Assembly: GCF_014837145.1 (NCBI RefSeq)
Contig: NZ_JACYFS010000001.1
Coordinates: 434,001 to 498,000, forward strand
Source: Chryseobacterium caseinilyticum
GTDB taxonomy: Bacteria > Bacteroidota > Bacteroidia > Flavobacteriales > Weeksellaceae
Direction: 5' to 3'
DNA: 64,000 bases
The notes beneath the pieces were generated by a model. The model did not search any database, was not told the DNA's origin, and saw nothing but the letters and a program-made list of their open reading frames with translations. The position numbers were made by a program, and so were the translations under genes. Each line of letters starts with the position of its first letter. Position 1 is the stretch's first letter. This document shows positions 1-64,000 of the stretch, piece after piece.

Positions 1-791
1 ATTTCAGCATTCCGAAAGCGGTAAAGTTGCTTAACAAAGCTTTGTTGCAGCATTTTTATCAGGTGAAAGACTGGGATATTCCCGACGAAAATCTTTGTCC
101 GCCCATTCCGGGACGTGCAGATTACATTCATTACATCGCTGATTTACTGGCAGGAAATTCCAAAGATATTCCTGGAGGTTTATCTGTAAAAGGTCTGGAT
201 ATTGGAACTGGTGCCAATTTGGTCTATCCGCTGATCGCTCATAGATCTTATGGCTGGGAAATGGTGGGAACAGATATCAGCCAGAAATCTTTAGACAATG
301 CGCAAAAGATTTTAGACGAAAATCCAGATTTTTCTGAAAATATTCAACTGAAATTACAGCCGGAATCCAATTTTATCTTTAAAAATATTCTTACTTCTAA
401 AGATAAATTCACGTTCTCAATGTGCAATCCGCCATTTCATGATTCTGAGGAATCTGCACTAAAAGGCAATCTCAGGAAAACAAAAAATCTTCAAAATTCA
501 AAAGTTCACAAACCCAATCTCAATTTCAGCGGACAAGAGGCTGAATTGTGGTGTGAAGGTGGAGAAATTGCTTTTATTTCAAAAATGATTGAGGAAAGTG
601 TTTTGTATTCTTCACAGATTCTTTGGTTCACTACCCTGGTTTCGAAAAAGGAAAATTTATCTAAATTAAATTCACTTTTGAAGAAATTAGACGCTTTCGA
701 GGTAAAAACAATCGATATGGCGCAGGGTCAAAAGATCAGCAGAATTTTAGCGTGGACTTTTGTTCCTAAAAATAGAAGGAATAGTTTTTAA
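1..791 (+). CDS. rlmF: 23S rRNA adenine(1618)-N6 methyltransferase RlmF, 5'-truncated
   Basis: SAM-dependent methyltransferase that makes m6A1618 in 23S rRNA. The frame is open from base 3 (FSIPKAVKLLNKALL), so the gene enters the window from the left and the TTG at 27 is not a real start. Visible motifs are the SAM-binding segment LDIGTGANLVYP and the N6-adenine methyltransferase catalytic motif CNPPF (codons near 424-438), followed by the GGEIAFISKMI segment seen in this family. Only the first few dozen residues are missing. It is followed by a repeat element and has no co-directional close partner. Identification by motif; confident. Confidence 0.9.
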   Translation, partial: FSIPKAVKLLNKALLQHFYQVKDWDIPDENLCPPIPGRADYIHYIADLLAGNSKDIPGGLSVKGLDIGTGANLVYPLIAHRSYGWEMVGTDISQKSLDNAQKILDENPDFSENIQLKLQPESNFIFKNILTSKDKFTFSMCNPPFHDSEESALKGNLRKTKNLQNSKVHKPNLNFSGQEAELWCEGGEIAFISKMIEESVLYSSQILWFTTLVSKKENLSKLNSLLKKLDAFEVKTIDMAQGQKISRILAWTFVPKNRRNSF

Positions 792-808
792 AAGTGACTT
801 TTTTATTT

Positions 809-890
809 GGGCAGCAATTTCCGCCTTCCGTTCCCGCTTTTTTGTTCGTCGTTCCTCCTCACAAAAAGAGCTCCACTCAAGTCGGGCTGC
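809..890. repeat. REP-like intergenic element, divergent type
   Basis: An 82 bp element 17 bp after the rlmF stop. Its ends carry GGGCAGC and GGGCTGC, and its core CGCTTTTTTGT...ACAAAAAGAG can form a stem. Read on the minus strand it has the plan of the elements near 34.5 and 56.8 kb: AGCCC end, T-run, a loop with GAGGA/GACGA, A-run, then a purine-rich arm. From memory this type is scattered in Chryseobacterium genomes between genes. It may act as a transcription terminator or mRNA-end structure; that is inference. Confidence 0.65.
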
Positions 891-990
891 GGTTTACTGA
901 TACTTAAGAATTTAAGCGTTTTTTTAACTGAGAAATAAATCAGACTTGCAATTAATTTGTATATTTTAAACATAAAAAATATTAAGTAAA

Positions 991-1341
991 ATGAATGCAA
1001 ACAAATATTTTAAAGATGAGTTTTGGGGATTTTTCTTTTTAATGATTTTAATTTTTATGTTTTCTCTTCCGTTTTGTTTAGAAATTGCGGACGATTATGA
1101 CGGTAGAAATTTATTTGCTGAAATCTGTGCTTTACCAATGTACTATTTTGTTTTTCCATCTATATACTTTAATACTTCATTTTCAAGTCCACCAAGTATT
1201 AAAGAATATATATACGTAAGTTTTATAGTTACTAATATTTTATTCAACATTACATTATCTGCAGTTATATTTAGCCAAATTTATATTTATCTTATTAAGC
1301 AATTCAAAGCCAAATCTGTAAACTCTTCGGCAAAGGACTAA
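991..1341 (+). CDS. small hypothetical membrane protein
   Basis: 116 residues with no motif I recognise. Three hydrophobic stretches (about residues 10-31, 46-60 and 75-103) suggest a small inner-membrane protein with a basic C-terminus (KQFKAKS). It begins with ATG after an A-rich leader and stands alone between the repeat element behind rlmF and the lysS promoter. The coding call rests on its hydrophobic pattern and on being open for its full length without a competing frame. Function unknown. Confidence 0.6.
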   Translation: MNANKYFKDEFWGFFFLMILIFMFSLPFCLEIADDYDGRNLFAEICALPMYYFVFPSIYFNTSFSSPPSIKEYIYVSFIVTNILFNITLSAVIFSQIYIYLIKQFKAKSVNSSAKD

Positions 1342-1403
1342 TCACATTCTGTCAAATCGATTAAAGCCTGAAAAATTAACTTCCATACAACCTTAAATTT
1401 CCT

Positions 1404-1411
1404 TATTTTTG
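1404..1411 (+). promoter_or_regulatory. Bacteroidota -7 box of lysS
   Basis: TATTTTTG matches the TAnnTTTG consensus of the housekeeping sigma factor in Bacteroidota and lies 23 bp before the lysS ATG, giving a short leader. A clear TTG -33 element is not seen at the right distance. Confidence 0.6.
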
Positions 1412-1434
1412 CAATTCGAAAAAATTGAATTATA

Positions 1435-3135
1435 ATGCAATTATCAGAACAGGAAATCATTAGAAGAGAAAAGCTGACTAAGCTTGTTGAAATGGGAATC
1501 AACGCATTCCCGGCAGAAGAATACACGGTTACAGATACTACAGAATCTATAAAACAGAATTTTTCTGAAAGTAAACAGGTGAAGATTGCGGGCAGACTGA
1601 TGTCCCGCCGTATTCAGGGGAAGGCTTCTTTTGCTGAATTGCAGGATTCTACAGGGAAAATTCAGGTCTATTTTAACCGTGACGAAATCTGTACGGGAGA
1701 AGACAAAACTTTATACAACGACGTTTACAAGCACCTTTTAGACATCGGTGATATCATCGGTATTGAAGGAGAACTTTTCACAACTCAGGTTGGCGAAATG
1801 ACGGTTTTGGTGAAAAACTTTACGCTTTTAACGAAAACTTTGAGACCACTTCCTCAGGCTAAAACGGATGAAAATGGAGTAGTGCACGATGCTTTCAACG
1901 ATCCTGAAATGAGATACAGACAGCGTTATGTAGATTTAACGGTGAATCCGCAGGTGAAAGATATTTTCGTTAAAAGAACTAAATTGTTCAATGCAATGAG
2001 AACTTTCTTCAATGATGCAGGATATTTTGAAGTTGAAACTCCAATTTTACAGTCGATCCCTGGTGGAGCGGCGGCAAGACCATTTATTACGCATCACAAT
2101 GCTTTAGACATTCCTTTATATTTAAGAATTGCGAACGAATTATATCTGAAAAGACTGATCGTTGGTGGTTTTGACGGTGTTTATGAATTCTCTAAAAACT
2201 TCAGAAATGAAGGGATGGACAGAACACACAATCCTGAATTTACCGCTATGGAAATTTATGTAGCTTACAAAGACTACAATTGGATGATGGATTATACCGA
2301 GAAGTTATTGGAATTCTGTGCAACGTCTGTTAATGGAAGTTCAGAATCTGTTTTCGGGGAACATACAATCAGCTGGAAAGCGCCTTACCCAAGAGTTTCT
2401 ATGACGGAAGCGATTCAAAAATATACAGGTTTTGATATAACGGGTAAAACCGAACAGGAGTTGTTTGATTTTGCAAAATCTATCGGAATTGAAGTGAATG
2501 AGACGATGGGGAAAGGAAAATTAATCGACGAAATTTTTGGTGAAAAATGTGAAGGAAACTTCATCCAGCCAACTTTCATCACCGATTACCCAATTGAAAT
2601 GTCGCCTTTAACCAAAAAACACCGAAGCAAAGAGGGCTTAACCGAACGTTTTGAACTGATGGTTTGTGGTAAAGAGATTGCCAATGCATATTCAGAATTA
2701 AACGACCCAATTGACCAAAGAGAACGTTTCGAAGAGCAATTGAAATTAGCTGAAAAAGGTGATGATGAAGCTACAGGATTTATCGATGAGGACTTTTTAA
2801 GAGCCTTAGAATACGGGATGCCGCCAACTTCAGGTTTAGGAATTGGAATGGACAGATTGATTATGTTCTTAACGAACAATCCGTCGATTCAGGAAGTATT
2901 GTTTTTCCCTCAAATGAGACCGGAGAAAACAGTTCCACAGGTTGAACTGGGAGAAGATGAAAAAGTGATTCTTGAGATTTTAAATTCCCGTGAAGAAGTA
3001 TTTTCTTTGGCTGAAGTAAAAGAAAGAAGTCAGTTATCAGGAAAAAAATGGGATAAAGCATCTAAAACTTTGACCAAAGGAGGTTTGGTGAAGGTAGAGA
3101 AGATTGATGAGAGTGTTTTGATGAAGTTGGTTTAG
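1435..3135 (+). CDS. lysS: lysine--tRNA ligase (class II LysRS)
   Basis: Charges tRNA-Lys with lysine in the cytoplasm. Domains in order: N-terminal OB-fold anticodon-binding domain (about residues 40-150, with the VKIAGRLMSRR strand) and a class II catalytic domain with motif 2 around FRNEGMDRTHNPEF (near residue 256) and motif 3 GLGIGMDR (near 468). The protein runs about 65 residues past the motif 3 region; this tail (EDEKVILEIL...VEKIDESVL) looks like a small winged-helix segment and recurs in Bacteroidota LysRS as far as I recall. Single gene with its own -7 box and terminator. Confidence 0.97.
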   Translation: MQLSEQEIIRREKLTKLVEMGINAFPAEEYTVTDTTESIKQNFSESKQVKIAGRLMSRRIQGKASFAELQDSTGKIQVYFNRDEICTGEDKTLYNDVYKHLLDIGDIIGIEGELFTTQVGEMTVLVKNFTLLTKTLRPLPQAKTDENGVVHDAFNDPEMRYRQRYVDLTVNPQVKDIFVKRTKLFNAMRTFFNDAGYFEVETPILQSIPGGAAARPFITHHNALDIPLYLRIANELYLKRLIVGGFDGVYEFSKNFRNEGMDRTHNPEFTAMEIYVAYKDYNWMMDYTEKLLEFCATSVNGSSESVFGEHTISWKAPYPRVSMTEAIQKYTGFDITGKTEQELFDFAKSIGIEVNETMGKGKLIDEIFGEKCEGNFIQPTFITDYPIEMSPLTKKHRSKEGLTERFELMVCGKEIANAYSELNDPIDQRERFEEQLKLAEKGDDEATGFIDEDFLRALEYGMPPTSGLGIGMDRLIMFLTNNPSIQEVLFFPQMRPEKTVPQVELGEDEKVILEILNSREEVFSLAEVKERSQLSGKKWDKASKTLTKGGLVKVEKIDESVLMKLV

Positions 3136-3158
3136 AATTATATATACCACATATTTAT

Positions 3159-3193
3159 AAAAGCAGGCATTTATTGTCTGCTTTTGTTTTTTT
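3159..3193 (+). terminator. Rho-independent terminator after lysS
   Basis: AAAAGCAG and CTGCTTTT form an 8 bp stem around an 11-nt loop, followed by GTTTTTTT. Confidence 0.8.
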
Positions 3194-3243
3194 AAGAAAG
3201 AATATTAACTATTTTTGATATAACACTTAAAAACCAATATTTT

Positions 3244-4662
3244 ATGAAAAAAATAGTTATCACCTCGCTTGCGTTGGTGGCTTCACTTGCCAATGCACAA
3301 CTCAGTCTTGTCGCCGATTCAAACTTTGGTAACAACAGCATCGTAGATTTGGGATCCGGCTTGAGCGGATTTTTATCTTATCATTTTTCAGATAATAAAA
3401 TTATCGTGCAGAATTATGATATGACAAACAATTCTACAGACTCAAGAATTACAATGCTCAGTAATAATGGCTCAGTAGATCAGACCTTCGGAACTGCAGG
3501 TTCTTTTTCATGTCCTTTGTCTTACGGCACTTCCTCCAGCGGAGATTTTATTCACAATTTTGGTGATGTGAGCCTGATGATGTTTTCCGGAAAGAAATTT
3601 CACTACAACGGAACTTTAGATCAAACTTACGGAACAGCAGGTCAGTCACAGATTCTTCCAAATGAAATCTACCGCAAAGTTTTGCCGAACGGAAAACTTC
3701 TTATCAGAACTGCAAACAGTATTTATCAGTTTAATGCTTCCGGACAGCTGGATTCAGCATTTGGTACCAACGGAACGATGGCATGCAACAGCACTCTTTC
3801 AAATTTCAGCAGCACAATTTTCAGCAATCATGAGAAATATGTGCCCCTCCACACAGGAAATTCGATAATAGAATATGAATCTAACAGCTCTTCTCTCCGA
3901 AAAATGAATTACACCACAGGTAATTACGACATTAATTTTGGTATCAACGGAAACGCACAGTATAAGACAGGACCTTCAGCAACCATTATGAAATTTCACA
4001 TGATGCCAGATAATTCGTTGGTAAATTATCTGTTTGAAGATAATGACCCTTCTGTAAAATTTCTTACAAAAACCTTATCTACAGGAATGCTTGATACCTC
4101 TTTCGGTTCCAGTGGCAGGATCGGATTGCCAGCAGTTATTGACGGTGTCAATTTACTGTACGGTCAGGATTTTACAGTAGTGAATAATCATGTTGTAATT
4201 CCTGTTTTGGACGATGGTTTTCCGAGAAAATTATACTTAATGAGTGCCGGCAGTAATAATGTGAGCACAATAAACAGTCAGAACCTTTTAGATACAGGCA
4301 TTACCACGTCAATGTATAATCCTGACGATAAAATTTTTATCTCTGCAAAAGGTAATTATCTCTATCTGATGATCAATCCGACAATAATTAAAAGATATGT
4401 GATTTCAAACAGTATTCTTGCAACTAACGAAGCAGAAAGCGAAACCGACATCAGATTTGTCAACCCTTTTCAGGATGAACTGAATTTGTTTACCAATGAA
4501 AAAATTAAATCTGTTGAAATTTATGATCAAAACGGAAGATTAATTTTAAAAAATTCTTCGGCAAAAACTGTAAACACATCCAATCTCACTGAAGCTATTT
4601 ACATTATTAAAATCACTACAGAATCTGGTAAAGTTGTTACCAAAAAGGGGATGAAACTATAA
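3244..4662 (+). CDS. T9SS-exported delta-60 repeat protein
   Basis: 472 residues. A Sec signal peptide (MKKIVITSLALVASLANAQ) is followed by at least four delta-60-type repeats marked by VDQTFGTAG, LDQTYGTAG, LDSAFGTNG and LDTSFGSSG, which probably build a beta-propeller-like fold. The C-terminus (from about residue 392, FVNPFQDEL...VEIYDQNGRLI...IYIIKITTESGKVVTKKGMKL split here by dots) is a type A T9SS sorting domain, so the protein should be exported through the type IX machinery to the surface or medium. PorT, encoded at 28.8 kb, belongs to that machinery. Ligand or function is unknown. Own terminator downstream. Confidence 0.85.
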   Translation: MKKIVITSLALVASLANAQLSLVADSNFGNNSIVDLGSGLSGFLSYHFSDNKIIVQNYDMTNNSTDSRITMLSNNGSVDQTFGTAGSFSCPLSYGTSSSGDFIHNFGDVSLMMFSGKKFHYNGTLDQTYGTAGQSQILPNEIYRKVLPNGKLLIRTANSIYQFNASGQLDSAFGTNGTMACNSTLSNFSSTIFSNHEKYVPLHTGNSIIEYESNSSSLRKMNYTTGNYDINFGINGNAQYKTGPSATIMKFHMMPDNSLVNYLFEDNDPSVKFLTKTLSTGMLDTSFGSSGRIGLPAVIDGVNLLYGQDFTVVNNHVVIPVLDDGFPRKLYLMSAGSNNVSTINSQNLLDTGITTSMYNPDDKIFISAKGNYLYLMINPTIIKRYVISNSILATNEAESETDIRFVNPFQDELNLFTNEKIKSVEIYDQNGRLILKNSSAKTVNTSNLTEAIYIIKITTESGKVVTKKGMKL

Positions 4663-4685
4663 CTAAAATAAAATTAACTTATTAC

Positions 4686-4717
4686 AACCCTTGAATTTCT
4701 GTTTGAGGGTTTTTTAT
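4686..4717 (+). terminator. Rho-independent terminator
   Basis: AACCCT and AGGGTT pair around a loop that also contains TGA/TGA; a TTTTTTATTTTT tract follows. Ends the T9SS-substrate transcript. Confidence 0.7.
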
Positions 4718-4776
4718 TTTTAAGTTTTTTAAACAATAAAACACTATTTTTCCGTTTTTAATAAAATCATTTTGAG

Positions 4777-5601
4777 ATGAAATACTTTGTGTTGTTTTTT
4801 GCACTCTTCTATTGTTGTGAAATGGATGCACAAATGCTCACATCAATTTATTTTAAGAATAATTCGTATGATTTAGATTCAGAATCAAAACAGAAACTAG
4901 ACAGCCTTTCAAAATTAAAATCCAATCTTACTTTCAGAATTTTCGGAAATGCCAGTTCCTTAGGAAGTGAAGATTTAAATAAAAAACTTTCGGATCAGCG
5001 GGCAAAAACGGTTGGCGAATATTTGCAAAAGCAAATAGGTAAAAACATAAAACTTTCGGGCTCTGTTGGTTTGGGGATTTCTAAACAGATTAACGACAAC
5101 AGCACGGAAATTTTACAGGCAAAAAACCGCCGTGTGGATATTTTTATTGAAAAAACTTTCGCTGCCGGAGAAAAGATTTCCAGAAAACCGCATCCCAGTT
5201 TTTTTGATATTAAAATTGAAATGATGAAAATAAAGGATACCTTCTCACTTCCCGATGTTAATTTTATCGGCGGCCGTCACAACTGGCTTCCCAAAGCAAA
5301 ACCAAGACTGTATCAGCTTTTAAAAATTTTACGGGATAATCCAACGCTGGAAGTTGAACTTCAGGGCCATATTTGCTGTGATTACGAGAATTTTGACGGT
5401 GAAGATCAGGATTTGGGAACTTTTAATCTTTCTTTTACCAGAGCAGATTTTATCAGGCAGTTTTTGGTGAAAATGGGCGTAAATTCCGAACGCATAAAAG
5501 CGGAAGGCCAGGGACATCTCAATCCGGTCGTCTATCCTGAACTTACGGAAGAAGACCGCACTAAAAACAGGCGGGTAGAACTGGTTTTAATTAAAAAATA
5601 A
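4777..5601 (+). CDS. exported protein with two OmpA-like domains
   Basis: 274 residues: a signal peptide ending near MDAQ, then two OmpA_C-type peptidoglycan-binding domains in tandem. Domain 1 (about 22-130) has IYFKNNSYDLD at its start and NRRVDIFIEK at its end; domain 2 (about 155-274) has LQGHICCDYE, LSFTRADFIRQFLVKMGV, and NRRVELVLIKK at its end. There is no beta-barrel or lipobox, so it is probably a soluble periplasmic protein that can hold two peptidoglycan sites. The stop lies only 2 bp from the convergent cydB stop, with no terminator between. A near-consensus -7 box (TATTTTTC, 4745-4752) precedes it. Confidence 0.8.
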   Translation: MKYFVLFFALFYCCEMDAQMLTSIYFKNNSYDLDSESKQKLDSLSKLKSNLTFRIFGNASSLGSEDLNKKLSDQRAKTVGEYLQKQIGKNIKLSGSVGLGISKQINDNSTEILQAKNRRVDIFIEKTFAAGEKISRKPHPSFFDIKIEMMKIKDTFSLPDVNFIGGRHNWLPKAKPRLYQLLKILRDNPTLEVELQGHICCDYENFDGEDQDLGTFNLSFTRADFIRQFLVKMGVNSERIKAEGQGHLNPVVYPELTEEDRTKNRRVELVLIKK

Positions 5602-5603
5602 AT

Positions 5604-6617
5604 CTATGAACGTCTTTTAGAAGCCTTTGAAAATGAAAACATCAGATAAAACAAAAACGGCAGAATGAAAATTGATCCCAGAATCAATCCCCAGCCCAGC
5701 ACAGAAATCGTTTTTTCCGCTGCAATGTGTTTCAGTAAAGAAAGGTGTTGTCCGTTTCCTAAAAGAATAATATCCGGATTGTGCTGATAGGTTGCCGCAA
5801 CCAGAATCATAATGATTTGAAATCCTGCCAAAGCTCTCACCGGAAGTAATTTTCTTTTGTGCATTGCTCTTAAAATTAAACCTAAAGAAACCGTAGCAAA
5901 AGAAATTGACATCACGCCTAATGATTTAGAAAAAATCCATTTAGTTAAAGGAATACCGGAAAAATAAGCAGCTGAAAAAACCAATAGTCCTGAAATCACT
6001 ACAAAAACCATCGTCTGATGTGATTTTTTAATCATCAAAGCCAATTCTAACCTGTCGCTGATTTCGCGTAAAGAAAAAATGGACGCCAGATAAGCACAAA
6101 GCGAGACGGTAAACAATCCAACCGACACCCCAAACCAATTGAGCCAGCTGAAAACGTACAGATCTAAAAAGTTTTCAGCATCAGGATTAATTGATTGCGA
6201 AACCGTTGCTGCAGCGATTAAGCCTAAGAAAAATGGCGTTAACAGACTTGCATAATAAAAGATCTGCGTATAAATAATCTGCCATCGGTCTTCCACCGCA
6301 TCGTAGTGTCTGAAGGTAAATGCAGTTCCTCTTGCAATAATTCCCACCAACATCATCACCAGAGGAATGTGAAGGTAAGTGGACATCGTGGTGTAAATTT
6401 CCGGGAAACCGACAAACAGAATCACAATTGCAATGATCAGCCACATATGGTTGGCCTCCCATATGGGTGCAATCGATTCGTACATAATTTTTTCGGTGTA
6501 CTTTCTGTTTTTCTTTTTGGTCATTAATTCCACAATTCCTGCTCCGAAATCAGCGCCGCCCAAAATCACATATAAACATACGGAAAGCCACAGGAAACCA
6601 ATAACAACGTAGATCAT
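5604..6617 (-). CDS. cydB: cytochrome bd ubiquinol oxidase subunit II
   Basis: Membrane subunit II of the cytochrome bd quinol oxidase, which reduces O2 at high affinity without pumping protons. 337 residues, eight to nine hydrophobic helices, with the N-terminal signature FLWLSVCLYVILGGADFGAG and the ANHMWLIIAIVILFVGFP segment. Start ATG overlaps the cydA stop by 4 bp (ATGA), so the two are translationally coupled. Together they give a complete bd oxidase. I do not see a small cydX-like ORF after it; the next gene is convergent. Confidence 0.95.
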   Translation of the reverse strand: MIYVVIGFLWLSVCLYVILGGADFGAGIVELMTKKKNRKYTEKIMYESIAPIWEANHMWLIIAIVILFVGFPEIYTTMSTYLHIPLVMMLVGIIARGTAFTFRHYDAVEDRWQIIYTQIFYYASLLTPFFLGLIAAATVSQSINPDAENFLDLYVFSWLNWFGVSVGLFTVSLCAYLASIFSLREISDRLELALMIKKSHQTMVFVVISGLLVFSAAYFSGIPLTKWIFSKSLGVMSISFATVSLGLILRAMHKRKLLPVRALAGFQIIMILVAATYQHNPDIILLGNGQHLSLLKHIAAEKTISVLGWGLILGSIFILPFLFYLMFSFSKASKRRS

Positions 6618-7957
6618 GATTTTTTAGATTTAGAGTTAAACTGCGCGTCTGTAGGATCGTATAGTTTCGGAACCATTTTGATCTGTCTGTTAAGAAGAAA
6701 AATAATAATCAATGAGAGCGAAACAAATATCGCTGTAAAAAAGTAAAATGAATACTGAATTCCGGGCATTGGAGTTACCGCGTCTGCCGTTCTCATAATT
6801 CCGTAAATAATCCAGGGTTGTCTGCCCACTTCGGTAACTGTCCAGCCTGCTTCCAAAGCAATATATCCAAATGGTGTGGCGAAAAGAAATGTTTTCAGTA
6901 ACCAGTTTTTATTTAACCAATCTTTTTTGAAAAAGAAAGCGTAGAGATAAACACTTCCGATGGAAATCATCACTACTCCAAAGAAAATCATAATCTGGAA
7001 AGCGTAATGTACAACGGCAACGGGCGGCCATTCATCTTTAGGAAAATCGTTAAGACCTGTCACTTCCGCATTAAAATCATTGGTTGCCAGAAAACTTAAT
7101 ACTTTTGGAATTTTTAAAGCATAATTGATTTCACCTTTATCTTCATCAGGAATTCCCCCAATCACAAAAGCTGCGCCTTTTTCAGTTTCAAAATGTGCTT
7201 CCATAGCAGCTAATTTTATCGGCTGTCTTTCTGCAACAGATTTTGCGGCAACGTCACCACTCAAAGGTGCGCCAAAAGCTCCAATCAATGCAAAGCCGGC
7301 AGCAATTCTGAACGCTTTGGTATGAAATTCAACGTTCTTTTTTCTCATAATTAATAAAGCATGAACTCCTGCAACCGCAAATCCTGTCGCACAAAATGCC
7401 GCGACCGTCATATGCAGAGCCTGCGGCAACCAGGCTTCATTGAACATAGCTTTTATAGGATCGATATTGACGTATTCTCCATTAATATAATCAAAACCCG
7501 TAGGTGAATTCATCCAGGCATTCGCTGCAACAACCAGAATTCCTGATGCCAAACCGCTTAATCCAACCAAAAATCCGCAGAACCAGTGGAACCATTTGTT
7601 GAATTTATCCCAACCGTAAAGAAAAAATCCAATGGCGATAGCTTCAATAAAAAATGCTGTTCCTTCTAGAGAAAACGGCATTCCGAAAATCGGTCCAGCG
7701 TGTTTCATAAAACCCGGCCAGAGCAATCCTAATTCGAAAGAAAGCATGGTTCCTGAAACCGCTCCGGTGGCAAATAAAATGGCAACGCCTTTGCTCCAGG
7801 CTTTCGTAAGTCCTTTATAAATTTCGTTTCCTGTTTTCAGATATTTCCAGTGGGCAAATGCCATGAGAAAAGGCATTACCATTCCCACGCAGGCGAAAAT
7901 AATATGAAATCCTAATGAGAGTGCCATTTGGGCCCGTGCAGCTAAGAAATCGTCCAT
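6614..7957 (-). CDS. cydA: cytochrome bd ubiquinol oxidase subunit I
   Basis: Haem-bearing subunit I that oxidises quinol. 447 residues with nine helices. His18 in LGFHIIFA matches the haem b595/d ligand; LHMTVAAFC holds the b558 His; GRQPW (about residues 378-382) is the family signature; KLAAMEAHFE belongs to the Q loop. The Q-loop region is short relative to the E. coli enzyme (522 aa), so this is the short (S/CIO-like) subfamily. First gene of the cydAB operon; upstream -7 candidate TAACTTTC is only near consensus. Confidence 0.96.
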   Translation of the reverse strand: MDDFLAARAQMALSLGFHIIFACVGMVMPFLMAFAHWKYLKTGNEIYKGLTKAWSKGVAILFATGAVSGTMLSFELGLLWPGFMKHAGPIFGMPFSLEGTAFFIEAIAIGFFLYGWDKFNKWFHWFCGFLVGLSGLASGILVVAANAWMNSPTGFDYINGEYVNIDPIKAMFNEAWLPQALHMTVAAFCATGFAVAGVHALLIMRKKNVEFHTKAFRIAAGFALIGAFGAPLSGDVAAKSVAERQPIKLAAMEAHFETEKGAAFVIGGIPDEDKGEINYALKIPKVLSFLATNDFNAEVTGLNDFPKDEWPPVAVVHYAFQIMIFFGVVMISIGSVYLYAFFFKKDWLNKNWLLKTFLFATPFGYIALEAGWTVTEVGRQPWIIYGIMRTADAVTPMPGIQYSFYFFTAIFVSLSLIIIFLLNRQIKMVPKLYDPTDAQFNSKSKKS

Positions 7958-8175
7958 AATTTTAATTTTTCAGTTGAAAGTTACGGATAAAATTATGGTA
8001 ACATAATATGATTTAAAACATTGCAATTATTTCAGATTTGGGTTGTAACTTTAATGTTTTTTATCTCCGGAAAGGACTCACTTTCTTAGGATAAATTCTG
8101 GTATTTTAAGATTCAAAATACTTTCATAAGTCGAAAAAAATCACGATATTTGTAAGAATTTTTATTCAAAACGAA

Positions 8176-11321
<3,146 letters not shown>

Positions 11322-11344
11322 CTGATCACAGAAAATTATATATT

Positions 11345-11375
11345 AGGGAAGACTTTTTTAAGTCTTCCCTTTTTA
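11345..11375 (+). terminator. Rho-independent terminator after gyrB
   Basis: AGGGAAGAC and GTCTTCCCT make a perfect 9 bp stem around an 8-nt loop, followed by TTTTT. Confidence 0.85.
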
Positions 11376-11432
11376 TTTCTCAGATTATTGAATATTTTTA
11401 AATATTTATTTAACATTTAATTAAGATTTTTA

Positions 11433-11440
11433 TATTTTTG
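11433..11440 (+). promoter_or_regulatory. -7 box of the DUF3857 operon
   Basis: TATTTTTG fits TAnnTTTG. It ends 18 bp before the ATG at 11459 and covers the TTG that would otherwise extend the reading frame, so it decides the start of the following gene. Confidence 0.6.
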
Positions 11441-11458
11441 GTGAAAACTATATTCACG

Positions 11459-13351
11459 ATGAAAATCATAATTGCAGGAGCTTTATTAGTGGCTTCATTT
11501 TATTACTCCCAAACATATCCTGTTTCTTCAATCTCTTCTGAAATTAAAAAAAATGCCAGTGCGGTCATCCGAAGTGAAAGCACTCAGGTTGAAATTAATA
11601 AGATCGATGAGATTATTTATAAAAATTATTCTGCGGTAAGCGTTCTCAACAAAGAAGCGGTGAGTTTTGCTGTTCCAAAAATATTTTATCAGAAAGGCGA
11701 TGTCATCAGCAATGTAAAAGTTGTGGTTTATGACGAAAGCGGAAAGAAAATAAAATCATTTTCCAAAGGTGATTTTCTGGATATCGCAGCGAACAGTCAG
11801 GGATCTTTTTATTCAGACAGCAGGGCGTTAATTTTGTCCTACACTCCATCTGTATTTCCTTATACCGTAGAGTTTTCATACGAACAAAAGGATGAAAGCA
11901 CGGTTTTTATTCCCGATTTTACGCCGTTCGCCAATTTCAATATTTCCCTTGAAAAAAGTACATTTTCGGTGGTAAACAATTCAGGAATTAATCTCAGATC
12001 TAAAATTTACCCGTCACCATTCGGTTATGCATCCGTAAATGCCGATGACAAGGGCAATACAAAGACTTATACTTATCAGAATATTCCTGCGCTGGATGAG
12101 GAAGTTTTGGTTCCGAATCCTCAGAAAATTCTGCCTAAAGTAAGTTTTTCTCTTGATGAGTTTAATCTTGTCGGGAAAAAAGGAAAAATTACGACTTGGA
12201 AAGATTTCGGATTATGGTATCACAACAGCCTGTTAACGCCTGTTTCAGCATCTACTCCACAAATCAAGGCGGAAATTGCAGCTTTAAATCTTACCGGAAC
12301 CAAAGAAGAAAAAATAAAGAAAATCTACCAGTACATGCAGAGCAAAACAAGATATATTTTTGTTTCTCTTGGGATTGGAGGCTGGCAGCCAATGTTACCT
12401 GATGATGTTCAGAAAAAGGGCTACGGAGATTGTAAAGGTCTTACCAATTATATGAAAATATTGCTTGATGAAGCTGGAATAGAATCGCATTACGCAATCA
12501 TCAATTCAAATCCTTCAGCAATAAGTTTTGATAAAGACTTTCCGAAAATGGGCGGCAATCACGTTATTCTGGTAATTCCAACTGAAAAAGGAAATATCTG
12601 GCTGGAAAATACATCGCAGGAAATTGCTTTTAACCATTTGAGCTACAGTACCACAGACAGAAATGTTTTGGCGGTGAAACCATCCGGAATAGAAATTATT
12701 GATACTCCGAATTACACAGCACAGCAAAACAGAGAAAAACAGTTGATTAATATCGTTTTGAATGCTGATAAAACCATTAACGGAAAAGCAAAGATGCAGT
12801 ACACCGGAAATCAGTATGATTTTAATCTCGGATTTGCGGGTTTGTCTCAAAAAGAAAGAAATGACGCTTTAAAGTCACAGATGTCTATGCTGAATTTTGA
12901 GAATCTTGAAATGAATGACTTTAAAAATGACCGCGACGTGGCATCCATTAATTATGATCTTAGTTTTAAAGCTTTAAACTACTCAAAACTGGTGGGCAGC
13001 AGTCTTATTTTCAGAGCCGTACCTATTTATTCAGAAGGCTTTTTTCATGATAATGAGACACGAAATTTACCGTTCGAAACAAAATTTGCCTACGAAGACG
13101 ATTACGAAATCGCTTACGAACTTCCCGAAGGCTACTTCATTGAAGAATTGCCACAAAACGGAATCTTAACTTCTGAATTTGGAACATACAGCCTGAGTTT
13201 TGAGAAAAAAGAGGCTCAGCTGATTGTAAAAAGAGTTATTCAGATAAAAAAAGGCATTTACAACAAAGAAAAATACAATGATTATGTAAGCTTCAGAAAA
13301 AAAATTCTGAATGCAGACAACTCAAAAATAATGATCTCAAAAAAATCATAA
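11459..13351 (+). CDS. DUF3857/transglutaminase-like exported protein 1 (catalytic Cys present)
   Basis: About 630 residues from the ATG at 11459, which starts a signal peptide (MKIIIAGALLVASFYYSQ). The N-terminal half is a DUF3857-type beta domain. The transglutaminase core follows: GYGDCKGLTNYMKILL puts the catalytic Cys at residue 325, GGNHVIL the His at 368, and the third position reads WLENTS (Glu383 instead of the usual Asp). A DUF3858-like C-terminal domain follows (EELPQNGI...). It probably acts as a protease or peptide-modifying enzyme in the periplasm; substrate unknown. First of three tandem paralogues with 2-3 bp spacing. Confidence 0.85.
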   Translation: MKIIIAGALLVASFYYSQTYPVSSISSEIKKNASAVIRSESTQVEINKIDEIIYKNYSAVSVLNKEAVSFAVPKIFYQKGDVISNVKVVVYDESGKKIKSFSKGDFLDIAANSQGSFYSDSRALILSYTPSVFPYTVEFSYEQKDESTVFIPDFTPFANFNISLEKSTFSVVNNSGINLRSKIYPSPFGYASVNADDKGNTKTYTYQNIPALDEEVLVPNPQKILPKVSFSLDEFNLVGKKGKITTWKDFGLWYHNSLLTPVSASTPQIKAEIAALNLTGTKEEKIKKIYQYMQSKTRYIFVSLGIGGWQPMLPDDVQKKGYGDCKGLTNYMKILLDEAGIESHYAIINSNPSAISFDKDFPKMGGNHVILVIPTEKGNIWLENTSQEIAFNHLSYSTTDRNVLAVKPSGIEIIDTPNYTAQQNREKQLINIVLNADKTINGKAKMQYTGNQYDFNLGFAGLSQKERNDALKSQMSMLNFENLEMNDFKNDRDVASINYDLSFKALNYSKLVGSSLIFRAVPIYSEGFFHDNETRNLPFETKFAYEDDYEIAYELPEGYFIEELPQNGILTSEFGTYSLSFEKKEAQLIVKRVIQIKKGIYNKEKYNDYVSFRKKILNADNSKIMISKKS

Positions 13352-13354
13352 ACC

Positions 13355-15292
13355 ATGAAAAAAATATTAATAACATTCTGCTGCGTTTCAGCGGCTTTTC
13401 TGTATTCCCAAAAGCATGAGTTTCTCAAAATGCCAAAGTTCACGATTGAAGACTTAAAAAAATCTAAATCTGCAATTGATGAAAAGGCTCCGGCAGAAAT
13501 TCTGTATAGATCTGTTCACTACAGAATTGACGATACTTCCGGAGATCTTCTGAAAAATATTTCCTACAGAATAAAGGTTTATGATAAAGATAAAGTGGAG
13601 GATTGGATGAATCTCGAAATCTCGCTCTACGACAATAATTCCGGAAGTAAAGAGGCTTTGAGATCAATGAAAGCTGTAGTGTACAATCTTGAAAACGATA
13701 AAATTGCAGAAACAAAAGTTGATAAAAGTTCAAAATTTAAATCAAAAGAAAATAAATACATCACGGTAAATAAATTTGCATTCCCAAACATTAAAAACGG
13801 GTCGGTGATAGAGTATAAATATGAGGTTTCCTCACCTTTTGTTTATCAGGTTCCGATGGCTTACATTGAGCTGGATATTCCTTCAGAGTACACAGAATAC
13901 GTTTTTGAATCTCCTGTAGAAATGTCTTACCATATAGATTTAACTGGCAGTCTTTTTCCCAAACACCGTAAAGTGGAAGAGGCGCAACTTTATGGAAGAA
14001 CTTCCAAAACCTATCGTTTTGCTTATGAAGATCTGAAAGCATTTAAAACTGAAAAATTTGTAAAAAACGGTGACAATTACCGAACTAAAATACGTGCTGA
14101 ACTGCATTCAACCTATTTTAACAACAACCTTAAAATATACACTGCAACCTGGGAAGATATTAGAAAAAAGCTTTGGGATGATGAAGATTTTGGAAATCAA
14201 TATAGAAAAGACCGTGTTGTAAAAGAATTATTATCTGCCGAAATACTGAATGAAAAGGATGAAATGAAAAGAGCAAACCTGATCCATAATTTCGTTAAAT
14301 CTAATTATACCTGGAATGAAAATAACGGATACTACGCAGAAAATGGATTGAAAGATCTTATAAAAACCAAAACAGGAAACAGCGGAGACATCAATCTTAT
14401 GCTTTTGAGCATGCTACGGGGTGCGGGTCTGAAAGCTTATCCTATTCTCATCTCAACTGTAAAAAATGGAATTGTAAATGTAAGTTTTCCAAATGTGGGA
14501 AATTTTAATTATTTGGTTGTCTGTGCAGAGATTAAAGGAAAATCTCATTTGTTTGATGCCACATCAAGACAGTCATCAGAAGGGATTTTGCCATCCAGAG
14601 CTTGGAACAGTACAGGTCTTCTTTTAAAGGATGATAAAGCTGAAGTTATCTCTCTCAACAATATCAAAATGTCTTACAATTATTTGACAACCAAAGCAAA
14701 AATTAATGAAAACGGAAGTGTATCTGGAATGTATGAAGATCGAGACGTTGGATTATTTGCTATGAATGCCAAAGAAAATTATGATGAAAATCAGGAAAAA
14801 TATAAGAAACAGTATAAAGAGAACTTTTCTGTAGATTTCACAGATATAAAATCTAATGTGCTTGAAAACGGAGATTTTGAATCTAAAATGGCATTTACTT
14901 CCGAAAATATGATTGATAATGTTGGCAAGAAAAAGATTTTCAATCCGTTATTATTTCTGCATTCTTCCAAAAATGATTTTGATCAGGCTGAAGAGAGAAA
15001 GTATATCATCGATTTCGTATCGCCAGTTTCTAAAATTAAAACCGTTGAAATTGAGATTCCGGAAGGATACGAAATTGGAGATTTGCCCAAAAGCAGAAAG
15101 ATTGTTACTGAAGACAAAGAAATCAGCTATTCCTACGTTGTAGAAAAAACCGATAAAAAAGTAAAGGTCACTTCACAATATAAAATTGAAAGTGCAGATT
15201 ATCCTAAAGAATATTATCCGGCCTTCAAGCAAATCTGGAAGGTGATTTCTGATAGTGAAAGTCAGGTGATGAGCTTAATAAAAACACATTAA
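13355..15292 (+). CDS. DUF3857/transglutaminase-like exported protein 2 (catalytic Cys replaced by Ser)
   Basis: 645 residues with a signal peptide (MKKILITFCCVSAAFLYSQ). It has the same DUF3857-transglutaminase layout as its upstream neighbour but belongs to a different subgroup: LKMPKFTIEDLKKSKSAIDE after the signal, and at the active site KTGNSGDINLMLLSMLRGAG, with Ser343 where Cys is expected. The His position reads FNYLVV, so the His is also lost, while the Asp segment LFDATS is kept. It is therefore probably not a cysteine enzyme. Starts 3 bp after the previous stop and ends 2 bp before the next gene. Confidence 0.85.
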   Translation: MKKILITFCCVSAAFLYSQKHEFLKMPKFTIEDLKKSKSAIDEKAPAEILYRSVHYRIDDTSGDLLKNISYRIKVYDKDKVEDWMNLEISLYDNNSGSKEALRSMKAVVYNLENDKIAETKVDKSSKFKSKENKYITVNKFAFPNIKNGSVIEYKYEVSSPFVYQVPMAYIELDIPSEYTEYVFESPVEMSYHIDLTGSLFPKHRKVEEAQLYGRTSKTYRFAYEDLKAFKTEKFVKNGDNYRTKIRAELHSTYFNNNLKIYTATWEDIRKKLWDDEDFGNQYRKDRVVKELLSAEILNEKDEMKRANLIHNFVKSNYTWNENNGYYAENGLKDLIKTKTGNSGDINLMLLSMLRGAGLKAYPILISTVKNGIVNVSFPNVGNFNYLVVCAEIKGKSHLFDATSRQSSEGILPSRAWNSTGLLLKDDKAEVISLNNIKMSYNYLTTKAKINENGSVSGMYEDRDVGLFAMNAKENYDENQEKYKKQYKENFSVDFTDIKSNVLENGDFESKMAFTSENMIDNVGKKKIFNPLLFLHSSKNDFDQAEERKYIIDFVSPVSKIKTVEIEIPEGYEIGDLPKSRKIVTEDKEISYSYVVEKTDKKVKVTSQYKIESADYPKEYYPAFKQIWKVISDSESQVMSLIKTH

Positions 15293-15294
15293 TA

Positions 15295-17202
15295 ATGATA
15301 AAACAATTAACATCAGGGCTAATCTTATGCTCAAATCTTTATTTTTCACAACACAATTTCTTAGAATACCCAACGATAAGTGAAAATGAGGTGACAAAAT
15401 CTAAGTCAGTTATAGATCAGTCAGCCCCTGCAGAAATTTTGTATAACAGTGTAAGATATAATATAGAAGGCCTTTCTGCAGAAAAGACATATTTCTCAAA
15501 GATAAAAATTTTCGATCGAAAGAGGTCTGAGAGATGGCTCAATATTGAAATACCTGTGATGACAGGTGAACACCTTTCTGCTTTTGTAGTAAATGTTTAC
15601 AGTTATAAGAATGGAAAGGTTGGAAAAGTAAGCTACAATAAAAAAGAGCAGCTTAAAGAAAATGTTGTAAAAGGACTGCGATTCTATAAAATGGCAATAC
15701 CCGACGTGGCAGATGGCGACGTGATTGAATATTCCTATAAACTGGACACAGGTATTTTTAATCTGAGCCATTATTTGGAACACGATATCCCTGTGGTGTA
15801 TCAGGAATATAATCTTGAATATCCTGATGATATTATTTATTCTTTCAACAGTGCCGGAAGTATTGTAAAGCCGCTACATCATGTTTCAAAAACAGACAAC
15901 CGTTTAGGAAAAAGATATCTGATTGAAAGATTTGCTTTTACGGATATGAAACCGGTAAAGGAGGAAAAATTTGTGAAGAATATCGATAGATTCCGAAAAC
16001 GTATTAAGCCGGAACTGCAGAAATATACCTTCGGAAATTACAGTTATGAGTTTGCGAGGACTTGGAATAAAATTGCAAAAAATCTTGATGAAAATGATCA
16101 TTTCGGAGGGTTTTTAAAGTCTTCCGTGAAAGATGTTTTACCTGAAGAAATTAAAAAGACCATTTCAAAAACAGACAGAGCAGACAAAATTTTTAATTAT
16201 GTTAAAGGTAATTTCAAGTGGACAAATGATAAGGGAGTAATCACCAGTCAAAGTCTTAGACAAGTTGTAAAAACAAAATCCGGAAATGCGGCAGAGATTA
16301 ATTTACTGCTCGTAAGCCTGCTCCGAAATGCAGGTATAGAAGCTAATCCGTTGCTGATTTCTACTGTTGACAACGGTATTTTAAACATCGTTTTACCAAA
16401 CATCAATAATCTGAATTTTGTACTGGCATCTGTAAAGATTGACGGTCAGTATTATTTTTATGATGCCACTTCACCAAATTCAAAAGCAAATTTACTTCCT
16501 GAAAGAGACTGGAATGACTTTGGAATTTTATTTGAATCCGATAAAGGTACAGATATATCATTTTCAAACACAAACCTCAGTAAAAAAGAACTTCTTGTAA
16601 AAGCTAAATTGGATCTGGAAAGCTCACATATTACCGGAGACTTTTCACATATAGAAAACGGAATGTATGCGATAGAATCGTATGATGACTATGAATACAA
16701 TCCTTTGAAATATAACGAAAGTTTTGAAACAGATTTTAACATCCGTATCAAAAATGTAGAAACTAAAAAAACGACTGATGGTGAAATGCATTCCAAAATG
16801 ACATTCACAGATAACGGAAATATAGATGTAGTGGGTTCAAAGATCATTTTAAATCCTTTATTATTTTTAAAAGTTCAAAATCACGGGTTTGATCAGACAG
16901 ATGAACGAATGAATTCTATTGATTTCATATCTCCTTGTCATCATAAAAAATCAATAGAAATTGAAATTCCGGCGGGATACAAGGTTGCCGAAATGCCAAA
17001 GCCAAAAACTACCAGAACAGATGATGATGAGCTCTCTTATAAATATACCTGTGAAATTGTAAAAGATAATATCATTCGGGTGACCTCTGAAGTAAAAGTA
17101 GCGAGTGGAACTTATCCGAAAGAATACTATCCTTTTTTTAAACACGTTTATAAGCTGATCTCCGATACCGAAAATCAGGTAATAAGTTTAACAAAAAAAT
17201 AA
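15295..17202 (+). CDS. DUF3857/transglutaminase-like exported protein 3 (catalytic Cys replaced by Ala)
   Basis: 635 residues, closest to the second paralogue (shared opening NEVTKSKSVIDQSAPAEIL against KKSKSAIDEKAPAEIL). Signal peptide MIKQLTSGLILCSNLYFSQ. The active-site loop reads KSGNAAEINLLLVSLLRNAG, with Ala332 at the Cys position; the His region reads LNFVLAS; the Asp region FYDATS is intact. Sequence therefore predicts a non-catalytic fold, perhaps a binding or scaffold protein. Last gene of the operon, followed by a terminator. Confidence 0.85.
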   Translation: MIKQLTSGLILCSNLYFSQHNFLEYPTISENEVTKSKSVIDQSAPAEILYNSVRYNIEGLSAEKTYFSKIKIFDRKRSERWLNIEIPVMTGEHLSAFVVNVYSYKNGKVGKVSYNKKEQLKENVVKGLRFYKMAIPDVADGDVIEYSYKLDTGIFNLSHYLEHDIPVVYQEYNLEYPDDIIYSFNSAGSIVKPLHHVSKTDNRLGKRYLIERFAFTDMKPVKEEKFVKNIDRFRKRIKPELQKYTFGNYSYEFARTWNKIAKNLDENDHFGGFLKSSVKDVLPEEIKKTISKTDRADKIFNYVKGNFKWTNDKGVITSQSLRQVVKTKSGNAAEINLLLVSLLRNAGIEANPLLISTVDNGILNIVLPNINNLNFVLASVKIDGQYYFYDATSPNSKANLLPERDWNDFGILFESDKGTDISFSNTNLSKKELLVKAKLDLESSHITGDFSHIENGMYAIESYDDYEYNPLKYNESFETDFNIRIKNVETKKTTDGEMHSKMTFTDNGNIDVVGSKIILNPLLFLKVQNHGFDQTDERMNSIDFISPCHHKKSIEIEIPAGYKVAEMPKPKTTRTDDDELSYKYTCEIVKDNIIRVTSEVKVASGTYPKEYYPFFKHVYKLISDTENQVISLTKK

Positions 17203-17210
17203 AAACATCC

Positions 17211-17238
17211 AAAACCATTCACATTTGAATGGTTTTTG
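17211..17238 (+). terminator. Rho-independent terminator of the DUF3857 operon
   Basis: AAAACCATTC and GAATGGTTTT form a perfect 10 bp stem around a 6-nt loop, followed by TTG. Confidence 0.8.
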
Positions 17239-17261
17239 CATTCAAAAGTTAAAATTATTGT

Positions 17262-18083
17262 ATGAAAAAATCTGCCGTAGTACTTGCCATCGGAATTTGC
17301 GCATCTTTTGTGTCCTGTAAGGAGGAGAAAAAGGTTGATGTGGCAACCAGCTCAGTTCCGTCGACAGAAAAATTTGTTGTAGATTCAATTTCGGTAAAAG
17401 ATTCGTTAGTGATGAGCCCAAAACTCTCACTTGAGTACCGTTCGGAAGTTCTGCTGTATCCTTCAGTTAAAAATAAAGCTTTGCTGGACAGTATTTATTT
17501 CATCTATAAAGGCATCACAGATTTTTCTAAAAATGGAATGCAGGATTTCCTTCAGAAAGATAAAAATGATTATTTTGACGAGACAAAAAAGCGCAGCAAA
17601 GACTGGCTTTCAGATATTACTTACAAGCAAAGCTGGTACACGAGTTTCAAGATGACACAGACCTCGCATAAAAATGATTTTCTGCAGATGGAATATCTTT
17701 CTTCAGCCTATGAAGGCGGCGCTCATGATAACTATTGGTTTTCAAACAGGGTTTTTGATTTAAAGAACAGTAAAAAACTGACTCTATCGGATATAACAAC
17801 GATGCCTGAGGCAAAAATTTCGCAGATCCTGAAGAAAAATATGGATAAAATTCACAGTGGAACTACCGATTCTCGGGGAGATGTGAAAAATTCTGATATG
17901 CTTCTGGTAGATGTGATTGAACCGAATGAGAATTTTTATTTTGACGAAAAAAATCTTTATTTCCATTACAGTCCGTATGAAATTGCGGCCTTTGCTGCCG
18001 GCGACATTGTAATTCCGGTTTCTTGGGTTGAATTGCAGGGAACATTGAAACCTGAATTTCAACAAAGATTAAATTTAAAGTAG
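17262..18083 (+). CDS. DUF3298/RsiV-like lipoprotein 1
   Basis: 273 residues. The signal peptide ends in a lipobox-like FVSC (Cys19), so it is probably a lipoprotein. The body matches the DUF4163/DUF3298 pair best known from RsiV and PdaC: a two-part alpha/beta domain with the signature YEGGAHDNYW (near residue 150), VFDLKNSKKLTLSDI, and a C-terminal IVIPVSWVELQGTL strand. RsiV-type proteins bind lysozyme, but that role cannot be inferred here. A paralogue follows, each gene having its own terminator. Confidence 0.8.
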   Translation: MKKSAVVLAIGICASFVSCKEEKKVDVATSSVPSTEKFVVDSISVKDSLVMSPKLSLEYRSEVLLYPSVKNKALLDSIYFIYKGITDFSKNGMQDFLQKDKNDYFDETKKRSKDWLSDITYKQSWYTSFKMTQTSHKNDFLQMEYLSSAYEGGAHDNYWFSNRVFDLKNSKKLTLSDITTMPEAKISQILKKNMDKIHSGTTDSRGDVKNSDMLLVDVIEPNENFYFDEKNLYFHYSPYEIAAFAAGDIVIPVSWVELQGTLKPEFQQRLNLK

Positions 18084-18125
18084 ATTAAAAATGATCAGTT
18101 CGCAAAAATTTTAAATAAAATTTAG

Positions 18126-18160
18126 AAAACTTTCCAAATACTGATTTTGGAAAGTTTTTT
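18126..18160 (+). terminator. Rho-independent terminator
   Basis: AAAACTTTCCAAA and TTTGGAAAGTTTT form a perfect 13 bp stem with a 7-nt loop and a T-tail. Confidence 0.85.
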
Positions 18161-18183
18161 GCTTTCAGTCTGAAAAAATATTC

Positions 18184-18978
18184 ATGAAAAAAATTGCCCT
18201 GGCACTGTCCCTTTTCGCCTTATTTGCATCCTGTAAAAAGAATGTTGCACAGACTCAGGTTACCAAAACTGAAGACAGCATAAAAATTGAAAAACAAAAT
18301 CCTGAACTTACTATCGACTCACTGCTGGTGCACGATTCCGCAAAAATCTCTAAAAACCTTTCTGCAGAATTTAGACAGAAGTTATTGACTTTTGAAGGTT
18401 TAGAAAAAAAGGTCCTTGACAGCCTTTATTTTGGAGAACTTCTTTTAAAAGATCAGCCTATGAAGGATTTTTCAAAAGAAAATATTCTTCAACGGATGAA
18501 TGACAATATGAAAAATTATTTTGCAGAGACAAAAACGGGAGAGGAAGATTTTGTAAGAGAGTATAAACAGACATGGGATCAGATTTCTGATATGAAAGTT
18601 TTCTCGAAGACCAAAGACTATCTCACCATACAGTATAATGGTTACGGCTTCAGTGGGGGAGCTCACGGTTATGGCTATGATCTTTATAAAGTGGTTGACC
18701 TTAAAAATCAGTCAATTATTCAATTGTCTGATCTTATTGACAGTTCAAAAATCAATTGGAAACCCATTTTATTGAAACATGTTGACAGAGAAATGCTTTT
18801 CGATGAAAATATTACAGCAAACAATAACTTTTATTTCGATTCGGATTCTCTCACATTTATTTACAATCAGTATGAAATTGGTCCTTACGCCGCCGGAATA
18901 ATTGAAATCAAAGTTCCGTTTTCAGAAATTAAACAGGCTTTAAAACCTGAATTTAAAAAGAGACTCAACATTAACTAA
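18184..18978 (+). CDS. DUF3298/RsiV-like lipoprotein 2
   Basis: 264 residues, a paralogue of the gene just upstream: lipobox LFASC (Cys17), SGGAHGYGY in place of EGGAHDNYW, VVDLKNQSIIQLSDLI, FYFDSDSLTFIYNQYEIGPYAAG split across the same positions, and the shared ending LKPEFKKRLNIN. The two differ widely outside these motifs, so the duplication is old. Probably a periplasm-facing lipoprotein; ligand unknown. Followed by a terminator whose T-run touches the promoter region of the lipid kinase gene. Confidence 0.8.
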   Translation: MKKIALALSLFALFASCKKNVAQTQVTKTEDSIKIEKQNPELTIDSLLVHDSAKISKNLSAEFRQKLLTFEGLEKKVLDSLYFGELLLKDQPMKDFSKENILQRMNDNMKNYFAETKTGEEDFVREYKQTWDQISDMKVFSKTKDYLTIQYNGYGFSGGAHGYGYDLYKVVDLKNQSIIQLSDLIDSSKINWKPILLKHVDREMLFDENITANNNFYFDSDSLTFIYNQYEIGPYAAGIIEIKVPFSEIKQALKPEFKKRLNIN

Positions 18979-18982
18979 TATT

Positions 18983-19010
18983 AATGCTTCCGTATCAGGA
19001 AGCATTTTTT
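18983..19010 (+). terminator. Rho-independent terminator
   Basis: AATGCTTCC and GGAAGCATT form a 9 bp stem with a 6-nt loop; TTTT follows and runs into the -7-like box of the next gene. Confidence 0.85.
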
Positions 19011-19021
19011 ATTTTTACAAA

Positions 19022-19873
19022 ATGGAAAAAGTAGCTTTCATTATCAATCCTTTTTCAGCCAAAAAAAATTACCAGCCTTTTCTTAACGAGCTGAAAGCAA
19101 AAGTAGAAAATCCTTTATACTATATATCAGAATCAATTATGGGGACGGATGAGTTTATCAGACAGAACTATGATAATGTGGAAATTTTTGTAGCGATTGG
19201 TGGCGACGGAACGATTTCCACTGTGGCGGGAAATATTATCAATTCAGAAAAAATTCTTGCAATATTTCCGGCAGGTTCTGGAAACGGTTTTTCCAACGAA
19301 ACACAGTTCAGCAAAAATCTGGATGAGCTTTTAGCTAAAATTAAAATTAAAAAATTTCGTAAAATTGATACGTTTACCGTTAATGAAAGGCTTTCCATCA
19401 ATGTTTCAGGCACAGGTTTCGATGGTAAAGTCGTGAAGGAATTTGAAAAAACCAGCCGTGGATTTAAAAATTACATCACAGTTTCTCTGAAAACATTTTT
19501 CAGTTACAAACCTATCAAACTGAAATTTTCTGATGAAAAATACAGTCAGTACAACGGTAAATATCTGATGGTAAACATTGCAAATACACGTCAGTTCGGA
19601 AACAACGCTTATATCGCACCAATGGCAAGCAAAAGTGACGGTTTGGTAGATATGGTTTTGGTTAAAAAATTTCCGCTGACCTATTCACCTTTGTTTGCAT
19701 TCAGGATGTTTACGAAAAAACTTAAAGAAGACGACTACATCACTTATTTGCCGGTCTCAGAAATTGAATTTAAAGTGAATACCAAAAACTGGCATCTGGA
19801 TGGTGAGTTCAACAGAATAGAATCTCCCATCCGCATCAAAGTGCAGCAGGCAAGTCTGAATATTTTGATCTGA
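19022..19873 (+). CDS. diacylglycerol/lipid kinase family protein
   Basis: 283 residues, DagK/YegS/BmrU family. Catalytic-domain motifs: FIINPFSAKKNY at the N-terminus, VAIGGDGTISTVAGNII (the GGDGT nucleotide loop, near residue 60-65) and FPAGSGNGFSNE. The C-terminal beta-sandwich carries WHLDGEFNRI. It should phosphorylate a lipid such as diacylglycerol at the membrane surface; substrate not predictable. The near-consensus -7 box TATTTTTA (19010-19017) ends only 4 bp before the ATG, so the message may be leaderless. Confidence 0.85.
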   Translation: MEKVAFIINPFSAKKNYQPFLNELKAKVENPLYYISESIMGTDEFIRQNYDNVEIFVAIGGDGTISTVAGNIINSEKILAIFPAGSGNGFSNETQFSKNLDELLAKIKIKKFRKIDTFTVNERLSINVSGTGFDGKVVKEFEKTSRGFKNYITVSLKTFFSYKPIKLKFSDEKYSQYNGKYLMVNIANTRQFGNNAYIAPMASKSDGLVDMVLVKKFPLTYSPLFAFRMFTKKLKEDDYITYLPVSEIEFKVNTKNWHLDGEFNRIESPIRIKVQQASLNILI

Positions 19874-19935
19874 AAATAAAAAGAAAATATTCAAAAGGCT
19901 GTTATTTTCTGAAACATCACAGTTCTCAGAACGAA

Positions 19936-19972
19936 ATAACCCTGCCAGCGTTCAAAACGCTGACAGGGTTAT
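19936..19972. terminator. bidirectional palindrome between convergent genes
   Basis: Arms ATAACCCTGCCAGCGTT and AACGCTGACAGGGTTAT around 3 bp, with one mismatch (C:A in plus-strand RNA, G.U wobble in minus-strand RNA). It sits between the stops of the lipid kinase (+) and the symporter (-), where it can serve both transcripts. Confidence 0.65.
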
Positions 19973-20014
19973 GTTTATCGGTTGGATTAACTTAAATTAT
20001 TTAAACACTAATTT

Positions 20015-21295
20015 TTAAACTTCCAGTTTCTTTTCAATCTCATTTGGATTTGCAAGACAATATTTCAGCTGCTCTTTATCAAGTTGCTTTTCCCAGTTGG
20101 CCACAACAACAGTCGCTACTGAATTCCCAATGACGTTCGTTAAAGCACGGCATTCACTCATAAATTTATCGATTCCCAATATCAATGTCATCCCTGCAAT
20201 TGGTATTTCGGGAACTACTGCCAATGTTGCAGCCAAGGTGACAAAGCCTGCGCCCGTAACTCCTGCGGCTCCTTTAGAACTCAACATTGCAACTAAAAGA
20301 AGCATCAGTTGTTTTTCGAGGGAAAGATCTACATTCAAAGCCTGTGCAATAAAAAGTGAAGCCAATGTCATGTAAATATTTGTTCCGTCAAGATTAAATG
20401 AATAACCGGTGGGAACAACCAGACCAACGATGGCTTTCGAACAGCCTGCCTTTTCCATTTTTTCCATAATCCCAGGAAGGGCAGATTCTGAAGAACTCGT
20501 ACCTAAAACCAGAAGAAGTTCTTCCTTAAGATAATACATCAGTTTAAATATATTAAAACCGTTGTACCAGGCGACAGCTCCCAAAACTACGACAACAAAA
20601 AGTGCTGATGTAATATAAAATGTTCCTACCAGAAAAATCAGATTGAGAACAGATGCCAAACCGTATTTCCCTATTGTAAAAGCCATAGCACCGAAAGCTC
20701 CTATTGGTGCAAGTTTCATGAGCATGTGAACGATTTTGAAAACCGGAGTAGATAACATCTGAAGAAATTCGGTTATTTTTCCGCTTTTTTCTTTTGTTAA
20801 AACAAGGGCAACTCCAAATAAAATGGCAACTAATAAAACCTGCAGAATATTTTCGCCGACTAAAGGACTGAAAAGCGTTTCCGGAATGATATTCATAATA
20901 AATCCCGTCAGAGTAGTATCGTGTGCCTTTTGCTGATATTGTGAGACGTCACCGGAAAGACTTGCGGGATCGATATTAAGTCCGGATCCCGGTTGTAAAA
21001 TATTTCCGACAACCAATCCGATGATCAAAGCTAAAGTGGAGAAAGTGAAAAAGTAGATCATTGCTTTCACTGCAATTCTTCCTACTTTTTTCAGATCGGT
21101 CATGTGCGCAATTCCCAGAGTAAGTGTAATGAAAATCACCGGAGCAATAATCATTTTCACCAGTTTGATAAAGCCGTCACCCAGAGGTTTCATTTTTTCG
21201 CCGAGTTCTGGATAGAATTTCCCGAGAAGGATTCCCAGAACAATCGCAACAATTACCTGAAAGTACAATTGCTGATAAAACTTTTTTGATTTCAA
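20015..21295 (-). CDS. dctA: dicarboxylate/glutamate:cation symporter (DctA/GltP family)
   Basis: 426 residues, eight membrane helices plus two re-entrant hairpins of the SDF family. Hairpin 1 serine motif: [19 protein letters not shown]7 motif [13 protein letters not shown]; hairpin 2 region [15 protein letters not shown]8 [16 protein letters not shown]. The ECRALTN segment resembles C4-dicarboxylate carriers (E. coli DctA has EARALTN) more than glutamate carriers, so fumarate/succinate/malate is the likelier substrate; this choice is inference. Stands alone, oriented like ggt upstream, but separated from it by a heptamer array. Confidence 0.85.
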
Positions 21296-21345
21296 ATTAT
21301 AAATTTAGCTGGGAAATTAAGAAATTAAATTCAATAGTAAATTTA

Positions 21346-21412
21346 AATCTCAAATTTCAAATCTCAAATCTTGAATTTTAAATATTGAATCTTGAATCTT
21401 GAATCTTGAATC
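21346..21412. repeat. heptamer array (TTGAATC and relatives) at the ggt stop codon
   Basis: Four exact TTGAATC units (21385-21412), preceded by decayed units of the CAAATCT type. The last unit includes two bases of the ggt stop codon, so on the ggt strand the array starts immediately after translation ends. A similar array abuts another stop at 25.05 kb. Confidence 0.85.
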
Positions 21413-23099
21413 ACTCCACCGCAACAGAATCATCTCCACGACCATCGGCAACAGCATGAATATTTCCGTTTTCATCTACTAAGATCATTTCCGTTCTGCC
21501 AAGTTGATCCCATCTTTCAGATTTGTAGCCTAAATTTTCAAGGTTTTTGATAGTGGATTCTGGAAAATTCTTTTCGAACGCAACCCATTCAGGCAACCAC
21601 TGATGATGGAATTTTGGAGTATTTACGGCAAGATTGGCATTCAGTTTAAAATCGATGACATTAACTACAGACTGAAAAACAGAAGTAGGAATGGTAGTTC
21701 CACCCGGAGTTCCCACAACCATAAAAGGTTTTCCGTTTTTCATTACGATCGTTGGTGTCATCGACGATAGCATTCTTTTTCCAGGTTGAATTTCATTGGC
21801 CTTTCCACCTACGGCACCAAACATATTGGGAACGCCGGGCTTCACAGAAAAATCATCCATTTCATTATTCAGAAAAAATCCTGCTCCGGAAACGACAACT
21901 TTGCTGCCGTAAAGACCATTTAATGTTGTTGTCACGGCAGCTGCATTTCCATCTTTATCAATTACCGAAATATGGGTAGTTTCCGTAGATTCTTTAGGTT
22001 GCTGAATGATTTTCCCAACCTCTGAACTCGGTGTGGCTTTACTGAAACTGAAAGATTTCCATCTGCTTTTTAAATATTCATCAGAAATTAAATACGAAGT
22101 TTTATCATTGATGAAATTCGGATCACCCATATATTCCGCTCTGTCGGCAAAAGCTCTTCTTTCTGCTTCTACCATGATTTGTACAGCCTCAGTCGAATTT
22201 TGCTGATAGTTCTGGAGGTTTTCAAAAGAAGACATTTTCAGCATCTGTGCCAAAAGAATTCCTCCGCTTGAAGGTAGAGGCATAGAAATAATGTCACTTT
22301 CTTTATATTTAAAATTCAAAGCCTTTCTTTCTGCAACTTTATAATTTTTGAGATCGTTTAAAGTAATGATGCCGGTACCGTTTTTCATTTCTTTTACAAT
22401 TAAATCGGCAGTTTTACCTTCGTAAAAACCTTTCATTCCGTTTTTCTGAATAAGTCTTAAAGTTTCTGCAAATTCTTTCTGTATCAGAATATCACCTTGC
22501 TTCCAGTCTGAGTTTTTAATAAACGCAATTTTGTTTTTGTTGTGCTCTGCAAAAAACTTCCTGCTGTAATTCAGTAAATCCGCTTCCTGACTGGTGATGG
22601 CAAAACCTTTTTCAGCAATATCGATGGCAGGCTGAATAAGCTTGTCCATCGGAAGTTTACAGTATTTCAGTGTTGCAAAAAATCCTGCAACGCTTCCGGG
22701 AATTCCAACTGCCAATCTTCCGTTTTGAGACAGATCGGTATCAGCATTTCCTTTACTGTCGAGATACATATCTTTGAACGCCTTTGCAGGAGCGGTTTCA
22801 CGGTAATCCAAACTGAAACTCTCACCATTATTTTTCACACCTACCAAAAAGCCTCCGCCACCAATGTTTCCGGCCTGTGGATAGACTACGGCAAGGGCGT
22901 ACTGAGTTGCAACAACGGCATCATAGGCATTTCCGCCCATTCTCAGAATTTTTGCGCCTGCTTCACTTGCCAGAGGATGTGCACTTACCACAACACCTTT
23001 TTTAGAAACCTTGACTTCTTTTACGATCCTTATATCGGTGTATTGTGCTGATAGAGAACATGCTGCAAAGAGTAAAATACAGATAATATTTTTCATCAT
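21411..23099 (-). CDS. ggt: gamma-glutamyltransferase
   Basis: 562 residues, N-terminal nucleophile hydrolase that cleaves the gamma-glutamyl bond of glutathione and related peptides and transfers it to water or amino acids. A signal peptide (MMKNIICILLFAACSLSAQ) directs it to the periplasm. The precursor is cleaved before the catalytic Thr in ESTETTHISVID (about residue 371); the GGGGF segment and LNNEMDDF lie in the expected places on the large and small subunits, with PGGTTIPTSVFQ for substrate binding. Length is normal. Single gene. Confidence 0.95.
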   Translation of the reverse strand: MMKNIICILLFAACSLSAQYTDIRIVKEVKVSKKGVVVSAHPLASEAGAKILRMGGNAYDAVVATQYALAVVYPQAGNIGGGGFLVGVKNNGESFSLDYRETAPAKAFKDMYLDSKGNADTDLSQNGRLAVGIPGSVAGFFATLKYCKLPMDKLIQPAIDIAEKGFAITSQEADLLNYSRKFFAEHNKNKIAFIKNSDWKQGDILIQKEFAETLRLIQKNGMKGFYEGKTADLIVKEMKNGTGIITLNDLKNYKVAERKALNFKYKESDIISMPLPSSGGILLAQMLKMSSFENLQNYQQNSTEAVQIMVEAERRAFADRAEYMGDPNFINDKTSYLISDEYLKSRWKSFSFSKATPSSEVGKIIQQPKESTETTHISVIDKDGNAAAVTTTLNGLYGSKVVVSGAGFFLNNEMDDFSVKPGVPNMFGAVGGKANEIQPGKRMLSSMTPTIVMKNGKPFMVVGTPGGTTIPTSVFQSVVNVIDFKLNANLAVNTPKFHHQWLPEWVAFEKNFPESTIKNLENLGYKSERWDQLGRTEMILVDENGNIHAVADGRGDDSVAVE

Positions 23100-23126
23100 T
23101 AAAATTTACAGTCTAAATTACACTTT

Positions 23127-23160
23127 TTGTTTCACGATAGACTTTAAAATTTTATTTTTG
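23127..23160 (+). promoter_or_regulatory. promoter of the threonine dehydrogenase gene
   Basis: TTG (23127-23129), 23 bp spacer, TATTTTTG (23153-23160): both elements of the Bacteroidota housekeeping promoter, 27 bp before the ATG. Confidence 0.6.
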
Positions 23161-23187
23161 CTTTCAGTCAACCAATAAAAATTAAAA

Positions 23188-24150
23188 ATGGAGTCTTTCA
23201 CGGAAAAAATATTGATAACAGGAGCTTTAGGACAAATAGGAACAGAACTTACCAACCGTCTTGTAGAGATACATGGTGCTGAAAATGTGGTGGCTTCGGG
23301 TCTCGACAGGTATCAAAAAGGGCTTACATCTGCCGGTTATTACGAAAGAATGGATGTTACCAATACGCAGTTGGTAAGACAGGTAATCAAAGATTATGAG
23401 ATCACCACTGTTTATCATTTAGCTTCTTTATTGTCCGGAACATCAGAGAAACAGCCTGTTTTCGCCTGGAAACTGAATCTTGAACCTTTGCTGCATTTTT
23501 GTGAAATGGCGAAGGAAGGTTTGCTTAAAAAGATTTTCTGGCCAAGCTCTATCGCTGTTTTTGGAAAAGGAATTCCTAAAGAAAACGTCGGGCAGGATGT
23601 TGTTTTAAATCCTACCACTGTTTACGGAATTTCTAAGATGGCAGGTGAAAAATGGTGTGAATATTATTTTGACAAGCATGGAGTCGATGTAAGAAGCATC
23701 CGTTATCCAGGTTTAATCTCGTGGAAAACTCCTGCAGGTGGTGGTACAACCGACTATGCTGTTGAGATTTTTTATGAAGCTTTGGAAGAAGGAAAATACA
23801 CAAGTTTCATTTCTGAAAACACAGGAATGCCGATGCTGTATATGGACGATGCAATTGATGCAACATTGAAGTTAATGGATGCTCCAAAGGAAAGTTTAAC
23901 AGTCCGTTCGTCTTACAATTTAGGTGGAATGTCTTTTACACCAGCCGAACTTTCAGCTGAAATTAAAAAAGAAATACCTGGATTTGAGATAGATTACAAA
24001 CCGGATTTCAGACAGGCAATTGCAGATTCATGGCCTGCATCTATCGATGATTCTGTAGCAAAAAAAGATTGGGGACTGTCTTACAATTTCGGAATCTCTG
24101 AAATGACAAAAGATATGATCAAGAATCTGAAAGTTAAATTAAATAAATAA
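23188..24150 (+). CDS. L-threonine 3-dehydrogenase, SDR (epimerase-like) type
   Basis: 320 residues, extended short-chain dehydrogenase fold. Rossmann motif ITGALGQIGTEL at residues 10-21, YGISKMAGEKW with the catalytic Tyr/Lys, and the GGGTTDYAVEIFYEAL segment that marks the NAD-dependent L-threonine dehydrogenases known from Flavobacterium frigidimaris, as opposed to UDP-sugar epimerases. It oxidises L-threonine to 2-amino-3-ketobutyrate, which then yields glycine. gcvT, for glycine cleavage, is at 34.7 kb. Full promoter upstream. Confidence 0.85.
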   Translation: MESFTEKILITGALGQIGTELTNRLVEIHGAENVVASGLDRYQKGLTSAGYYERMDVTNTQLVRQVIKDYEITTVYHLASLLSGTSEKQPVFAWKLNLEPLLHFCEMAKEGLLKKIFWPSSIAVFGKGIPKENVGQDVVLNPTTVYGISKMAGEKWCEYYFDKHGVDVRSIRYPGLISWKTPAGGGTTDYAVEIFYEALEEGKYTSFISENTGMPMLYMDDAIDATLKLMDAPKESLTVRSSYNLGGMSFTPAELSAEIKKEIPGFEIDYKPDFRQAIADSWPASIDDSVAKKDWGLSYNFGISEMTKDMIKNLKVKLNK

Positions 24151-24233
24151 TTTGACTTAAAGCTTTTATGTAATATTTAAACTTAAATGTCTGTATAAAA
24201 GCAGTTTATATATTTTATCTAAAATTAAATTGA

Positions 24234-24986
24234 ATGATTCTCCTGACTTTTAATATTGTAAATTCTGATGCTGATACCAAAAGTTCAGCAGGAATTTCAA
24301 TGGTTGAAAGGTTAAAAATTACAGAAGAAAATACAAAATCGATTTTACACATTTTAGATGTACATGATATTAAAGCCAGTTTTTTTATTGAAATTTCCAT
24401 TGTGGAAAAACTGCAGATACTTATAAAAGCAATTTCTGCTCAGGGGCATGAAATTGCTTTTTACAATGAAAATTCCACGCTTGCAAAAATCGAAAGTGTA
24501 AAAAAGCAAACCGAGGAATTGCTTTCCAAACAGATTCGTGGAATCCGTCAGAAGGAAGTGAAATATTCTTTAGAAGAGTTGAAATCGCTGGAATTTAATT
24601 ACGTTTCAAATATCGACAATGCCAATATTCTCTTTCCTTTCAAAAGATTAAAAAGAGATACCGAAATACTTGAAGATAATGGTGTGAGCGTTGTTCCGGA
24701 AAGTATTTCTCCCTACAGTCAGCTTCCATACAATGATTTTGTATTTCAGGTTTTGCCGATGCAGTATTATCAAAATATGGTTTTTGAAACACTTAAAAGT
24801 GAGGAGTATGTTTTGATTTACGTCAATTCATGGCAGTTTACCGATTTCAAAAAGTACGGCCTGAAAATGCCATTTTACCGCCGTTACAATTCAGGAAAAA
24901 AAATGGAGGACAAACTTGTTGCCCTCCTTACTTTTATCAACGGAAAAGAACTTGCGACTTCCCGGATGAAAGATTATATTTTTTAA
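24234..24986 (+). CDS. polysaccharide deacetylase-fold protein lacking the metal-binding motifs
   Basis: 250 residues. The layout follows the short, DUF3473-type polysaccharide deacetylases of Bacteroidota: ILLTFNIV at the N-terminus, TENTKSILHILDVHDIKASFF, AQGHEIAFYNENSTLAKIE, QIRGIRQKEV, and EEYVLIYVNSWQFTDF near the end. In active members the first motif has Asp residues and the second reads GHEIASH...H, while the last reads HPWE. Here the metal Asp is Asn (TFNIV), the His residues are Phe/Tyr/Asn, and HPWE became NSWQ. The protein is thus probably inactive as a deacetylase. No signal peptide. Confidence 0.65.
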   Translation: MILLTFNIVNSDADTKSSAGISMVERLKITEENTKSILHILDVHDIKASFFIEISIVEKLQILIKAISAQGHEIAFYNENSTLAKIESVKKQTEELLSKQIRGIRQKEVKYSLEELKSLEFNYVSNIDNANILFPFKRLKRDTEILEDNGVSVVPESISPYSQLPYNDFVFQVLPMQYYQNMVFETLKSEEYVLIYVNSWQFTDFKKYGLKMPFYRRYNSGKKMEDKLVALLTFINGKELATSRMKDYIF

Positions 24987-25040
24987 ATGCGGGATACGTG
25001 TTTCAAAAATTTTCTAAACCACGTTCAGCCGGATGCCATC

Positions 25041-25075
25041 TCAAATCTCAAACCTCAAATCTCAAATCTCAAATC
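25041..25075. repeat. heptamer array TCAAATC x5 beside a stop codon
   Basis: Five consecutive TCAAATC units (the second reads TCAAACC). The array ends 3 bp from the stop of the minus-strand phosphoesterase and fills the gap between two convergent genes. Confidence 0.9.
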
Positions 25076-25078
25076 AGT

Positions 25079-26284
25079 TTACGACAATTCAAAAAGCGTA
25101 ATCTCCGGCAAAACGCCAACCCGTCCCGGATACGCCAGGACTCCGAAACCGCGGTTTACATAAAGCAATTTTCCTTCACTCTCATACAGATCAGCCCATT
25201 TCGGATATTTGTATTGTACAGGCGACCATTTTACATTTTTTAAATCCAAACCAAACTGCATACCGTGGGTGTGACCGGAAAGTGTCAGATGAACATTTCC
25301 TGGATGTTTTTTCACAATGGCATCGAAGTGGGAAGGGTCATGGCTCATTAAAATCTTTGGAGCAGATTCAGGGATGCCTTTCAAAGCCTTGTCTAAATCT
25401 CCGTATTGTGGAAATGGCTTCAAACCCCAGTTTTCTATACCTAAAATGTAGAGCTTTTCACCATTTCTTTCAATGACGCGGTTTTCGTTTCTCAAATTCT
25501 CAAAACCGGCTTGCCTTTCATAGTCAATAAGTGTATTCAGATTGTCAATTTTGGCTTGCGGAGATTTCCAGGTAACGTAATCACCGTAGTCGTGGTTTCC
25601 TAATGTCGCCAGTTTACCGTCTTTAGATCTAATTTTTGAAAATAGTGGAATGAAGGGCTTGAATTCCTCAGCAACATTATTCACCATATCACCTGTAAAA
25701 AGAACAAGATCAGGCTTTTGCTCATTAATCAAATCAATTGCATGCTGCAGTTTTTCAGGGTTTGGGAAACTGCCGCTGTGCACATCCGAAATCTGAATGA
25801 TTTTGTAGCCTTTGAAACTTTTTCCCAGTCCCGGGATTTTAATTTTTACTTTTCTTACTCTGTGCCTGAACTTTCCAAAAGTAATTCCGTCAATAAACAA
25901 TGCGGAAAATGCTCCGCCAAGTCCCAAACCGACCAGACTTAAAAATTTTCTTCTTTCAGGAAAGAAATGATTGCCGGGTTTTGTGAAATTGAAAAAGTAA
26001 GTTCCTGTACGGAAGATATCATCGACTAATAAAAATAAAACGACAAAAATTTTCGGCAGTATAAAAATCAAAAACAGCGAAACAGTGAGATGAAGTCGGG
26101 TAGGGTCTTTGTCTGCACGGGAAATGTTGGTAAGCTCGTAAGCAAACAGTCCGTAAACCGATAATGTGATGGCCCAATATGCAATTCTGATCCAGAAATT
26201 ATCGGTCAGTGTTCTCACTGCCTGATAGATATAGACTTCCAATAACAGGAAAATTGCGGTGATGATTAAAAAATTCTTCTGCAT
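25079..26284 (-). CDS. membrane-anchored metallophosphoesterase
   Basis: 401 residues. About four N-terminal membrane helices (residues 1-110), then a calcineurin-like phosphoesterase domain with all five metal motifs: ISDVHSGSF, VLFTGDMVNN, TLGNHDYGDY, LMSHDPSHFD and LSGHTHGMQFG. It resembles YkuE-type enzymes. The substrate is not predictable; a lipid or nucleotide-linked phosphoester at the membrane is possible. A terminator separates it from the upstream FabH-like gene on the same strand. Confidence 0.88.
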   Translation of the reverse strand: MQKNFLIITAIFLLLEVYIYQAVRTLTDNFWIRIAYWAITLSVYGLFAYELTNISRADKDPTRLHLTVSLFLIFILPKIFVVLFLLVDDIFRTGTYFFNFTKPGNHFFPERRKFLSLVGLGLGGAFSALFIDGITFGKFRHRVRKVKIKIPGLGKSFKGYKIIQISDVHSGSFPNPEKLQHAIDLINEQKPDLVLFTGDMVNNVAEEFKPFIPLFSKIRSKDGKLATLGNHDYGDYVTWKSPQAKIDNLNTLIDYERQAGFENLRNENRVIERNGEKLYILGIENWGLKPFPQYGDLDKALKGIPESAPKILMSHDPSHFDAIVKKHPGNVHLTLSGHTHGMQFGLDLKNVKWSPVQYKYPKWADLYESEGKLLYVNRGFGVLAYPGRVGVLPEITLFELS

Positions 26285-26288
26285 AACA

Positions 26289-26325
26289 TTTAAAAAAGCA
26301 CAAAAGAGAATTCCTTTGTGCTTTG
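26289..26325 (-). terminator. Rho-independent terminator of the FabH-like gene
   Basis: On the minus strand AAAGCACAAAG and CTTTTGTGCTTT form a stem around a short AATT loop region and end in TTTTTT. Confidence 0.75.
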
Positions 26326-26347
26326 TATTTTTAATTTAAAATAAATT

Positions 26348-27415
26348 TTAAGGGAATCTGTAAACAATAGCGTTGATGTTCATCCCGGCACCTACCGACG
26401 TCATCACTACATTGTCTTTTGCTTTAAACGAATGACCCTCCATTTTTCCTTTAATTATTAAATCAAACATAGTAGGAATCGTTGCTACAGATGAATTTCC
26501 AAACTCCTGAATGGTCATCGGTGAAATAGCATGATCGTAATCTTTGATATCATAAAGCTTGTGAAGTCTTTCTATCATTGCATAATCCATCTTAGCATTC
26601 GCCTGATGAATTAATATTTTACTGATATTCTCAATAGACAGTCCGGCATCATCAATAGTTTCCTTGATGGCAACAGGAACGTTTTTCAGGGCGTATTCGT
26701 AAATTTTCCGGCCTTGCATTCTAACGTATAGTCTGTTCTGATCTGAATCTTTATTTAACGAAGATCCGTTGGCAAGATAATTCAATTCCGGACCGTTGTC
26801 ACAGATAGTGTTGTGAGCAATAATACCTACATTTTCTTCTTCGGTAGCGGTAACTACAACTGCACCGGCACCGTCTGCGAAAATCATTCTGTTTCTGTCG
26901 TAAGGATCGGTTACTCTGCTTAAAGTTTCGCTCCCTACCACCAAAATATTTTTTGCAGTTCCTGCTTTGATAAAATGGTCAGCTAAAATCATGGCCTCAA
27001 CCCATCCAGGGCAACCGAACATCATGTCGTAAGTGATGCATTTTCTGTTTTTAATGCCCAGAAGATTTTTCACTCTGGCAGCCATATTCGGCATGAAATC
27101 AGCGTATCCTTTGACGCTTACTTCACCGAAATTACTGGCATAAATTATATAATCTAAGGTTTCGGGATCAATTTTGGCGTCTTCGATGGCGCTTTTTGCT
27201 GCTTCGTATCCAATTTTTGAGTTGCTTTGGTCATCTTCTATAAACCTTCGGTTTTCAATCTCTGTAATTTCTACAAATTTTGAAATAGTTTCTTCTGCGG
27301 GTTTGTCGATTTTCAAGCCGTCTTCTGCGTAGAATTCAGAATCTAAAAAAAAATCTCTTCCAACAATTCTGCCGGGAAGATAAGATCCTGAGCCGATAAT
27401 GATCGTATTAGGCAT
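26348..27415 (-). CDS. 3-oxoacyl-ACP synthase III family protein (FabH-like)
   Basis: 355 residues, thiolase fold. Catalytic triad by motif: Cys in MMFGCPGWVEA (near residue 131), His in ILIHQANAKMD, and Asn in FGNSSVATIPTMFDL. KASIII enzymes condense an acyl-CoA starter with malonyl-ACP. The protein is longer than E. coli FabH (317) and has a divergent N-terminal stretch (DFFLDSEFYAEDGLKIDKPAEE is split here by its Asp residues), so it may be a secondary FabH homologue rather than the housekeeping one. Single-gene transcript. Confidence 0.85.
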   Translation of the reverse strand: MPNTIIIGSGSYLPGRIVGRDFFLDSEFYAEDGLKIDKPAEETISKFVEITEIENRRFIEDDQSNSKIGYEAAKSAIEDAKIDPETLDYIIYASNFGEVSVKGYADFMPNMAARVKNLLGIKNRKCITYDMMFGCPGWVEAMILADHFIKAGTAKNILVVGSETLSRVTDPYDRNRMIFADGAGAVVVTATEEENVGIIAHNTICDNGPELNYLANGSSLNKDSDQNRLYVRMQGRKIYEYALKNVPVAIKETIDDAGLSIENISKILIHQANAKMDYAMIERLHKLYDIKDYDHAISPMTIQEFGNSSVATIPTMFDLIIKGKMEGHSFKAKDNVVMTSVGAGMNINAIVYRFP

Positions 27416-27486
27416 TATTTTATATAATTTTTTTAAGGATGCAAAGTTAATAATTAATATTAATAAGAAAGAATTAAAATTATTAT

Positions 27487-27494
27487 TAAATTTG
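27487..27494 (+). promoter_or_regulatory. -7 box of the unknown-ubiE-porT operon
   Basis: TAAATTTG fits TAnnTTTG, 22 bp before the ATG at 27517. Confidence 0.55.
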
Positions 27495-27516
27495 CAAAAA
27501 TTGTACTTTATACATT

Positions 27517-28086
27517 ATGAAAAACAATCCTTCATTAAAAGGTCTTTTGATAGCATTGGTGGCGTTTGCAGGAGCCTTTGGGATTTATTTCTTTTTTCTT
27601 GCCAAGAAAAACTATTATGTGGTAGACAACCCTACGCCAAAAACTTTTTACTATAAAATAAACAATGGCAGTGAAGGCGTAATCTCTGCAGGACAGACCG
27701 TTAATATTGATCTTAACAAGGGTGAAAATAGCATAAAAGTTTTTGATCAGAATAAAAAAATCATTTACGATTCTGCATTTAAAGTGAATAAAGAAAGAGG
27801 GCTTATTAACCTTGCTCATCAGGATTATTATATCAATGAGCAATATTATGGGTACAACCTAAAGAAAGATTCCTTACTTTTGGCACTTGATAAGACTGTG
27901 ATCGACGGAAAGGCGTATTATGGCGGAGCAAAACATTTTAATAAACTGTACACGGAAGATTTTTATTATAATGTGGATGAAGAATATGACAGGCTGATCA
28001 AAAACATTCAAAAGATAGAATCCCGCACAAAGATTTTCAGAAAGCAGGATTATCTCAATTATTATAACGAATATTACAAGTTTTGA
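27517..28086 (+). CDS. hypothetical single-pass membrane protein
   Basis: 189 residues, family not recognised. One N-terminal membrane helix (about residues 8-29, LLIALVAFAGAFGIYFFFLA) followed by a mixed, Tyr- and Lys-rich domain presumably outside the membrane. The region from about residue 35 to 85 (KTFYYKINNGSEG...VFDQNKKIIYD) looks like beta strands. Its TGA overlaps the TTG start of ubiE, so it is the first gene of an operon with ubiE and porT. Confidence 0.7.
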   Translation: MKNNPSLKGLLIALVAFAGAFGIYFFFLAKKNYYVVDNPTPKTFYYKINNGSEGVISAGQTVNIDLNKGENSIKVFDQNKKIIYDSAFKVNKERGLINLAHQDYYINEQYYGYNLKKDSLLLALDKTVIDGKAYYGGAKHFNKLYTEDFYYNVDEEYDRLIKNIQKIESRTKIFRKQDYLNYYNEYYKF

Positions 28087-28814
28087 CAAAAGATATCAAC
28101 AATGTGACGCCTTACAACTCTGAGGCAACGAAAAAAAGCCAGGTGGAGGATATGTTTGACAATATTGCTCCGAAATATGATTTGCTGAACCATGTTCTTT
28201 CAATGAAAATTGATGTTTTATGGAGAAATACATTGGTCAGCTGGATGAAGAAAGACGCGCCTCAGGAAGTGCTTGATGTGGCTACCGGAACTGGCGATCT
28301 GGCTATTGCTGTTGAAAAAGGAACACAGGCAAAAGTAGTTGGTTTGGATTTATCGCAACAAATGTTAAATGTTGGCGTTATTAAAATAAAAAAACTTAAA
28401 TTAGACGGCAAAATTTCCATGCAGAAAGGGGATGCTGAGAACCTTCCTTTTGAAGACAACAGATTTGATTCAGTGTCTGTAGCGTTTGGAGTTAGAAATT
28501 TTGAAAACCTTACAAAAGGTTTGTCTGAGCTGAGAAGAGTAGTGAAGGAAAATAAAAGTATTTATATACTTGAATTTTCTAAGGTTGAAGGTTTTTTAGG
28601 ACCGTTTTATATGTTTTATTTTAAAAACATTTTGCCGGCAATTGGCAGATTGGTTTCTAAAGACAACAGAGCCTACACCTACCTTCCGGATTCTGTGAAT
28701 GCTTTTCCGTTTGGTGAAAAGATGAAGCAGATCCTTTTAGATACAGGATTTAAAAAAGTTGAATATAAAAAACTAAGTTTAGGTATAGCCACAATTTATA
28801 AAGCAACAAAGTAA
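28083..28814 (+). CDS. ubiE: demethylmenaquinone methyltransferase
   Basis: C-methyltransferase for the last step of menaquinone synthesis, the quinone used by respiratory enzymes such as CydAB. 243 residues with MFDNIAPKYDLLNHVLS, the SAM motif VLDVATGTGDLAI, and VAFGVRNFENLTKGLSE, all typical of UbiE/MenG. The start is TTG at 28083 (TTGACAAAAGAT), overlapping the previous TGA; no in-frame ATG occurs before the conserved N-terminus. porT follows after 3 bp, an order I recall from other flavobacteria. Confidence 0.93.
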   Translation: MTKDINNVTPYNSEATKKSQVEDMFDNIAPKYDLLNHVLSMKIDVLWRNTLVSWMKKDAPQEVLDVATGTGDLAIAVEKGTQAKVVGLDLSQQMLNVGVIKIKKLKLDGKISMQKGDAENLPFEDNRFDSVSVAFGVRNFENLTKGLSELRRVVKENKSIYILEFSKVEGFLGPFYMFYFKNILPAIGRLVSKDNRAYTYLPDSVNAFPFGEKMKQILLDTGFKKVEYKKLSLGIATIYKATK

Positions 28815-28817
28815 CCT

Positions 28818-29600
28818 ATGAATAAATTTTTATTAAAAGCACTGGTTTTTGCCTCCGTAAATATCGCAGTTTTTGCAGATGCACAATTCAGAACCCGTAA
28901 CAGGATGGATAAGTTGGAAAGTTTTGATCAGCAGAAGGTCAGCTGGGGATTCTATCTTAATGGTAATATGATGGATTATCATATTAATCTGAACCCGAGA
29001 TACGGTATGAATGGGAATGCAAATCTCGTTACATCAAAACCAAGTTACAGCTTTGGAGCCGGGCTTATCGGAAAACTTAGAATCAATGATTATCTTGATT
29101 TAAGAATGGAACCGGGGTTGCAGTTTGGTCAGAGAGAAGTTGTTTTCAACACTCAGTCTAATGATCAGTATCAAAACGGTACTTTAACGAATCCTCCTTT
29201 TGCACCTATTGGTCTGGCGGAGAAAGATACGCACAGACAGATTAAGTCTACTTTAGTTGACGTTCCTGTATTGCTTGAACTTCACGGTGACAGATGGTAC
29301 AACTCAAGACCGTACATTGCTGCCGGTGTAAACTATATCGTAAATCTTCAGTCTAATTCAGATTCTACAGAAGATAACCTTCAGCAGGTTTTCAGATCTA
29401 CAACGCACAACTTTGCCTGGTCTGCAGAATTTGGAGTACAGTTTTACTTCAATAAGTTTAAACTTACGCCAGCAGTAAGAGGTACATTCTTCATGAACAA
29501 CGAAATGGTGGCAGATAATGCATCTACACCTCCTTACTGGTCTGCTGCAGTTTCTACGCTTCAGACAAGAGCAGTAATGTTTGTTCTTAAATTTGAATAA
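28818..29600 (+). CDS. porT: type IX secretion outer-membrane protein PorT
   Basis: 260 residues: signal peptide ending near FADAQ, then the pattern of an eight-stranded outer-membrane barrel (alternating hydrophobic strands, C-terminal Phe-Glu). Segments such as VSWGFYLNGNMMDYHI, DLRMEPGLQFGQREVVF and PYIAAGVNYIVNLQ match PorT/SprT. In this family it is required for T9SS function and gliding in relatives. Its position right behind ubiE agrees with known flavobacterial gene order. The secreted protein at 3.2 kb is a likely client of this system. Confidence 0.85.
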   Translation: MNKFLLKALVFASVNIAVFADAQFRTRNRMDKLESFDQQKVSWGFYLNGNMMDYHINLNPRYGMNGNANLVTSKPSYSFGAGLIGKLRINDYLDLRMEPGLQFGQREVVFNTQSNDQYQNGTLTNPPFAPIGLAEKDTHRQIKSTLVDVPVLLELHGDRWYNSRPYIAAGVNYIVNLQSNSDSTEDNLQQVFRSTTHNFAWSAEFGVQFYFNKFKLTPAVRGTFFMNNEMVADNASTPPYWSAAVSTLQTRAVMFVLKFE

Positions 29601-29616
29601 TTTAATTAAATGATAA

Positions 29617-29647
29617 TAAAGGAGATACAGAAATGTGTCTCCTTTTT
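29617..29647 (+). terminator. Rho-independent terminator after porT
   Basis: AAAGGAGATAC and GTGTCTCCTTT form an 11 bp stem (one G.U) and are followed by TTTCG within a T-rich tail. Confidence 0.8.
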
Positions 29648-29701
29648 TCGTTTTAAACCTAAATATCATGGTTTTTATTTTTGTCCGTACCATTATTTTC
29701 C

Positions 29702-29709
29702 TATTTTTG
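29702..29709 (+). promoter_or_regulatory. -7 box of the coiled-coil/zapA operon
   Basis: TATTTTTG, 25 bp before the ATG at 29735. It lies inside the longer possible reading frame and so favours the shorter start. Confidence 0.6.
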
Positions 29710-29734
29710 TGAGAAGTTAGAATATCAACCTGAA

Positions 29735-30037
29735 ATGCTTCAAGAATTAGAAACTCAATTTTCGGAACTGGAAAGAAAGATTCAGAATCTTCATAAAAGT
29801 TATCAGAATCTTTCAGAAAATTTTTCAGATTTAAACAGGGAGCATACCGAGTTGAAGAAGAAATATGATGAGGAAAGGAAAAAAAATCAGGTCTTAGCAG
29901 AAGAACAGAAAAATATAAAATTGTATTCAGCAATATCAGGAAACCCTGAACACAACAGACTCATGAAAAACCACATCAACAGATTGGTAAAAGAAGTAGA
30001 CTTTTGTATTGCACAGCTTCAAAACAGTGGATTGTAA
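29735..30037 (+). CDS. coiled-coil protein upstream of zapA (ZapB-like position)
   Basis: 100 residues from the ATG at 29735. Almost the entire chain has heptad spacing (LETQFSELERKIQNLHKSY, LNREHTELKKKYDEER) and no other domain, then a short C-terminal segment (HRLMKNHINRLVKEVDFCIAQL). The stop codon shares a base with the zapA ATG (TAATG). A small coiled-coil protein coupled to ZapA suggests a cell-division partner comparable to ZapB; this is inference from context, as sequence similarity to ZapB cannot be judged by eye. Confidence 0.75.
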   Translation: MLQELETQFSELERKIQNLHKSYQNLSENFSDLNREHTELKKKYDEERKKNQVLAEEQKNIKLYSAISGNPEHNRLMKNHINRLVKEVDFCIAQLQNSGL

Positions 30038-30324
30038 TGGATGTAAGAAGAATAACCATCAACATTGCCGGTAGAATCTATCCGCTGAATGTACCCGCAG
30101 CAGAAGAAGAAACACTTCGGAAAGTGGGGAAGCAGATCGAAAATATGATTAAAGATTTTGAACAGAATTTTGACGTGAGAGATAAACAGGATGCATTAGC
30201 CATGTGTGCCTTAAAACTGGGTACCAACGCAGAAATGATTTCTCTTGCCAACGAAAAAAATATAAAATCTGCCAGCGAAAGATTAGCCAATATTAATCAG
30301 ATGCTGGGAGAAACTGGGAAATAG
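30037..30324 (+). CDS. zapA: cell division protein ZapA
   Basis: 95 residues from the ATG at 30037; the longer frame from 30004 overlaps the upstream gene and adds non-conserved residues. Family pattern: ITINIAGRIYPLNVPAAEEETLRKVGKQIE at the N-terminus (broken here at VPA), then KQDALAMCALKLGTNA and a terminal helix. ZapA bundles FtsZ filaments at the division site. Followed within 25 bp by the probable 6S RNA, a neighbourhood also seen in E. coli, and then rny. Confidence 0.88.
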   Translation: MDVRRITINIAGRIYPLNVPAAEEETLRKVGKQIENMIKDFEQNFDVRDKQDALAMCALKLGTNAEMISLANEKNIKSASERLANINQMLGETGK

Positions 30325-30347
30325 ATTTTTTTTCCCCGAACAGAACT

Positions 30348-30517
30348 GCCTACAATAATTCTAACACATTAAGGTAAACTCAACGCTAAACAATTAACGT
30401 TCGAATGTCTTTTCAATGGCGTGCTGCTTTACGCAGATTACAGAGAGAAGAAATCAGATCAAATCGTGTAGATCAGGAGTTTACTCTAAATCTCTGAATT
30501 GTTGTGGGCTTTTTTTA
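30348..30517 (+). ncRNA. ssrS: probable 6S RNA (6S-Flavo type)
   Basis: A 160-nt structured RNA in the 226 bp between zapA and rny. GCCTACAATAATTC (30348-30361) pairs with GAATTGTTGTGGGC (30496-30509) over 14 bp with two G.U pairs, directly followed by TTTTTTT. Inside, GGTAAACTC (30373-30381) pairs with GAGTTTACT (30477-30485), leaving asymmetrical open regions, and GCGT...ACGC makes a small hairpin. A long hairpin with internal bubbles and a zapA neighbour is the pattern of 6S RNA, which binds RNA polymerase in stationary phase. No covariance search was done. Confidence 0.72.
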
Positions 30518-30550
30518 TGTATTTAAAAGACAATTAAACTCAATATATAT

Positions 30551-32122
30551 ATGACAACAACCGCTATTATAATAAGCGTTATTTGCCTGATAGTCGGTGC
30601 AGTGGCAGGAATGTTATTTTCCAAAAGCTCACTTAATACCAAAGCAAAATTTATCATCGATGATGCCCAAAAGAATGCAGATAATCTTCTTGAAAAAGCC
30701 AGTTTACAGGCCGAGTCGATTAAAAAAGATAAACATCTTCAGGCAAAAGAAAAGTTTTTAGAACTTAAATCTCAGCATGATGCAGACATTCAGTCCCGAG
30801 AAAAGAAAATGCAGGAAGCTGAAAAACGCACCAAAGACAAAGAAAACAAACTCAACGACGAGCTTAGCAAAACAGGAAAATTAGAAAAAGATCTTGACAG
30901 ACAGATTGCTGATTATGCCAAAAAGAACGAAATCATTGAAAGAAAGCAGCAGGAACTTGATTCTGCTACTGCCAAAAAGGTAGAAATGCTTGAAAAAATC
31001 GCCAACTACACAGCAGACGAAGCGAAAGCTGAGTTGGTGGAAACATTGAAAGCAGAAGCCAAAACCAGAGCTCAGGCACACGTTCAGAGCATCATGGAAG
31101 AAGCTCAGTTGAATGCAAAAAGTGAGGCAAGAAAAATCGTTATCCAGACTATTCAGAGAATTGGTACGGAGCAGGCTATTGAAAATTCAGTGTCAGTTTT
31201 TAACATCGAATCTGATGAAGTAAAAGGTAGAATTATCGGTAGAGAGGGTAGAAACATCCGTGCTTTAGAAGCAATGACTGGTGTAGAAATCATTGTTGAT
31301 GATACGCCGGAAGCCATCCTTCTTTCATGTTTTGATCCTGTAAGAAGAGAAATCGCAAGACTATCTCTTCACAGATTGGTAACAGACGGAAGAATTCACC
31401 CTGCGAGAATTGAAGAAGTGGTGGAAAAAACCAGAAAAATGATCGAAGAAGAGATTATTGAAGTAGGTAAAAGAACCATTATTGATTTAGGAATCCACGG
31501 TTTACACCCTGAATTGGTTAAAATCGTCGGTAGAATGAAATACCGTTCGTCTTACGGACAAAACCTTCTTCAGCACTCAAGAGAGGTGGCGAATATCGCT
31601 GCAACCATGGCTGCAGAATTAGGTTTAAATGTAAAAATGGCAAAGAGAGCCGGACTTCTTCACGATATCGGAAAAGTTCCTGAGCAGGAATCTGAACTTC
31701 CTCACGCACTTTTAGGAATGCAGTGGGCTGAGAAATACGGTGAAAATGCAGAGGTAGTAAATGCTATCGGAGCTCACCACGACGAGGTGGAAATGACTTC
31801 ATTATTATCACCGATCATTCAGGTTGCGGATGCGATTTCAGGAGCAAGACCTGGAGCAAGACGTCAGGTTCTGGAATCTTACATCCAGAGATTGAAAGAT
31901 CTTGAAGCTGCAGCATTAAGTTTTGAAGGTGTTTCTTCAGCTTACGCAATTCAGGCGGGTAGAGAATTGAGAGTAATGGTAGAAAGCGGAAGAGTGAATG
32001 ACGAACAGTCTGCACAGCTTTCTTACGACATCTCAGAGAAAATTCAGAATGAACTAACTTATCCGGGACAGGTAAGAGTGACCGTAATCAGAGAAACAAG
32101 AGCTGTAAACATCGCAAGATAA
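30551..32122 (+). CDS. rny: ribonuclease Y
   Basis: 523 residues. One N-terminal membrane helix ([20 protein letters not shown]), a long coiled coil (about residues 30-200), a KH domain ([20 protein letters not shown], near 225) and an HD domain with LLHDIGKV (near 370) and AHHDEVE. RNase Y is a membrane-anchored endonuclease that starts mRNA decay. Length and domain order are those of the family. Ends at a strong terminator. Confidence 0.96.
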
Positions 32123-32143
32123 TTTTCAGTTTTACAATATCAG

Positions 32144-32175
32144 AAACCCTTTCAAGAAATTGAAAGGGTTTGTTT
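32144..32175 (+). terminator. Rho-independent terminator after rny
   Basis: AAACCCTTTCAA and TTGAAAGGGTTT form a perfect 12 bp stem with a 4-nt loop, then GTTTT. Confidence 0.85.
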
Positions 32176-32195
32176 TATATTGTTGAATGGGAAAA

Positions 32196-33065
32196 TTATT
32201 TGAAGAAGTAAGGATTATTTATGATGTAATATTTACTCAGCGAAATGCTCTCAAAAATATCTTTATCACTTGAATCCTGCTCCAGAAACCAATGTTTTAA
32301 GCCAGCCTTTTCTTTTGCCTCAAAAATCCTTTTGAAATCAATGGTTCCGTTACCAACTTCTGTAAAATCTTGTGTGACAGTTTTCATATCCTTCACATGC
32401 CACAGTGGAAATCTTTTTGGATACTTTTGAAAATAAACCAGAGGATCTAGTCCTGCTTTTGAAATCCAGTATAAATCCAGCTCCATTTTGACGAGATCTG
32501 AAGATGTACTTTCTAAAATAAAATCATAGAAGTTTCTCTTTTCATCCATTTTCAGAAATTCAAAATCATGATTGTGGTATGCCATTTGAATTCCATTCTG
32601 TTTTGAAATTCTGCCTGAATTTTCTAGAACTTCAGGCAGTTTACGGTAATTTTCAAGACTTCTTTCAGCTTCGGGAAGATAGGAGCAGACTGCATATTTT
32701 GCTCCGATAAAATTCAAATCTTCTAAAGTCTTCTCCCAGTTCTTCAGCAGTGTTCCGTCTCCGCCGTCAGTAATTCCGGTGCGGTGGTGCGAACTGATCA
32801 CTTTTGTGCCATGATTTTTTAAGATCTGACTGAATTCTTTCGCTGTCTTTCCAAAAAAAGTTCCGTTGTAACCATAGATTTCAAATTGAGTAAATCCCAG
32901 TTCCGCCAACCGCTCAAAGGTTTTCTCCAAATCTTTTGAAATGGAATGACGTACGGTGTACAGTTGAATTGCCAACATCTTTGAAGTATAATTTGGCTTT
33001 GAAATTCCACATGAAATTCCGAGAAATCCTAATGTGGACAATGCTAAAAAATCTTTACGGTTCAT
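32196..33065 (-). CDS. exported sugar phosphate isomerase/epimerase-like TIM-barrel protein
   Basis: 289 residues. The N-terminus MNRKDFLALSTLGFLGISC carries a Tat-like start (NRKDF) and a lipobox Cys19. The rest is an AP-endonuclease-2-type TIM barrel with MLAIQLYTVR, AYHNHDFEF, MELDLYW, LWHVKDMK and EVGNGTIDF, which supply the metal-binding Glu/Asp/His. Relatives include xylose-isomerase-like and 3-keto-glycoside enzymes; true substrate unknown. Start lies 5 bp after the thioesterase stop, so the two are co-transcribed. Confidence 0.82.
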   Translation of the reverse strand: MNRKDFLALSTLGFLGISCGISKPNYTSKMLAIQLYTVRHSISKDLEKTFERLAELGFTQFEIYGYNGTFFGKTAKEFSQILKNHGTKVISSHHRTGITDGGDGTLLKNWEKTLEDLNFIGAKYAVCSYLPEAERSLENYRKLPEVLENSGRISKQNGIQMAYHNHDFEFLKMDEKRNFYDFILESTSSDLVKMELDLYWISKAGLDPLVYFQKYPKRFPLWHVKDMKTVTQDFTEVGNGTIDFKRIFEAKEKAGLKHWFLEQDSSDKDIFESISLSKYYIINNPYFFK

Positions 33066-33070
33066 ACAAT

Positions 33071-33538
33071 TTAAAGGAAAGGTTTCATCTCATCTTCAAT
33101 CTGCGTTCTCAGTTCCATCAGGCGTTTTGCATATTTTTCCTGCTGTTTTTCTTCATCGGTTTCCGGAATCCATCTGGGAACGGGAAGTTTTTTTCCGTTT
33201 TCATCCACGGCTACAAACACGATGATGCAATGAGTTTTCTTATCAAATGTAGGCTGTTTCAGATTTCTTGAAAAAACATTGATCGATATATGCATACTCG
33301 AAGATCCGGTGTAAATGACCTGAGCTTCGACCTTTACAATTTCACCGATTTTAATAGGTTCATAAAAACGGATTCCGCCGACGTAGACGGTTACAGAGTA
33401 ATTTCCGCTCCACGTTGTTGCACAGGCGTATCCGGCCTGATCGATCCACTTCATCACACTTCCTCCATGTACATTTCCCCCGTAATTAACGTCAGATGGT
33501 TCAGAAATAAACTGAAAAGTCACTGGTTTGTTCTCCAT
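33071..33538 (-). CDS. acyl-CoA thioesterase (hotdog fold)
   Basis: 155 residues, YciA/ACOT-type single hotdog domain. The signature VNYGGNVHGGSVMKWIDQAG holds the central helix and active-site Asp; AQVIYTGSSSMHISINVF follows in the expected place. It hydrolyses acyl-CoA esters in the cytoplasm, chain length not predictable. First gene of a two-gene unit with the exported isomerase-like protein, which has no obvious functional link. Confidence 0.87.
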   Translation of the reverse strand: MENKPVTFQFISEPSDVNYGGNVHGGSVMKWIDQAGYACATTWSGNYSVTVYVGGIRFYEPIKIGEIVKVEAQVIYTGSSSMHISINVFSRNLKQPTFDKKTHCIIVFVAVDENGKKLPVPRWIPETDEEKQQEKYAKRLMELRTQIEDEMKPFL

Positions 33539-33595
33539 TTATCATAAATTTTTACTAAAGGTATTTAATAATTCTTAAAACGGCATATTAAATCC

Positions 33596-33603
33596 TATTT
33601 TTG
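33596..33603 (+). promoter_or_regulatory. -7 box upstream of the ArsC-like gene
   Basis: TATTTTTG, 54 bp before the ATG at 33658; gives a longer leader than most genes here. Confidence 0.5.
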
Positions 33604-33657
33604 CAGATTGAAAACTGAAGGGGTTTTCATTTAACCATTAGAAATGTAAAACTCTCA

Positions 33658-34011
33658 ATGAAAAAAGTATTTTATCTTAATACATGTGACACTTGCAGAA
33701 AAATTATAGGACAGTTTAATCTTAAAGAATGGGAACTCAGAGAAATCAAAAAAGAGCCCATCACAAAGGAAGAAATAGAGGCAATGTATGAGCACACAAA
33801 ATCTTACGAAGCTTTGTTCAGCAAGAAATCTACTCAAATCAAACTGAGAGAGATAGATTTAAAAACTTTGACTGAAGATGATTATAAAGAATTACTTCTG
33901 GATCATTACACCTTTTTAAAACGTCCGGTTTTCCTTACAGACAAAGAAATTTTTGTAGGAAGTGAAAAAGCAACGGTACAGAGCGTGAAAGATTATTTCA
34001 GAGCAGATTAA
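33658..34011 (+). CDS. ArsC/Spx-family thioredoxin-like protein
   Basis: 117 residues, full-length ArsC family (COG1393). The N-terminal YLNTCDTCRKI gives a CxxC at Cys10/Cys13, and HYTFLKRPVFLTDKEIFVG is the conserved C-terminal segment. The CxxC resembles Spx/MgsR regulators, but housekeeping members of unknown role are common in Bacteroidota, so neither arsenate reduction nor regulation should be assumed. No ars genes are nearby. Followed by a perfect palindromic terminator. Confidence 0.8.
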   Translation: MKKVFYLNTCDTCRKIIGQFNLKEWELREIKKEPITKEEIEAMYEHTKSYEALFSKKSTQIKLREIDLKTLTEDDYKELLLDHYTFLKRPVFLTDKEIFVGSEKATVQSVKDYFRAD

Positions 34012-34041
34012 TCTATCTAAAGAGATCTTGTGATATAACCC

Positions 34042-34077
34042 AACCTCATAGGTTTTCAAAACCTATGAGGTTTTTTT
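34042..34077 (+). terminator. palindromic terminator after the ArsC-like gene
   Basis: AACCTCATAGGTTTT and AAAACCTATGAGGTT are perfect 15 bp arms around a single C, followed by TTTTT. Same design as the AACGGGTT palindromes that follow. Confidence 0.8.
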
Positions 34078-34125
34078 GTGTAAAGAATTCCCGAATTTTT
34101 AAAGATATGATTTGTCTAAATTGCC

Positions 34126-34160
34126 AAACCTAACGGGTTTTCAAAACCCGTTAGGTTTTT
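34126..34160. repeat. palindrome, left border of the minisatellite
   Basis: AAACCTAACGGGTTTT and AAAACCCGTTAGGTTT, 16 bp perfect arms around a central C. Identical arms recur at 34398. Confidence 0.9.
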
Positions 34161-34195
34161 CGATAAATACTTCTTATCTGTATCCTGCATTTTGT

Positions 34196-34389
34196 TCCAA
34201 ACAGACTGCGGGAAACAAAATGCGATTGCAGGAAGTCTCAAACAAGTTGTGGGAAACAAAATGCGATTGCAGGAAGTCTCAAACAGGTTCTGGGAAACAA
34301 AATGCAATTGCAGAAAGTCTCCAACAAGTTGCGGGAAACAAAATTCACTTGCATGAAGTCTCAAATAAGTTTGCGGTAAACGAAATGAA
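34196..34389. repeat. 41-bp tandem repeat (minisatellite)
   Basis: GGGAAACAAAATGC blocks begin at 34210, 34251, 34292 and 34333, exactly 41 bp apart, with a decayed copy near 34375 and a partial one before the first. Each unit continues GATTGCAGGAAGTCTC and AAACAAGTT with a few changes. The period is not a multiple of three and there are no unique spacers, so it is neither coding nor CRISPR. Confidence 0.92.
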
Positions 34390-34397
34390 ATAAGTTC

Positions 34398-34434
34398 AAA
34401 CCTAACGGGTTTTGAAAACCCGTTAGGTTTTTTT
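34398..34434. repeat. palindrome, right border of the minisatellite
   Basis: Same 16 bp arms as at 34126 but with a central G, i.e. the inverted orientation of the left copy; TTTT follows. Confidence 0.9.
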
Positions 34435-34494
34435 CGGACATTAGAAAAGGTATCTTTTGAAAATTTATAAATTGTTGTTAAGTAGCGAAATCAT

Positions 34495-34593
34495 CTCCTA
34501 GCCCAGATAGGAACGGCATCCTTTTTTGTGGTGGACGGATCGAAGAGGAGACCACCGCAAAAAAGATACAGTGGATAGCTGGACTAGCTCCTA
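34495..34593. repeat. REP-like element, copy B
   Basis: About 99 bp. Ends CTCCTAGCCC and GACTAGCTCCT; GGAACGGCATCC, then TTTTTTGTGGT paired with ACCACCGCAAAAAA around a loop containing CGAAGAGGAG, then GTGGATAGC. It matches, inverted, the element at 56.74 kb in end sequences, hairpin position and loop core. Lies between two convergent genes. Confidence 0.85.
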
Positions 34594-34630
34594 AAAAATA
34601 ACCGTCTCATCATTTCTGACAAGGCGGTTT
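34592..34630 (-). terminator. terminator of gcvT
   Basis: On the minus strand AACCGCCT and AGACGGTT form a stem (one G.U), followed by ATTTTTT. Confidence 0.65.
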
Positions 34631-34653
34631 TCTGTAAAATGTATTTTTCCTGG

Positions 34654-35730
34654 TTATACAAATGGCATTTTCACCACTTTGGCAGGGATGTTTTTGTTTC
34701 TTACCTGAATGAAAATTTCAGTTCCCAGTTTGAAGTGAGGCTTGTCTACATAAGCGATCCCCAAACCGATTTTCTTCATTGGCGACTGCGTTCCTGAGGT
34801 TACTTTTCCGATCACGTTGCCTTCTGCATCTACAACAGGGTAGTCGTGTCTTGGAACACCTTTGTCTGTCAGTTCAAAACCAACTAATTTTCTGGTAACG
34901 CCTTCTTCTTTCTGCTTTGCGAAAGTCTCTTTGGAAACAAAATCTTTATCGAATTTTGTGATCCAGCCTAATCCAGCTTCAATTGGAGAAGTGGTGTCGT
35001 CGATATCCATTCCGTAAAGGCAGAAGCCTTTTTCAAGTCTTAAAGTGTCTCTGGCAGCCAATCCACAAGGAATAATTCCCTCTTCGGCACCGGCTTCGAT
35101 GATGGCATCCCAAAGTTTTTCCGCATCCTGATTGTTGAAATAGATTTCAAAACCACCGCTACCTGTGTAACCTGTGTTTGAAATAATTACATCGCTCACT
35201 CCGGCAACAGAACCAACAGTAAAATTATAGTAAGGAATTTCTGAAAGATTGGTTTCTGTGATTTTCTGAAGAATTTCAGTCGCTTTCGGACCCTGAACTG
35301 CCAACAGAGACATTTCATCTGAAGCATTCGTCATTTTAGCTCCGAAAGTATTGTATTTTGAGATGTGATCCCAGTCTTTATCGATGTTTGAAGCATTGAC
35401 AACCACGAAATATTTTTCGCCGTCCATTTTGTAAACAATCAGATCGTCTACGATTCCGCCGTTTTCATTTGGAAGGCAAGAGTACTGAGCTTTTCCGTTT
35501 TCAAGAACATCCACATTGTTGGTCGTTACGTACTGCAAAAGATCTTTTGCTCCGGCACCTTCAATGAAAAACTGTCCCATGTGAGAAACGTCAAACAATC
35601 CCGCTTTTTCTCTTACTGCAAAATGTTCTTCCGTCACTCCGGAATACTGTACAGGCATATCAAATCCTGCAAAAGGTACTATTTTCGCTCCCAGAGAAAC
35701 GTGCTTGTCGTACAATGCTGTTTTTTTCAT
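34654..35730 (-). CDS. gcvT: aminomethyltransferase, glycine cleavage T protein
   Basis: 358 residues. T protein takes the methylamine group from lipoyl-H protein and passes the carbon to tetrahydrofolate, releasing ammonia. Family motifs: [33 protein letters not shown] (folate-binding Asp in VDDL), [30 protein letters not shown], and a C-terminal barrel with [20 protein letters not shown]. Length is usual. The other gcv genes are absent here, as is common when gcvT is unlinked. Confidence 0.96.
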
Positions 35731-35864
35731 GTTTAATTTTTATATTTATTTTTGTTCTAATTGTAATAATTTTTATCTATAAGTCCGCAAAGATCTTTTT
35801 AGGACTTTTAACTGTTTTAAGTTCAAAAAGGCGTTCTACTCAAAGCACGAATACTTGAACGAAT

Positions 35865-36341
35865 TTATTTTTTAATTTTAAAACTTTCAAAAGCTTCGCT
35901 GAAAAGCATTTTGTAGTTTCCGTTCCAGTGCTTCTGCTGACAGTTGATGCTTATTAGATAGAGATCTTTGTTTTTCTGATAAACTTTCGTTACCCAATAA
36001 AGATTTTCCTTTTCATCTAAATAATCATACTGATATTCTGAATACCCTTTTTTATTACCTGTATTTTTTACTTTTTTCTCGTCTTCCGGCGAGTTGTATA
36101 GAGCTAAAATAAATTTCTTCACTTCTTCTTTAGGCAAATCCAGACCATGATATTCTGAAATGGTAATCGCGCCAATCTGGTTGGTTGGAAAGATGTTGAC
36201 GATTCCTTCATCATTGGTCGCCTTCCATAAGTCAGGCATTTTAATGGAGTAATTTTCGCTTTCGTAAAGTTCTGTGCCTAATTTCTGCGAAAACGTAAAT
36301 ATGCTTAATAAGAATGCGGCAATTAAAAAAGATTTTTTCAT
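35865..36341 (-). CDS. hypothetical exported protein
   Basis: 158 residues from the ATG at 36341, which begins a clean signal peptide (MKKSFLIAAFLLSIFTFSQ); a longer frame would overlap idi. The body (YSIKMPDLWKATNDEGIVNIFPTN split, then ITISEYHG) resembles the small PsbP/DUF1795-like fold that starts with a membrane-stress-type YSI.xP.W motif, but the match is only a visual hint. Starts 10 bp after the idi stop, so likely co-transcribed with idi. Confidence 0.7.
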   Translation of the reverse strand: MKKSFLIAAFLLSIFTFSQKLGTELYESENYSIKMPDLWKATNDEGIVNIFPTNQIGAITISEYHGLDLPKEEVKKFILALYNSPEDEKKVKNTGNKKGYSEYQYDYLDEKENLYWVTKVYQKNKDLYLISINCQQKHWNGNYKMLFSEAFESFKIKK

Positions 36342-36351
36342 CGTTGTGTGC

Positions 36352-36861
36352 TTAAAAATGATGTTTGTATTCTTCAAGAATGATTTTAAACCATTCGGTA
36401 AACTGTTCGGGATGTTCAGAAATTTCTTGATCTAAATCTGCAAGAGAAATGTAGCGGACTTCTTCGACTTCGTTTTTATTTAAATTAAATTCTGAACTGT
36501 ATTTTCCTGTAAAAACATGGTCGAGTTCATGCTCCCAAAGCCCGTTTCCGACGTCTGCCTTATAAATAAAATTAAATTTTTCTGAAAGTTCAGTTTTAAT
36601 TCCAAGTTCTTCGGTCAGCCTTCTGTTGGCTCCTTCCAGATAGGTTTCGTCTGTTCTCGGGTGTGAGCAAACGGCGTTCGTCCATTGATTAGGAGAGTGG
36701 TATTTCTCTGAAGCACGCTTCTGTAAAAGCATTTCACCATTTTCATTAAATAAAAAAACTGAAAATGCGCGGTGAAGCAGACCATTAATATGAGCCTGCT
36801 GTTTTTCCATTAAACCTAAAACCTGATCTTCGGGATTTACCAGTACAACCATTTCTTCCAT
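36352..36861 (-). CDS. idi: isopentenyl-diphosphate delta-isomerase, type 1
   Basis: 169 residues, Nudix fold. Interconverts IPP and DMAPP, the isoprenoid building blocks needed for menaquinone and carotenoids. Catalytic Cys65 in TNAVCSHPR, with His67; Glu110 and Glu112 in WEHELDHVF; the Nudix helix reads GANRRLTEELGI. The short bacterial length fits. Followed on the same strand by the small exported protein. Confidence 0.93.
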   Translation of the reverse strand: MEEMVVLVNPEDQVLGLMEKQQAHINGLLHRAFSVFLFNENGEMLLQKRASEKYHSPNQWTNAVCSHPRTDETYLEGANRRLTEELGIKTELSEKFNFIYKADVGNGLWEHELDHVFTGKYSSEFNLNKNEVEEVRYISLADLDQEISEHPEQFTEWFKIILEEYKHHF

Positions 36862-37073
36862 TCCTACAAATTTAAGTTTTAATCGTGATTTCGTAAAATA
36901 ATTGTTTAAAATTTTTAATATTTATGAAATATTGGCTTTTATTTAAATAAAAATTACCATACTATTTTGTGAAAAATGCAATGGAATACTGTGTTTGACC
37001 TTTGAATAGAGATTTTTATTGTTAAAATTTTAACATAAACGAAGATTAATACAAGTCTTTAATCAAGAATGAT

Positions 37074-37081
37074 TAACTTTG
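37074..37081 (+). promoter_or_regulatory. -7 box of the HAD gene
   Basis: TAACTTTG fits TAnnTTTG, 19 bp before the ATG. Confidence 0.55.
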
Positions 37082-37100
37082 CACTTTAAAAATTTGAACG

Positions 37101-37505
37101 ATGGAGCTAGATTATATTGAGCATATCAGTCCGATACTGAAAGACGGAATTAAGAATTATCTGATCGATATCGACGGAACAATTACAGAAGATGTTCCCA
37201 ATGAAGAGCCGGAAAGAATGGTGACTTGTGAGCCTTTTCCGGATGCGCTTGAAACGGTTAACAAATGGTACGATGAAGGTCACCAGATTTGTTTTTTCAC
37301 GTCAAGAACTGAGAATTTAAAGCAGATTACCATCGACTGGTTAGACAAACACGGATTTAAGTACCACAGTGTTCTGTGCGGAAAACCGAGAGGCGGAAAT
37401 TATCACTGGATCGACAATCACCTGGTGAGAGCTACAAGATACAAAGGAAGATTTACCGATTTGGTTGAAAAACAGGTAACCATCGAAGTTTTTAAAGAAG
37501 ATTAA
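37101..37505 (+). CDS. HAD-superfamily phosphatase-like protein
   Basis: 134 residues. HAD motif I is NYLIDIDGTITED (Asp23, Asp25), motif II is CFFTSRTENL (Ser/Thr), and the Lys of motif III may be in CGKPRGGNYHWIDN; the same segment supplies a late Asp. The compact fold lacks a cap domain, recalling LNS2/polynucleotide-kinase-like HADs. Substrate unknown. A 96 bp gap separates it from the serA-like gene in the same direction. Confidence 0.8.
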   Translation: MELDYIEHISPILKDGIKNYLIDIDGTITEDVPNEEPERMVTCEPFPDALETVNKWYDEGHQICFFTSRTENLKQITIDWLDKHGFKYHSVLCGKPRGGNYHWIDNHLVRATRYKGRFTDLVEKQVTIEVFKED

Positions 37506-37601
37506 ATTACAGAGAAGATTTAAAGATTAAATGAAGGGCGAAATGCCGGAAATTCTTTTAGTTTTTAAATCTTTTTACATTTTAAATAGATTAAGTTAGT
37601 T

Positions 37602-38561
37602 ATGAAAGTTTTAGCAAACGACGGTTTAGATCAGTCTGGAATTGATGCATTAACCGAAAAAGGCTTTGAGGTGATTACCGCAAAAGTTCCTCAGGAATTT
37701 CTTTTAGATTACATCAACGAGCACAAAATCCGTACAGTTTTGGTGAGAAGTGCGACACAGGTAAGAAAAGATATCATCGACAATTGTCCGTCACTGGAAA
37801 TCATAGGAAGAGGTGGAGTAGGAATGGATAATATCGACGTAGACTACGCAAGAGAAAAAGGAATTCATGTAATCAACACGCCTTCTGCTTCTTCAGAATC
37901 TGTTGCGGAACTGGTTTTTGCACACCTTTTTTCAGGAGCAAGATTTTTGCAGGATTCAAACAGAAAAATGCCATTGCTCGGTGATACAGAATTTGCTTCA
38001 TTGAAAAAAGCTTACGCTGCAGGTATTGAATTAAAAGGAAAAACCATCGGAGTTGTAGGGATGGGAAGAATAGGTCAGGAGGTTGCGAAAATTGCTCTGG
38101 GCCTTGGTATGAGGGTGATTGCTGCCGATAATATGGTTGGAAAAGCAAGCATTAAAGTGACTTTTTACAACAACCAGTTTATCAATGTTGAAATTGAAAC
38201 TGAACCCTTGATTGAAGTTCTGAAACATGCAGATTTTATTACACTTCACGTTCCTGCTCAAAAAGAAGGTTTTATGATTGGAAAATCTGAGTTTGATCTG
38301 ATGAAAGACGGTGTAGCGATTGTGAACTGTTCAAGAGGTGGTGTGATCGATGAAGCTGCTTTGATTGAAGCTTTAGATTCAGGGAAAGTGAGATTTGCCG
38401 GTCTGGATGTTTTCATCAATGAGCCGACGCCGTCGAAAGAAATTATCAACCATTCTAAAATTTCTGTGACGCCTCATACGGGTGCTTCAACACTGGAAGC
38501 CCAGGACAGAATCGGACTTTCTCTGGCAGAGCAGATTACAAGCATTTTACAGATTCAGTAA
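37602..38561 (+). CDS. serA: D-2-hydroxyacid dehydrogenase (3-phosphoglycerate dehydrogenase type)
   Basis: 319 residues, NAD-dependent. Rossmann motif VVGMGRIGQEVAKIALGLGM, NCSRGGVIDEAAL with the catalytic Arg region, and VTPHTGASTLEAQ with the catalytic His. There is no ACT domain, so it is the short form without serine feedback control. First step of serine synthesis is the likely role; another D-hydroxyacid substrate cannot be excluded because serC is not next to it. Confidence 0.85.
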   Translation: MKVLANDGLDQSGIDALTEKGFEVITAKVPQEFLLDYINEHKIRTVLVRSATQVRKDIIDNCPSLEIIGRGGVGMDNIDVDYAREKGIHVINTPSASSESVAELVFAHLFSGARFLQDSNRKMPLLGDTEFASLKKAYAAGIELKGKTIGVVGMGRIGQEVAKIALGLGMRVIAADNMVGKASIKVTFYNNQFINVEIETEPLIEVLKHADFITLHVPAQKEGFMIGKSEFDLMKDGVAIVNCSRGGVIDEAALIEALDSGKVRFAGLDVFINEPTPSKEIINHSKISVTPHTGASTLEAQDRIGLSLAEQITSILQIQ

Positions 38562-38585
38562 ATTTGAATCTTTGGGAATAAAGAA

Positions 38586-38615
38586 AAACGCCGCAAAAAT
38601 TTTGCGGCGTTTCTT
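38586..38615. terminator. bidirectional terminator between serA and mscL
   Basis: AAACGCCGCAAAA and TTTTGCGGCGTTT make a perfect 13 bp stem around one base, with T-rich tails on both strands; the flanking genes converge on it. Confidence 0.85.
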
Positions 38616-38619
38616 ATTG

Positions 38620-39009
38620 CTATAAAGTATTTTTTGATTTCAATAAATCTCTGATTTCCATCAATAATTTTTGATCTTCAGTAGGTCCTGCTGGAGCTTC
38701 AATCGGAGCATCTTCTTTTTTACTTAAACTTGCAATTCCCTTGATAAGCATAAATAAAACAAATGCTACAATTGAGAAACTGATAACAGAAGAAAGGAAG
38801 TTTCCGTACTTCACACCGTTCCATGAAAGTTCAGCAATGTTTTTTACGTTGGCTTTTTCCAGTGCCGGATTCAGCAACAGCGGAGTAATGATGTCATCTA
38901 CGAATGATTTTACAATAGCGCTGAACGCCGCACCGATAATTACACCGACTGCAAGATCAACAACGTTTCCTTTGAAAGCAAAATCTTTAAAGTCTTTTAC
39001 AAATCCCAT
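38620..39009 (-). CDS. mscL: large-conductance mechanosensitive channel
   Basis: 129 residues from the ATG at 39009. MGFVKDFKDFAFKGNVVDL is the conserved amphipathic N-terminus, followed by AVGVIIGAAFSAIVKSFVDD (TM1 with the pore glycines) and TM2 SVISFSIVAFVLFMLIKGIA; the C-terminal EDQKLLMEIRDLL helix forms the cytoplasmic bundle. It is a safety valve against osmotic downshock. A -7 box lies inside the longer reading frame and rules out the upstream start. Confidence 0.95.
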   Translation of the reverse strand: MGFVKDFKDFAFKGNVVDLAVGVIIGAAFSAIVKSFVDDIITPLLLNPALEKANVKNIAELSWNGVKYGNFLSSVISFSIVAFVLFMLIKGIASLSKKEDAPIEAPAGPTEDQKLLMEIRDLLKSKNTL

Positions 39010-39036
39010 AATTTTTATTTTTTTAAATGTTTTGCA

Positions 39037-39044
39037 CAAAAGTA
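39037..39044 (-). promoter_or_regulatory. -7 box of mscL
   Basis: TACTTTTG on the minus strand, 27 bp before the mscL ATG. Confidence 0.6.
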
Positions 39045-39145
39045 TCATTTAAAAATAATAATATTAAATCTTTTGGGTATTTTTTTGCTTTAAATGATCA
39101 ATAATTTTAAATAATTATGGTTAAATTTATTAAAAATAGTCCGTT

Positions 39146-40660
39146 ATGAAAATTTTCACTGCTGAAAACATCCGATCTGCAGATCAGTATACAATTCAAA
39201 ATGAGCCGGTTTCGTCTGTTAATTTAATGGAAAGGGCAGCGCAATCCTGTGTAGATTGGATTTTTTCAAAATGTGAAAACCACACAAAATTCGCAGTTTT
39301 CTGTGGAAAAGGAAATAACGGCGGAGACGGTTTTGCAATTGCCAGACTGGTGTATCTGAAAGGTTTCGATGTGGATGTTTTTATAGATAAAGCAAATTCT
39401 AAATTTTCAGACGATGCATTAATTAATTTAAAAAGATTAAAAGAAATTTCAGGAATAACACTGCATGATTTCAGTGAAACTGACGAATTTGATTTTGAAA
39501 AAACTGTGATTATAGATGCACTTTTCGGTACAGGTTTATCCAGAAATTTAGATGGAATTTTTAAAGATTTAATTGAAAATTTAAATAAGAAAATCAGTCC
39601 TAAAATCTCGATTGATATTCCGTCAGGGATGTTTTCAGATCAGTTGAACGCTCAGAGTGATGTAATTTTTAAAGCAGATTATACCTTGACTTTTCAGTTT
39701 TGGAAAAAGACTTTCCTTCATCCCGAAACCGGAGTTTTCGCAGGAAAAGTGGTCGTTTTAGATATAAAATTATCTCAGGAATTTATTGATCAGACTCAGA
39801 CGGATGATTTTGTGATTGATGATGATTTAATTTTAAAAATATTTAAACCGAGACAGGAATTTGTGCACAAAGGAACTTATGGTAAATCCATCATTGTTGG
39901 CGGAAGTTACGGGAAAATCGGCGCTGCGGTTTTAGCGACGAAATCGGCTTTGAGAACGGGTTCGGGTCTAACTTTTGTGCTGGCGCCGGATTGTGGCTAC
40001 GAAGTTTTGCAGACGTCTTGCCCGGAAGCCATGTTTATCAAAGGTGGAGAAAATTACATCAGCAGAATTGATGAGCAGGAAAATGCAATCTACGGAATCG
40101 GTCCTGGTTTGGGAACGGAGAAAGAAACGGAAAATGCACTTTTGCAATTTCTCAGAAACCATCAATCTCCTTTAGTTTTAGATGCAGATGCTCTGAATAT
40201 TATTTCACAAGACGAAAATTATTTAAAATTAATTCCAAAGAAATCGATTATTACACCACATCCCAAAGAATTTGACAGGCTTTTCGGCAAAACTGAAAAT
40301 TCTATGGAAAGATTAGATTTAGCCAAGAAAAAAGCCAAAGAGTTAGAGATTTATATTGTTTTAAAAGATCATCACACACAGGTGATCACTCGTGAAGATC
40401 AGGTTTTTTATAATGTTACAGGAAATTCAGGTTTGGCAAAAGGCGGAAGCGGTGATATCCTCACAGGATTAATTACATCACTTCTGGCACAGAAATATTC
40501 TTCTGAGGAAGCCGCAATTTTAGGTGTCTGGCTTCACGGGAAAGCTGCAGATTTAGCCGCAGAAAAATATTCAAGAGAAGCAATGCAACCCACGAATGTG
40601 ATTGATGAAATCGGAAATGTATTTCTCTACTTAAACAAAAAAGCCACAACTCAGTTGTGA
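39146..40660 (+). CDS. nnr: bifunctional NAD(P)H-hydrate epimerase/dehydratase
   Basis: 504 residues. Repairs damaged NAD(P)HX. N-terminal YjeF_N epimerase domain (residues 1-210) with VFCGKGNNGGDGFAIAR and DALFGTGLSR; C-terminal ADP-dependent dehydratase domain with IIVGGSYGKIGAAVLA, YGIGPGLG, LDADALNII, ITPHPKEFDRLFG and the ATP/ADP loop AKGGSGDILTGLI (near residue 432). Both domains look complete. Converges on lgt. Confidence 0.95.
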   Translation: MKIFTAENIRSADQYTIQNEPVSSVNLMERAAQSCVDWIFSKCENHTKFAVFCGKGNNGGDGFAIARLVYLKGFDVDVFIDKANSKFSDDALINLKRLKEISGITLHDFSETDEFDFEKTVIIDALFGTGLSRNLDGIFKDLIENLNKKISPKISIDIPSGMFSDQLNAQSDVIFKADYTLTFQFWKKTFLHPETGVFAGKVVVLDIKLSQEFIDQTQTDDFVIDDDLILKIFKPRQEFVHKGTYGKSIIVGGSYGKIGAAVLATKSALRTGSGLTFVLAPDCGYEVLQTSCPEAMFIKGGENYISRIDEQENAIYGIGPGLGTEKETENALLQFLRNHQSPLVLDADALNIISQDENYLKLIPKKSIITPHPKEFDRLFGKTENSMERLDLAKKKAKELEIYIVLKDHHTQVITREDQVFYNVTGNSGLAKGGSGDILTGLITSLLAQKYSSEEAAILGVWLHGKAADLAAEKYSREAMQPTNVIDEIGNVFLYLNKKATTQL

Positions 40661-40727
40661 CTTTAAATTAAAATATTTTCAAAGCTAAAAACAATGAGCC
40701 AAAAGCTAATTGCCAGATGCCAGGAGC

Positions 40728-41981
40728 TTACTCCGGTTTTCCGTTTTCTGCTTCTGTAATTCTGTTGTTTTTAGAATAAATCATAATGACAACTCCTGCA
40801 ATCATAAAAGGAATTGAGAGCACCTGTCCGGTATTTAAACTTCCGATGGAAATATATTCTTTTCCCTGTGGCTCTTTCAAAAATTCTACGAAGAATCTGA
40901 TGGCCCAGAGTATAATAAAGAATAAACCAAATAGCCATCCCTGCTGATATTTTTTGTCAGTCTTTTTGTATAAAATCCAAAGCAAGACAAAGAGAAGAAC
41001 ATAACCGATTGCTTCAAAAAGCTGTCCCGGATATCTTGGAACTGTTACACCATACTCATCGCTCATCTGAGGGAAAAGAATAGCAAAAGGTGAGTTGGGA
41101 TCAACCTGTTTTCCGATAATTTCTGAGTTGAAAAAGTTTCCTAATCTTACGAAAGCACCACCCAAAGAAACCACAATTCCCAATCTGTCATACACCCAGA
41201 ACGGATTTTTCTTAATAATTTTAAATGAATAATAAAGTGTGGTGAAAATCAAGGCTATCGTTGCTCCGTGGCTTGCCAATCCTGAAAAACCGGTAAATTC
41301 CAGTTCAGGTTTTGTTTTGATCGGAAGAAATACGCTGAGGAAATCTTCTCTGAAAAGTTCGCTCTGATAGAAAATAACGTGACCTAATCTCGCGCCCAAA
41401 ATGGTTCCCAGCAAAGTCCATGTAAAAAGTGGATCAAGATATTTTTGGTTAACGTTATCAATGTCAAATATTTTTTTCATTAAAATATATCCGAAACCAA
41501 AAGCAAAAACAAACATCAAACTGTAGTAGTGCAGCGTAAAGGAGCCGATGTGAATTCCCACTGCAGGATCCCATATTTTATAAGTGGTCTCCAGTGATGT
41601 CTGATCAGCTTCTGTCAGAGGCTTTGGAGACTTCAGAACATATTTGAAATCGGCCTTATTTTGAGTAGGTTTAAAATCTTTATTTAAAAACTGATATCCG
41701 TTTTTCTGAAGAACAGTAAATGCGTTGTCATAAAATTCGCCCCATCCGTTTTTTCCTTCAAGATTGGCTTTGTTAACTATGATCAGACTGTTTGAAGCAT
41801 TTTTCCCTGCAAAATCAGCAAAGGTTTTGGCATCAGTTGTTGAAAATATTTTTACAGGAACAGATTGGCTGTTCACAATTAGATTGGCATCAGAAACGCC
41901 GTCAGGATAATTCTGTGCAAAAATATTCTGAACAAAAAACGCAAAGATGATCAGATAAACTCTAAAGAATATAGTATTCAT
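40728..41981 (-). CDS. lgt: prolipoprotein diacylglyceryl transferase with an extra N-terminal domain
   Basis: 417 residues against about 280-290 for usual Lgt. Residues 1-22 are a signal peptide (VYLIIFAFFVQNIFAQ), 23-130 a predicted extracytoplasmic domain of unknown type, and about 140-417 the seven-helix Lgt core: GIHIGSFTLHYYSLMF, GARLGHVIFY, GLASHGATIALI (replacing HGGLIG) and FVRLGNFFNSEIIG with the essential Arg. It attaches diacylglycerol to lipoprotein Cys residues at the inner membrane; many lipoproteins in this window depend on it. Follows yidD by 19 bp. Confidence 0.92.
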   Translation of the reverse strand: MNTIFFRVYLIIFAFFVQNIFAQNYPDGVSDANLIVNSQSVPVKIFSTTDAKTFADFAGKNASNSLIIVNKANLEGKNGWGEFYDNAFTVLQKNGYQFLNKDFKPTQNKADFKYVLKSPKPLTEADQTSLETTYKIWDPAVGIHIGSFTLHYYSLMFVFAFGFGYILMKKIFDIDNVNQKYLDPLFTWTLLGTILGARLGHVIFYQSELFREDFLSVFLPIKTKPELEFTGFSGLASHGATIALIFTTLYYSFKIIKKNPFWVYDRLGIVVSLGGAFVRLGNFFNSEIIGKQVDPNSPFAILFPQMSDEYGVTVPRYPGQLFEAIGYVLLFVLLWILYKKTDKKYQQGWLFGLFFIILWAIRFFVEFLKEPQGKEYISIGSLNTGQVLSIPFMIAGVVIMIYSKNNRITEAENGKPE

Positions 41982-42000
41982 TATAAAAATGTTTTTAGCA

Positions 42001-42249
42001 TTAGTGATTGCATTTTGGGGGAACGGGATCGTAGCCGCTGCCGCCCCAGGGATGGCATTTTGAAATTCTTTTTACACCGAGCCAAAATCCTTTGAATATG
42101 CCGTGAACCTGCAGTGATTCTACCATGTAGTGTGAGCAGGTAGGCTCGTAACGACAATTTTTTGGAAGTAATGGCGAGATAAACCATTGGTAAAATTTGA
42201 TGACAATTACCAGAGGAAATGTGATGATTTTATTAAATGAAAGTTTCAA
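42001..42249 (-). CDS. yidD: membrane protein insertion efficiency factor YidD
   Basis: 82 residues from a TTG at 42249 ([20 protein letters not shown] after initiation). Family motifs: [19 protein letters not shown] with the conserved Cys pair, and [19 protein letters not shown] frame from an upstream ATG (42393) would add 48 non-conserved residues, and a consensus -7 box at 42257-42264 lies inside that extension, so TTG is preferred. The protein assists YidC-dependent insertion. Co-directional with lgt 19 bp downstream. Confidence 0.88.
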
Positions 42250-42256
42250 AACATTG

Positions 42257-42264
42257 CAAAAGTA
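42257..42264 (-). promoter_or_regulatory. -7 box of yidD-lgt
   Basis: TACTTTTG on the minus strand, 7 bp before the TTG start, predicting a transcript with almost no leader. Confidence 0.6.
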
Positions 42265-42398
42265 GGGTAAAAAATTGAAATTTAGTTTAAATTTGTTTGA
42301 AGTTTCGGGCAGTAAACCGGTGTTTCGCCGGATAAATTTATACGTTTGTCGATTCTGTTTTACTTTCAATAAATATTTTAAATTCAAATACAAAAATC

Positions 42399-43676
42399 TT
42401 GAATCACAACACGCCTTTAGCAGAAAGATTAAGACCGAAAACCTTAGATGAAGTTTTAGGGCAGGAACACCTTACCGGAGAAAAAGGTACCATCAGAAAA
42501 ATGCTCGAAAACGATGCACTGAATTCTCTCATTCTCTGGGGGCCACCAGGTACAGGGAAAACTACATTGGCAGAAATCATTTCAGAAAAATCAGGAAGGA
42601 AATTTTTTAAGCTTTCAGCAGTTTCTTCAGGAGTGAAAGATGTGCGCGATGTGATTGAAGATGCCAAGAAGCAAAATCTTTTTTCAGGAAAATCGCCAAT
42701 TCTTTTTATTGATGAAATTCACAGATTCAACAAATCTCAGCAGGATTCTCTTCTTCATGCTGTGGAAAAGGGCTGGGTCGTTTTGATAGGTGCGACAACT
42801 GAAAATCCGAGTTTTGAGGTTGTTTCGGCATTGCTGTCACGAAGTCAGGTTTATATTTTGAAGGCATTGAGCTATGATAAACTGGAAGAACTTATCGACA
42901 TTGCTACAGCGAGATTTAATAAAGACGAAAATTCTGATTTTGTTATAATAGAAAAAGAGGCTTTCATTCAATATTCTGGGGGAGATGGGAGAAAGCTTAT
43001 TAATTCTGTGGAATTGGTTTTGAATCAGTTCAAAAATTCTGCGAACAAAGAAATTTCCAACGAAGATGTCATGTCAGTGCTTCAGGAAACGATGGCGCTT
43101 TATGATAAAAATGGCGAACAACATTACGATATTATTTCAGCTTTTATCAAATCGATGCGGGGAAGTGATCCGAATGGTGCGGTATATTGGCTGGCCAGAA
43201 TGATTGCAGGAGGTGAGGATATTAAATTCATCGCCAGAAGAATGCTGATTCTGGCTTCGGAAGATATTGGTTTGGCAAATCCGAATGCTTTGGTGATTGC
43301 GAACAATTGTTTTCAGGCCATTAACGTAATTGGAAATCCGGAAGCGAGAATTTTGCTGAGTGAAACTGCGATTTATCTGGCGGTATCCCCGAAAAGCAAC
43401 TCTGCTTACATGGCCATCAACGAAGCGCTGGCTTTTGTAAAGAAAACCGGAAATCTTCCTGTTCCGTTACATTTAAGAAATGCTCCGACAAAACTGATGA
43501 AAGATCTGGATTATGGTAAAGAGTACAAATATGCGCATTCATTTGAAGGCAATTTTGTAGATCAGGATTTTTTACCTGAAGAAATTAAAGATGTGAAATT
43601 CTATGAACCGGGAAATAACGCAACTGAAAAGAAAATCTACGATGAACTTAAGAAAAAGTGGAATAGTAAATATTAA
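42399..43676 (+). CDS. rarA: replication-associated recombination protein A (RarA/MgsA)
   Basis: 425 residues, AAA+ ATPase of the clamp-loader clade acting at stalled forks. The start is TTG (42399); no in-frame ATG precedes the conserved [19 protein letters not shown]. Walker A GPPGTGKT (near residue 48), Walker [15 protein letters not shown] (near 104), sensor 1 [10 protein letters not shown]; the C-terminal part has the [15 protein letters not shown] and [10 protein letters not shown] segments needed for tetramers. Divergent from yidD. Confidence 0.95.
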
Positions 43677-43678
43677 AA

Positions 43679-43706
43679 AAGGATATTCAAACTGAATATC
43701 CTTCCT
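43679..43706 (-). terminator. terminator of the 43.7-44.2 kb gene
   Basis: AAGGATATTCA and TGAATATCCTT make an 11 bp stem with 3-nt loop; on the minus strand it is followed by TTTTTT, so it mainly serves the minus-strand gene and converges with rarA. Confidence 0.75.
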
Positions 43707-43730
43707 AAAAATATCTAATATGGCAATTTT

Positions 43731-44168
43731 TTATTTCTTTGGGCTGGCAATAACCAATGTTTTTTTACCATTGTAATCCTTCACTTCTGAATTCTCCATC
43801 AAATTGGCGAAAATATTAATTTTGGTATCATTAAATTCATATCCGTCAATTACAACAGGTGTTTCTGCAGCAATACCATTTTGCTTGTTGAGTTCAGCAA
43901 GGCTAATAAAGTCAAGCGTACCATATTCTTTTTTAAATTTTACAGAAGCCAAACCGTTTTCAGCAAGAAAACTGAATTTTTTCAGATCCTGAGGCAGAGC
44001 AGCAGAATTTTTAAACATATTTACGCTTTGAACATATTGTTTATTGGCATCAAACATGGCAACAGTTCCTACATTTCCATTGGCAATAGCAAATTTAGTG
44101 GAAGGATTTTTCTGTGCAAAAACACTTACTGAAGCTACTAAGAGTAGAGAATATAGAATTTTTTTCAT
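43731..44168 (-). CDS. hypothetical exported protein
   Basis: 145 residues from the ATG at 44168 (a TTG two codons earlier is less likely). Signal peptide MKKILYSLLLVASVSVFAQ, then a small soluble domain without recognised motif: KFAIANGNVGTVAMFDANK, FLAENGLASVKFKKEYG, ending GKKTLVIASPKK. Function unknown. Single gene with terminator; 268 bp upstream to the next gene are A/T-rich and show nothing I can name. Confidence 0.65.
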   Translation of the reverse strand: MKKILYSLLLVASVSVFAQKNPSTKFAIANGNVGTVAMFDANKQYVQSVNMFKNSAALPQDLKKFSFLAENGLASVKFKKEYGTLDFISLAELNKQNGIAAETPVVIDGYEFNDTKINIFANLMENSEVKDYNGKKTLVIASPKK

Positions 44169-44436
44169 AATCAAAAATTATATCAGTTAAATACGTGATA
44201 AATGTACATAAATTTTGATTAATATTCATAATAATTATAAAAATTTCTAAATATCATTGTCGTAACAGGAAAAACAGATGACAGAATAAATGTTGTCGAA
44301 ATCTACGCTGTTACTAACATAATATATTTTTAATGAGGTACTTAAGTGAAATTATTTTTTCTCTCTGTTACTGCCAATTTCTCCATTTGAATCAAATATT
44401 TATCAGATTTAATTCAAACCAAAATTCTTATATGCA

Positions 44437-44862
44437 TCAGATTTCTTCATTCTCAGTCTTCCATTCCTGCTGAATAAATGACATCAGAAAATCGGGACAT
44501 TTGATAACTCTCCCTGATTCTGCGTCCAAAAAGAAAAGAGTTGTCTTCGCATCAGTAATTTTAACATTCTGCGCATTGAAGATCTCATATCTAAACTCTA
44601 TCTTTACTCCCGGAAGTTTTTCAACATAGGTATGAATTGTCAATTCTTCATCGTAAAAAGCTGGTTTTAAATATTTAATACTGTATTCTGAAACCGGAAG
44701 CCAAATTCCTTTTTTTTCGATGTCATTATATGAGATTCCTATGCTTCGGAAAAGTTCTACTCTTGCAACTTCCAGATACTCTGCATAGTTGCCGTAATAG
44801 ACATATTTCATAGGGTCAGTTTCTCCGTAACGTACTCGTAATGAGTGTGTTGTATGTATCAT
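44437..44862 (-). CDS. acyl-CoA thioesterase, YbgC/4HBT type
   Basis: 141 residues from the ATG at 44862. Hotdog fold with RVRYGETDPMKYVYYGNYAEYLEVAR: the Asp of TDPM is the usual catalytic residue, followed by the Y/W-Y-NY pattern. GVKIEFRYEIFNAQN and KTTLFFLD close the fold. Longer in-frame starts would precede or overlap the -7 box at 44885-44892. Divergent from dnaA, an arrangement I recall from other Bacteroidota. Confidence 0.87.
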   Translation of the reverse strand: MIHTTHSLRVRYGETDPMKYVYYGNYAEYLEVARVELFRSIGISYNDIEKKGIWLPVSEYSIKYLKPAFYDEELTIHTYVEKLPGVKIEFRYEIFNAQNVKITDAKTTLFFLDAESGRVIKCPDFLMSFIQQEWKTENEEI

Positions 44863-44884
44863 TTTTAGGTCTTTTTTATACATA

Positions 44885-44916
44885 CAAATATATTTTTTAA
44901 TAATCAATAGGTGCAA
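44885..44916 (-). promoter_or_regulatory. promoter of the YbgC-type thioesterase
   Basis: On the minus strand TTG (44916-44914), 21 bp spacer, TATATTTG (44892-44885), 22 bp before the ATG. Confidence 0.65.
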
Positions 44917-44999
44917 CATTTTTTTTTAAAAAGAAAATAAGTGACCTTTGCTGTCCACCTTTTTTAACGACTAACTACACAATATCAGGGCATAAAAAA

Positions 45000-46454
45000 A
45001 TGAAAGAAAATTTGATGATGACATGGCAGAATTGCCTCCAGTTTATGAGAGATAATCTCAATGCGGCTGAGGATAATTCTGATTTGAAGAAACTTGAAAA
45101 ATCCTTCGACTTACTTTTCGACAAAGTGCAGCCGGTTTCGTTGGTTGACAACAATCTTACGCTGATGGTGCCGAGCGATTTTTACAAAGAATATATTGAA
45201 GATAACTACCTGTCTCTACTTTCTGCAGCCCTGAAGAAATATATTGGCAAAGGCGTTAAACTTTGGTATTCTGTGATGGAAAACAAGCCGGCAGGACAGG
45301 AAAAACCTGTTACCATGAACATGAAAGGCAAAACAGTTGCTACACCAAAAGTGCAGGAAACTATGCCTCAGGGTTTTTCTGGAAATATTGTAAATCCGTT
45401 TGTAGTTCCGGGTATCAAAAAAGTAAATATTGATTCAAATCTTAAAGCTGATTTTTCTTTTGATAATTATGTAGAAGGAGAAAGCAATAAATTTGCTTCC
45501 ACTGTGGCAAAATCTATCGCAAAGAGACCTGGTGCAACGGCATTCAACCCATTATTTTTATACGGTGGTTATGGTGTTGGTAAAACTCACCTTGGTCAGG
45601 CTGTTGGTCTTGAAGTAAAAAGCCAGTTTCCTGATAAAGTTGTTCTTTACCTTTCATCAGAGAAATTTATTCAGCAGTTTATTTCAGCTGCGAAAGCGCA
45701 TAAGCAGACAGAGTTTGCCAATTTCTACCAGATGGTAGATGTACTGATTATTGATGATATTCAGTTCCTTTCAGGAAAATCTGCTACTCAGGACAGTTTC
45801 TTCCATATTTTTGATTACCTACATCAGAATGGGAAACAAATTATCCTTACTTCAGATAAAGCTCCCGTGGATATTATGGATATTCAGGACAGAATTGTTT
45901 CCCGTTTTAAATGGGGACTTTCTGCAGAAATTAAATCTCCGGATCTTGAAACCAGAAAGCAGATCATCGTAGACAAATTAAGCAGGGACGGAATTGTTCT
46001 TACAGATGACATGCTCGATTTCCTTGCTTCTGAAGTGAAAACAAACGTAAGAGAACTCATTGGTGTTATTAATTCAGTGATTGCTTACTCTACAATTTAT
46101 AAATCAGATTTAAGTCTTGAACTTTTAAAAGAAACAATCAATAAGATTGCAGCCAATCAGAAAAAAATCATCAATATTCCTTATATTCAGGAAGTTGTAT
46201 GTGATTATTTCGGAATTAAAAGAGAGCAGCTTCTATCTAAAACAAGAAAAAGAGAAATTGCACTTCCAAGACAGTTGGCAATGTATTTTGCTAAAGAATA
46301 TACTAACTCTACATTTACAAAAATCGGTGAAGAAATGGGAGGGAAAGATCACTCAACCGTAATGTACGCCTGCGAAACCATAAAAGACGTTTCGAAGATT
46401 GATAAAGAAGTGAAAAAATACGTGAAAGATCTTACTGAGCGAATTAAACATTAA
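45000..46454 (+). CDS. dnaA: chromosomal replication initiator protein DnaA
   Basis: 484 residues. Domain I (1-95), linker, AAA+ domain with Walker A GGYGVGKTHLG (residues 189-199) and Walker B VLIIDDIQFL (near 250), and the DNA-binding domain with the DnaA signature GGKDHSTVMYACETI (near 447). It binds DnaA boxes and opens the origin. I see no cluster of DnaA boxes within a few hundred bp on either side, so oriC is probably elsewhere. Confidence 0.98.
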   Translation: MKENLMMTWQNCLQFMRDNLNAAEDNSDLKKLEKSFDLLFDKVQPVSLVDNNLTLMVPSDFYKEYIEDNYLSLLSAALKKYIGKGVKLWYSVMENKPAGQEKPVTMNMKGKTVATPKVQETMPQGFSGNIVNPFVVPGIKKVNIDSNLKADFSFDNYVEGESNKFASTVAKSIAKRPGATAFNPLFLYGGYGVGKTHLGQAVGLEVKSQFPDKVVLYLSSEKFIQQFISAAKAHKQTEFANFYQMVDVLIIDDIQFLSGKSATQDSFFHIFDYLHQNGKQIILTSDKAPVDIMDIQDRIVSRFKWGLSAEIKSPDLETRKQIIVDKLSRDGIVLTDDMLDFLASEVKTNVRELIGVINSVIAYSTIYKSDLSLELLKETINKIAANQKKIINIPYIQEVVCDYFGIKREQLLSKTRKREIALPRQLAMYFAKEYTNSTFTKIGEEMGGKDHSTVMYACETIKDVSKIDKEVKKYVKDLTERIKH

Positions 46455-46507
46455 GATTTTTTTTAAATTAAATACAGAAATGAAGGATAGATTTATTCTT
46501 CATTTTT

Positions 46508-46515
46508 TATTTTTG
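46508..46515 (+). promoter_or_regulatory. -7 box of the phosphatase gene
   Basis: TATTTTTG, 20 bp before the ATG at 46536. Confidence 0.55.
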
Positions 46516-46535
46516 TAAAATATCAAATATTAAAC

Positions 46536-47009
46536 ATGAAAATATTAATGGTTTGCCTGGGAAACATCTGTCGCAGTCCGCTTGCGGAAGGTATTTTAAA
46601 ATCTAAACTTCCGGCAAATTTTACGGTAGATTCTGCAGGAACGATCAATATGCATGAAGGAAATGCTCCTGATAAAAGATCTGTGGAAGTTGCTTCGAAA
46701 AATGGTCTCGATATTTCAAAACAGCAATCAAGACATTTTCAGCCTCATGATTTAGATGACTACGACAGAATCTACTGTATGGATAAAAATAATCTCCGTG
46801 ATGTACTTTCTCTAGCCACAACTGCCGAACAAAGACAGAAAGTATTTCTGCTGATGGACAGCTTAAATTTAAATCATCATCCAACAGAAGTTCCGGATCC
46901 TTACTGGAGCGGTTCCGATGGTTTTGACCAGGTTTACAGACAAATTGATGAAGCCTGTGAAATGATAGCAAAAAATCTGGAACGGGAAACCTCCAACATC
47001 CAACGGTAA
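46536..47009 (+). CDS. low-molecular-weight protein-tyrosine phosphatase
   Basis: 157 residues. The P-loop C(X)5R is visible at the N-terminus: VCLGNICRSP with Cys7 and Arg13; the general acid is in VPDPYWSG (near Asp121). It removes phosphate from protein tyrosines; in bacteria it often counters BY-kinases in polysaccharide export, but none is encoded nearby. Its stop is followed after 5 bp by a hexamer array that fills the gap to the next gene. Confidence 0.92.
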   Translation: MKILMVCLGNICRSPLAEGILKSKLPANFTVDSAGTINMHEGNAPDKRSVEVASKNGLDISKQQSRHFQPHDLDDYDRIYCMDKNNLRDVLSLATTAEQRQKVFLLMDSLNLNHHPTEVPDPYWSGSDGFDQVYRQIDEACEMIAKNLERETSNIQR

Positions 47010-47014
47010 CTTCA

Positions 47015-47062
47015 CCTTAACCTTAACCTTAACCTTAACCTTAACCTTATCCTCAACCTAAT
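47015..47062. repeat. telomere-like hexamer array CCTTAA
   Basis: Five exact CCTTAA units, then CCTTAT, CCTCAA and CCTAAT, starting 5 bp after a stop codon and ending 4 bp before the next ATG. Confidence 0.92.
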
Positions 47063-47066
47063 AAAA

Positions 47067-47765
47067 ATGCTCTTCCTACTCCCCGCATATCTCTCAGAAA
47101 ACACTTCTATCACTCATTTTTCGCCTGTGATAAAAGAATACATCATGCAAACTGACTATTTCTTTGTTGAAAACGAAAAAACAGCGAGAAAAGTGGTGAA
47201 ATTTTTTGCTCCTGAAAAAAAGCAGGCTGACCTTAAGCTGTTTCTGCTTGATAAATACACGGAAAATGCCGATATTAAAGAAGCTCAGACCTTAATGCTA
47301 AAAGGTCAGGATTTTGGTCTGCTTTCAGAGGCGGGTTTGCCATGCATCGCTGATCCGGGGAATCTCATGGTAAAATGGTGTCATGAAAAAAATATTCAGG
47401 TGGTACCAATTTCAGGACCATCTTCGATTATTTTAGCTTTGATTTCAAGTGGATTTAACGGGCAGGAATTTACTTTCAACGGGTATTTGCCGATTGATAA
47501 AGCAGAAAAGAAAAAACAGATTCTTCATTTGGAAAATCTGGTTCAGAAAACGGGTTATTCACAGATTTTTATGGAAACACCTTATAGAAATAACCAGCTT
47601 GTTGAAGATCTTTTAAAATTTCTTCCAGCAAATGCAAAGCTTTGCATCGCTGCCAATATCAATGATCCTGAGCATGAATTTATCAAAACAAAAACGATTA
47701 AAGACTGGCAAAAGCAAAAGCCTGAACTTCATAAAATTCCTGCAGTATTTGTTTTAGGAAAGTAA
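47067..47765 (+). CDS. SAM-dependent methyltransferase, RsmI/tetrapyrrole methylase fold
   Basis: 232 residues. The GLLSEAGLPCIADPGNLMV segment and VVPISGPSSIILALISSGF are the two signature loops of this fold, with FMETPYRNNQLVEDLL further on. It is shorter than true RsmI (about 285), lacks its N-terminal strand LYVVATPIGN, and begins LFLLPAYLSEN, so it is the Bacteroidota variant, possibly an rRNA 2'-O-methyltransferase relative. Probably co-transcribed with the phosphatase across the hexamer array. Confidence 0.85.
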   Translation: MLFLLPAYLSENTSITHFSPVIKEYIMQTDYFFVENEKTARKVVKFFAPEKKQADLKLFLLDKYTENADIKEAQTLMLKGQDFGLLSEAGLPCIADPGNLMVKWCHEKNIQVVPISGPSSIILALISSGFNGQEFTFNGYLPIDKAEKKKQILHLENLVQKTGYSQIFMETPYRNNQLVEDLLKFLPANAKLCIAANINDPEHEFIKTKTIKDWQKQKPELHKIPAVFVLGK

Positions 47766-47914
47766 TTAAGCATCTCATAAATGGTGCAGGGTTGATCGTG
47801 TAATTTGTGAAAGACTTTTTTATATAAATTATCTTATTATTATTTAACACCTCATTAACACACCGTTTGCATCATTCTTGTCAATACATATTTATAACAT
47901 CAAAAAAATAAAAT

Positions 47915-48292
47915 ATGTCTGACAAAAAATTAGCTGGTCTGTGGATCGATACCCAGAAGGCTGTAGTTGTAAAAAATCATGATGCTCAGAATGCATTTAA
48001 ATTTTTCTTATGCAGCCCAGTAAAAGCAATTATCCAGCACGGAAACTCAAGTGAAAATGCAGGAAATAATGCCGAGCAAACCAACAAAGTAAAATTTTTC
48101 AAGGAGGTCGAGCATCTTCTGATAAATTCTGAAGAGGTTTTGATCACAGGTCCGGGAACAATTCAGGAAGAATTGAAAAAGCATCTTCATGACACCGCCC
48201 AATTTAAAGATTTAAAAATCACACTCGAAACTTCTCAGCAAATGTCTGATGAGCAGGTTTTGGAAACGGTAAAGACACATTTTAATGCTTAA
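47915..48292 (+). CDS. small eRF1-related (baeRF-like) protein
   Basis: 125 residues. The opening AGLWIDTQKAVVV and the C-terminal part FFKEVEHLLINSEEVLITGPGTIQEELKKHL (split at LLI), ETSQQMSDEQVLETVKTHF follow the layout of small bacterial proteins annotated as translational machinery protein: VWIDH..A.V, then FF..VA..L..A.E.L..GPGTAK.EL..L, E..DHPTD.Q......YF. Those belong to the bacterial aRF1/eRF1-like (baeRF) group, some linked to ribosome rescue or hibernation. The GPGT core is intact here. Role is inference. Own terminator. Confidence 0.65.
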   Translation: MSDKKLAGLWIDTQKAVVVKNHDAQNAFKFFLCSPVKAIIQHGNSSENAGNNAEQTNKVKFFKEVEHLLINSEEVLITGPGTIQEELKKHLHDTAQFKDLKITLETSQQMSDEQVLETVKTHFNA

Positions 48293-48314
48293 TTAAATTG
48301 TTATTGCAAAGGAG

Positions 48315-48347
48315 ACATCCGAGTACCAAAAGTATTCGGATGTTTTT
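48315..48347 (+). terminator. Rho-independent terminator
   Basis: ACATCCGAGTAC and GTATTCGGATGT form a 12 bp stem with one G.U and are followed by TTTTG; it also separates the convergent DUF4349 gene. Confidence 0.8.
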
Positions 48348-48349
48348 GT

Positions 48350-49243
48350 TTATTTTTTGGTTCTGCTCTTCTTCCAGTTTCGCCAAATTATAATTACGAT
48401 AGGAATAAGTATAAAGAAAGGCCAGAGAGAAATAAGTCCTAAAAGGAATGCGACGAAACCGTTCCAGCCTTCAGTAAGTGAATCGGCAAAACGGCTTCCG
48501 AAACCGACTTTAGAAGTGGTGGAGGATCTCACTTTTTCTTTAAAGAGCGTCAGATTAAGCGTACTGTATTTTACACGGTCGTCAATAAATTTTAATCTGC
48601 CTTCAGATACATCAATCTCATCTTCAAGATTGCGGATATTTTCCTGAATTTCAAGCATGTCACTTGTTGATTTTGCACTTTTAAGCATATCCCTGTACTT
48701 TTCAAGGTAAATCTTTTTATTTTCAAGTTTGATGGAAATATCAACATATTCTTCTGTGACGTCATCAGAGTAAATGTTTTTTGCCGTTACCGTTCCAAAA
48801 CCGTCTGAAAAAGAATTGATTAAAGATTCAAATTGCTGGTGCGGAACTCTGATTGTAAATTCCATTTCGTCCCGCATATCACTGTTGCGGAATGTTTCTT
48901 TCTGAATGTAAGCCTGATTATTTTTAACGATGGACTGGATCTGGCTTTGGGATTTTGTAATATCTCCTACCTGTACAGTCATTTCCCCATTTTTAATAAT
49001 CTTTTTCACAATTGAATTGACTTTGGGAAGCGGTTGAGATTCTATAGCTTTATTTTCTGATGCCCCGTCACTGCTTGCCGCAACGGCATCCCTTTGAGGA
49101 GCAGAATTTGCGGTGGCACTTGCAGGCATATCCTTTATTTCTTCGAGATTAGCCTCAAATATCTGCTCTTCTTGTATTTCACCCTCTTTTTTACTGCAGG
49201 AAATGAGGGCTGTAAGCATGAGGGCAATAAGAATTTTTTTCAT
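48350..49243 (-). CDS. DUF4349 lipoprotein
   Basis: 297 residues. Lipobox LISC (Cys16), a low-complexity Ala/Ser/Glu linker to about residue 75, then the DUF4349 domain: KNGEMTVQVGDI, FTIRVPHQQFESLI, DVTEEYVDISIKLENKK, a predicted coiled-coil helix pair (MLEIQENIRNLEDEIDVSEGRL) and VKYSTLNLTLF. One membrane helix near the C-terminus (LLGLISLWPFFILIPIVIII) and a basic tail. Envelope protein, function unknown. Confidence 0.85.
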   Translation of the reverse strand: MKKILIALMLTALISCSKKEGEIQEEQIFEANLEEIKDMPASATANSAPQRDAVAASSDGASENKAIESQPLPKVNSIVKKIIKNGEMTVQVGDITKSQSQIQSIVKNNQAYIQKETFRNSDMRDEMEFTIRVPHQQFESLINSFSDGFGTVTAKNIYSDDVTEEYVDISIKLENKKIYLEKYRDMLKSAKSTSDMLEIQENIRNLEDEIDVSEGRLKFIDDRVKYSTLNLTLFKEKVRSSTTSKVGFGSRFADSLTEGWNGFVAFLLGLISLWPFFILIPIVIIIWRNWKKSRTKK

Positions 49244-49313
49244 TTTTTAAGTTTTGTAGATTTTAATCAGATGTTGTATTCAATATTACGAATTTGTTTT
49301 CTATTTTTAAAAC

Positions 49314-50378
49314 ATGAAAAGATATCTTCACGCCTTTTTGCTTTTACCCATCATCAGCATTGCGCAAACTCCGAAACTTACGGATGAGATGGCTTTCAAA
49401 TTATCAGAAAAACCACTTCACTGCATCAATCAGGAATATCCTAATAAAACAGCACATATCATCAATACTGCGAATGAAGTTCCATTAAGTCCGAAAGATT
49501 TACACCCAAGTTTTTACGGCTGTTTCGATTGGCATTCGTCTGTTCATGGGCACTGGATGCTGGTTAGATTATTGAAAACGAAACCCACTTTATCGGTTGC
49601 TAAAGAGATTGAAAATATTTTAGACAATTCATTTAAGAAGGAAAATCTTCAGGTAGAAGCAGATTATTTCACCAAATACCAGTTGACCACAACTTTCGAA
49701 AGAACCTACGGATGGGCGTGGCTTCTCAAATTAGATGAAGAACTGATGACCTGGAATCATCCGAAAGCTAAGATCTGGCATGATAATTTAAAACCGCTGA
49801 CCGATAAAATTCTTGCATCATGGAAAACGTATCTTCCTAAACAGACCTATCCGAACAGAACCGGAGTTCATCCCAACACCGCATTTGCAATGGTTTTTGC
49901 GCTGGATTGGGCAAGAACTGCTAAGGATAAAGATTTTGAAAATCAACTGACAGAAAAAGCAAAATATTTTTATTTAAACAATACAAAAACACCGGCGTAT
50001 CTCGAACCGGACGGTTCCGATTTCTTTTCGCCAAGTCTTGAAATTGCTGATTTAATGCGGAGAATTCTGCCACAGAAAGAATTTGTAAAATGGCTGGATA
50101 ATTTCTACGAAAAAAGAAGCTTGGAGAATATTGAGAAGATTCCGGTTGTAAGTGATTTGAGCGATTACCAAACAGTCCATTTGGTTGGTTTGTCATTTAC
50201 AAAAGCCTGGTGCATGAAGGGAATTGCAAAGTCTCTTCCTGAGAGTCATCCGTTGAAAAAAGACTTTCAGAAAACAGCAACCATCTTTTTAAATAACGGA
50301 CTTCCATTATTATTTCAAGGGAATTACGGAGGAGATCATTGGTTAGCGAGTTTTGCGGTTTACGCTTTGGAAGATTAA
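49314..50378 (+). CDS. DUF2891 family exported protein
   Basis: 354 residues. Signal peptide MKRYLHAFLLLPIISIAQ. The DUF2891 signature HPSFYGCFDWHSSVHGHWMLVR lies near residue 65 (written here in part: FYGCFDWHSSVHGHW), with later TYGWAWLLKL, HPNTAFAMVFALDWAR and GGDHWLASFAVYAL; the many aromatic and His residues suggest an alpha/alpha-toroid like glycosidases. Activity unknown. Divergent from the DUF4349 gene. Confidence 0.83.
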   Translation: MKRYLHAFLLLPIISIAQTPKLTDEMAFKLSEKPLHCINQEYPNKTAHIINTANEVPLSPKDLHPSFYGCFDWHSSVHGHWMLVRLLKTKPTLSVAKEIENILDNSFKKENLQVEADYFTKYQLTTTFERTYGWAWLLKLDEELMTWNHPKAKIWHDNLKPLTDKILASWKTYLPKQTYPNRTGVHPNTAFAMVFALDWARTAKDKDFENQLTEKAKYFYLNNTKTPAYLEPDGSDFFSPSLEIADLMRRILPQKEFVKWLDNFYEKRSLENIEKIPVVSDLSDYQTVHLVGLSFTKAWCMKGIAKSLPESHPLKKDFQKTATIFLNNGLPLLFQGNYGGDHWLASFAVYALED

Positions 50379-50537
50379 ATTTCTTGTCAGACTTTAATAA
50401 GTGTTTTTATTTCCAATCTTGGTATTTCGTTGCTAAGTGGAACGCCATTGTTTATCTTAAAAATATGCACAAAAGTTAAAAAAGATCTTTGTCTAACCTT
50501 GCGTTTATAAAGATCTAAATTAATTGATTACCTGGGG

Positions 50538-50629
50538 ATTTTCACCACAAAGAGCACTAAGAAATTTCACAAGGGACACAAGGCATGGTGATCCTCGTGA
50601 AAAACTTTTGTGCCCCTTGTGGTAAAAAA
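50538..50629. repeat. imperfect long inverted repeat
   Basis: TTTTCACCACAAAGAGCAC at the left and GTGCCCCTTGTGGTAAAA at the right, continuing inward as AAATTTCACAAG and CTCGTGAAAAA, can fold into a hairpin of about 30 bp with mismatches. It sits between convergent genes. The words CACCACAAAG/CACAAGG recur in flavobacterial intergenic DNA as I recall. Confidence 0.7.
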
Positions 50630-50638
50630 TCAGCAAAA

Positions 50639-51112
50639 TCAATACCTAATCCCTAACTTCTTCAAAACAAAACTCAACAACCAAATCGGTCCAATCAAAA
50701 GAAACTGCAGATCTTTCAAAAATGACGGTTTCTTACCCTCAATTTTATGTCCGACAAACTGTAAAATCCAGGTGATAATAAATACTGCAAGAAAAACCAT
50801 CCACGATTTATTTCCCAAATGAATATTGACAGCATACGCCAAATGTTCCATCAAAAGCATCGCAAAAATCATTATGAAACCGATCAGTAAAGAAAGTCTG
50901 AGATAAAATAAAGTCACCAGAATCACAGCAATCAAGCTTACCAGACTAATGCATCCAAAGTATGACGCACAAAAATGTGGGGAGGGAATTAAAGAAATAA
51001 ATCCTAATATCGTCCAGAAAACCAGTGGCACACAGATCCAGTGTATCAGCTTGTTGGTGGAGTTTCTGTGGCTTTCAGCATATTCAGCGAAAAGTAAATC
51101 GATCTTTCTCAT
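50639..51112 (-). CDS. Mpo1-like (DUF962) membrane protein
   Basis: 157 residues, four membrane helices. Family pattern: FAEYAESHRNSTNKLIHWICVP at the N-terminus (key parts ESHRN and NKLIHW), and QFVGHKIEGKKPSFLKDL near the C-terminus, including the conserved His residues. Yeast Mpo1 is an Fe(II) dioxygenase that shortens 2-hydroxy fatty acids by alpha-oxidation; a similar lipid role is possible here, since flavobacteria make hydroxy fatty acids, but is not shown. Confidence 0.83.
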   Translation of the reverse strand: MRKIDLLFAEYAESHRNSTNKLIHWICVPLVFWTILGFISLIPSPHFCASYFGCISLVSLIAVILVTLFYLRLSLLIGFIMIFAMLLMEHLAYAVNIHLGNKSWMVFLAVFIITWILQFVGHKIEGKKPSFLKDLQFLLIGPIWLLSFVLKKLGIRY

Positions 51113-51147
51113 ATTCTCAAATTTGGGTGTACTAAAATAATAAATTT

Positions 51148-51178
51148 TTGCAATCGGAAAACAGATTGTTTACATTTG
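51148..51178 (+). promoter_or_regulatory. promoter of the AraC-type regulator
   Basis: TTG (51148-51150), 20 bp spacer, TACATTTG (51171-51178): full consensus. The -7 box ends 4 bp before the ATG, so the mRNA is predicted to be leaderless. Confidence 0.7.
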
Positions 51179-51182
51179 CCCA

Positions 51183-52028
51183 ATGTCTGCTTTAGAAAAA
51201 TTCGGGGTTGAGATTTTTACGCAACACAATATCTTTGAAAGAATCTCCGCCGACAAACCTTTCCGTCCCGATAATCCTGCTTTTATCTTTATCAGAAGCG
51301 GTTCTATCAAACTGCGACAGCATTTCAGTGACCTTGAGCTGTCTGCCAATATGTTTATGGTGACCGACCCGCAGACTGTTTACGAACTCATTTCTGTGAG
51401 TGATGATTTTCAGTCGAGGATGGTTTCTTACAAACGCGAATTTATTTCAGCTTTGTCATTGAAATTCAACAGGTTGATTACGTATAGGTATTTCCGTCAG
51501 CAGATGAATGTGGGCGTTCCTTTTCATCAGGATGATATGGATGTGGTTTGGAAAAGTGTCAATTTTTTAAAATATATTCTCGATTCTCAGACAGAAATGA
51601 CTTATAAAAAGGAAATGGTGGAACATCTCTTCTCAGTTTTCTGTTATCAGATGGCTGGCATTATATCCAGTGAGGACAGCAACTCAATGAATCAGATGTC
51701 GAGGCAAGAAGAAATAGTTTTCGTTTTTCTCAATGATTTGGCTTCTCATCATCATATTAACAGAACGGTAGAGTTCTACGCCGAACGACAATCGATTACA
51801 ACCAGACATCTTTCGTCAGTCGTAAAAACTATTACAGGAAAGTCGGCGAGTCAGATTATTGCTTTAATTGTAATCAATGAAGCAAAAGTGTTATTAAACT
51901 CTTCTAAAAAGCCTGTTTCAGAGATTTCTACAATCCTTGGTTTCAGCGACCAGTATTCGTTTTCCCACTTTTTTAAAAAACATTTGGAAGTAAGTCCTTC
52001 TCTATACCGAAATCAGTTCGAAGGATAG
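51183..52028 (+). CDS. AraC-family transcriptional regulator
   Basis: 281 residues. The N-terminal two thirds are a cupin-like sensor domain (PAFIFIRSGSIKLRQHF); residues about 185-280 are the double helix-turn-helix: FYAERQSITTRHLSSVVKTI, VINEAKVLLNSSKKPVSEI, LGFSDQYSFSHFFKKH, SPSLYRNQF. It lies 88 bp before a TolC/EmrA/EmrB-like efflux set in the same direction and is the natural candidate for its regulator, perhaps responding to an exported compound. Confidence 0.9.
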   Translation: MSALEKFGVEIFTQHNIFERISADKPFRPDNPAFIFIRSGSIKLRQHFSDLELSANMFMVTDPQTVYELISVSDDFQSRMVSYKREFISALSLKFNRLITYRYFRQQMNVGVPFHQDDMDVVWKSVNFLKYILDSQTEMTYKKEMVEHLFSVFCYQMAGIISSEDSNSMNQMSRQEEIVFVFLNDLASHHHINRTVEFYAERQSITTRHLSSVVKTITGKSASQIIALIVINEAKVLLNSSKKPVSEISTILGFSDQYSFSHFFKKHLEVSPSLYRNQFEG

Positions 52029-52067
52029 AATCCTACATTTGAACATCTTTTTCCAAATCTCAAACAT

Positions 52068-52097
52068 TTGTTTGAGATTACATCCGTCGTAACTTTG
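52068..52097 (+). promoter_or_regulatory. promoter of the efflux genes
   Basis: TTG (52068-52070), 19 bp spacer, TAACTTTG (52090-52097), 19 bp before the tolC-like ATG; the efflux genes thus have a promoter separate from the regulator. Confidence 0.65.
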
Positions 52098-52116
52098 CTT
52101 CGTAAAACAAGGTAAA

Positions 52117-53427
52117 ATGACAAAGAATATAAAAACAGCACTGTCACTCGTGATGGCTATCTTTCCTGCGCTGTTTTTTTCACAAGAAATAAAACAGATG
52201 ACAGCAAATGAAGTTGCCGAACTGGCGCTTCATAACCACTACCAATTGAAAGTTTCGGCACAGAATATCAATATTGCCAAACAGCAGACCGATATCACCA
52301 AACTTCAGAAACTCCCTTCCATCACAGCTTCTACAACTCAATTTTATTTGGGAAATGTGGTGGCAATCGACAAAGATTTTTCTAACTCAACCGCGATTCC
52401 GATGCCTCATTACGGCAGTACGTATGGTGTTCAGGCTACTCAACTGATTTTCAAAGGCGGATTGGTCAATAAATCGATTGAACTGGCAGGCCTTCGTGAA
52501 CAGCTTTCTGAACTGGATTTAGAAAAAAATCAGCAGGATGTGAAATTTTTAGTGATATCCAATTATCTGGATGTTTATAAAATCATCAATCAACAATCGG
52601 TTTTTGATAATAATAAAAAACTGGCTCAGCAACGGTTGAAGAACATCAACGATTTCTACAAACAGGGAATGGTTACGAGAAATGAAGTCATCCGTGGTGA
52701 ACTGGCGATTAAAAATCTTGACCAAAGCATTCTGACTTTAGCCAACAACAGAAAAATCCTCAATTACAATTTAAATATTGGTCTAGGATTGCCTGCTGAT
52801 ACTGAAATTATTCCGGTTGAAAATTTAGAAAATAAAGAATCAGGAATCGGGATGGATTATTATTTAAATCTAGCTCACGACAGCAATCCACAATTAAAAT
52901 CTGCGCAAACCAACATCGGTGTTGCCGACAAAAACATTGAAATCATAAAAACCGACAGAATGCCGACGCTTTCAGGCTTCGGTGGTTATAGTCTGCAAAG
53001 GCCGATTACCAATAGAAATCCTGTATTGGATATGTATGCGAGCGGTTGGCAAGGTGGAATTTCTTTAAGTTACAACATCGATAATCTGTATAAAACCAAA
53101 GAAAAAGTAAAGCTGGGCGAATTCCAGAAGGCACAGGCCAATGATGCTTTGACTTTGACCCAACAGAATATTGATATGAATGTCAATGCGTCTTACGTCA
53201 AATATCAGGAAGCAATTCAGCAGGCCGATATTTTAAATGATGCGAAAAGACTGGCGGAAGAAAACTATAAAATCACCGAAGCAAAGTATCTTAATCAGTT
53301 GGCGGTACAGGCAGAAATGATTGATGCGCAAAACCAGAAACTGCAGTCTGAACTGGACTTTGCAAATGCGGAAATCAATGTGCTGTATCAATATTATAAT
53401 TTACTGAAGTGGACTGGGACGCTTTAA
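52117..53427 (+). CDS. TolC-family outer membrane efflux protein
   Basis: 436 residues. Signal peptide ending near LFFSQ, then two repeats of the outer-membrane efflux domain: long amphipathic helices (ELALHNHYQLKVSAQNINIA, KLAQQRLKNINDFYKQGMVT, LAEENYKITEAKYLNQLAVQ) and short strands rich in aromatic residues (GGYSLQRP). It should form the trimeric channel through the outer membrane for the adjacent EmrA/EmrB-like pump. A 348 bp structured gap separates it from emrA. Confidence 0.9.
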   Translation: MTKNIKTALSLVMAIFPALFFSQEIKQMTANEVAELALHNHYQLKVSAQNINIAKQQTDITKLQKLPSITASTTQFYLGNVVAIDKDFSNSTAIPMPHYGSTYGVQATQLIFKGGLVNKSIELAGLREQLSELDLEKNQQDVKFLVISNYLDVYKIINQQSVFDNNKKLAQQRLKNINDFYKQGMVTRNEVIRGELAIKNLDQSILTLANNRKILNYNLNIGLGLPADTEIIPVENLENKESGIGMDYYLNLAHDSNPQLKSAQTNIGVADKNIEIIKTDRMPTLSGFGGYSLQRPITNRNPVLDMYASGWQGGISLSYNIDNLYKTKEKVKLGEFQKAQANDALTLTQQNIDMNVNASYVKYQEAIQQADILNDAKRLAEENYKITEAKYLNQLAVQAEMIDAQNQKLQSELDFANAEINVLYQYYNLLKWTGTL

Positions 53428-53775
53428 TTTCAAATGTAAATTTTCAAAAGAATTTTTCTTTGCCCCAACCCTAAAGGGAGGAAAATTCTCTTGAAAATTG
53501 TTCAAAATTACACCCTTTAGGGCTGGGGAAATAATTTTGAACAATTTTTAAATGACTAAAAGCAGTAATAGAAAAAAATAAATAAACATAAAATCAACAA
53601 GTTGATTTTACTAAGCTTGTACGTAAGCTTCGCGAAGCAAATTTATTTGCCTTTGCACTCTTAAAATTAAGCGGTTTCAAATGAAATCTTTGCGTTTAAA
53701 AAAAAGGCATTGCGAAGCTCAAAACATTTAATAAAAAAACTCTCTGAACTTTATGTTCAAAAAAATATAAAAACA
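53428..53775. other. structured intergenic region inside the efflux cluster
   Basis: 348 bp with no credible gene. It contains the interlocking inverted repeats listed separately, a perfect 12 bp palindrome GCTTCGCGAAGC (about 53629-53640), and A/T-rich text such as TTGCCTTTGCACTC and AAATCTTTGCGTTTAAA that looks like repeated flavobacterial intergenic words. It could end the tolC-like transcript or set the ratio of downstream genes. Confidence 0.7.
53463..53548. repeat. two interlocking inverted repeats
   Basis: A: CCCCAACCCTAAAGGG (53463-53478) pairs with CCCTTTAGGGCTGGGG (53513-53528), one G.U. B: AAAATTGTTCAAAATTA (53494-53510) pairs perfectly with TAATTTTGAACAATTTT (53532-53548). The order A-B-A'-B' means both stems cannot form as nested hairpins. 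Confidence 0.85.
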
Positions 53776-54930
53776 ATGGAAAACAAGGAACAAAATACTC
53801 AGGATACACAACCACAAGCGCCGGTAAAACCTGTGGTTTCAAGTGCTGAAGCAAAGAAAAAGCAAAACAGGAAAAATAAAATCAGAGCCATCATTTCAAA
53901 CGTTTTCGTTTTTGCGGTGATAGGTTTCGGATTGTTTTGGCTGATTCGTCAGTACTTTCATATCGGCGACAAAACCTATACAGAAGCGGCTCAGGTGGAG
54001 GAATTTATCAATCCAATCAACACCAGAGTTTCAGCTTATATTAAAGAAATAAAATTCATCGAGCATCAGCTGGTGAAAAAAGGCGATACGCTGGCCATTT
54101 TGGATGACCGTGAAATCATCACACAACTCGGACAGGCGGAAGCAGCATATCAAAACGCATTGGCTCAACGTTCGGCAACTGGTTCTTCAATCAATACAGT
54201 TTCCAACAACGTCAGCGTGATGGAATCCAATATCGCCGGTGCAAAAGCAAGATTGTGGAACGCCGAACAGAATTTAGGCCGATACAAAAACCTTTTGGCA
54301 GCAGAAGCGGTGACGAGACAGCAATTTGACCAGGCCAAAACAGAATACGATGCGCAAAAAGCAGCCTACGAAACCTTGGTCAATCAGAAACAGTCGGCCA
54401 ACCTTTCAACAACGGAAGTGAAAAGCAAATTGGGAATCAACGACGCCGAAATCAAAAGAACAAAAGCCGCTTTGGATATGGCGAAAATCAATCTTTCATA
54501 TACGGTAATTACTGCGCCGTACGATGGCGTGATGGGAAGAAGGACAATTTCTGAAGGGCAGTTAATTCAGCCTGGACAGCAGGTTGCTACCATCGTTTTA
54601 AACAATCAAAAATGGGTCACTGCCAATTTCCTTGAAAGCCAGATGCCGAATATTAAAATAGGCGAAAAATTAATGATGACTTCCGATGCCTTAGGCGGAA
54701 AACAGTTTGAAGGAAAAGTCACCGCGGTTTCAGCCGCGACGGGTTCAAGATATTCAAGTGTTCCAACGGATAACTCAACCGGTAACTTCATCAAAGTACA
54801 GCAGAGAATTCCCGTAAGAATTGAGTTTACAGACGCCAACAAAAAAGAAGATGTGGCGAAACTGAGCGCGGGGATGAATATGAATGTGAGCGTAGCAAGT
54901 AAAAAGTATAAAGAATCAAGTAAAAAGTAG
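53776..54930 (+). CDS. HlyD/EmrA-family periplasmic adaptor
   Basis: 384 residues from the ATG at 53776; a TTG 66 bp upstream would only add residues translated from the intergenic repeat. One N-terminal membrane helix (IISNVFVFAVIGFGLFWLI), a lipoyl/barrel-sandwich half (EEFINPINTRVSAYIKEI), a coiled-coil hairpin (about 100-225, NLGRYKNLLAAEAVTRQQFDQ split), the second half ITAPYDGVMGRRTISEGQ and a beta-barrel. Links the inner-membrane transporter to the TolC-like channel. Confidence 0.9.
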   Translation: MENKEQNTQDTQPQAPVKPVVSSAEAKKKQNRKNKIRAIISNVFVFAVIGFGLFWLIRQYFHIGDKTYTEAAQVEEFINPINTRVSAYIKEIKFIEHQLVKKGDTLAILDDREIITQLGQAEAAYQNALAQRSATGSSINTVSNNVSVMESNIAGAKARLWNAEQNLGRYKNLLAAEAVTRQQFDQAKTEYDAQKAAYETLVNQKQSANLSTTEVKSKLGINDAEIKRTKAALDMAKINLSYTVITAPYDGVMGRRTISEGQLIQPGQQVATIVLNNQKWVTANFLESQMPNIKIGEKLMMTSDALGGKQFEGKVTAVSAATGSRYSSVPTDNSTGNFIKVQQRIPVRIEFTDANKKEDVAKLSAGMNMNVSVASKKYKESSKK

Positions 54931-55052
54931 TGCGGTCGAAGTAAAACGATTTTGTTAAAGAGAAAGTTTTAGTAATCAATGATTTAATTATTAAGTACTT
55001 CCAACACCCTGGCTCTTTTGCCTTTTTACTTGGCTCTTACAAACCTAAAACT

Positions 55053-56642
55053 ATGTATAATAAAGGTCTTTTCAGCGATTGGGTTCCAAAACCCTTACAG
55101 CTTCTGATGATGGTTTTACTGCTTATCGTGGTGATGCCGTTAGGAGGCGTTTACACCGGAAACATCAGTTTTATGGTGGGCGGAACCGGCGTGATGCAGG
55201 AATATTTTCTGTGGGCAAACTATGCGACCACCATTGGGATGGGAGCGTGTATGCCTGTGGTTTTAAGAATGAAAATGCGGTTCAAGGTTCGTGATAAATT
55301 GGTGATGTTACTGGTGCTTCTCGGTGCGTTAAGTTATATCAACGCCACCACTTTCGAACCGATGGTTATTGTGATGACCTCTTTGGTTATCGGATTTTTA
55401 AAAATGATGATTACCATTGAATTATTTTTACCGTTAATGGCAATGCTGGGCGGACGTGGGATTTTTTACGGCGTTTTCTACACATTTGTTTTGATATTAA
55501 ATCAGGTCTCCGCGTATTATGCCGTGGAAGTTTCGATACTGTACAACTTTCAGCAGTTCTTTATTTTGGCAGCGGTGTTGTGTTTCGTCCTGGCATTATT
55601 GTGCTGGGTTCTGATGCACGATAAATATTTTGCTTTAAAAGTTCCGTTGCATTATATCGATTGGCTCAGCGTCATTTTGTTTGTATCAACATTTATGTTT
55701 TCCGCATACGTCTTTTCGTTTGGAAAACAGCAGGATTGGCTCAATTCAAAAAACATCATCAACGCAAGCATCGCTGCATTTGTGAGTTTCGCTTTGCTTG
55801 CCATCCGTCAGCTGACATTGAAGAGACCGTATATTTCCTTTCATATTTTCACCAAAAGCAATGTGCTCAACGGACTGTTTATGCTCCTGTGGCTGGGAAT
55901 GTTTTTGGGAACAACGTCTCTTCAAAACATCTATTCTGTCGGAGTTTTGGGCTACGACCAACTGACGAATGCCAAACTGAATGTGATGATGACGCCCGGA
56001 TTATTTCTAGCCGGAGTTATCGCTGTATTTTGGTTTAAAAAAGAAAGACCGCTGAAAATGTTCATCTTCTCAGGTTTCGCAGCAATGACTGCTTATGCTA
56101 TCATTATGTACTTTTCGATGGTGCTGGAATTCAATTATGAAAACTGGTACTTACCGATGTTCCTGAAAGGCTACGGAATGTGTTCGCTCTTCATCTCGGT
56201 CTGGTATTACACCTTAGACAAACTGGAACTCAACGAAATGCTGGCGGCCATCGGATTGGTTTTGGTATGGCGAACCTTCCTCGCGGTAGGATTTTTCTCA
56301 GCCCTGTTTTCGTGGTTTCAGTATCAGTTTCAAATCGTCAGTTTAGGAGATTTGGCAGTCTATATGGACGGAATGACCATCACGCCACAAACGGTTGCCA
56401 CCAATATGAAAACCATTCAGCTCAACGCCATCATCTCCGCCAACAAAAAGATATTTGGCTATATTATCGTTGCCGGTTTCGGAGTGATGTTGTATGTAAA
56501 CACCCATCATTTCGGAAAACGTACAGAATATTTAAAAGTCATCAGAATCCTCAACGGAAAATCGGTCATCGCCCGACGCCGAGCCCGTGAAAGAAAGAAA
56601 TTAGAAGAAGACCTCAAAGGCGCCACCGGTCCGGCCTTATAA
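55053..56642 (+). CDS. EmrB/QacA-like major facilitator efflux transporter
   Basis: 529 residues with about 14 hydrophobic helices, fitting the DHA2 (14-TM) MFS branch. The sequence is divergent: the usual motif A/C of drug:H+ antiporters is hard to see, but order after AraC, TolC and EmrA-like genes and the helix count support an EmrB-type pump. Motif-like parts include GVMQEYFLWANYATTIG in place of the classical TM1/TM2 region. A basic C-terminal tail (RRRARERKKLEEDLKG) is cytoplasmic. Substrate unknown. Confidence 0.8.
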   Translation: MYNKGLFSDWVPKPLQLLMMVLLLIVVMPLGGVYTGNISFMVGGTGVMQEYFLWANYATTIGMGACMPVVLRMKMRFKVRDKLVMLLVLLGALSYINATTFEPMVIVMTSLVIGFLKMMITIELFLPLMAMLGGRGIFYGVFYTFVLILNQVSAYYAVEVSILYNFQQFFILAAVLCFVLALLCWVLMHDKYFALKVPLHYIDWLSVILFVSTFMFSAYVFSFGKQQDWLNSKNIINASIAAFVSFALLAIRQLTLKRPYISFHIFTKSNVLNGLFMLLWLGMFLGTTSLQNIYSVGVLGYDQLTNAKLNVMMTPGLFLAGVIAVFWFKKERPLKMFIFSGFAAMTAYAIIMYFSMVLEFNYENWYLPMFLKGYGMCSLFISVWYYTLDKLELNEMLAAIGLVLVWRTFLAVGFFSALFSWFQYQFQIVSLGDLAVYMDGMTITPQTVATNMKTIQLNAIISANKKIFGYIIVAGFGVMLYVNTHHFGKRTEYLKVIRILNGKSVIARRRARERKKLEEDLKGATGPAL

Positions 56643-56743
56643 AGAAACCTTGTTTTTACCCGTAAAGTCTCGTTTTGTTTTTCAAAGCGGGGCTTTACTT
56701 TTTAAAAAATCACCCATTACCTATTACTCATTACCCATATTTT

Positions 56744-56841
56744 AGGGAGCTTAATCCCGCTATCCACTATATCTTTTTTGGGATCGTCTCCTCTTCGTTA
56801 CGCCAATCCCAAAAAAGGATGCCGTTCCCATCGGGGCTAGG
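56744..56841. repeat. REP-like element, copy C
   Basis: Inverted relative to the copy at 34.5 kb. CTTTTTTGGGAT (56773-56784) pairs perfectly with ATCCCAAAAAAG (56806-56817). Read on the minus strand: TAGCCCCGATGGGAACGGC, ATCC, the stem, loop with CGAAGAGGAGACG, then GATATAGTGGATAGCGGGAT and AAGCTCC. Confidence 0.88.
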
Positions 56842-57000
56842 GAAGGGTTTTGTCAATCAATATGGGTCGAAAAAAATGACTATTACGCATTTTTCACCTC
56901 GACACATTTATAAAAATTATGACATAGAATATTTTAAATGATAATCTTGAACAAAAACAATCTAAAAATAAGAAATGCCCTGCCAGAAAGGTCCCTGCAC

Positions 57001-57163
57001 CCGTGCAACAGTTCTGCGGGAAGTCCGCAAGTCTGCCGCACCCCAGCAAGAAACTTGCGGAAGCCTTCGGAAGTGTGTTGCACCCAGTAAGAAGCTTTCG
57101 GGAAATCCTGAAAGGTTGTTTTACCGTCGCAGGAAGTTTTCGGAAGATTGAAATGTGTGTTAC
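57001..57163. repeat. degenerate tandem array, unit about 41 bp
   Basis: Four related units starting near 57001, 57041, 57083 and 57125 (39-42 bp). Shared skeleton: CC(A/G)G(C/T)AAGAA or GCAGGAAG, then CTTTCGG/GTTTTCGG, GAA, and TGTGTTGCA/GTGTGTTAC. More decayed than the 41-bp array at 34.2 kb but similar in period and in GGAAGTC-like words. Confidence 0.6.
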
Positions 57164-57225
57164 AAAGTTTAACTTTTCGATTAGATCTCTTCTTAGTAAG
57201 ATTCGATAAAAATATTTGAAAGACT

Positions 57226-57233
57226 TATCTTTG
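57226..57233 (+). promoter_or_regulatory. -7 box of the methyltransferase gene
   Basis: TATCTTTG fits TAnnTTTG, 16 bp before the ATG at 57250. Confidence 0.55.
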
Positions 57234-57249
57234 CAGTAGAATTTTTAGC

Positions 57250-57954
57250 ATGAAAGACTTAATGGGACGCGCAATCTGGGATTATTTTCACAACGAAAAT
57301 CCTGAAGATCTGCAGACAGAAACTTCAATTTCCGAACTCGACGAACTTCCGGTAGAATATCTTTTCAGAGATTTTGAGGGAATGAATAAAATCGAACAGA
57401 AAGCTTTGAAATTAGCTTCGGGAAAAGTCCTTGACATCGGAGCAGGAGCGGGTTCGCATTCACTCTATCTTCAGAATGAAAGAAATTTGGAGGTTACTGC
57501 ATTGGATATTTCGCCAAAGTCTGTTGAAGTGTGCCAGTTAAGAGGAATTCAGAAAGCCGTTGCTCAAAATATGCTTGAATTTTCCGGAGATACTTACGAT
57601 ACGATTCTTCTTTTAATGAACGGAACAGGTATTTTCCAAAGCCTGAATGTGATTGATGTTTATCTCCAAAAATTGTATTCATTATTGAATAAAAACGGAC
57701 AAATCCTGATTGACAGTACAGACATTCTGTACATGTTTGACACCGATGAAGATGGAGGAGTATTGATTCCTGCAGATGGATATTATGGTGAGCTTGATTA
57801 TGTAGTTCATTATAAGGGCGAGTCTGAAGATCCTATCAAATGGCTGTATCTTGACTTTAATACTTTACAGAATGCCGCAGTAAATAATGGTTTTAAAATT
57901 GAAATGATTTTGCAGGATGAAGATTCTTATCTGGCGAAACTCATTAAAAAATAA
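57250..57954 (+). CDS. class I SAM-dependent methyltransferase
   Basis: 234 residues. Rossmann-type SAM motif I KVLDIGAGAGSHSLYL (near residue 62), the acidic loop VTALDISPKSVEVC, and motif near LLLMNGTGIFQSL. An N-terminal helical extension (MKDLMGRAIWDYFHNENPED) precedes it. The substrate cannot be told: small molecule or protein. The sequence layout is that of common Bacteroidota methyltransferases near no fixed partner. Single gene. Confidence 0.85.
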   Translation: MKDLMGRAIWDYFHNENPEDLQTETSISELDELPVEYLFRDFEGMNKIEQKALKLASGKVLDIGAGAGSHSLYLQNERNLEVTALDISPKSVEVCQLRGIQKAVAQNMLEFSGDTYDTILLLMNGTGIFQSLNVIDVYLQKLYSLLNKNGQILIDSTDILYMFDTDEDGGVLIPADGYYGELDYVVHYKGESEDPIKWLYLDFNTLQNAAVNNGFKIEMILQDEDSYLAKLIKK

Positions 57955-58076
57955 ATCAGCTAACCCTTTATGAAGTCCCTCCATTACTGATTTTATAGAA
58001 AATACTACAAAAGGGCTATTTTTTTCATTTGTGTAATGAATTATTTTTGTGATAATAATTATAAAAACTTTATACC

Positions 58077-58556
58077 ATGAAAAAGACTTTTTTATTATCA
58101 CTATTCACATTCGTTTTTGCTGTAACCAATTTATATGCTCAGGAAAATTTTCAGGATGAAAGTCTTGCATTAATGGAAGATATTGCCAGAAATTCTAAGG
58201 AGAAAAATATTGTAGAATTTCTCACGAAAGCAAAATTTACAAAGGTGAGCGAATCTGAGGAAGGTGGCGCAAAATCTTACTACTTTGCCGGTCCGAATTC
58301 TGCTGCCATAAAGGTTGACTACAACAAGTCAAAAAAATTAATGAATGTGATCATGATTGTTTCATCAAACTTTGGAAAATTACCATTTATGCAGACAGAT
58401 TTGATGCGTCATGATTTCAAGAATTATAAATATGACAACTTTAAATGGGAAAAAGATTCTTATCCATTTCAGTATTTGACAACTGAAGATGAGAATGATC
58501 ACTCCCAGGCATTCGTCTATCTGATCACCAAAGAAAGTGAACATTATAAAAAGTAA
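58077..58556 (+). CDS. hypothetical exported protein
   Basis: 159 residues. Signal peptide MKKTFLLSLFTFVFAVTNLYAQ, followed by a small domain with a helical start (ESLALMEDIARNSKEKNIVE) and strands (KSYYFAGPNSAAIKVDY, LMNVIMIVSSNFG). No recognised family; acidic/basic balance and absence of Cys suggest a soluble periplasmic protein. Terminator follows. Confidence 0.65.
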   Translation: MKKTFLLSLFTFVFAVTNLYAQENFQDESLALMEDIARNSKEKNIVEFLTKAKFTKVSESEEGGAKSYYFAGPNSAAIKVDYNKSKKLMNVIMIVSSNFGKLPFMQTDLMRHDFKNYKYDNFKWEKDSYPFQYLTTEDENDHSQAFVYLITKESEHYKK

Positions 58557-58602
58557 ATGTTCTTTTCTCAAATTTCAGTAAGGCTTATTATTTTGTTTAG
58601 TT

Positions 58603-58648
58603 AAAAGCAAAAGACACATCTCTTAGACGAGTCTTTTGCTTTTTTTTG
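58603..58648 (+). terminator. Rho-independent terminator
   Basis: AAAAGCAAAAGAC and GTCTTTTGCTTTT form a 13 bp stem with a 15-nt loop and a long T tail; the next gene converges on it. Confidence 0.8.
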
Positions 58649-58656
58649 CAGTATTT

Positions 58657-59340
58657 TCAAAAAAAAGTATTGTATTCTCTCATAAAACTTTGTACGAAGT
58701 GATTTGAAAACCACTCTTTAGGATTTATCAGAATTAAAACAATCATCACAAAAGAAATTCCAACAGGAATAAAATAAGATTCCTTTCTGTAAGGTAAATT
58801 TTTTGGTGTAAAAGAAATCCAGAACAAAAATATAGCTAATGCTCCGAGACAGGAAACAAAGAATTCAGGAGTGTTTTTAAGTGTATAAAATCTTTTGGAA
58901 CTGTTTTCGTACATAAAGGGAACAAGGAAATTCTGTAATGGAAAAAACGCAAAACCAAAAACGAATGTAAGAATTGAAGCACCGAATTTTTTAAGTTTAA
59001 TAAAATTCAATCCTAAAAGTATACATCCCGGAATTGTTCCTAAAAAAATACTGATTATTAAAATAATTTCTCTCGGGAACAGCTGTATTGCATTTTGATC
59101 ATTTGTGATGTGATCTTTCCAGTCTTCTGCTTTTTCTCGCTTTTCTGCTGCTTCAGTTTCTTTTTTGGATTGAATAAGATGCTGAATGTTGATTTTTTCT
59201 GCATCAGAAAATATTCGTCCTCTTTTCTGTAAAATTTCAAAAGCTAACTGAACTGCTTCGTGAACGAAGCGGTTTTCTGGATTAAAATAATTTTCTAATT
59301 CTCTGCTGGAAAGCTTATTTAAAACAGTTTTATTGACCAT
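58657..59340 (-). CDS. hypothetical membrane protein
   Basis: 227 residues. The N-terminal 75 residues are soluble and helical, with ELENYFNPENRFVHEAVQLAFEILQKRGR, a pattern (here shown in part as VQLAFEILQKRG) common to small Bacteroidota proteins that count tetratricopeptide-like helices. Four to five membrane helices follow (for example EIILIISIFLGTIPGCILLG, SILTFVFGFAFF, CLGALAIFLFWISF). Function unknown. Lies 56 bp after metG in the same direction, possibly in one transcript. Confidence 0.65.
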   Translation of the reverse strand: MVNKTVLNKLSSRELENYFNPENRFVHEAVQLAFEILQKRGRIFSDAEKINIQHLIQSKKETEAAEKREKAEDWKDHITNDQNAIQLFPREIILIISIFLGTIPGCILLGLNFIKLKKFGASILTFVFGFAFFPLQNFLVPFMYENSSKRFYTLKNTPEFFVSCLGALAIFLFWISFTPKNLPYRKESYFIPVGISFVMIVLILINPKEWFSNHFVQSFMREYNTFF

Positions 59341-59396
59341 TATTCAGAAAAAATGGGCACTGAAAAATGCCCATTGATATATTATAGATTTAAAAA

Positions 59397-61430
59397 TTAT
59401 CCGATTTCAACACCGTTTTCTACCTTCTCATCCGGCGTTACAAAAGACAATTTCCCGTCAGCTTTTGTAGTCAGCAACAGCATTCCCTGAGATTCAATTC
59501 CTCTGATTTTTCTCGGAGCAAGATTCAATAAAATCATTACCTGTTTTCCGATTACTTCTTCTGCGGTAAAGCTTTCTGCAATCCCTGAAACTACAGTTCT
59601 TACGTCAACGCCGGTATCAACAGTCAGTTTTAATAATTTATCTGCTTTTTCTACTTTTTCAGCAGTTAGAATTGTTGCTGTTCTCAAGTCGATTTTTGTA
59701 AAATCATCAAACTGTATTTCGTCTTTCATTGGGTTGGCGTTAGGGTTTGTTTTTTTATTACTTTGTTTTGTGTTTTCTAATTTTTGAATCTGAGCTTCGA
59801 TTACATCGTCTTCGATTTTTGAGAAAAGAAGAGAAGATTCGTTGATCTGATGTCCGGTTTCAATTAAAACATTTTTAGTTTCAACATCATTCCATGTTGA
59901 TTTTTGAACATTAAACATATTCAGTAATTTCTCAGAACTGAAAGGCATAAACGGTTCACACAACTGAGCCAAAGCCACTGCAATCTGAGCCCCGACAAAT
60001 AACGACTGAGCCGCTTTTTCAGGATTGTCTTTAATGGTTTTCCAGGGTTCTTCAGCCTGAAGATACTGGTTTCCAAAACGTGCTAAATTCATCAACGCCG
60101 TCAGAGAATTTCTGAATTCATAGTTTTCCAGAAATCCAGAAATTTCTTTTGCAGATTTATTGATTTCCTGCAATTCAGAAGCATTAACGTCACCTTGAGG
60201 AACAATTCCATCATAATATTTATGAATTAAAACGGCAACTCTGTTGATGAAGTTTCCGAAAATCCCCACCAATTCAGAATTGTTTTTTGTCTGGAAATCT
60301 TTCCATGTAAAATTATTATCCTTCGTCTCAGGAGCCGAAGAAAGCAATGCGTAACGCAAAACATCCTGCTGTCCCGGGAATTCTTCCACATATTCATGGG
60401 CCCAAACTGCCCAGTTTCTTGAAGTGGAAATTTTATCGTTCTCTAAATTTAAAAATTCAAAAGCAGGAACATTTTTCGGCATAATGAAATCTCCATGAGC
60501 CTTCATCATCGCAGGAAAAATAATACAGTGAAATACAATATTATCCTTTCCAATAAAGTGAATAAGATCAGATCCTTCGCTTTGCCAGTAATCTTTCCAG
60601 TCTTTTCCGTTTTTTTCTGCCCATTCTTTGGTAAAAGAAATATATCCAATCGGAGCATCAAACCAAACGTAAAGTACCTTGCCTTCTGCATTGGGAAGAG
60701 GAACAGGTACGCCCCAGTTCAAATCTCTGGTCATTGCACGGGGTTTTAAGCCGTCTGTTAACCATGATTTCACCTGTCCGTAAACGTTAGGTTTCCAGTC
60801 GTCTTTATGACCCTCAATAATCCATTCGTTTAAAAAATCCTCATATTCGTTTAATGGTAAATACCAGTTTTTGGTCTCTTTTAAAATAGGAACGTTTCCG
60901 CTCAACATTGATTTTGGATTGATCAGTTCAGACGGAGAAAGAGTAGAGCCACATTTCTCACACTGATCGCCGTAAGCGTTTTCGTTGCCACAGTTCGGAC
61001 AGGTTCCTACGATATATCGGTCTGCTAAAAATTCATTCGCCTGCTCATCAAAATACTGTTCAGACATTTCTTCTGTGAACTTTCCTTTTCCGTAAAGCAC
61101 TTTAAAAAAATCCTGGCTCGTCTCACGGTGATTCGCCGAAGTTGTTCTCGAATATTCATCAAATGAAATTCCCAAATCTGAAAAAGATTTTTTAATGATT
61201 TCATGATATTTATCGACGATATCCTGCGGCGTAACGCCTTCTTTTTTAGCTCTTATGGTAATAGGAATTCCGTGCTCATCGCTTCCGCAGATAAAAGCAA
61301 CATCTTTCCCTGACCTTCTCTGAAATCTTGCATAGACATCAGCAGGAATATAAACACCCGCCAAATGCCCTATATGAACCGGTCCGTTGGCATAGGGCAA
61401 CGCTGCCGTAATCAATTTTTTATTTGACAT
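59397..61430 (-). CDS. metG: methionine--tRNA ligase
   Basis: 677 residues, class I. HIGH motif as HIGH at residues 19-22 (PVHIGHLAG); Zn-binding knuckles CPNCGN...CEKCG (about 144-160); KMSKS motif as KISTSR (near 332); anticodon domain; and a C-terminal tRNA-binding OB domain (about 565-677, FTKIDLRTATILTAEKVEKA split, LNLAPRKIRGIESQGM) that dimerises the enzyme. Charges initiator and elongator tRNA-Met. Its promoter region contains a perfect 22 bp palindrome. Confidence 0.97.
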   Translation of the reverse strand: MSNKKLITAALPYANGPVHIGHLAGVYIPADVYARFQRRSGKDVAFICGSDEHGIPITIRAKKEGVTPQDIVDKYHEIIKKSFSDLGISFDEYSRTTSANHRETSQDFFKVLYGKGKFTEEMSEQYFDEQANEFLADRYIVGTCPNCGNENAYGDQCEKCGSTLSPSELINPKSMLSGNVPILKETKNWYLPLNEYEDFLNEWIIEGHKDDWKPNVYGQVKSWLTDGLKPRAMTRDLNWGVPVPLPNAEGKVLYVWFDAPIGYISFTKEWAEKNGKDWKDYWQSEGSDLIHFIGKDNIVFHCIIFPAMMKAHGDFIMPKNVPAFEFLNLENDKISTSRNWAVWAHEYVEEFPGQQDVLRYALLSSAPETKDNNFTWKDFQTKNNSELVGIFGNFINRVAVLIHKYYDGIVPQGDVNASELQEINKSAKEISGFLENYEFRNSLTALMNLARFGNQYLQAEEPWKTIKDNPEKAAQSLFVGAQIAVALAQLCEPFMPFSSEKLLNMFNVQKSTWNDVETKNVLIETGHQINESSLLFSKIEDDVIEAQIQKLENTKQSNKKTNPNANPMKDEIQFDDFTKIDLRTATILTAEKVEKADKLLKLTVDTGVDVRTVVSGIAESFTAEEVIGKQVMILLNLAPRKIRGIESQGMLLLTTKADGKLSFVTPDEKVENGVEIG

Positions 61431-61760
61431 TTTTTATACTAAAATTTAGATGTGCAAAGATAATTATAATTTATCTAAAAGTTTAGATAAATGATTTCTC
61501 ATCGGGCTTATCATAAAAACAGCCTAACAACTGTTCATTTTGTTAAACATTTGTTTAATTTATTACTACTCTTGACCCTATATTATGCTATGTATAGTTT
61601 TTAATAAATAGTTGAATATCAAAGAACTGTATAAATAATGTGGTTTAAGATAAAGAAAAATTAATAAATAATTAATATTATTTAACATCAAATAGTTTTT
61701 TGTTTAAATTGCAGGGCTGGTAAACAGCATCAACAAAGGAAACTATATAAAAATAATATT
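61431..61760. other. intergenic region between divergent metG and susC
   Basis: 330 bp. Near metG it holds a -7 box and a palindrome (listed separately). The remaining 260 bp are very A/T-rich, with TTTGTTAAACATTTGTTTAA-like text and a run of ATTAATAAATAATTAATATT; no gene is visible. It must hold the susC promoter, but I cannot place it with confidence. Confidence 0.7.
61455..61491 (-). promoter_or_regulatory. metG promoter with candidate operator palindrome
   Basis: TATCTTTG (-7 box, minus strand, 61462-61455) lies 24 bp before the metG ATG. TTTATCTAAA-AG-TTTAGATAAA (61470-61491) is a perfect palindrome covering the place where the -33 element should be, as expected of a repressor or activator site. 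Confidence 0.55.
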
Positions 61761-64000
61761 GTGAAAAACTTTACAACGGTATTAAAAATTGCACCGGCAT
61801 TTTTACTGGCAAGCTCAGTAATGTTCGGGCAAGAGCAGGATTCTACTGCAAAGGAAAAGAAAATTGAGGAGGTTGTATTAATTGGGTATGGAAAGCAGAA
61901 GAAGACGGATCTTACGGGGTCGATTACTTCTATCAGTGCCAAAGATTTCAATCCAGGTGTTGTATCTGCGTCGCAGCTTATTCAGGGTAAAACACCAGGA
62001 GTACAGATTACCAATAACAGCGGTGCGCCAGGCTCGGGATCATCTATAAGGATCAGAGGGGTTGGATCGCTTAATGGATCGCAATCTCCGCTTATCGTAA
62101 TTGATGGCGTACCTCAGGATTTTAGTGGAATCAGCGGTGCTTCGGATCCGCTTTCATTAATTAATCCCAATGATATTCAAACTTTTGATATTTTGAAGGA
62201 TGCTTCCTCAACAGCAATTTATGGTAACAGAGCTTCAAATGGGGTTATTTTAATTACTACAAAGCAAGGGTCTGCAGGAAAACTGAAAGTGAATTTTTCA
62301 ACTTTAGCTTCTGTATCTACAAAAATGGGAACTGTAGATGTATTAGATGCAAATGAATATAAAGCTTTTGTCAATCAGGTTGCTTTGACCAATACAACTG
62401 TTGCCAACAATCTTTCAAGACTGGGCAGCGCAAATACAAACTGGCAAAACGAGATTTATCAGGCAGGTGTAGGTACAGATAATAATCTTGCTCTTACCGG
62501 AGGTATTAAAGGATTGCCTTATCGTCTTTCCTTAGGATACAATTCACAGGATGGTATTGTAAGAACAAATTCATTCAAGAGAACTTCTTTAGGCCTTAAT
62601 TTAAATCCTAAATTCCTGGATAATCACTTAAGTGTAAATGTCAATTTAAAAGGAACTTTTACGGACAACAGATTCCCTGCAGAAGGGGTAATTGCAAGTG
62701 CAACCTATTTTGATCCTACTCAGCCAATCTACTCGGGAAATTCTAACTACGGAGGATATTATGAATGGCTTGATCCGGGATCTGCAACAGGATTAAACGT
62801 AAATGCCAATGCAAACCCGCTTGCCCAGCTTGATGCTACAAGAGATGTATCGTCTGTGTGGAGAGGTTTGGGTAATATCCAGTTGGATTACAAGTTCCAT
62901 TTTTTACCAGATCTACACTTCAATGTAAATGCTGGTTATGATTATGCCAAGAGTAATGGGGCGAAAACGGTTAGTGGATTATATAAAATTGGTGCAGCAG
63001 ACGCTGGAAATTACAGAGAATACAGTCAGGAAAAGAACAATAAACTCTTAGAAACTTACCTCAGTTATACAAAAAATATATCTGCAATTGATACCAATGT
63101 TGATATCGTAGGAGGTTATTCTTATCAGAATTTCTACACAGAAACTCCTTATGCTGTGACGTATTACGGAAACAGAGCACCTCTGCCTGCGGGAATCGAC
63201 TTTGCAACAAGAAATGTTCTTTTATCATTTTATGGTAGAGGTATCTTTACTATAGCAAACAGATATATAATCTCTGCATCGGTAAGAAGGGATGGTTCGT
63301 CAAGATATTACAATGGAACGAGAGATAATGTCTGGGGTAATTACCCGGGCGTTTCCGTTGCATGGAAAATCAATGAAGAAGGTTTCTTAAAAGATGTTAC
63401 ATCGATTAATACCTTGAAACTAAGAGCAGGTTGGGGTAAAACCGGTAATCAGGAACTAAATACAGGTGATTATCCGGCATTTGCTTATTACACATTAAGC
63501 CAGCCGGGAGCTCAGTATCAATTCGGAAGTCAGTATTACTACATGTTCCGTCCCAACATTTATAATCCTATTCTTACTTGGGAAACCACTACGACACAGA
63601 ATTTAGGATTGGATTTTGGAATTTTAAATAACCGTATTACCGGTGCAGTAGACCTTTATACAAAGAAAGCCGAAAATCTTCTTGTTAAAGCTCCGATTGC
63701 TGCGGGAGACTTAAGCAATGAAAATGTATTGAATGCAGGTAATATGAAGACTAACGGTATTGAAGGAAATATCACTTTTGTACCAGTTAAAAATGAAACA
63801 ACAACCTGGGAATTTTCTTTAAACGCAACACATTACAACTCAAAGATTACCAATCTTATCCAGGGAGCAAATAACGCTTATTTTCTGGCTACCGGAGATA
63901 TTTCTGGTGGTGTAGGTAATAAAATCCAGGCACACGCAGTTGATCATCAGCCATACTCCTTCTTGGTCTACCAACAGGTATATGATACAAACGGACAGCC
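61761..64000 (+). CDS. SusC/RagA-family TonB-linked outer membrane protein, 3'-truncated
   Basis: The frame is open from the GTG at 61761 to the window end (746 codons). A signal peptide (APAFLLASSVMFGQ) is followed by a TonB box-like segment IEEVVLIGYGKQ near residues 33-43 and the plug domain with SusC signatures: GVQITNNSGAPGSGSSIRIR, SPLIVIDGVP, ILKDASSTAIYGNRASNGVI (each cut to 20). Barrel strands continue to the end. The usual N-terminal carboxypeptidase-like domain is missing. It imports a glycan or peptide across the outer membrane; a susD partner would lie beyond the window. Confidence 0.92.
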   Translation, partial: MKNFTTVLKIAPAFLLASSVMFGQEQDSTAKEKKIEEVVLIGYGKQKKTDLTGSITSISAKDFNPGVVSASQLIQGKTPGVQITNNSGAPGSGSSIRIRGVGSLNGSQSPLIVIDGVPQDFSGISGASDPLSLINPNDIQTFDILKDASSTAIYGNRASNGVILITTKQGSAGKLKVNFSTLASVSTKMGTVDVLDANEYKAFVNQVALTNTTVANNLSRLGSANTNWQNEIYQAGVGTDNNLALTGGIKGLPYRLSLGYNSQDGIVRTNSFKRTSLGLNLNPKFLDNHLSVNVNLKGTFTDNRFPAEGVIASATYFDPTQPIYSGNSNYGGYYEWLDPGSATGLNVNANANPLAQLDATRDVSSVWRGLGNIQLDYKFHFLPDLHFNVNAGYDYAKSNGAKTVSGLYKIGAADAGNYREYSQEKNNKLLETYLSYTKNISAIDTNVDIVGGYSYQNFYTETPYAVTYYGNRAPLPAGIDFATRNVLLSFYGRGIFTIANRYIISASVRRDGSSRYYNGTRDNVWGNYPGVSVAWKINEEGFLKDVTSINTLKLRAGWGKTGNQELNTGDYPAFAYYTLSQPGAQYQFGSQYYYMFRPNIYNPILTWETTTTQNLGLDFGILNNRITGAVDLYTKKAENLLVKAPIAAGDLSNENVLNAGNMKTNGIEGNITFVPVKNETTTWEFSLNATHYNSKITNLIQGANNAYFLATGDISGGVGNKIQAHAVDHQPYSFLVYQQVYDTNGQ

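Follow-up and report, generated by a model that had tools for sequence, protein, structure and literature searches.

The enzymes of the transglutaminase superfamily usually rely on a Cys-His-Asp/Glu triad, as described for the superfamily (PMC4866520). Members that have lost this chemistry are also known, among them Rad4 and EPB42, and in Rad4/XPC the inactive papain/transglutaminase-like domain serves binding (PMC10318531). The only paper on DUF3857 proteins that we found names a DUF3857 gene located next to lolA in Xanthomonas (PMC6341742). Literature searches turned up no functional study of the widespread, apparently exported protein family to which the genes described here belong, and no report on the pairing of its active and inactive members was found in open-licence PMC papers.

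We analyzed a window of 64,000 nucleotides from Chryseobacterium caseinilyticum, which contains three tandem genes for DUF3857/transglutaminase-fold proteins, all on the + strand. The gaps between them are 3 bp and then 2 bp, in agreement with the 2-3 bp spacing given in an earlier sequence-only reading of this DNA. The genes and the hairpins that flank them are as follows.

11345..11370, + strand: terminator-like hairpin in the interval between gyrB and gene 1, 11 pairs followed by a T-run (a match to the consensus only)
11459..13351, + strand: gene 1, 630 aa, active-type DUF3857-transglutaminase-DUF3858 protein
13355..15292, + strand: gene 2, 645 aa, no Cys or His at the triad positions, conserved neighbor of gene 1
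15295..17202, + strand: gene 3, 635 aa, second inactive paralogue
17211..17236, - strand: hairpin 3' of gene 3, 11 pairs, terminator-like on the - strand

The first hairpin suggests that gene 1 starts its own transcription unit; terminator-like sites in the region number 8, versus 3.4 expected from shuffled sequence. We observed no match to a Bacteroidota promoter pattern 5' of gene 1, and the number of matches to this pattern was not above chance. The N-terminus of the gene 1 product is signal-peptide-like and ends in YSQ. Pfam reports DUF3857 (PF12969, gathering cut-off 24.6 bits) and Transglut_core (PF01841, cut-off 23 bits) in all three proteins, with some of the scores below the curated cut-offs. 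For DUF3857, genes 1 and 3 pass with 63.5 and 26.3 bits, and gene 2, which aligns and folds like the other two, falls short with 21.1 bits. For Transglut_core, genes 2 and 3 pass with 26.9 and 33.2 bits, and it is gene 1 that falls short, with 18.6 bits.

The best fold match for the predicted structures of both gene 1 and gene 2, each modeled as a single chain (mean pLDDT 63.7 for gene 1), is PDB 3KD4, with a Z score of 19.1 over 481 residues for gene 2 and 13.4 over 292 residues for gene 1. This entry (BDI_1141 of Parabacteroides distasonis) is presumably the structure that the Pfam entries DUF3857 and DUF3858 refer to in their names. It shares 11-16% identity with the operon proteins, which it matches in sequence only at E values of 0.83 and 0.094, and two weak alignments place a GTP of this entry opposite the GDC of gene 1, so 3KD4 too may be without the Cys. 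After 3KD4, the predicted gene 2 core is closest to XPC (Z 11.4 over 147 residues) and LapG (Z 9.4), and that of gene 1 to TglA (Z 10.7), LapG (Z 10.4) and Rad4 (Z 8.9), a modest difference in fold neighbors between the models. Rad4/XPC belongs to eukaryotic DNA repair and is like the operon proteins at the level of fold only, with about 10% identity; the Rad4 model gave no match in a Pfam scan of the three proteins at E values up to 1. We know of no tandem active paralogue of Rad4/XPC. The periplasmic protease LapG and Streptococcus TglA resemble the gene 1 core with Z scores not far above those of unrelated rows, and to our knowledge neither has a DUF3857 part or a paired pseudoenzyme paralogue. 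Nearer in sequence are DUF3857-transglutaminase proteins of about 1250 aa from the same bacteria, which have Cys-His-Glu and a C-terminal half homologous to the operon proteins. Their long N-terminal half is, we presume, TPR-like; they lie outside the gene 1 clade, and no inactive partner accompanies them in the stretches examined (L125-L129).

When the three operon proteins are aligned over the same loop, the triad positions read Cys325/His368/Glu383 in gene 1, Ser343/Tyr386/Asp401 in gene 2 and Ala332/Phe375/Asp390 in gene 3. The codons concerned are listed here.

12431..12433, + strand: Cys325 of gene 1, presumed nucleophile (GDCK)
12560..12562, + strand: His368 of gene 1 (GNHV)
12605..12607, + strand: Glu383 of gene 1 (LENTS), third triad position
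14381..14383, + strand: Ser343, Cys position of gene 2
14510..14512, + strand: Tyr386, His position of gene 2
14555..14557, + strand: Asp401 of gene 2 (DATS); Asp here in 192/194 inactive relatives
16288..16290, + strand: Ala332, Cys position of gene 3

Thus, the Cys-His-Asp/Glu triad is complete in gene 1 and absent from genes 2 and 3, and the residues are those reported in the sequence-only reading. On the basis of these residues, gene 1 probably encodes a catalytically active enzyme. The earlier reading had also noted Glu in place of Asp in gene 1. The residue is indeed Glu, but it is not a defect, since 135 of the 138 members of the gene 1 clade have Glu at this position; the other 3 are Cys-His-Asp.

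In the tree of 338 distinct family sequences and 4 outgroup domains, one branch separates the rows by their triad letters, with a single exception, a pattern that is not due to chance. The alignment was built with the fast MAFFT procedure after removal of identical sequences and of 14/358 matches outside 400-800 aa; close relatives are over-represented in it, and the Weeksellaceae counts (133/4/5/55) were ordered manually. All inactive rows fall on one side of a branch with a support of only 66 in an 85-row tree, which was built without the triad columns and carried a warning of long branches and uneven composition, and with a support of 0.91 in FastTree. Both gene 2 and gene 3 belong to one Cys-less group. 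The residue at the Cys position drifts within that group (Ser 72, Val 34, Ala 33, Thr 16, Gly 11, Ile 10 and others among 194 aligned inactive members), and the closest relatives of gene 2 read GNC, with the Cys present and the His absent. The proposal that the catalytic residues were lost stepwise within this operon is contradicted by these observations. A stepwise loss is visible only phylum-wide, where the 85-row tree gives 1 change of the Cys state and 6 of the His state, the letters at the His position being possibly misaligned in distant rows. The companion suggestion that the loss of the Cys may be old and conserved agrees with this single change and with the phylum-wide samples described below. 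Gene 3 is patchy within Chryseobacterium. Separately, in this strain we observed an allelic replacement that covers genes 2-3.

The inactive genes evolve under purifying selection. The median dN/dS is 0.05 for gene 2 (4/32 pairs computable at dS <1.5) and 0.047 for gene 1 (15/60 pairs computable at dS <1.5). The inactive rows retain Asn347, Ser367, Thr368, Pro379, Asn385 and Asp401 and have a gap at the GIGGW loop of gene 1, whose positions 305-308 are gapped in 193 or 194 of 194 rows. The two features by which we recognize a pseudoenzyme, loss of catalytic residues and retention by selection, are therefore found together here (194 inactive rows; dN/dS 0.05 from 4 pairs). We find it scarcely credible that genes 2 and 3 are relics in decay, carried along by hitchhiking with gene 1: broken copies of the inactive type do exist (L117, L136, L137 and L138), but full-length inactive copies occur throughout the phylum, gene 2 has a dN/dS of about 0.05, and the third-position Asp is kept in 192/194.

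Genes 2 and 3 might instead be enzymes with another nucleophile, such as a Ser at the old Cys position that forms Ser-His-Asp in some lineages. Ser is the commonest residue there (72/194), His is retained in 27/194 and Ser-His-Asp occurs in 16/342 aligned rows. Against this, 122/194 have no Ser at the Cys position, gene 3 of the window has Ala, and loop positions 305-308 are gapped. Nor is there a conserved Cys or His column in the 194 inactive rows (best 25 and 58 of 194), which, as a test by conservation only, argues against a relocated nucleophile and is in keeping with the non-catalytic role first proposed for both genes. A substitute nucleophile is thus very improbable.

The pairing of active and inactive types was followed in two overlapping samples, of 296 genomes from the phylum and 375 from the class, with 28 of the 93 distinct genomes that have a strong gene 1 match present in both. 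Between 3 and 6 candidates were scored per genome, so some copies may have been missed. The inactive type is present in 93/93 of these genomes, and in 91/93 the two genes lie on the same strand no more than 500 bp apart, in either order; pseudoenzyme and active paralogue are thus genetically linked. In the phylum sample, gene 2 types accompany gene 1 in 72/72 genomes, of which a script scored 71 as adjacent within 500 bp (gene 1 first in 26, gene 2 first in 45), and the 72nd, G352, has an adjacent copy in the match listing. In the class sample, the figures are 49/49 and, read by eye, 47 within 500 bp; the exceptions are G936, with a gap of 855 bp, and G624, with no adjacent copy among the matches listed. 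Overlaps of stop and start codons were found in examples of both orders. The tandem pairing is kept in relatives far beyond the Flavobacteriia, and both trees and genome samples support an intact-looking enzyme beside non-catalytic paralogues.

The neighborhood changes between lineages while the pair persists in several unrelated settings. Its neighbors, which we named from their sequences, presumably include gyrB; rsgA, dtd, mazG and aroA; ferritin; and ssb. Since the contexts vary by lineage, they name no pathway. Some open frames among the matches listed are much longer than one gene (about 965-1325 aa). None of the six that were read (L125-L130) is a fusion of gene 1 and gene 2, five belonging to the 1250-aa type and the sixth to a single-domain type of 973 aa; the 965-aa frame G622 was outside this set. 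Three Weeksellaceae genomes (L136, L137 and L138) have a broken gene 2 next to an intact gene 1, G003 has the two genes on separate contigs, and gene 2 types occur without a strong gene 1 match in 16/88 genomes. These cases are evidence against strict dependence.

The same 16 genomes fit a reading in which both proteins serve one pathway without contact, gene 2 being a free-standing binder of peptide, glycan or protein on a repurposed transglutaminase fold. Inactive proteins of this fold are known, such as Rad4 and EPB42 (PMC10318531), and conserved adjacency also suits two proteins that share a pathway and make no contact. However, a strong gene 1 was never found without gene 2 in the 93 genomes, and adjacency in 91 of them speaks against this reading because a looser association should have come apart more frequently. 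We consider it possible but rather doubtful.

The wide recurrence of the pairing points to a dead copy that functions as a partner, not to a gene in decay. On balance, the operon probably represents an enzyme-pseudoenzyme set in which an exported thiol enzyme works with a dedicated non-catalytic partner. Gene 1 would encode a transglutaminase-fold thiol enzyme (Cys-His-Glu), exported to judge from the N-termini, and probably an amidase, peptidase or transamidase whose protein or peptide substrates lie in the periplasm or at the outer membrane. Gene 2 would encode the dedicated partner, in which the nucleophile and the GIGGW loop are gone but the fold persists, together with conserved residues of its own around the old site. 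Through a putative physical contact, this partner would scaffold the gene 1 enzyme, gate it or present substrate to it. Gene 3 may be a second partner, probably the remnant of a duplicated cassette.

An unlikely variant is a split two-subunit transglutaminase-like enzyme of the Bacteroidota in which the cleft of the pseudoenzyme, remodeled with Asn347, Ser367-Thr368, Asn385 and Asp401, would hold one substrate for attack by the Cys-His-Glu partner, so that neither half would work alone. If so, duplicating the dead half (genes 2 and 3) would make the choice of substrates more varied, in line with the allelic replacement over these two genes.

As an enzyme-pseudoenzyme set, the operon makes a sharp prediction, namely that the proteins form a complex and that function is lost without the dead half. 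In genomes sampled throughout the phylum, the enzyme gene and its dead counterpart have remained adjacent despite changes of gene order and neighborhood. The operon also offers a lead on a widespread protein family that, judging by its N-termini, would be exported.

Among named organisms, the window is closest to Chryseobacterium. The three tandem DUF3857/transglutaminase-fold genes lie downstream of gyrB and are separated by gaps of 3 bp (genes 1 and 2) and 2 bp (genes 2 and 3). The features are listed here with the residues at the Cys, His, and Asp-or-Glu positions of the triad.

9387-11321: gyrB, by our own reading of the frame, upstream of gene 1
Between gyrB and gene 1: a terminator-like hairpin
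11459-13351: gene 1, active type, triad C325/H368/E383
13355-15292: gene 2, inactive type, triad S343/Y386/D401
15295-17202: gene 3, inactive type, triad A332/F375/D390

The triad residues named in the sequence-only reading are correct. Pfam places DUF3857 and Transglut_core in all three proteins and DUF3858 in the gene 1 protein, some of these matches falling below the cut-off. All three proteins have a signal-peptide-like N-terminal stretch whose last residues are SQ; in Bacteroidetes, most substrates of signal peptidase I are described as exposing Gln once the signal peptide is cleaved (PMC5837995). By a simple regular expression, 108 of the 135 Cys-His-Glu rows and 181 of the 194 inactive rows start in this way. 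The operon is followed at 17262-18978 by two tandem genes that belong to a single similarity cluster. In 34 of the compared stretches, all of them from the window's family, members of this cluster are found downstream of the pair.

We searched 165 stretches, the window among them, and retained 338 distinct sequences of 400-800 aa after excluding 14 of 358 hits by length and merging identical sequences. When these were aligned with four outgroup domains, the best branch separated 148 rows from 194. The 148-row side holds 138 Cys-His-Glu rows, 9 Cys-His-Asp rows and one odd Ser-Asp-Asp row, and without the outgroups the active clade comprises 135 Cys-His-Glu and 3 Cys-His-Asp rows. Glu at the third position is thus a mark of the active clade; Cys-His-Asp/Glu is given as the usual triad of the superfamily (PMC4866520). 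None of the 194 inactive rows has Cys and His together. Their Cys position reads Ser (72), Val (34), Ala (33), Thr (16), Gly (11), Ile (10), Gln (4), Cys (3), Asp (3) or a few others, and their His position Tyr (102), Phe (33), His (27) or others, while 192 of them have Asp at the third position. These counts indicate that the Cys position drifts and that Asp is kept for another reason. The three inactive rows with Cys come from the nearest relatives (L034, L035 and L045), where they represent gene 2, and have Tyr at the His position.

The odd row belongs to a distant tandem (L104, genome G012) of one Cys-His-Asp and one Ser-Asp-Asp protein, possibly a second, divergent active-inactive pair. 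Three genomes (L175, L176 and L177) carry only the inactive type, with Gln at the Cys position, gene 1 being absent from the fetched stretch. A separate family (L125-L129) has proteins of ~1250 aa in which an active-type (Cys-His-Glu) DUF3857-transglutaminase part follows a long N-terminal half, presumably TPR-like.

The dN/dS values are low. The median is 0.047 for gene 1 (15 of 60 computable pairs) and 0.05 for gene 2 (4 of 32 computable pairs); individual values are 0.051, 0.128 and 0.074 for the three computable pairs of gene 3, in all of which dS exceeds 1.5, and 0.005 to 0.029 for gyrB. A region with GIGG..P and YGDCK is kept in the gene-1 type. At positions 305-308, 193 or 194 of the 194 inactive rows have gaps; the residues that the inactive rows conserve instead are Asn347, Pro363, Ser367, Thr368, Pro379, Asn385 and Asp401.

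When the three triad columns were left out, an 85-row tree placed the inactive rows on one side of a branch with support 66, and 40 of 41 group at support 99, with L172 and the odd L104 row beside the group. The tree requires one state change for Cys, six for His and three for Asp/Glu, with a warning from the tool about long branches and uneven composition. His is retained mainly outside the window's class (21 of 40 inactive rows there versus 2 of 86 from the family of the window, window counted), which suggests that loss proceeded stepwise at phylum depth, likely Cys first and His later. The stepwise loss proposed from the sequence alone is not the likely history between genes 2 and 3, both of which lie within the inactive group.

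The genetic linkage of genes 1 and 2 is strong. Profiles of the two types (A2 for gene 2, A3 for gene 1) were searched against 296 genomes of the phylum. Of these, 72 have a strong gene 1 (E no higher than 5.6e-103; next match 9.5e-61), and gene 2 is present in all 72. By script, the two lie on the same strand within 500 bp in 71, and G352 also has an adjacent copy among the matches listed. The order is gene 1 then gene 2 in 26 genomes (27 counting G352) and the reverse in 45. Gene 2 has a strong match in 88 genomes, 16 of which lack a strong gene 1. In a class sample of 375 genomes (gene-1 threshold 1e-70 or better), all 49 genomes with gene 1 have gene 2, 47 within 500 bp as read by eye; the gap is 855 bp in G936, G624 has no adjacent copy among the matches listed, and three genomes have gene 2 alone. 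The samples share 28 genomes, so that the partner is present in 93 of 93 distinct genomes and within 500 bp in 91. Both gene orders occur in family codes f19 and f22. Across 197 genomes of the window's family, a hand count at E up to 0.001 gave 133 with both proteins, 4 with gene 2 only, 5 with gene 1 only and 55 with neither. Exceptions include different contigs for the two genes (G003), a degenerate gene 1 with gene 2 absent (G193), and an apparently broken gene 2, whether truly so or through assembly error, adjoining an intact gene 1 (L136, L137 and L138, from G103, G191 and G144). The neighbours of the pair vary by lineage, indicating that the conserved unit is the pair and not its surroundings.

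Within the window's family, gene 3 is a member of a paralogue clade with a patchy distribution in Chryseobacterium. Two genomes of the Chryseobacterium group (L048 and L050) carry a doubled, active-inactive-active-inactive cassette, and the copy adjoining the gene-3 type is the one that groups with gene 1 of the window. The window's operon is therefore best read as a collapsed duplicate that left one enzyme and two partners. Compared with Chryseobacterium sp. Leaf394 (L034), the window is 87-100% identical in 250-bp bins over 5750-13500 and 17250-22750, and 72-84% identical in bins over 13750-17250, which cover the whole of gene 3 and the greater part of gene 2. This lower identity likely reflects allelic replacement by recombination.

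Structures were predicted for gene 2 (28 sequences, mean pLDDT 77.3) and gene 1 (29 sequences, mean pLDDT 63.7). The top fold match of both models is 3KD4, whose protein reads GTP at the loop position in two weak alignments. For gene 2, oligosaccharyltransferase chains follow (Z up to 12.3, N-terminal part only), with further matches to XPC (11.4), PNGase (10.6), TglA (9.6) and LapG (9.4); for gene 1, TglA (10.7), LapG (10.4) and transglutaminase 3 (10.1) follow, with Rad4 at 8.9. In these matches the two cores differ modestly.

Most parsimoniously, the pair is an exported enzyme and a dedicated pseudoenzyme presumed to be in physical contact with it. Searches of the open-licence literature returned no match to the gene 1/gene 2 pair. 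Inactive transglutaminase-fold proteins are already known, with Rad4, EPB42 and FBXO21 among those described in PMC10318531.
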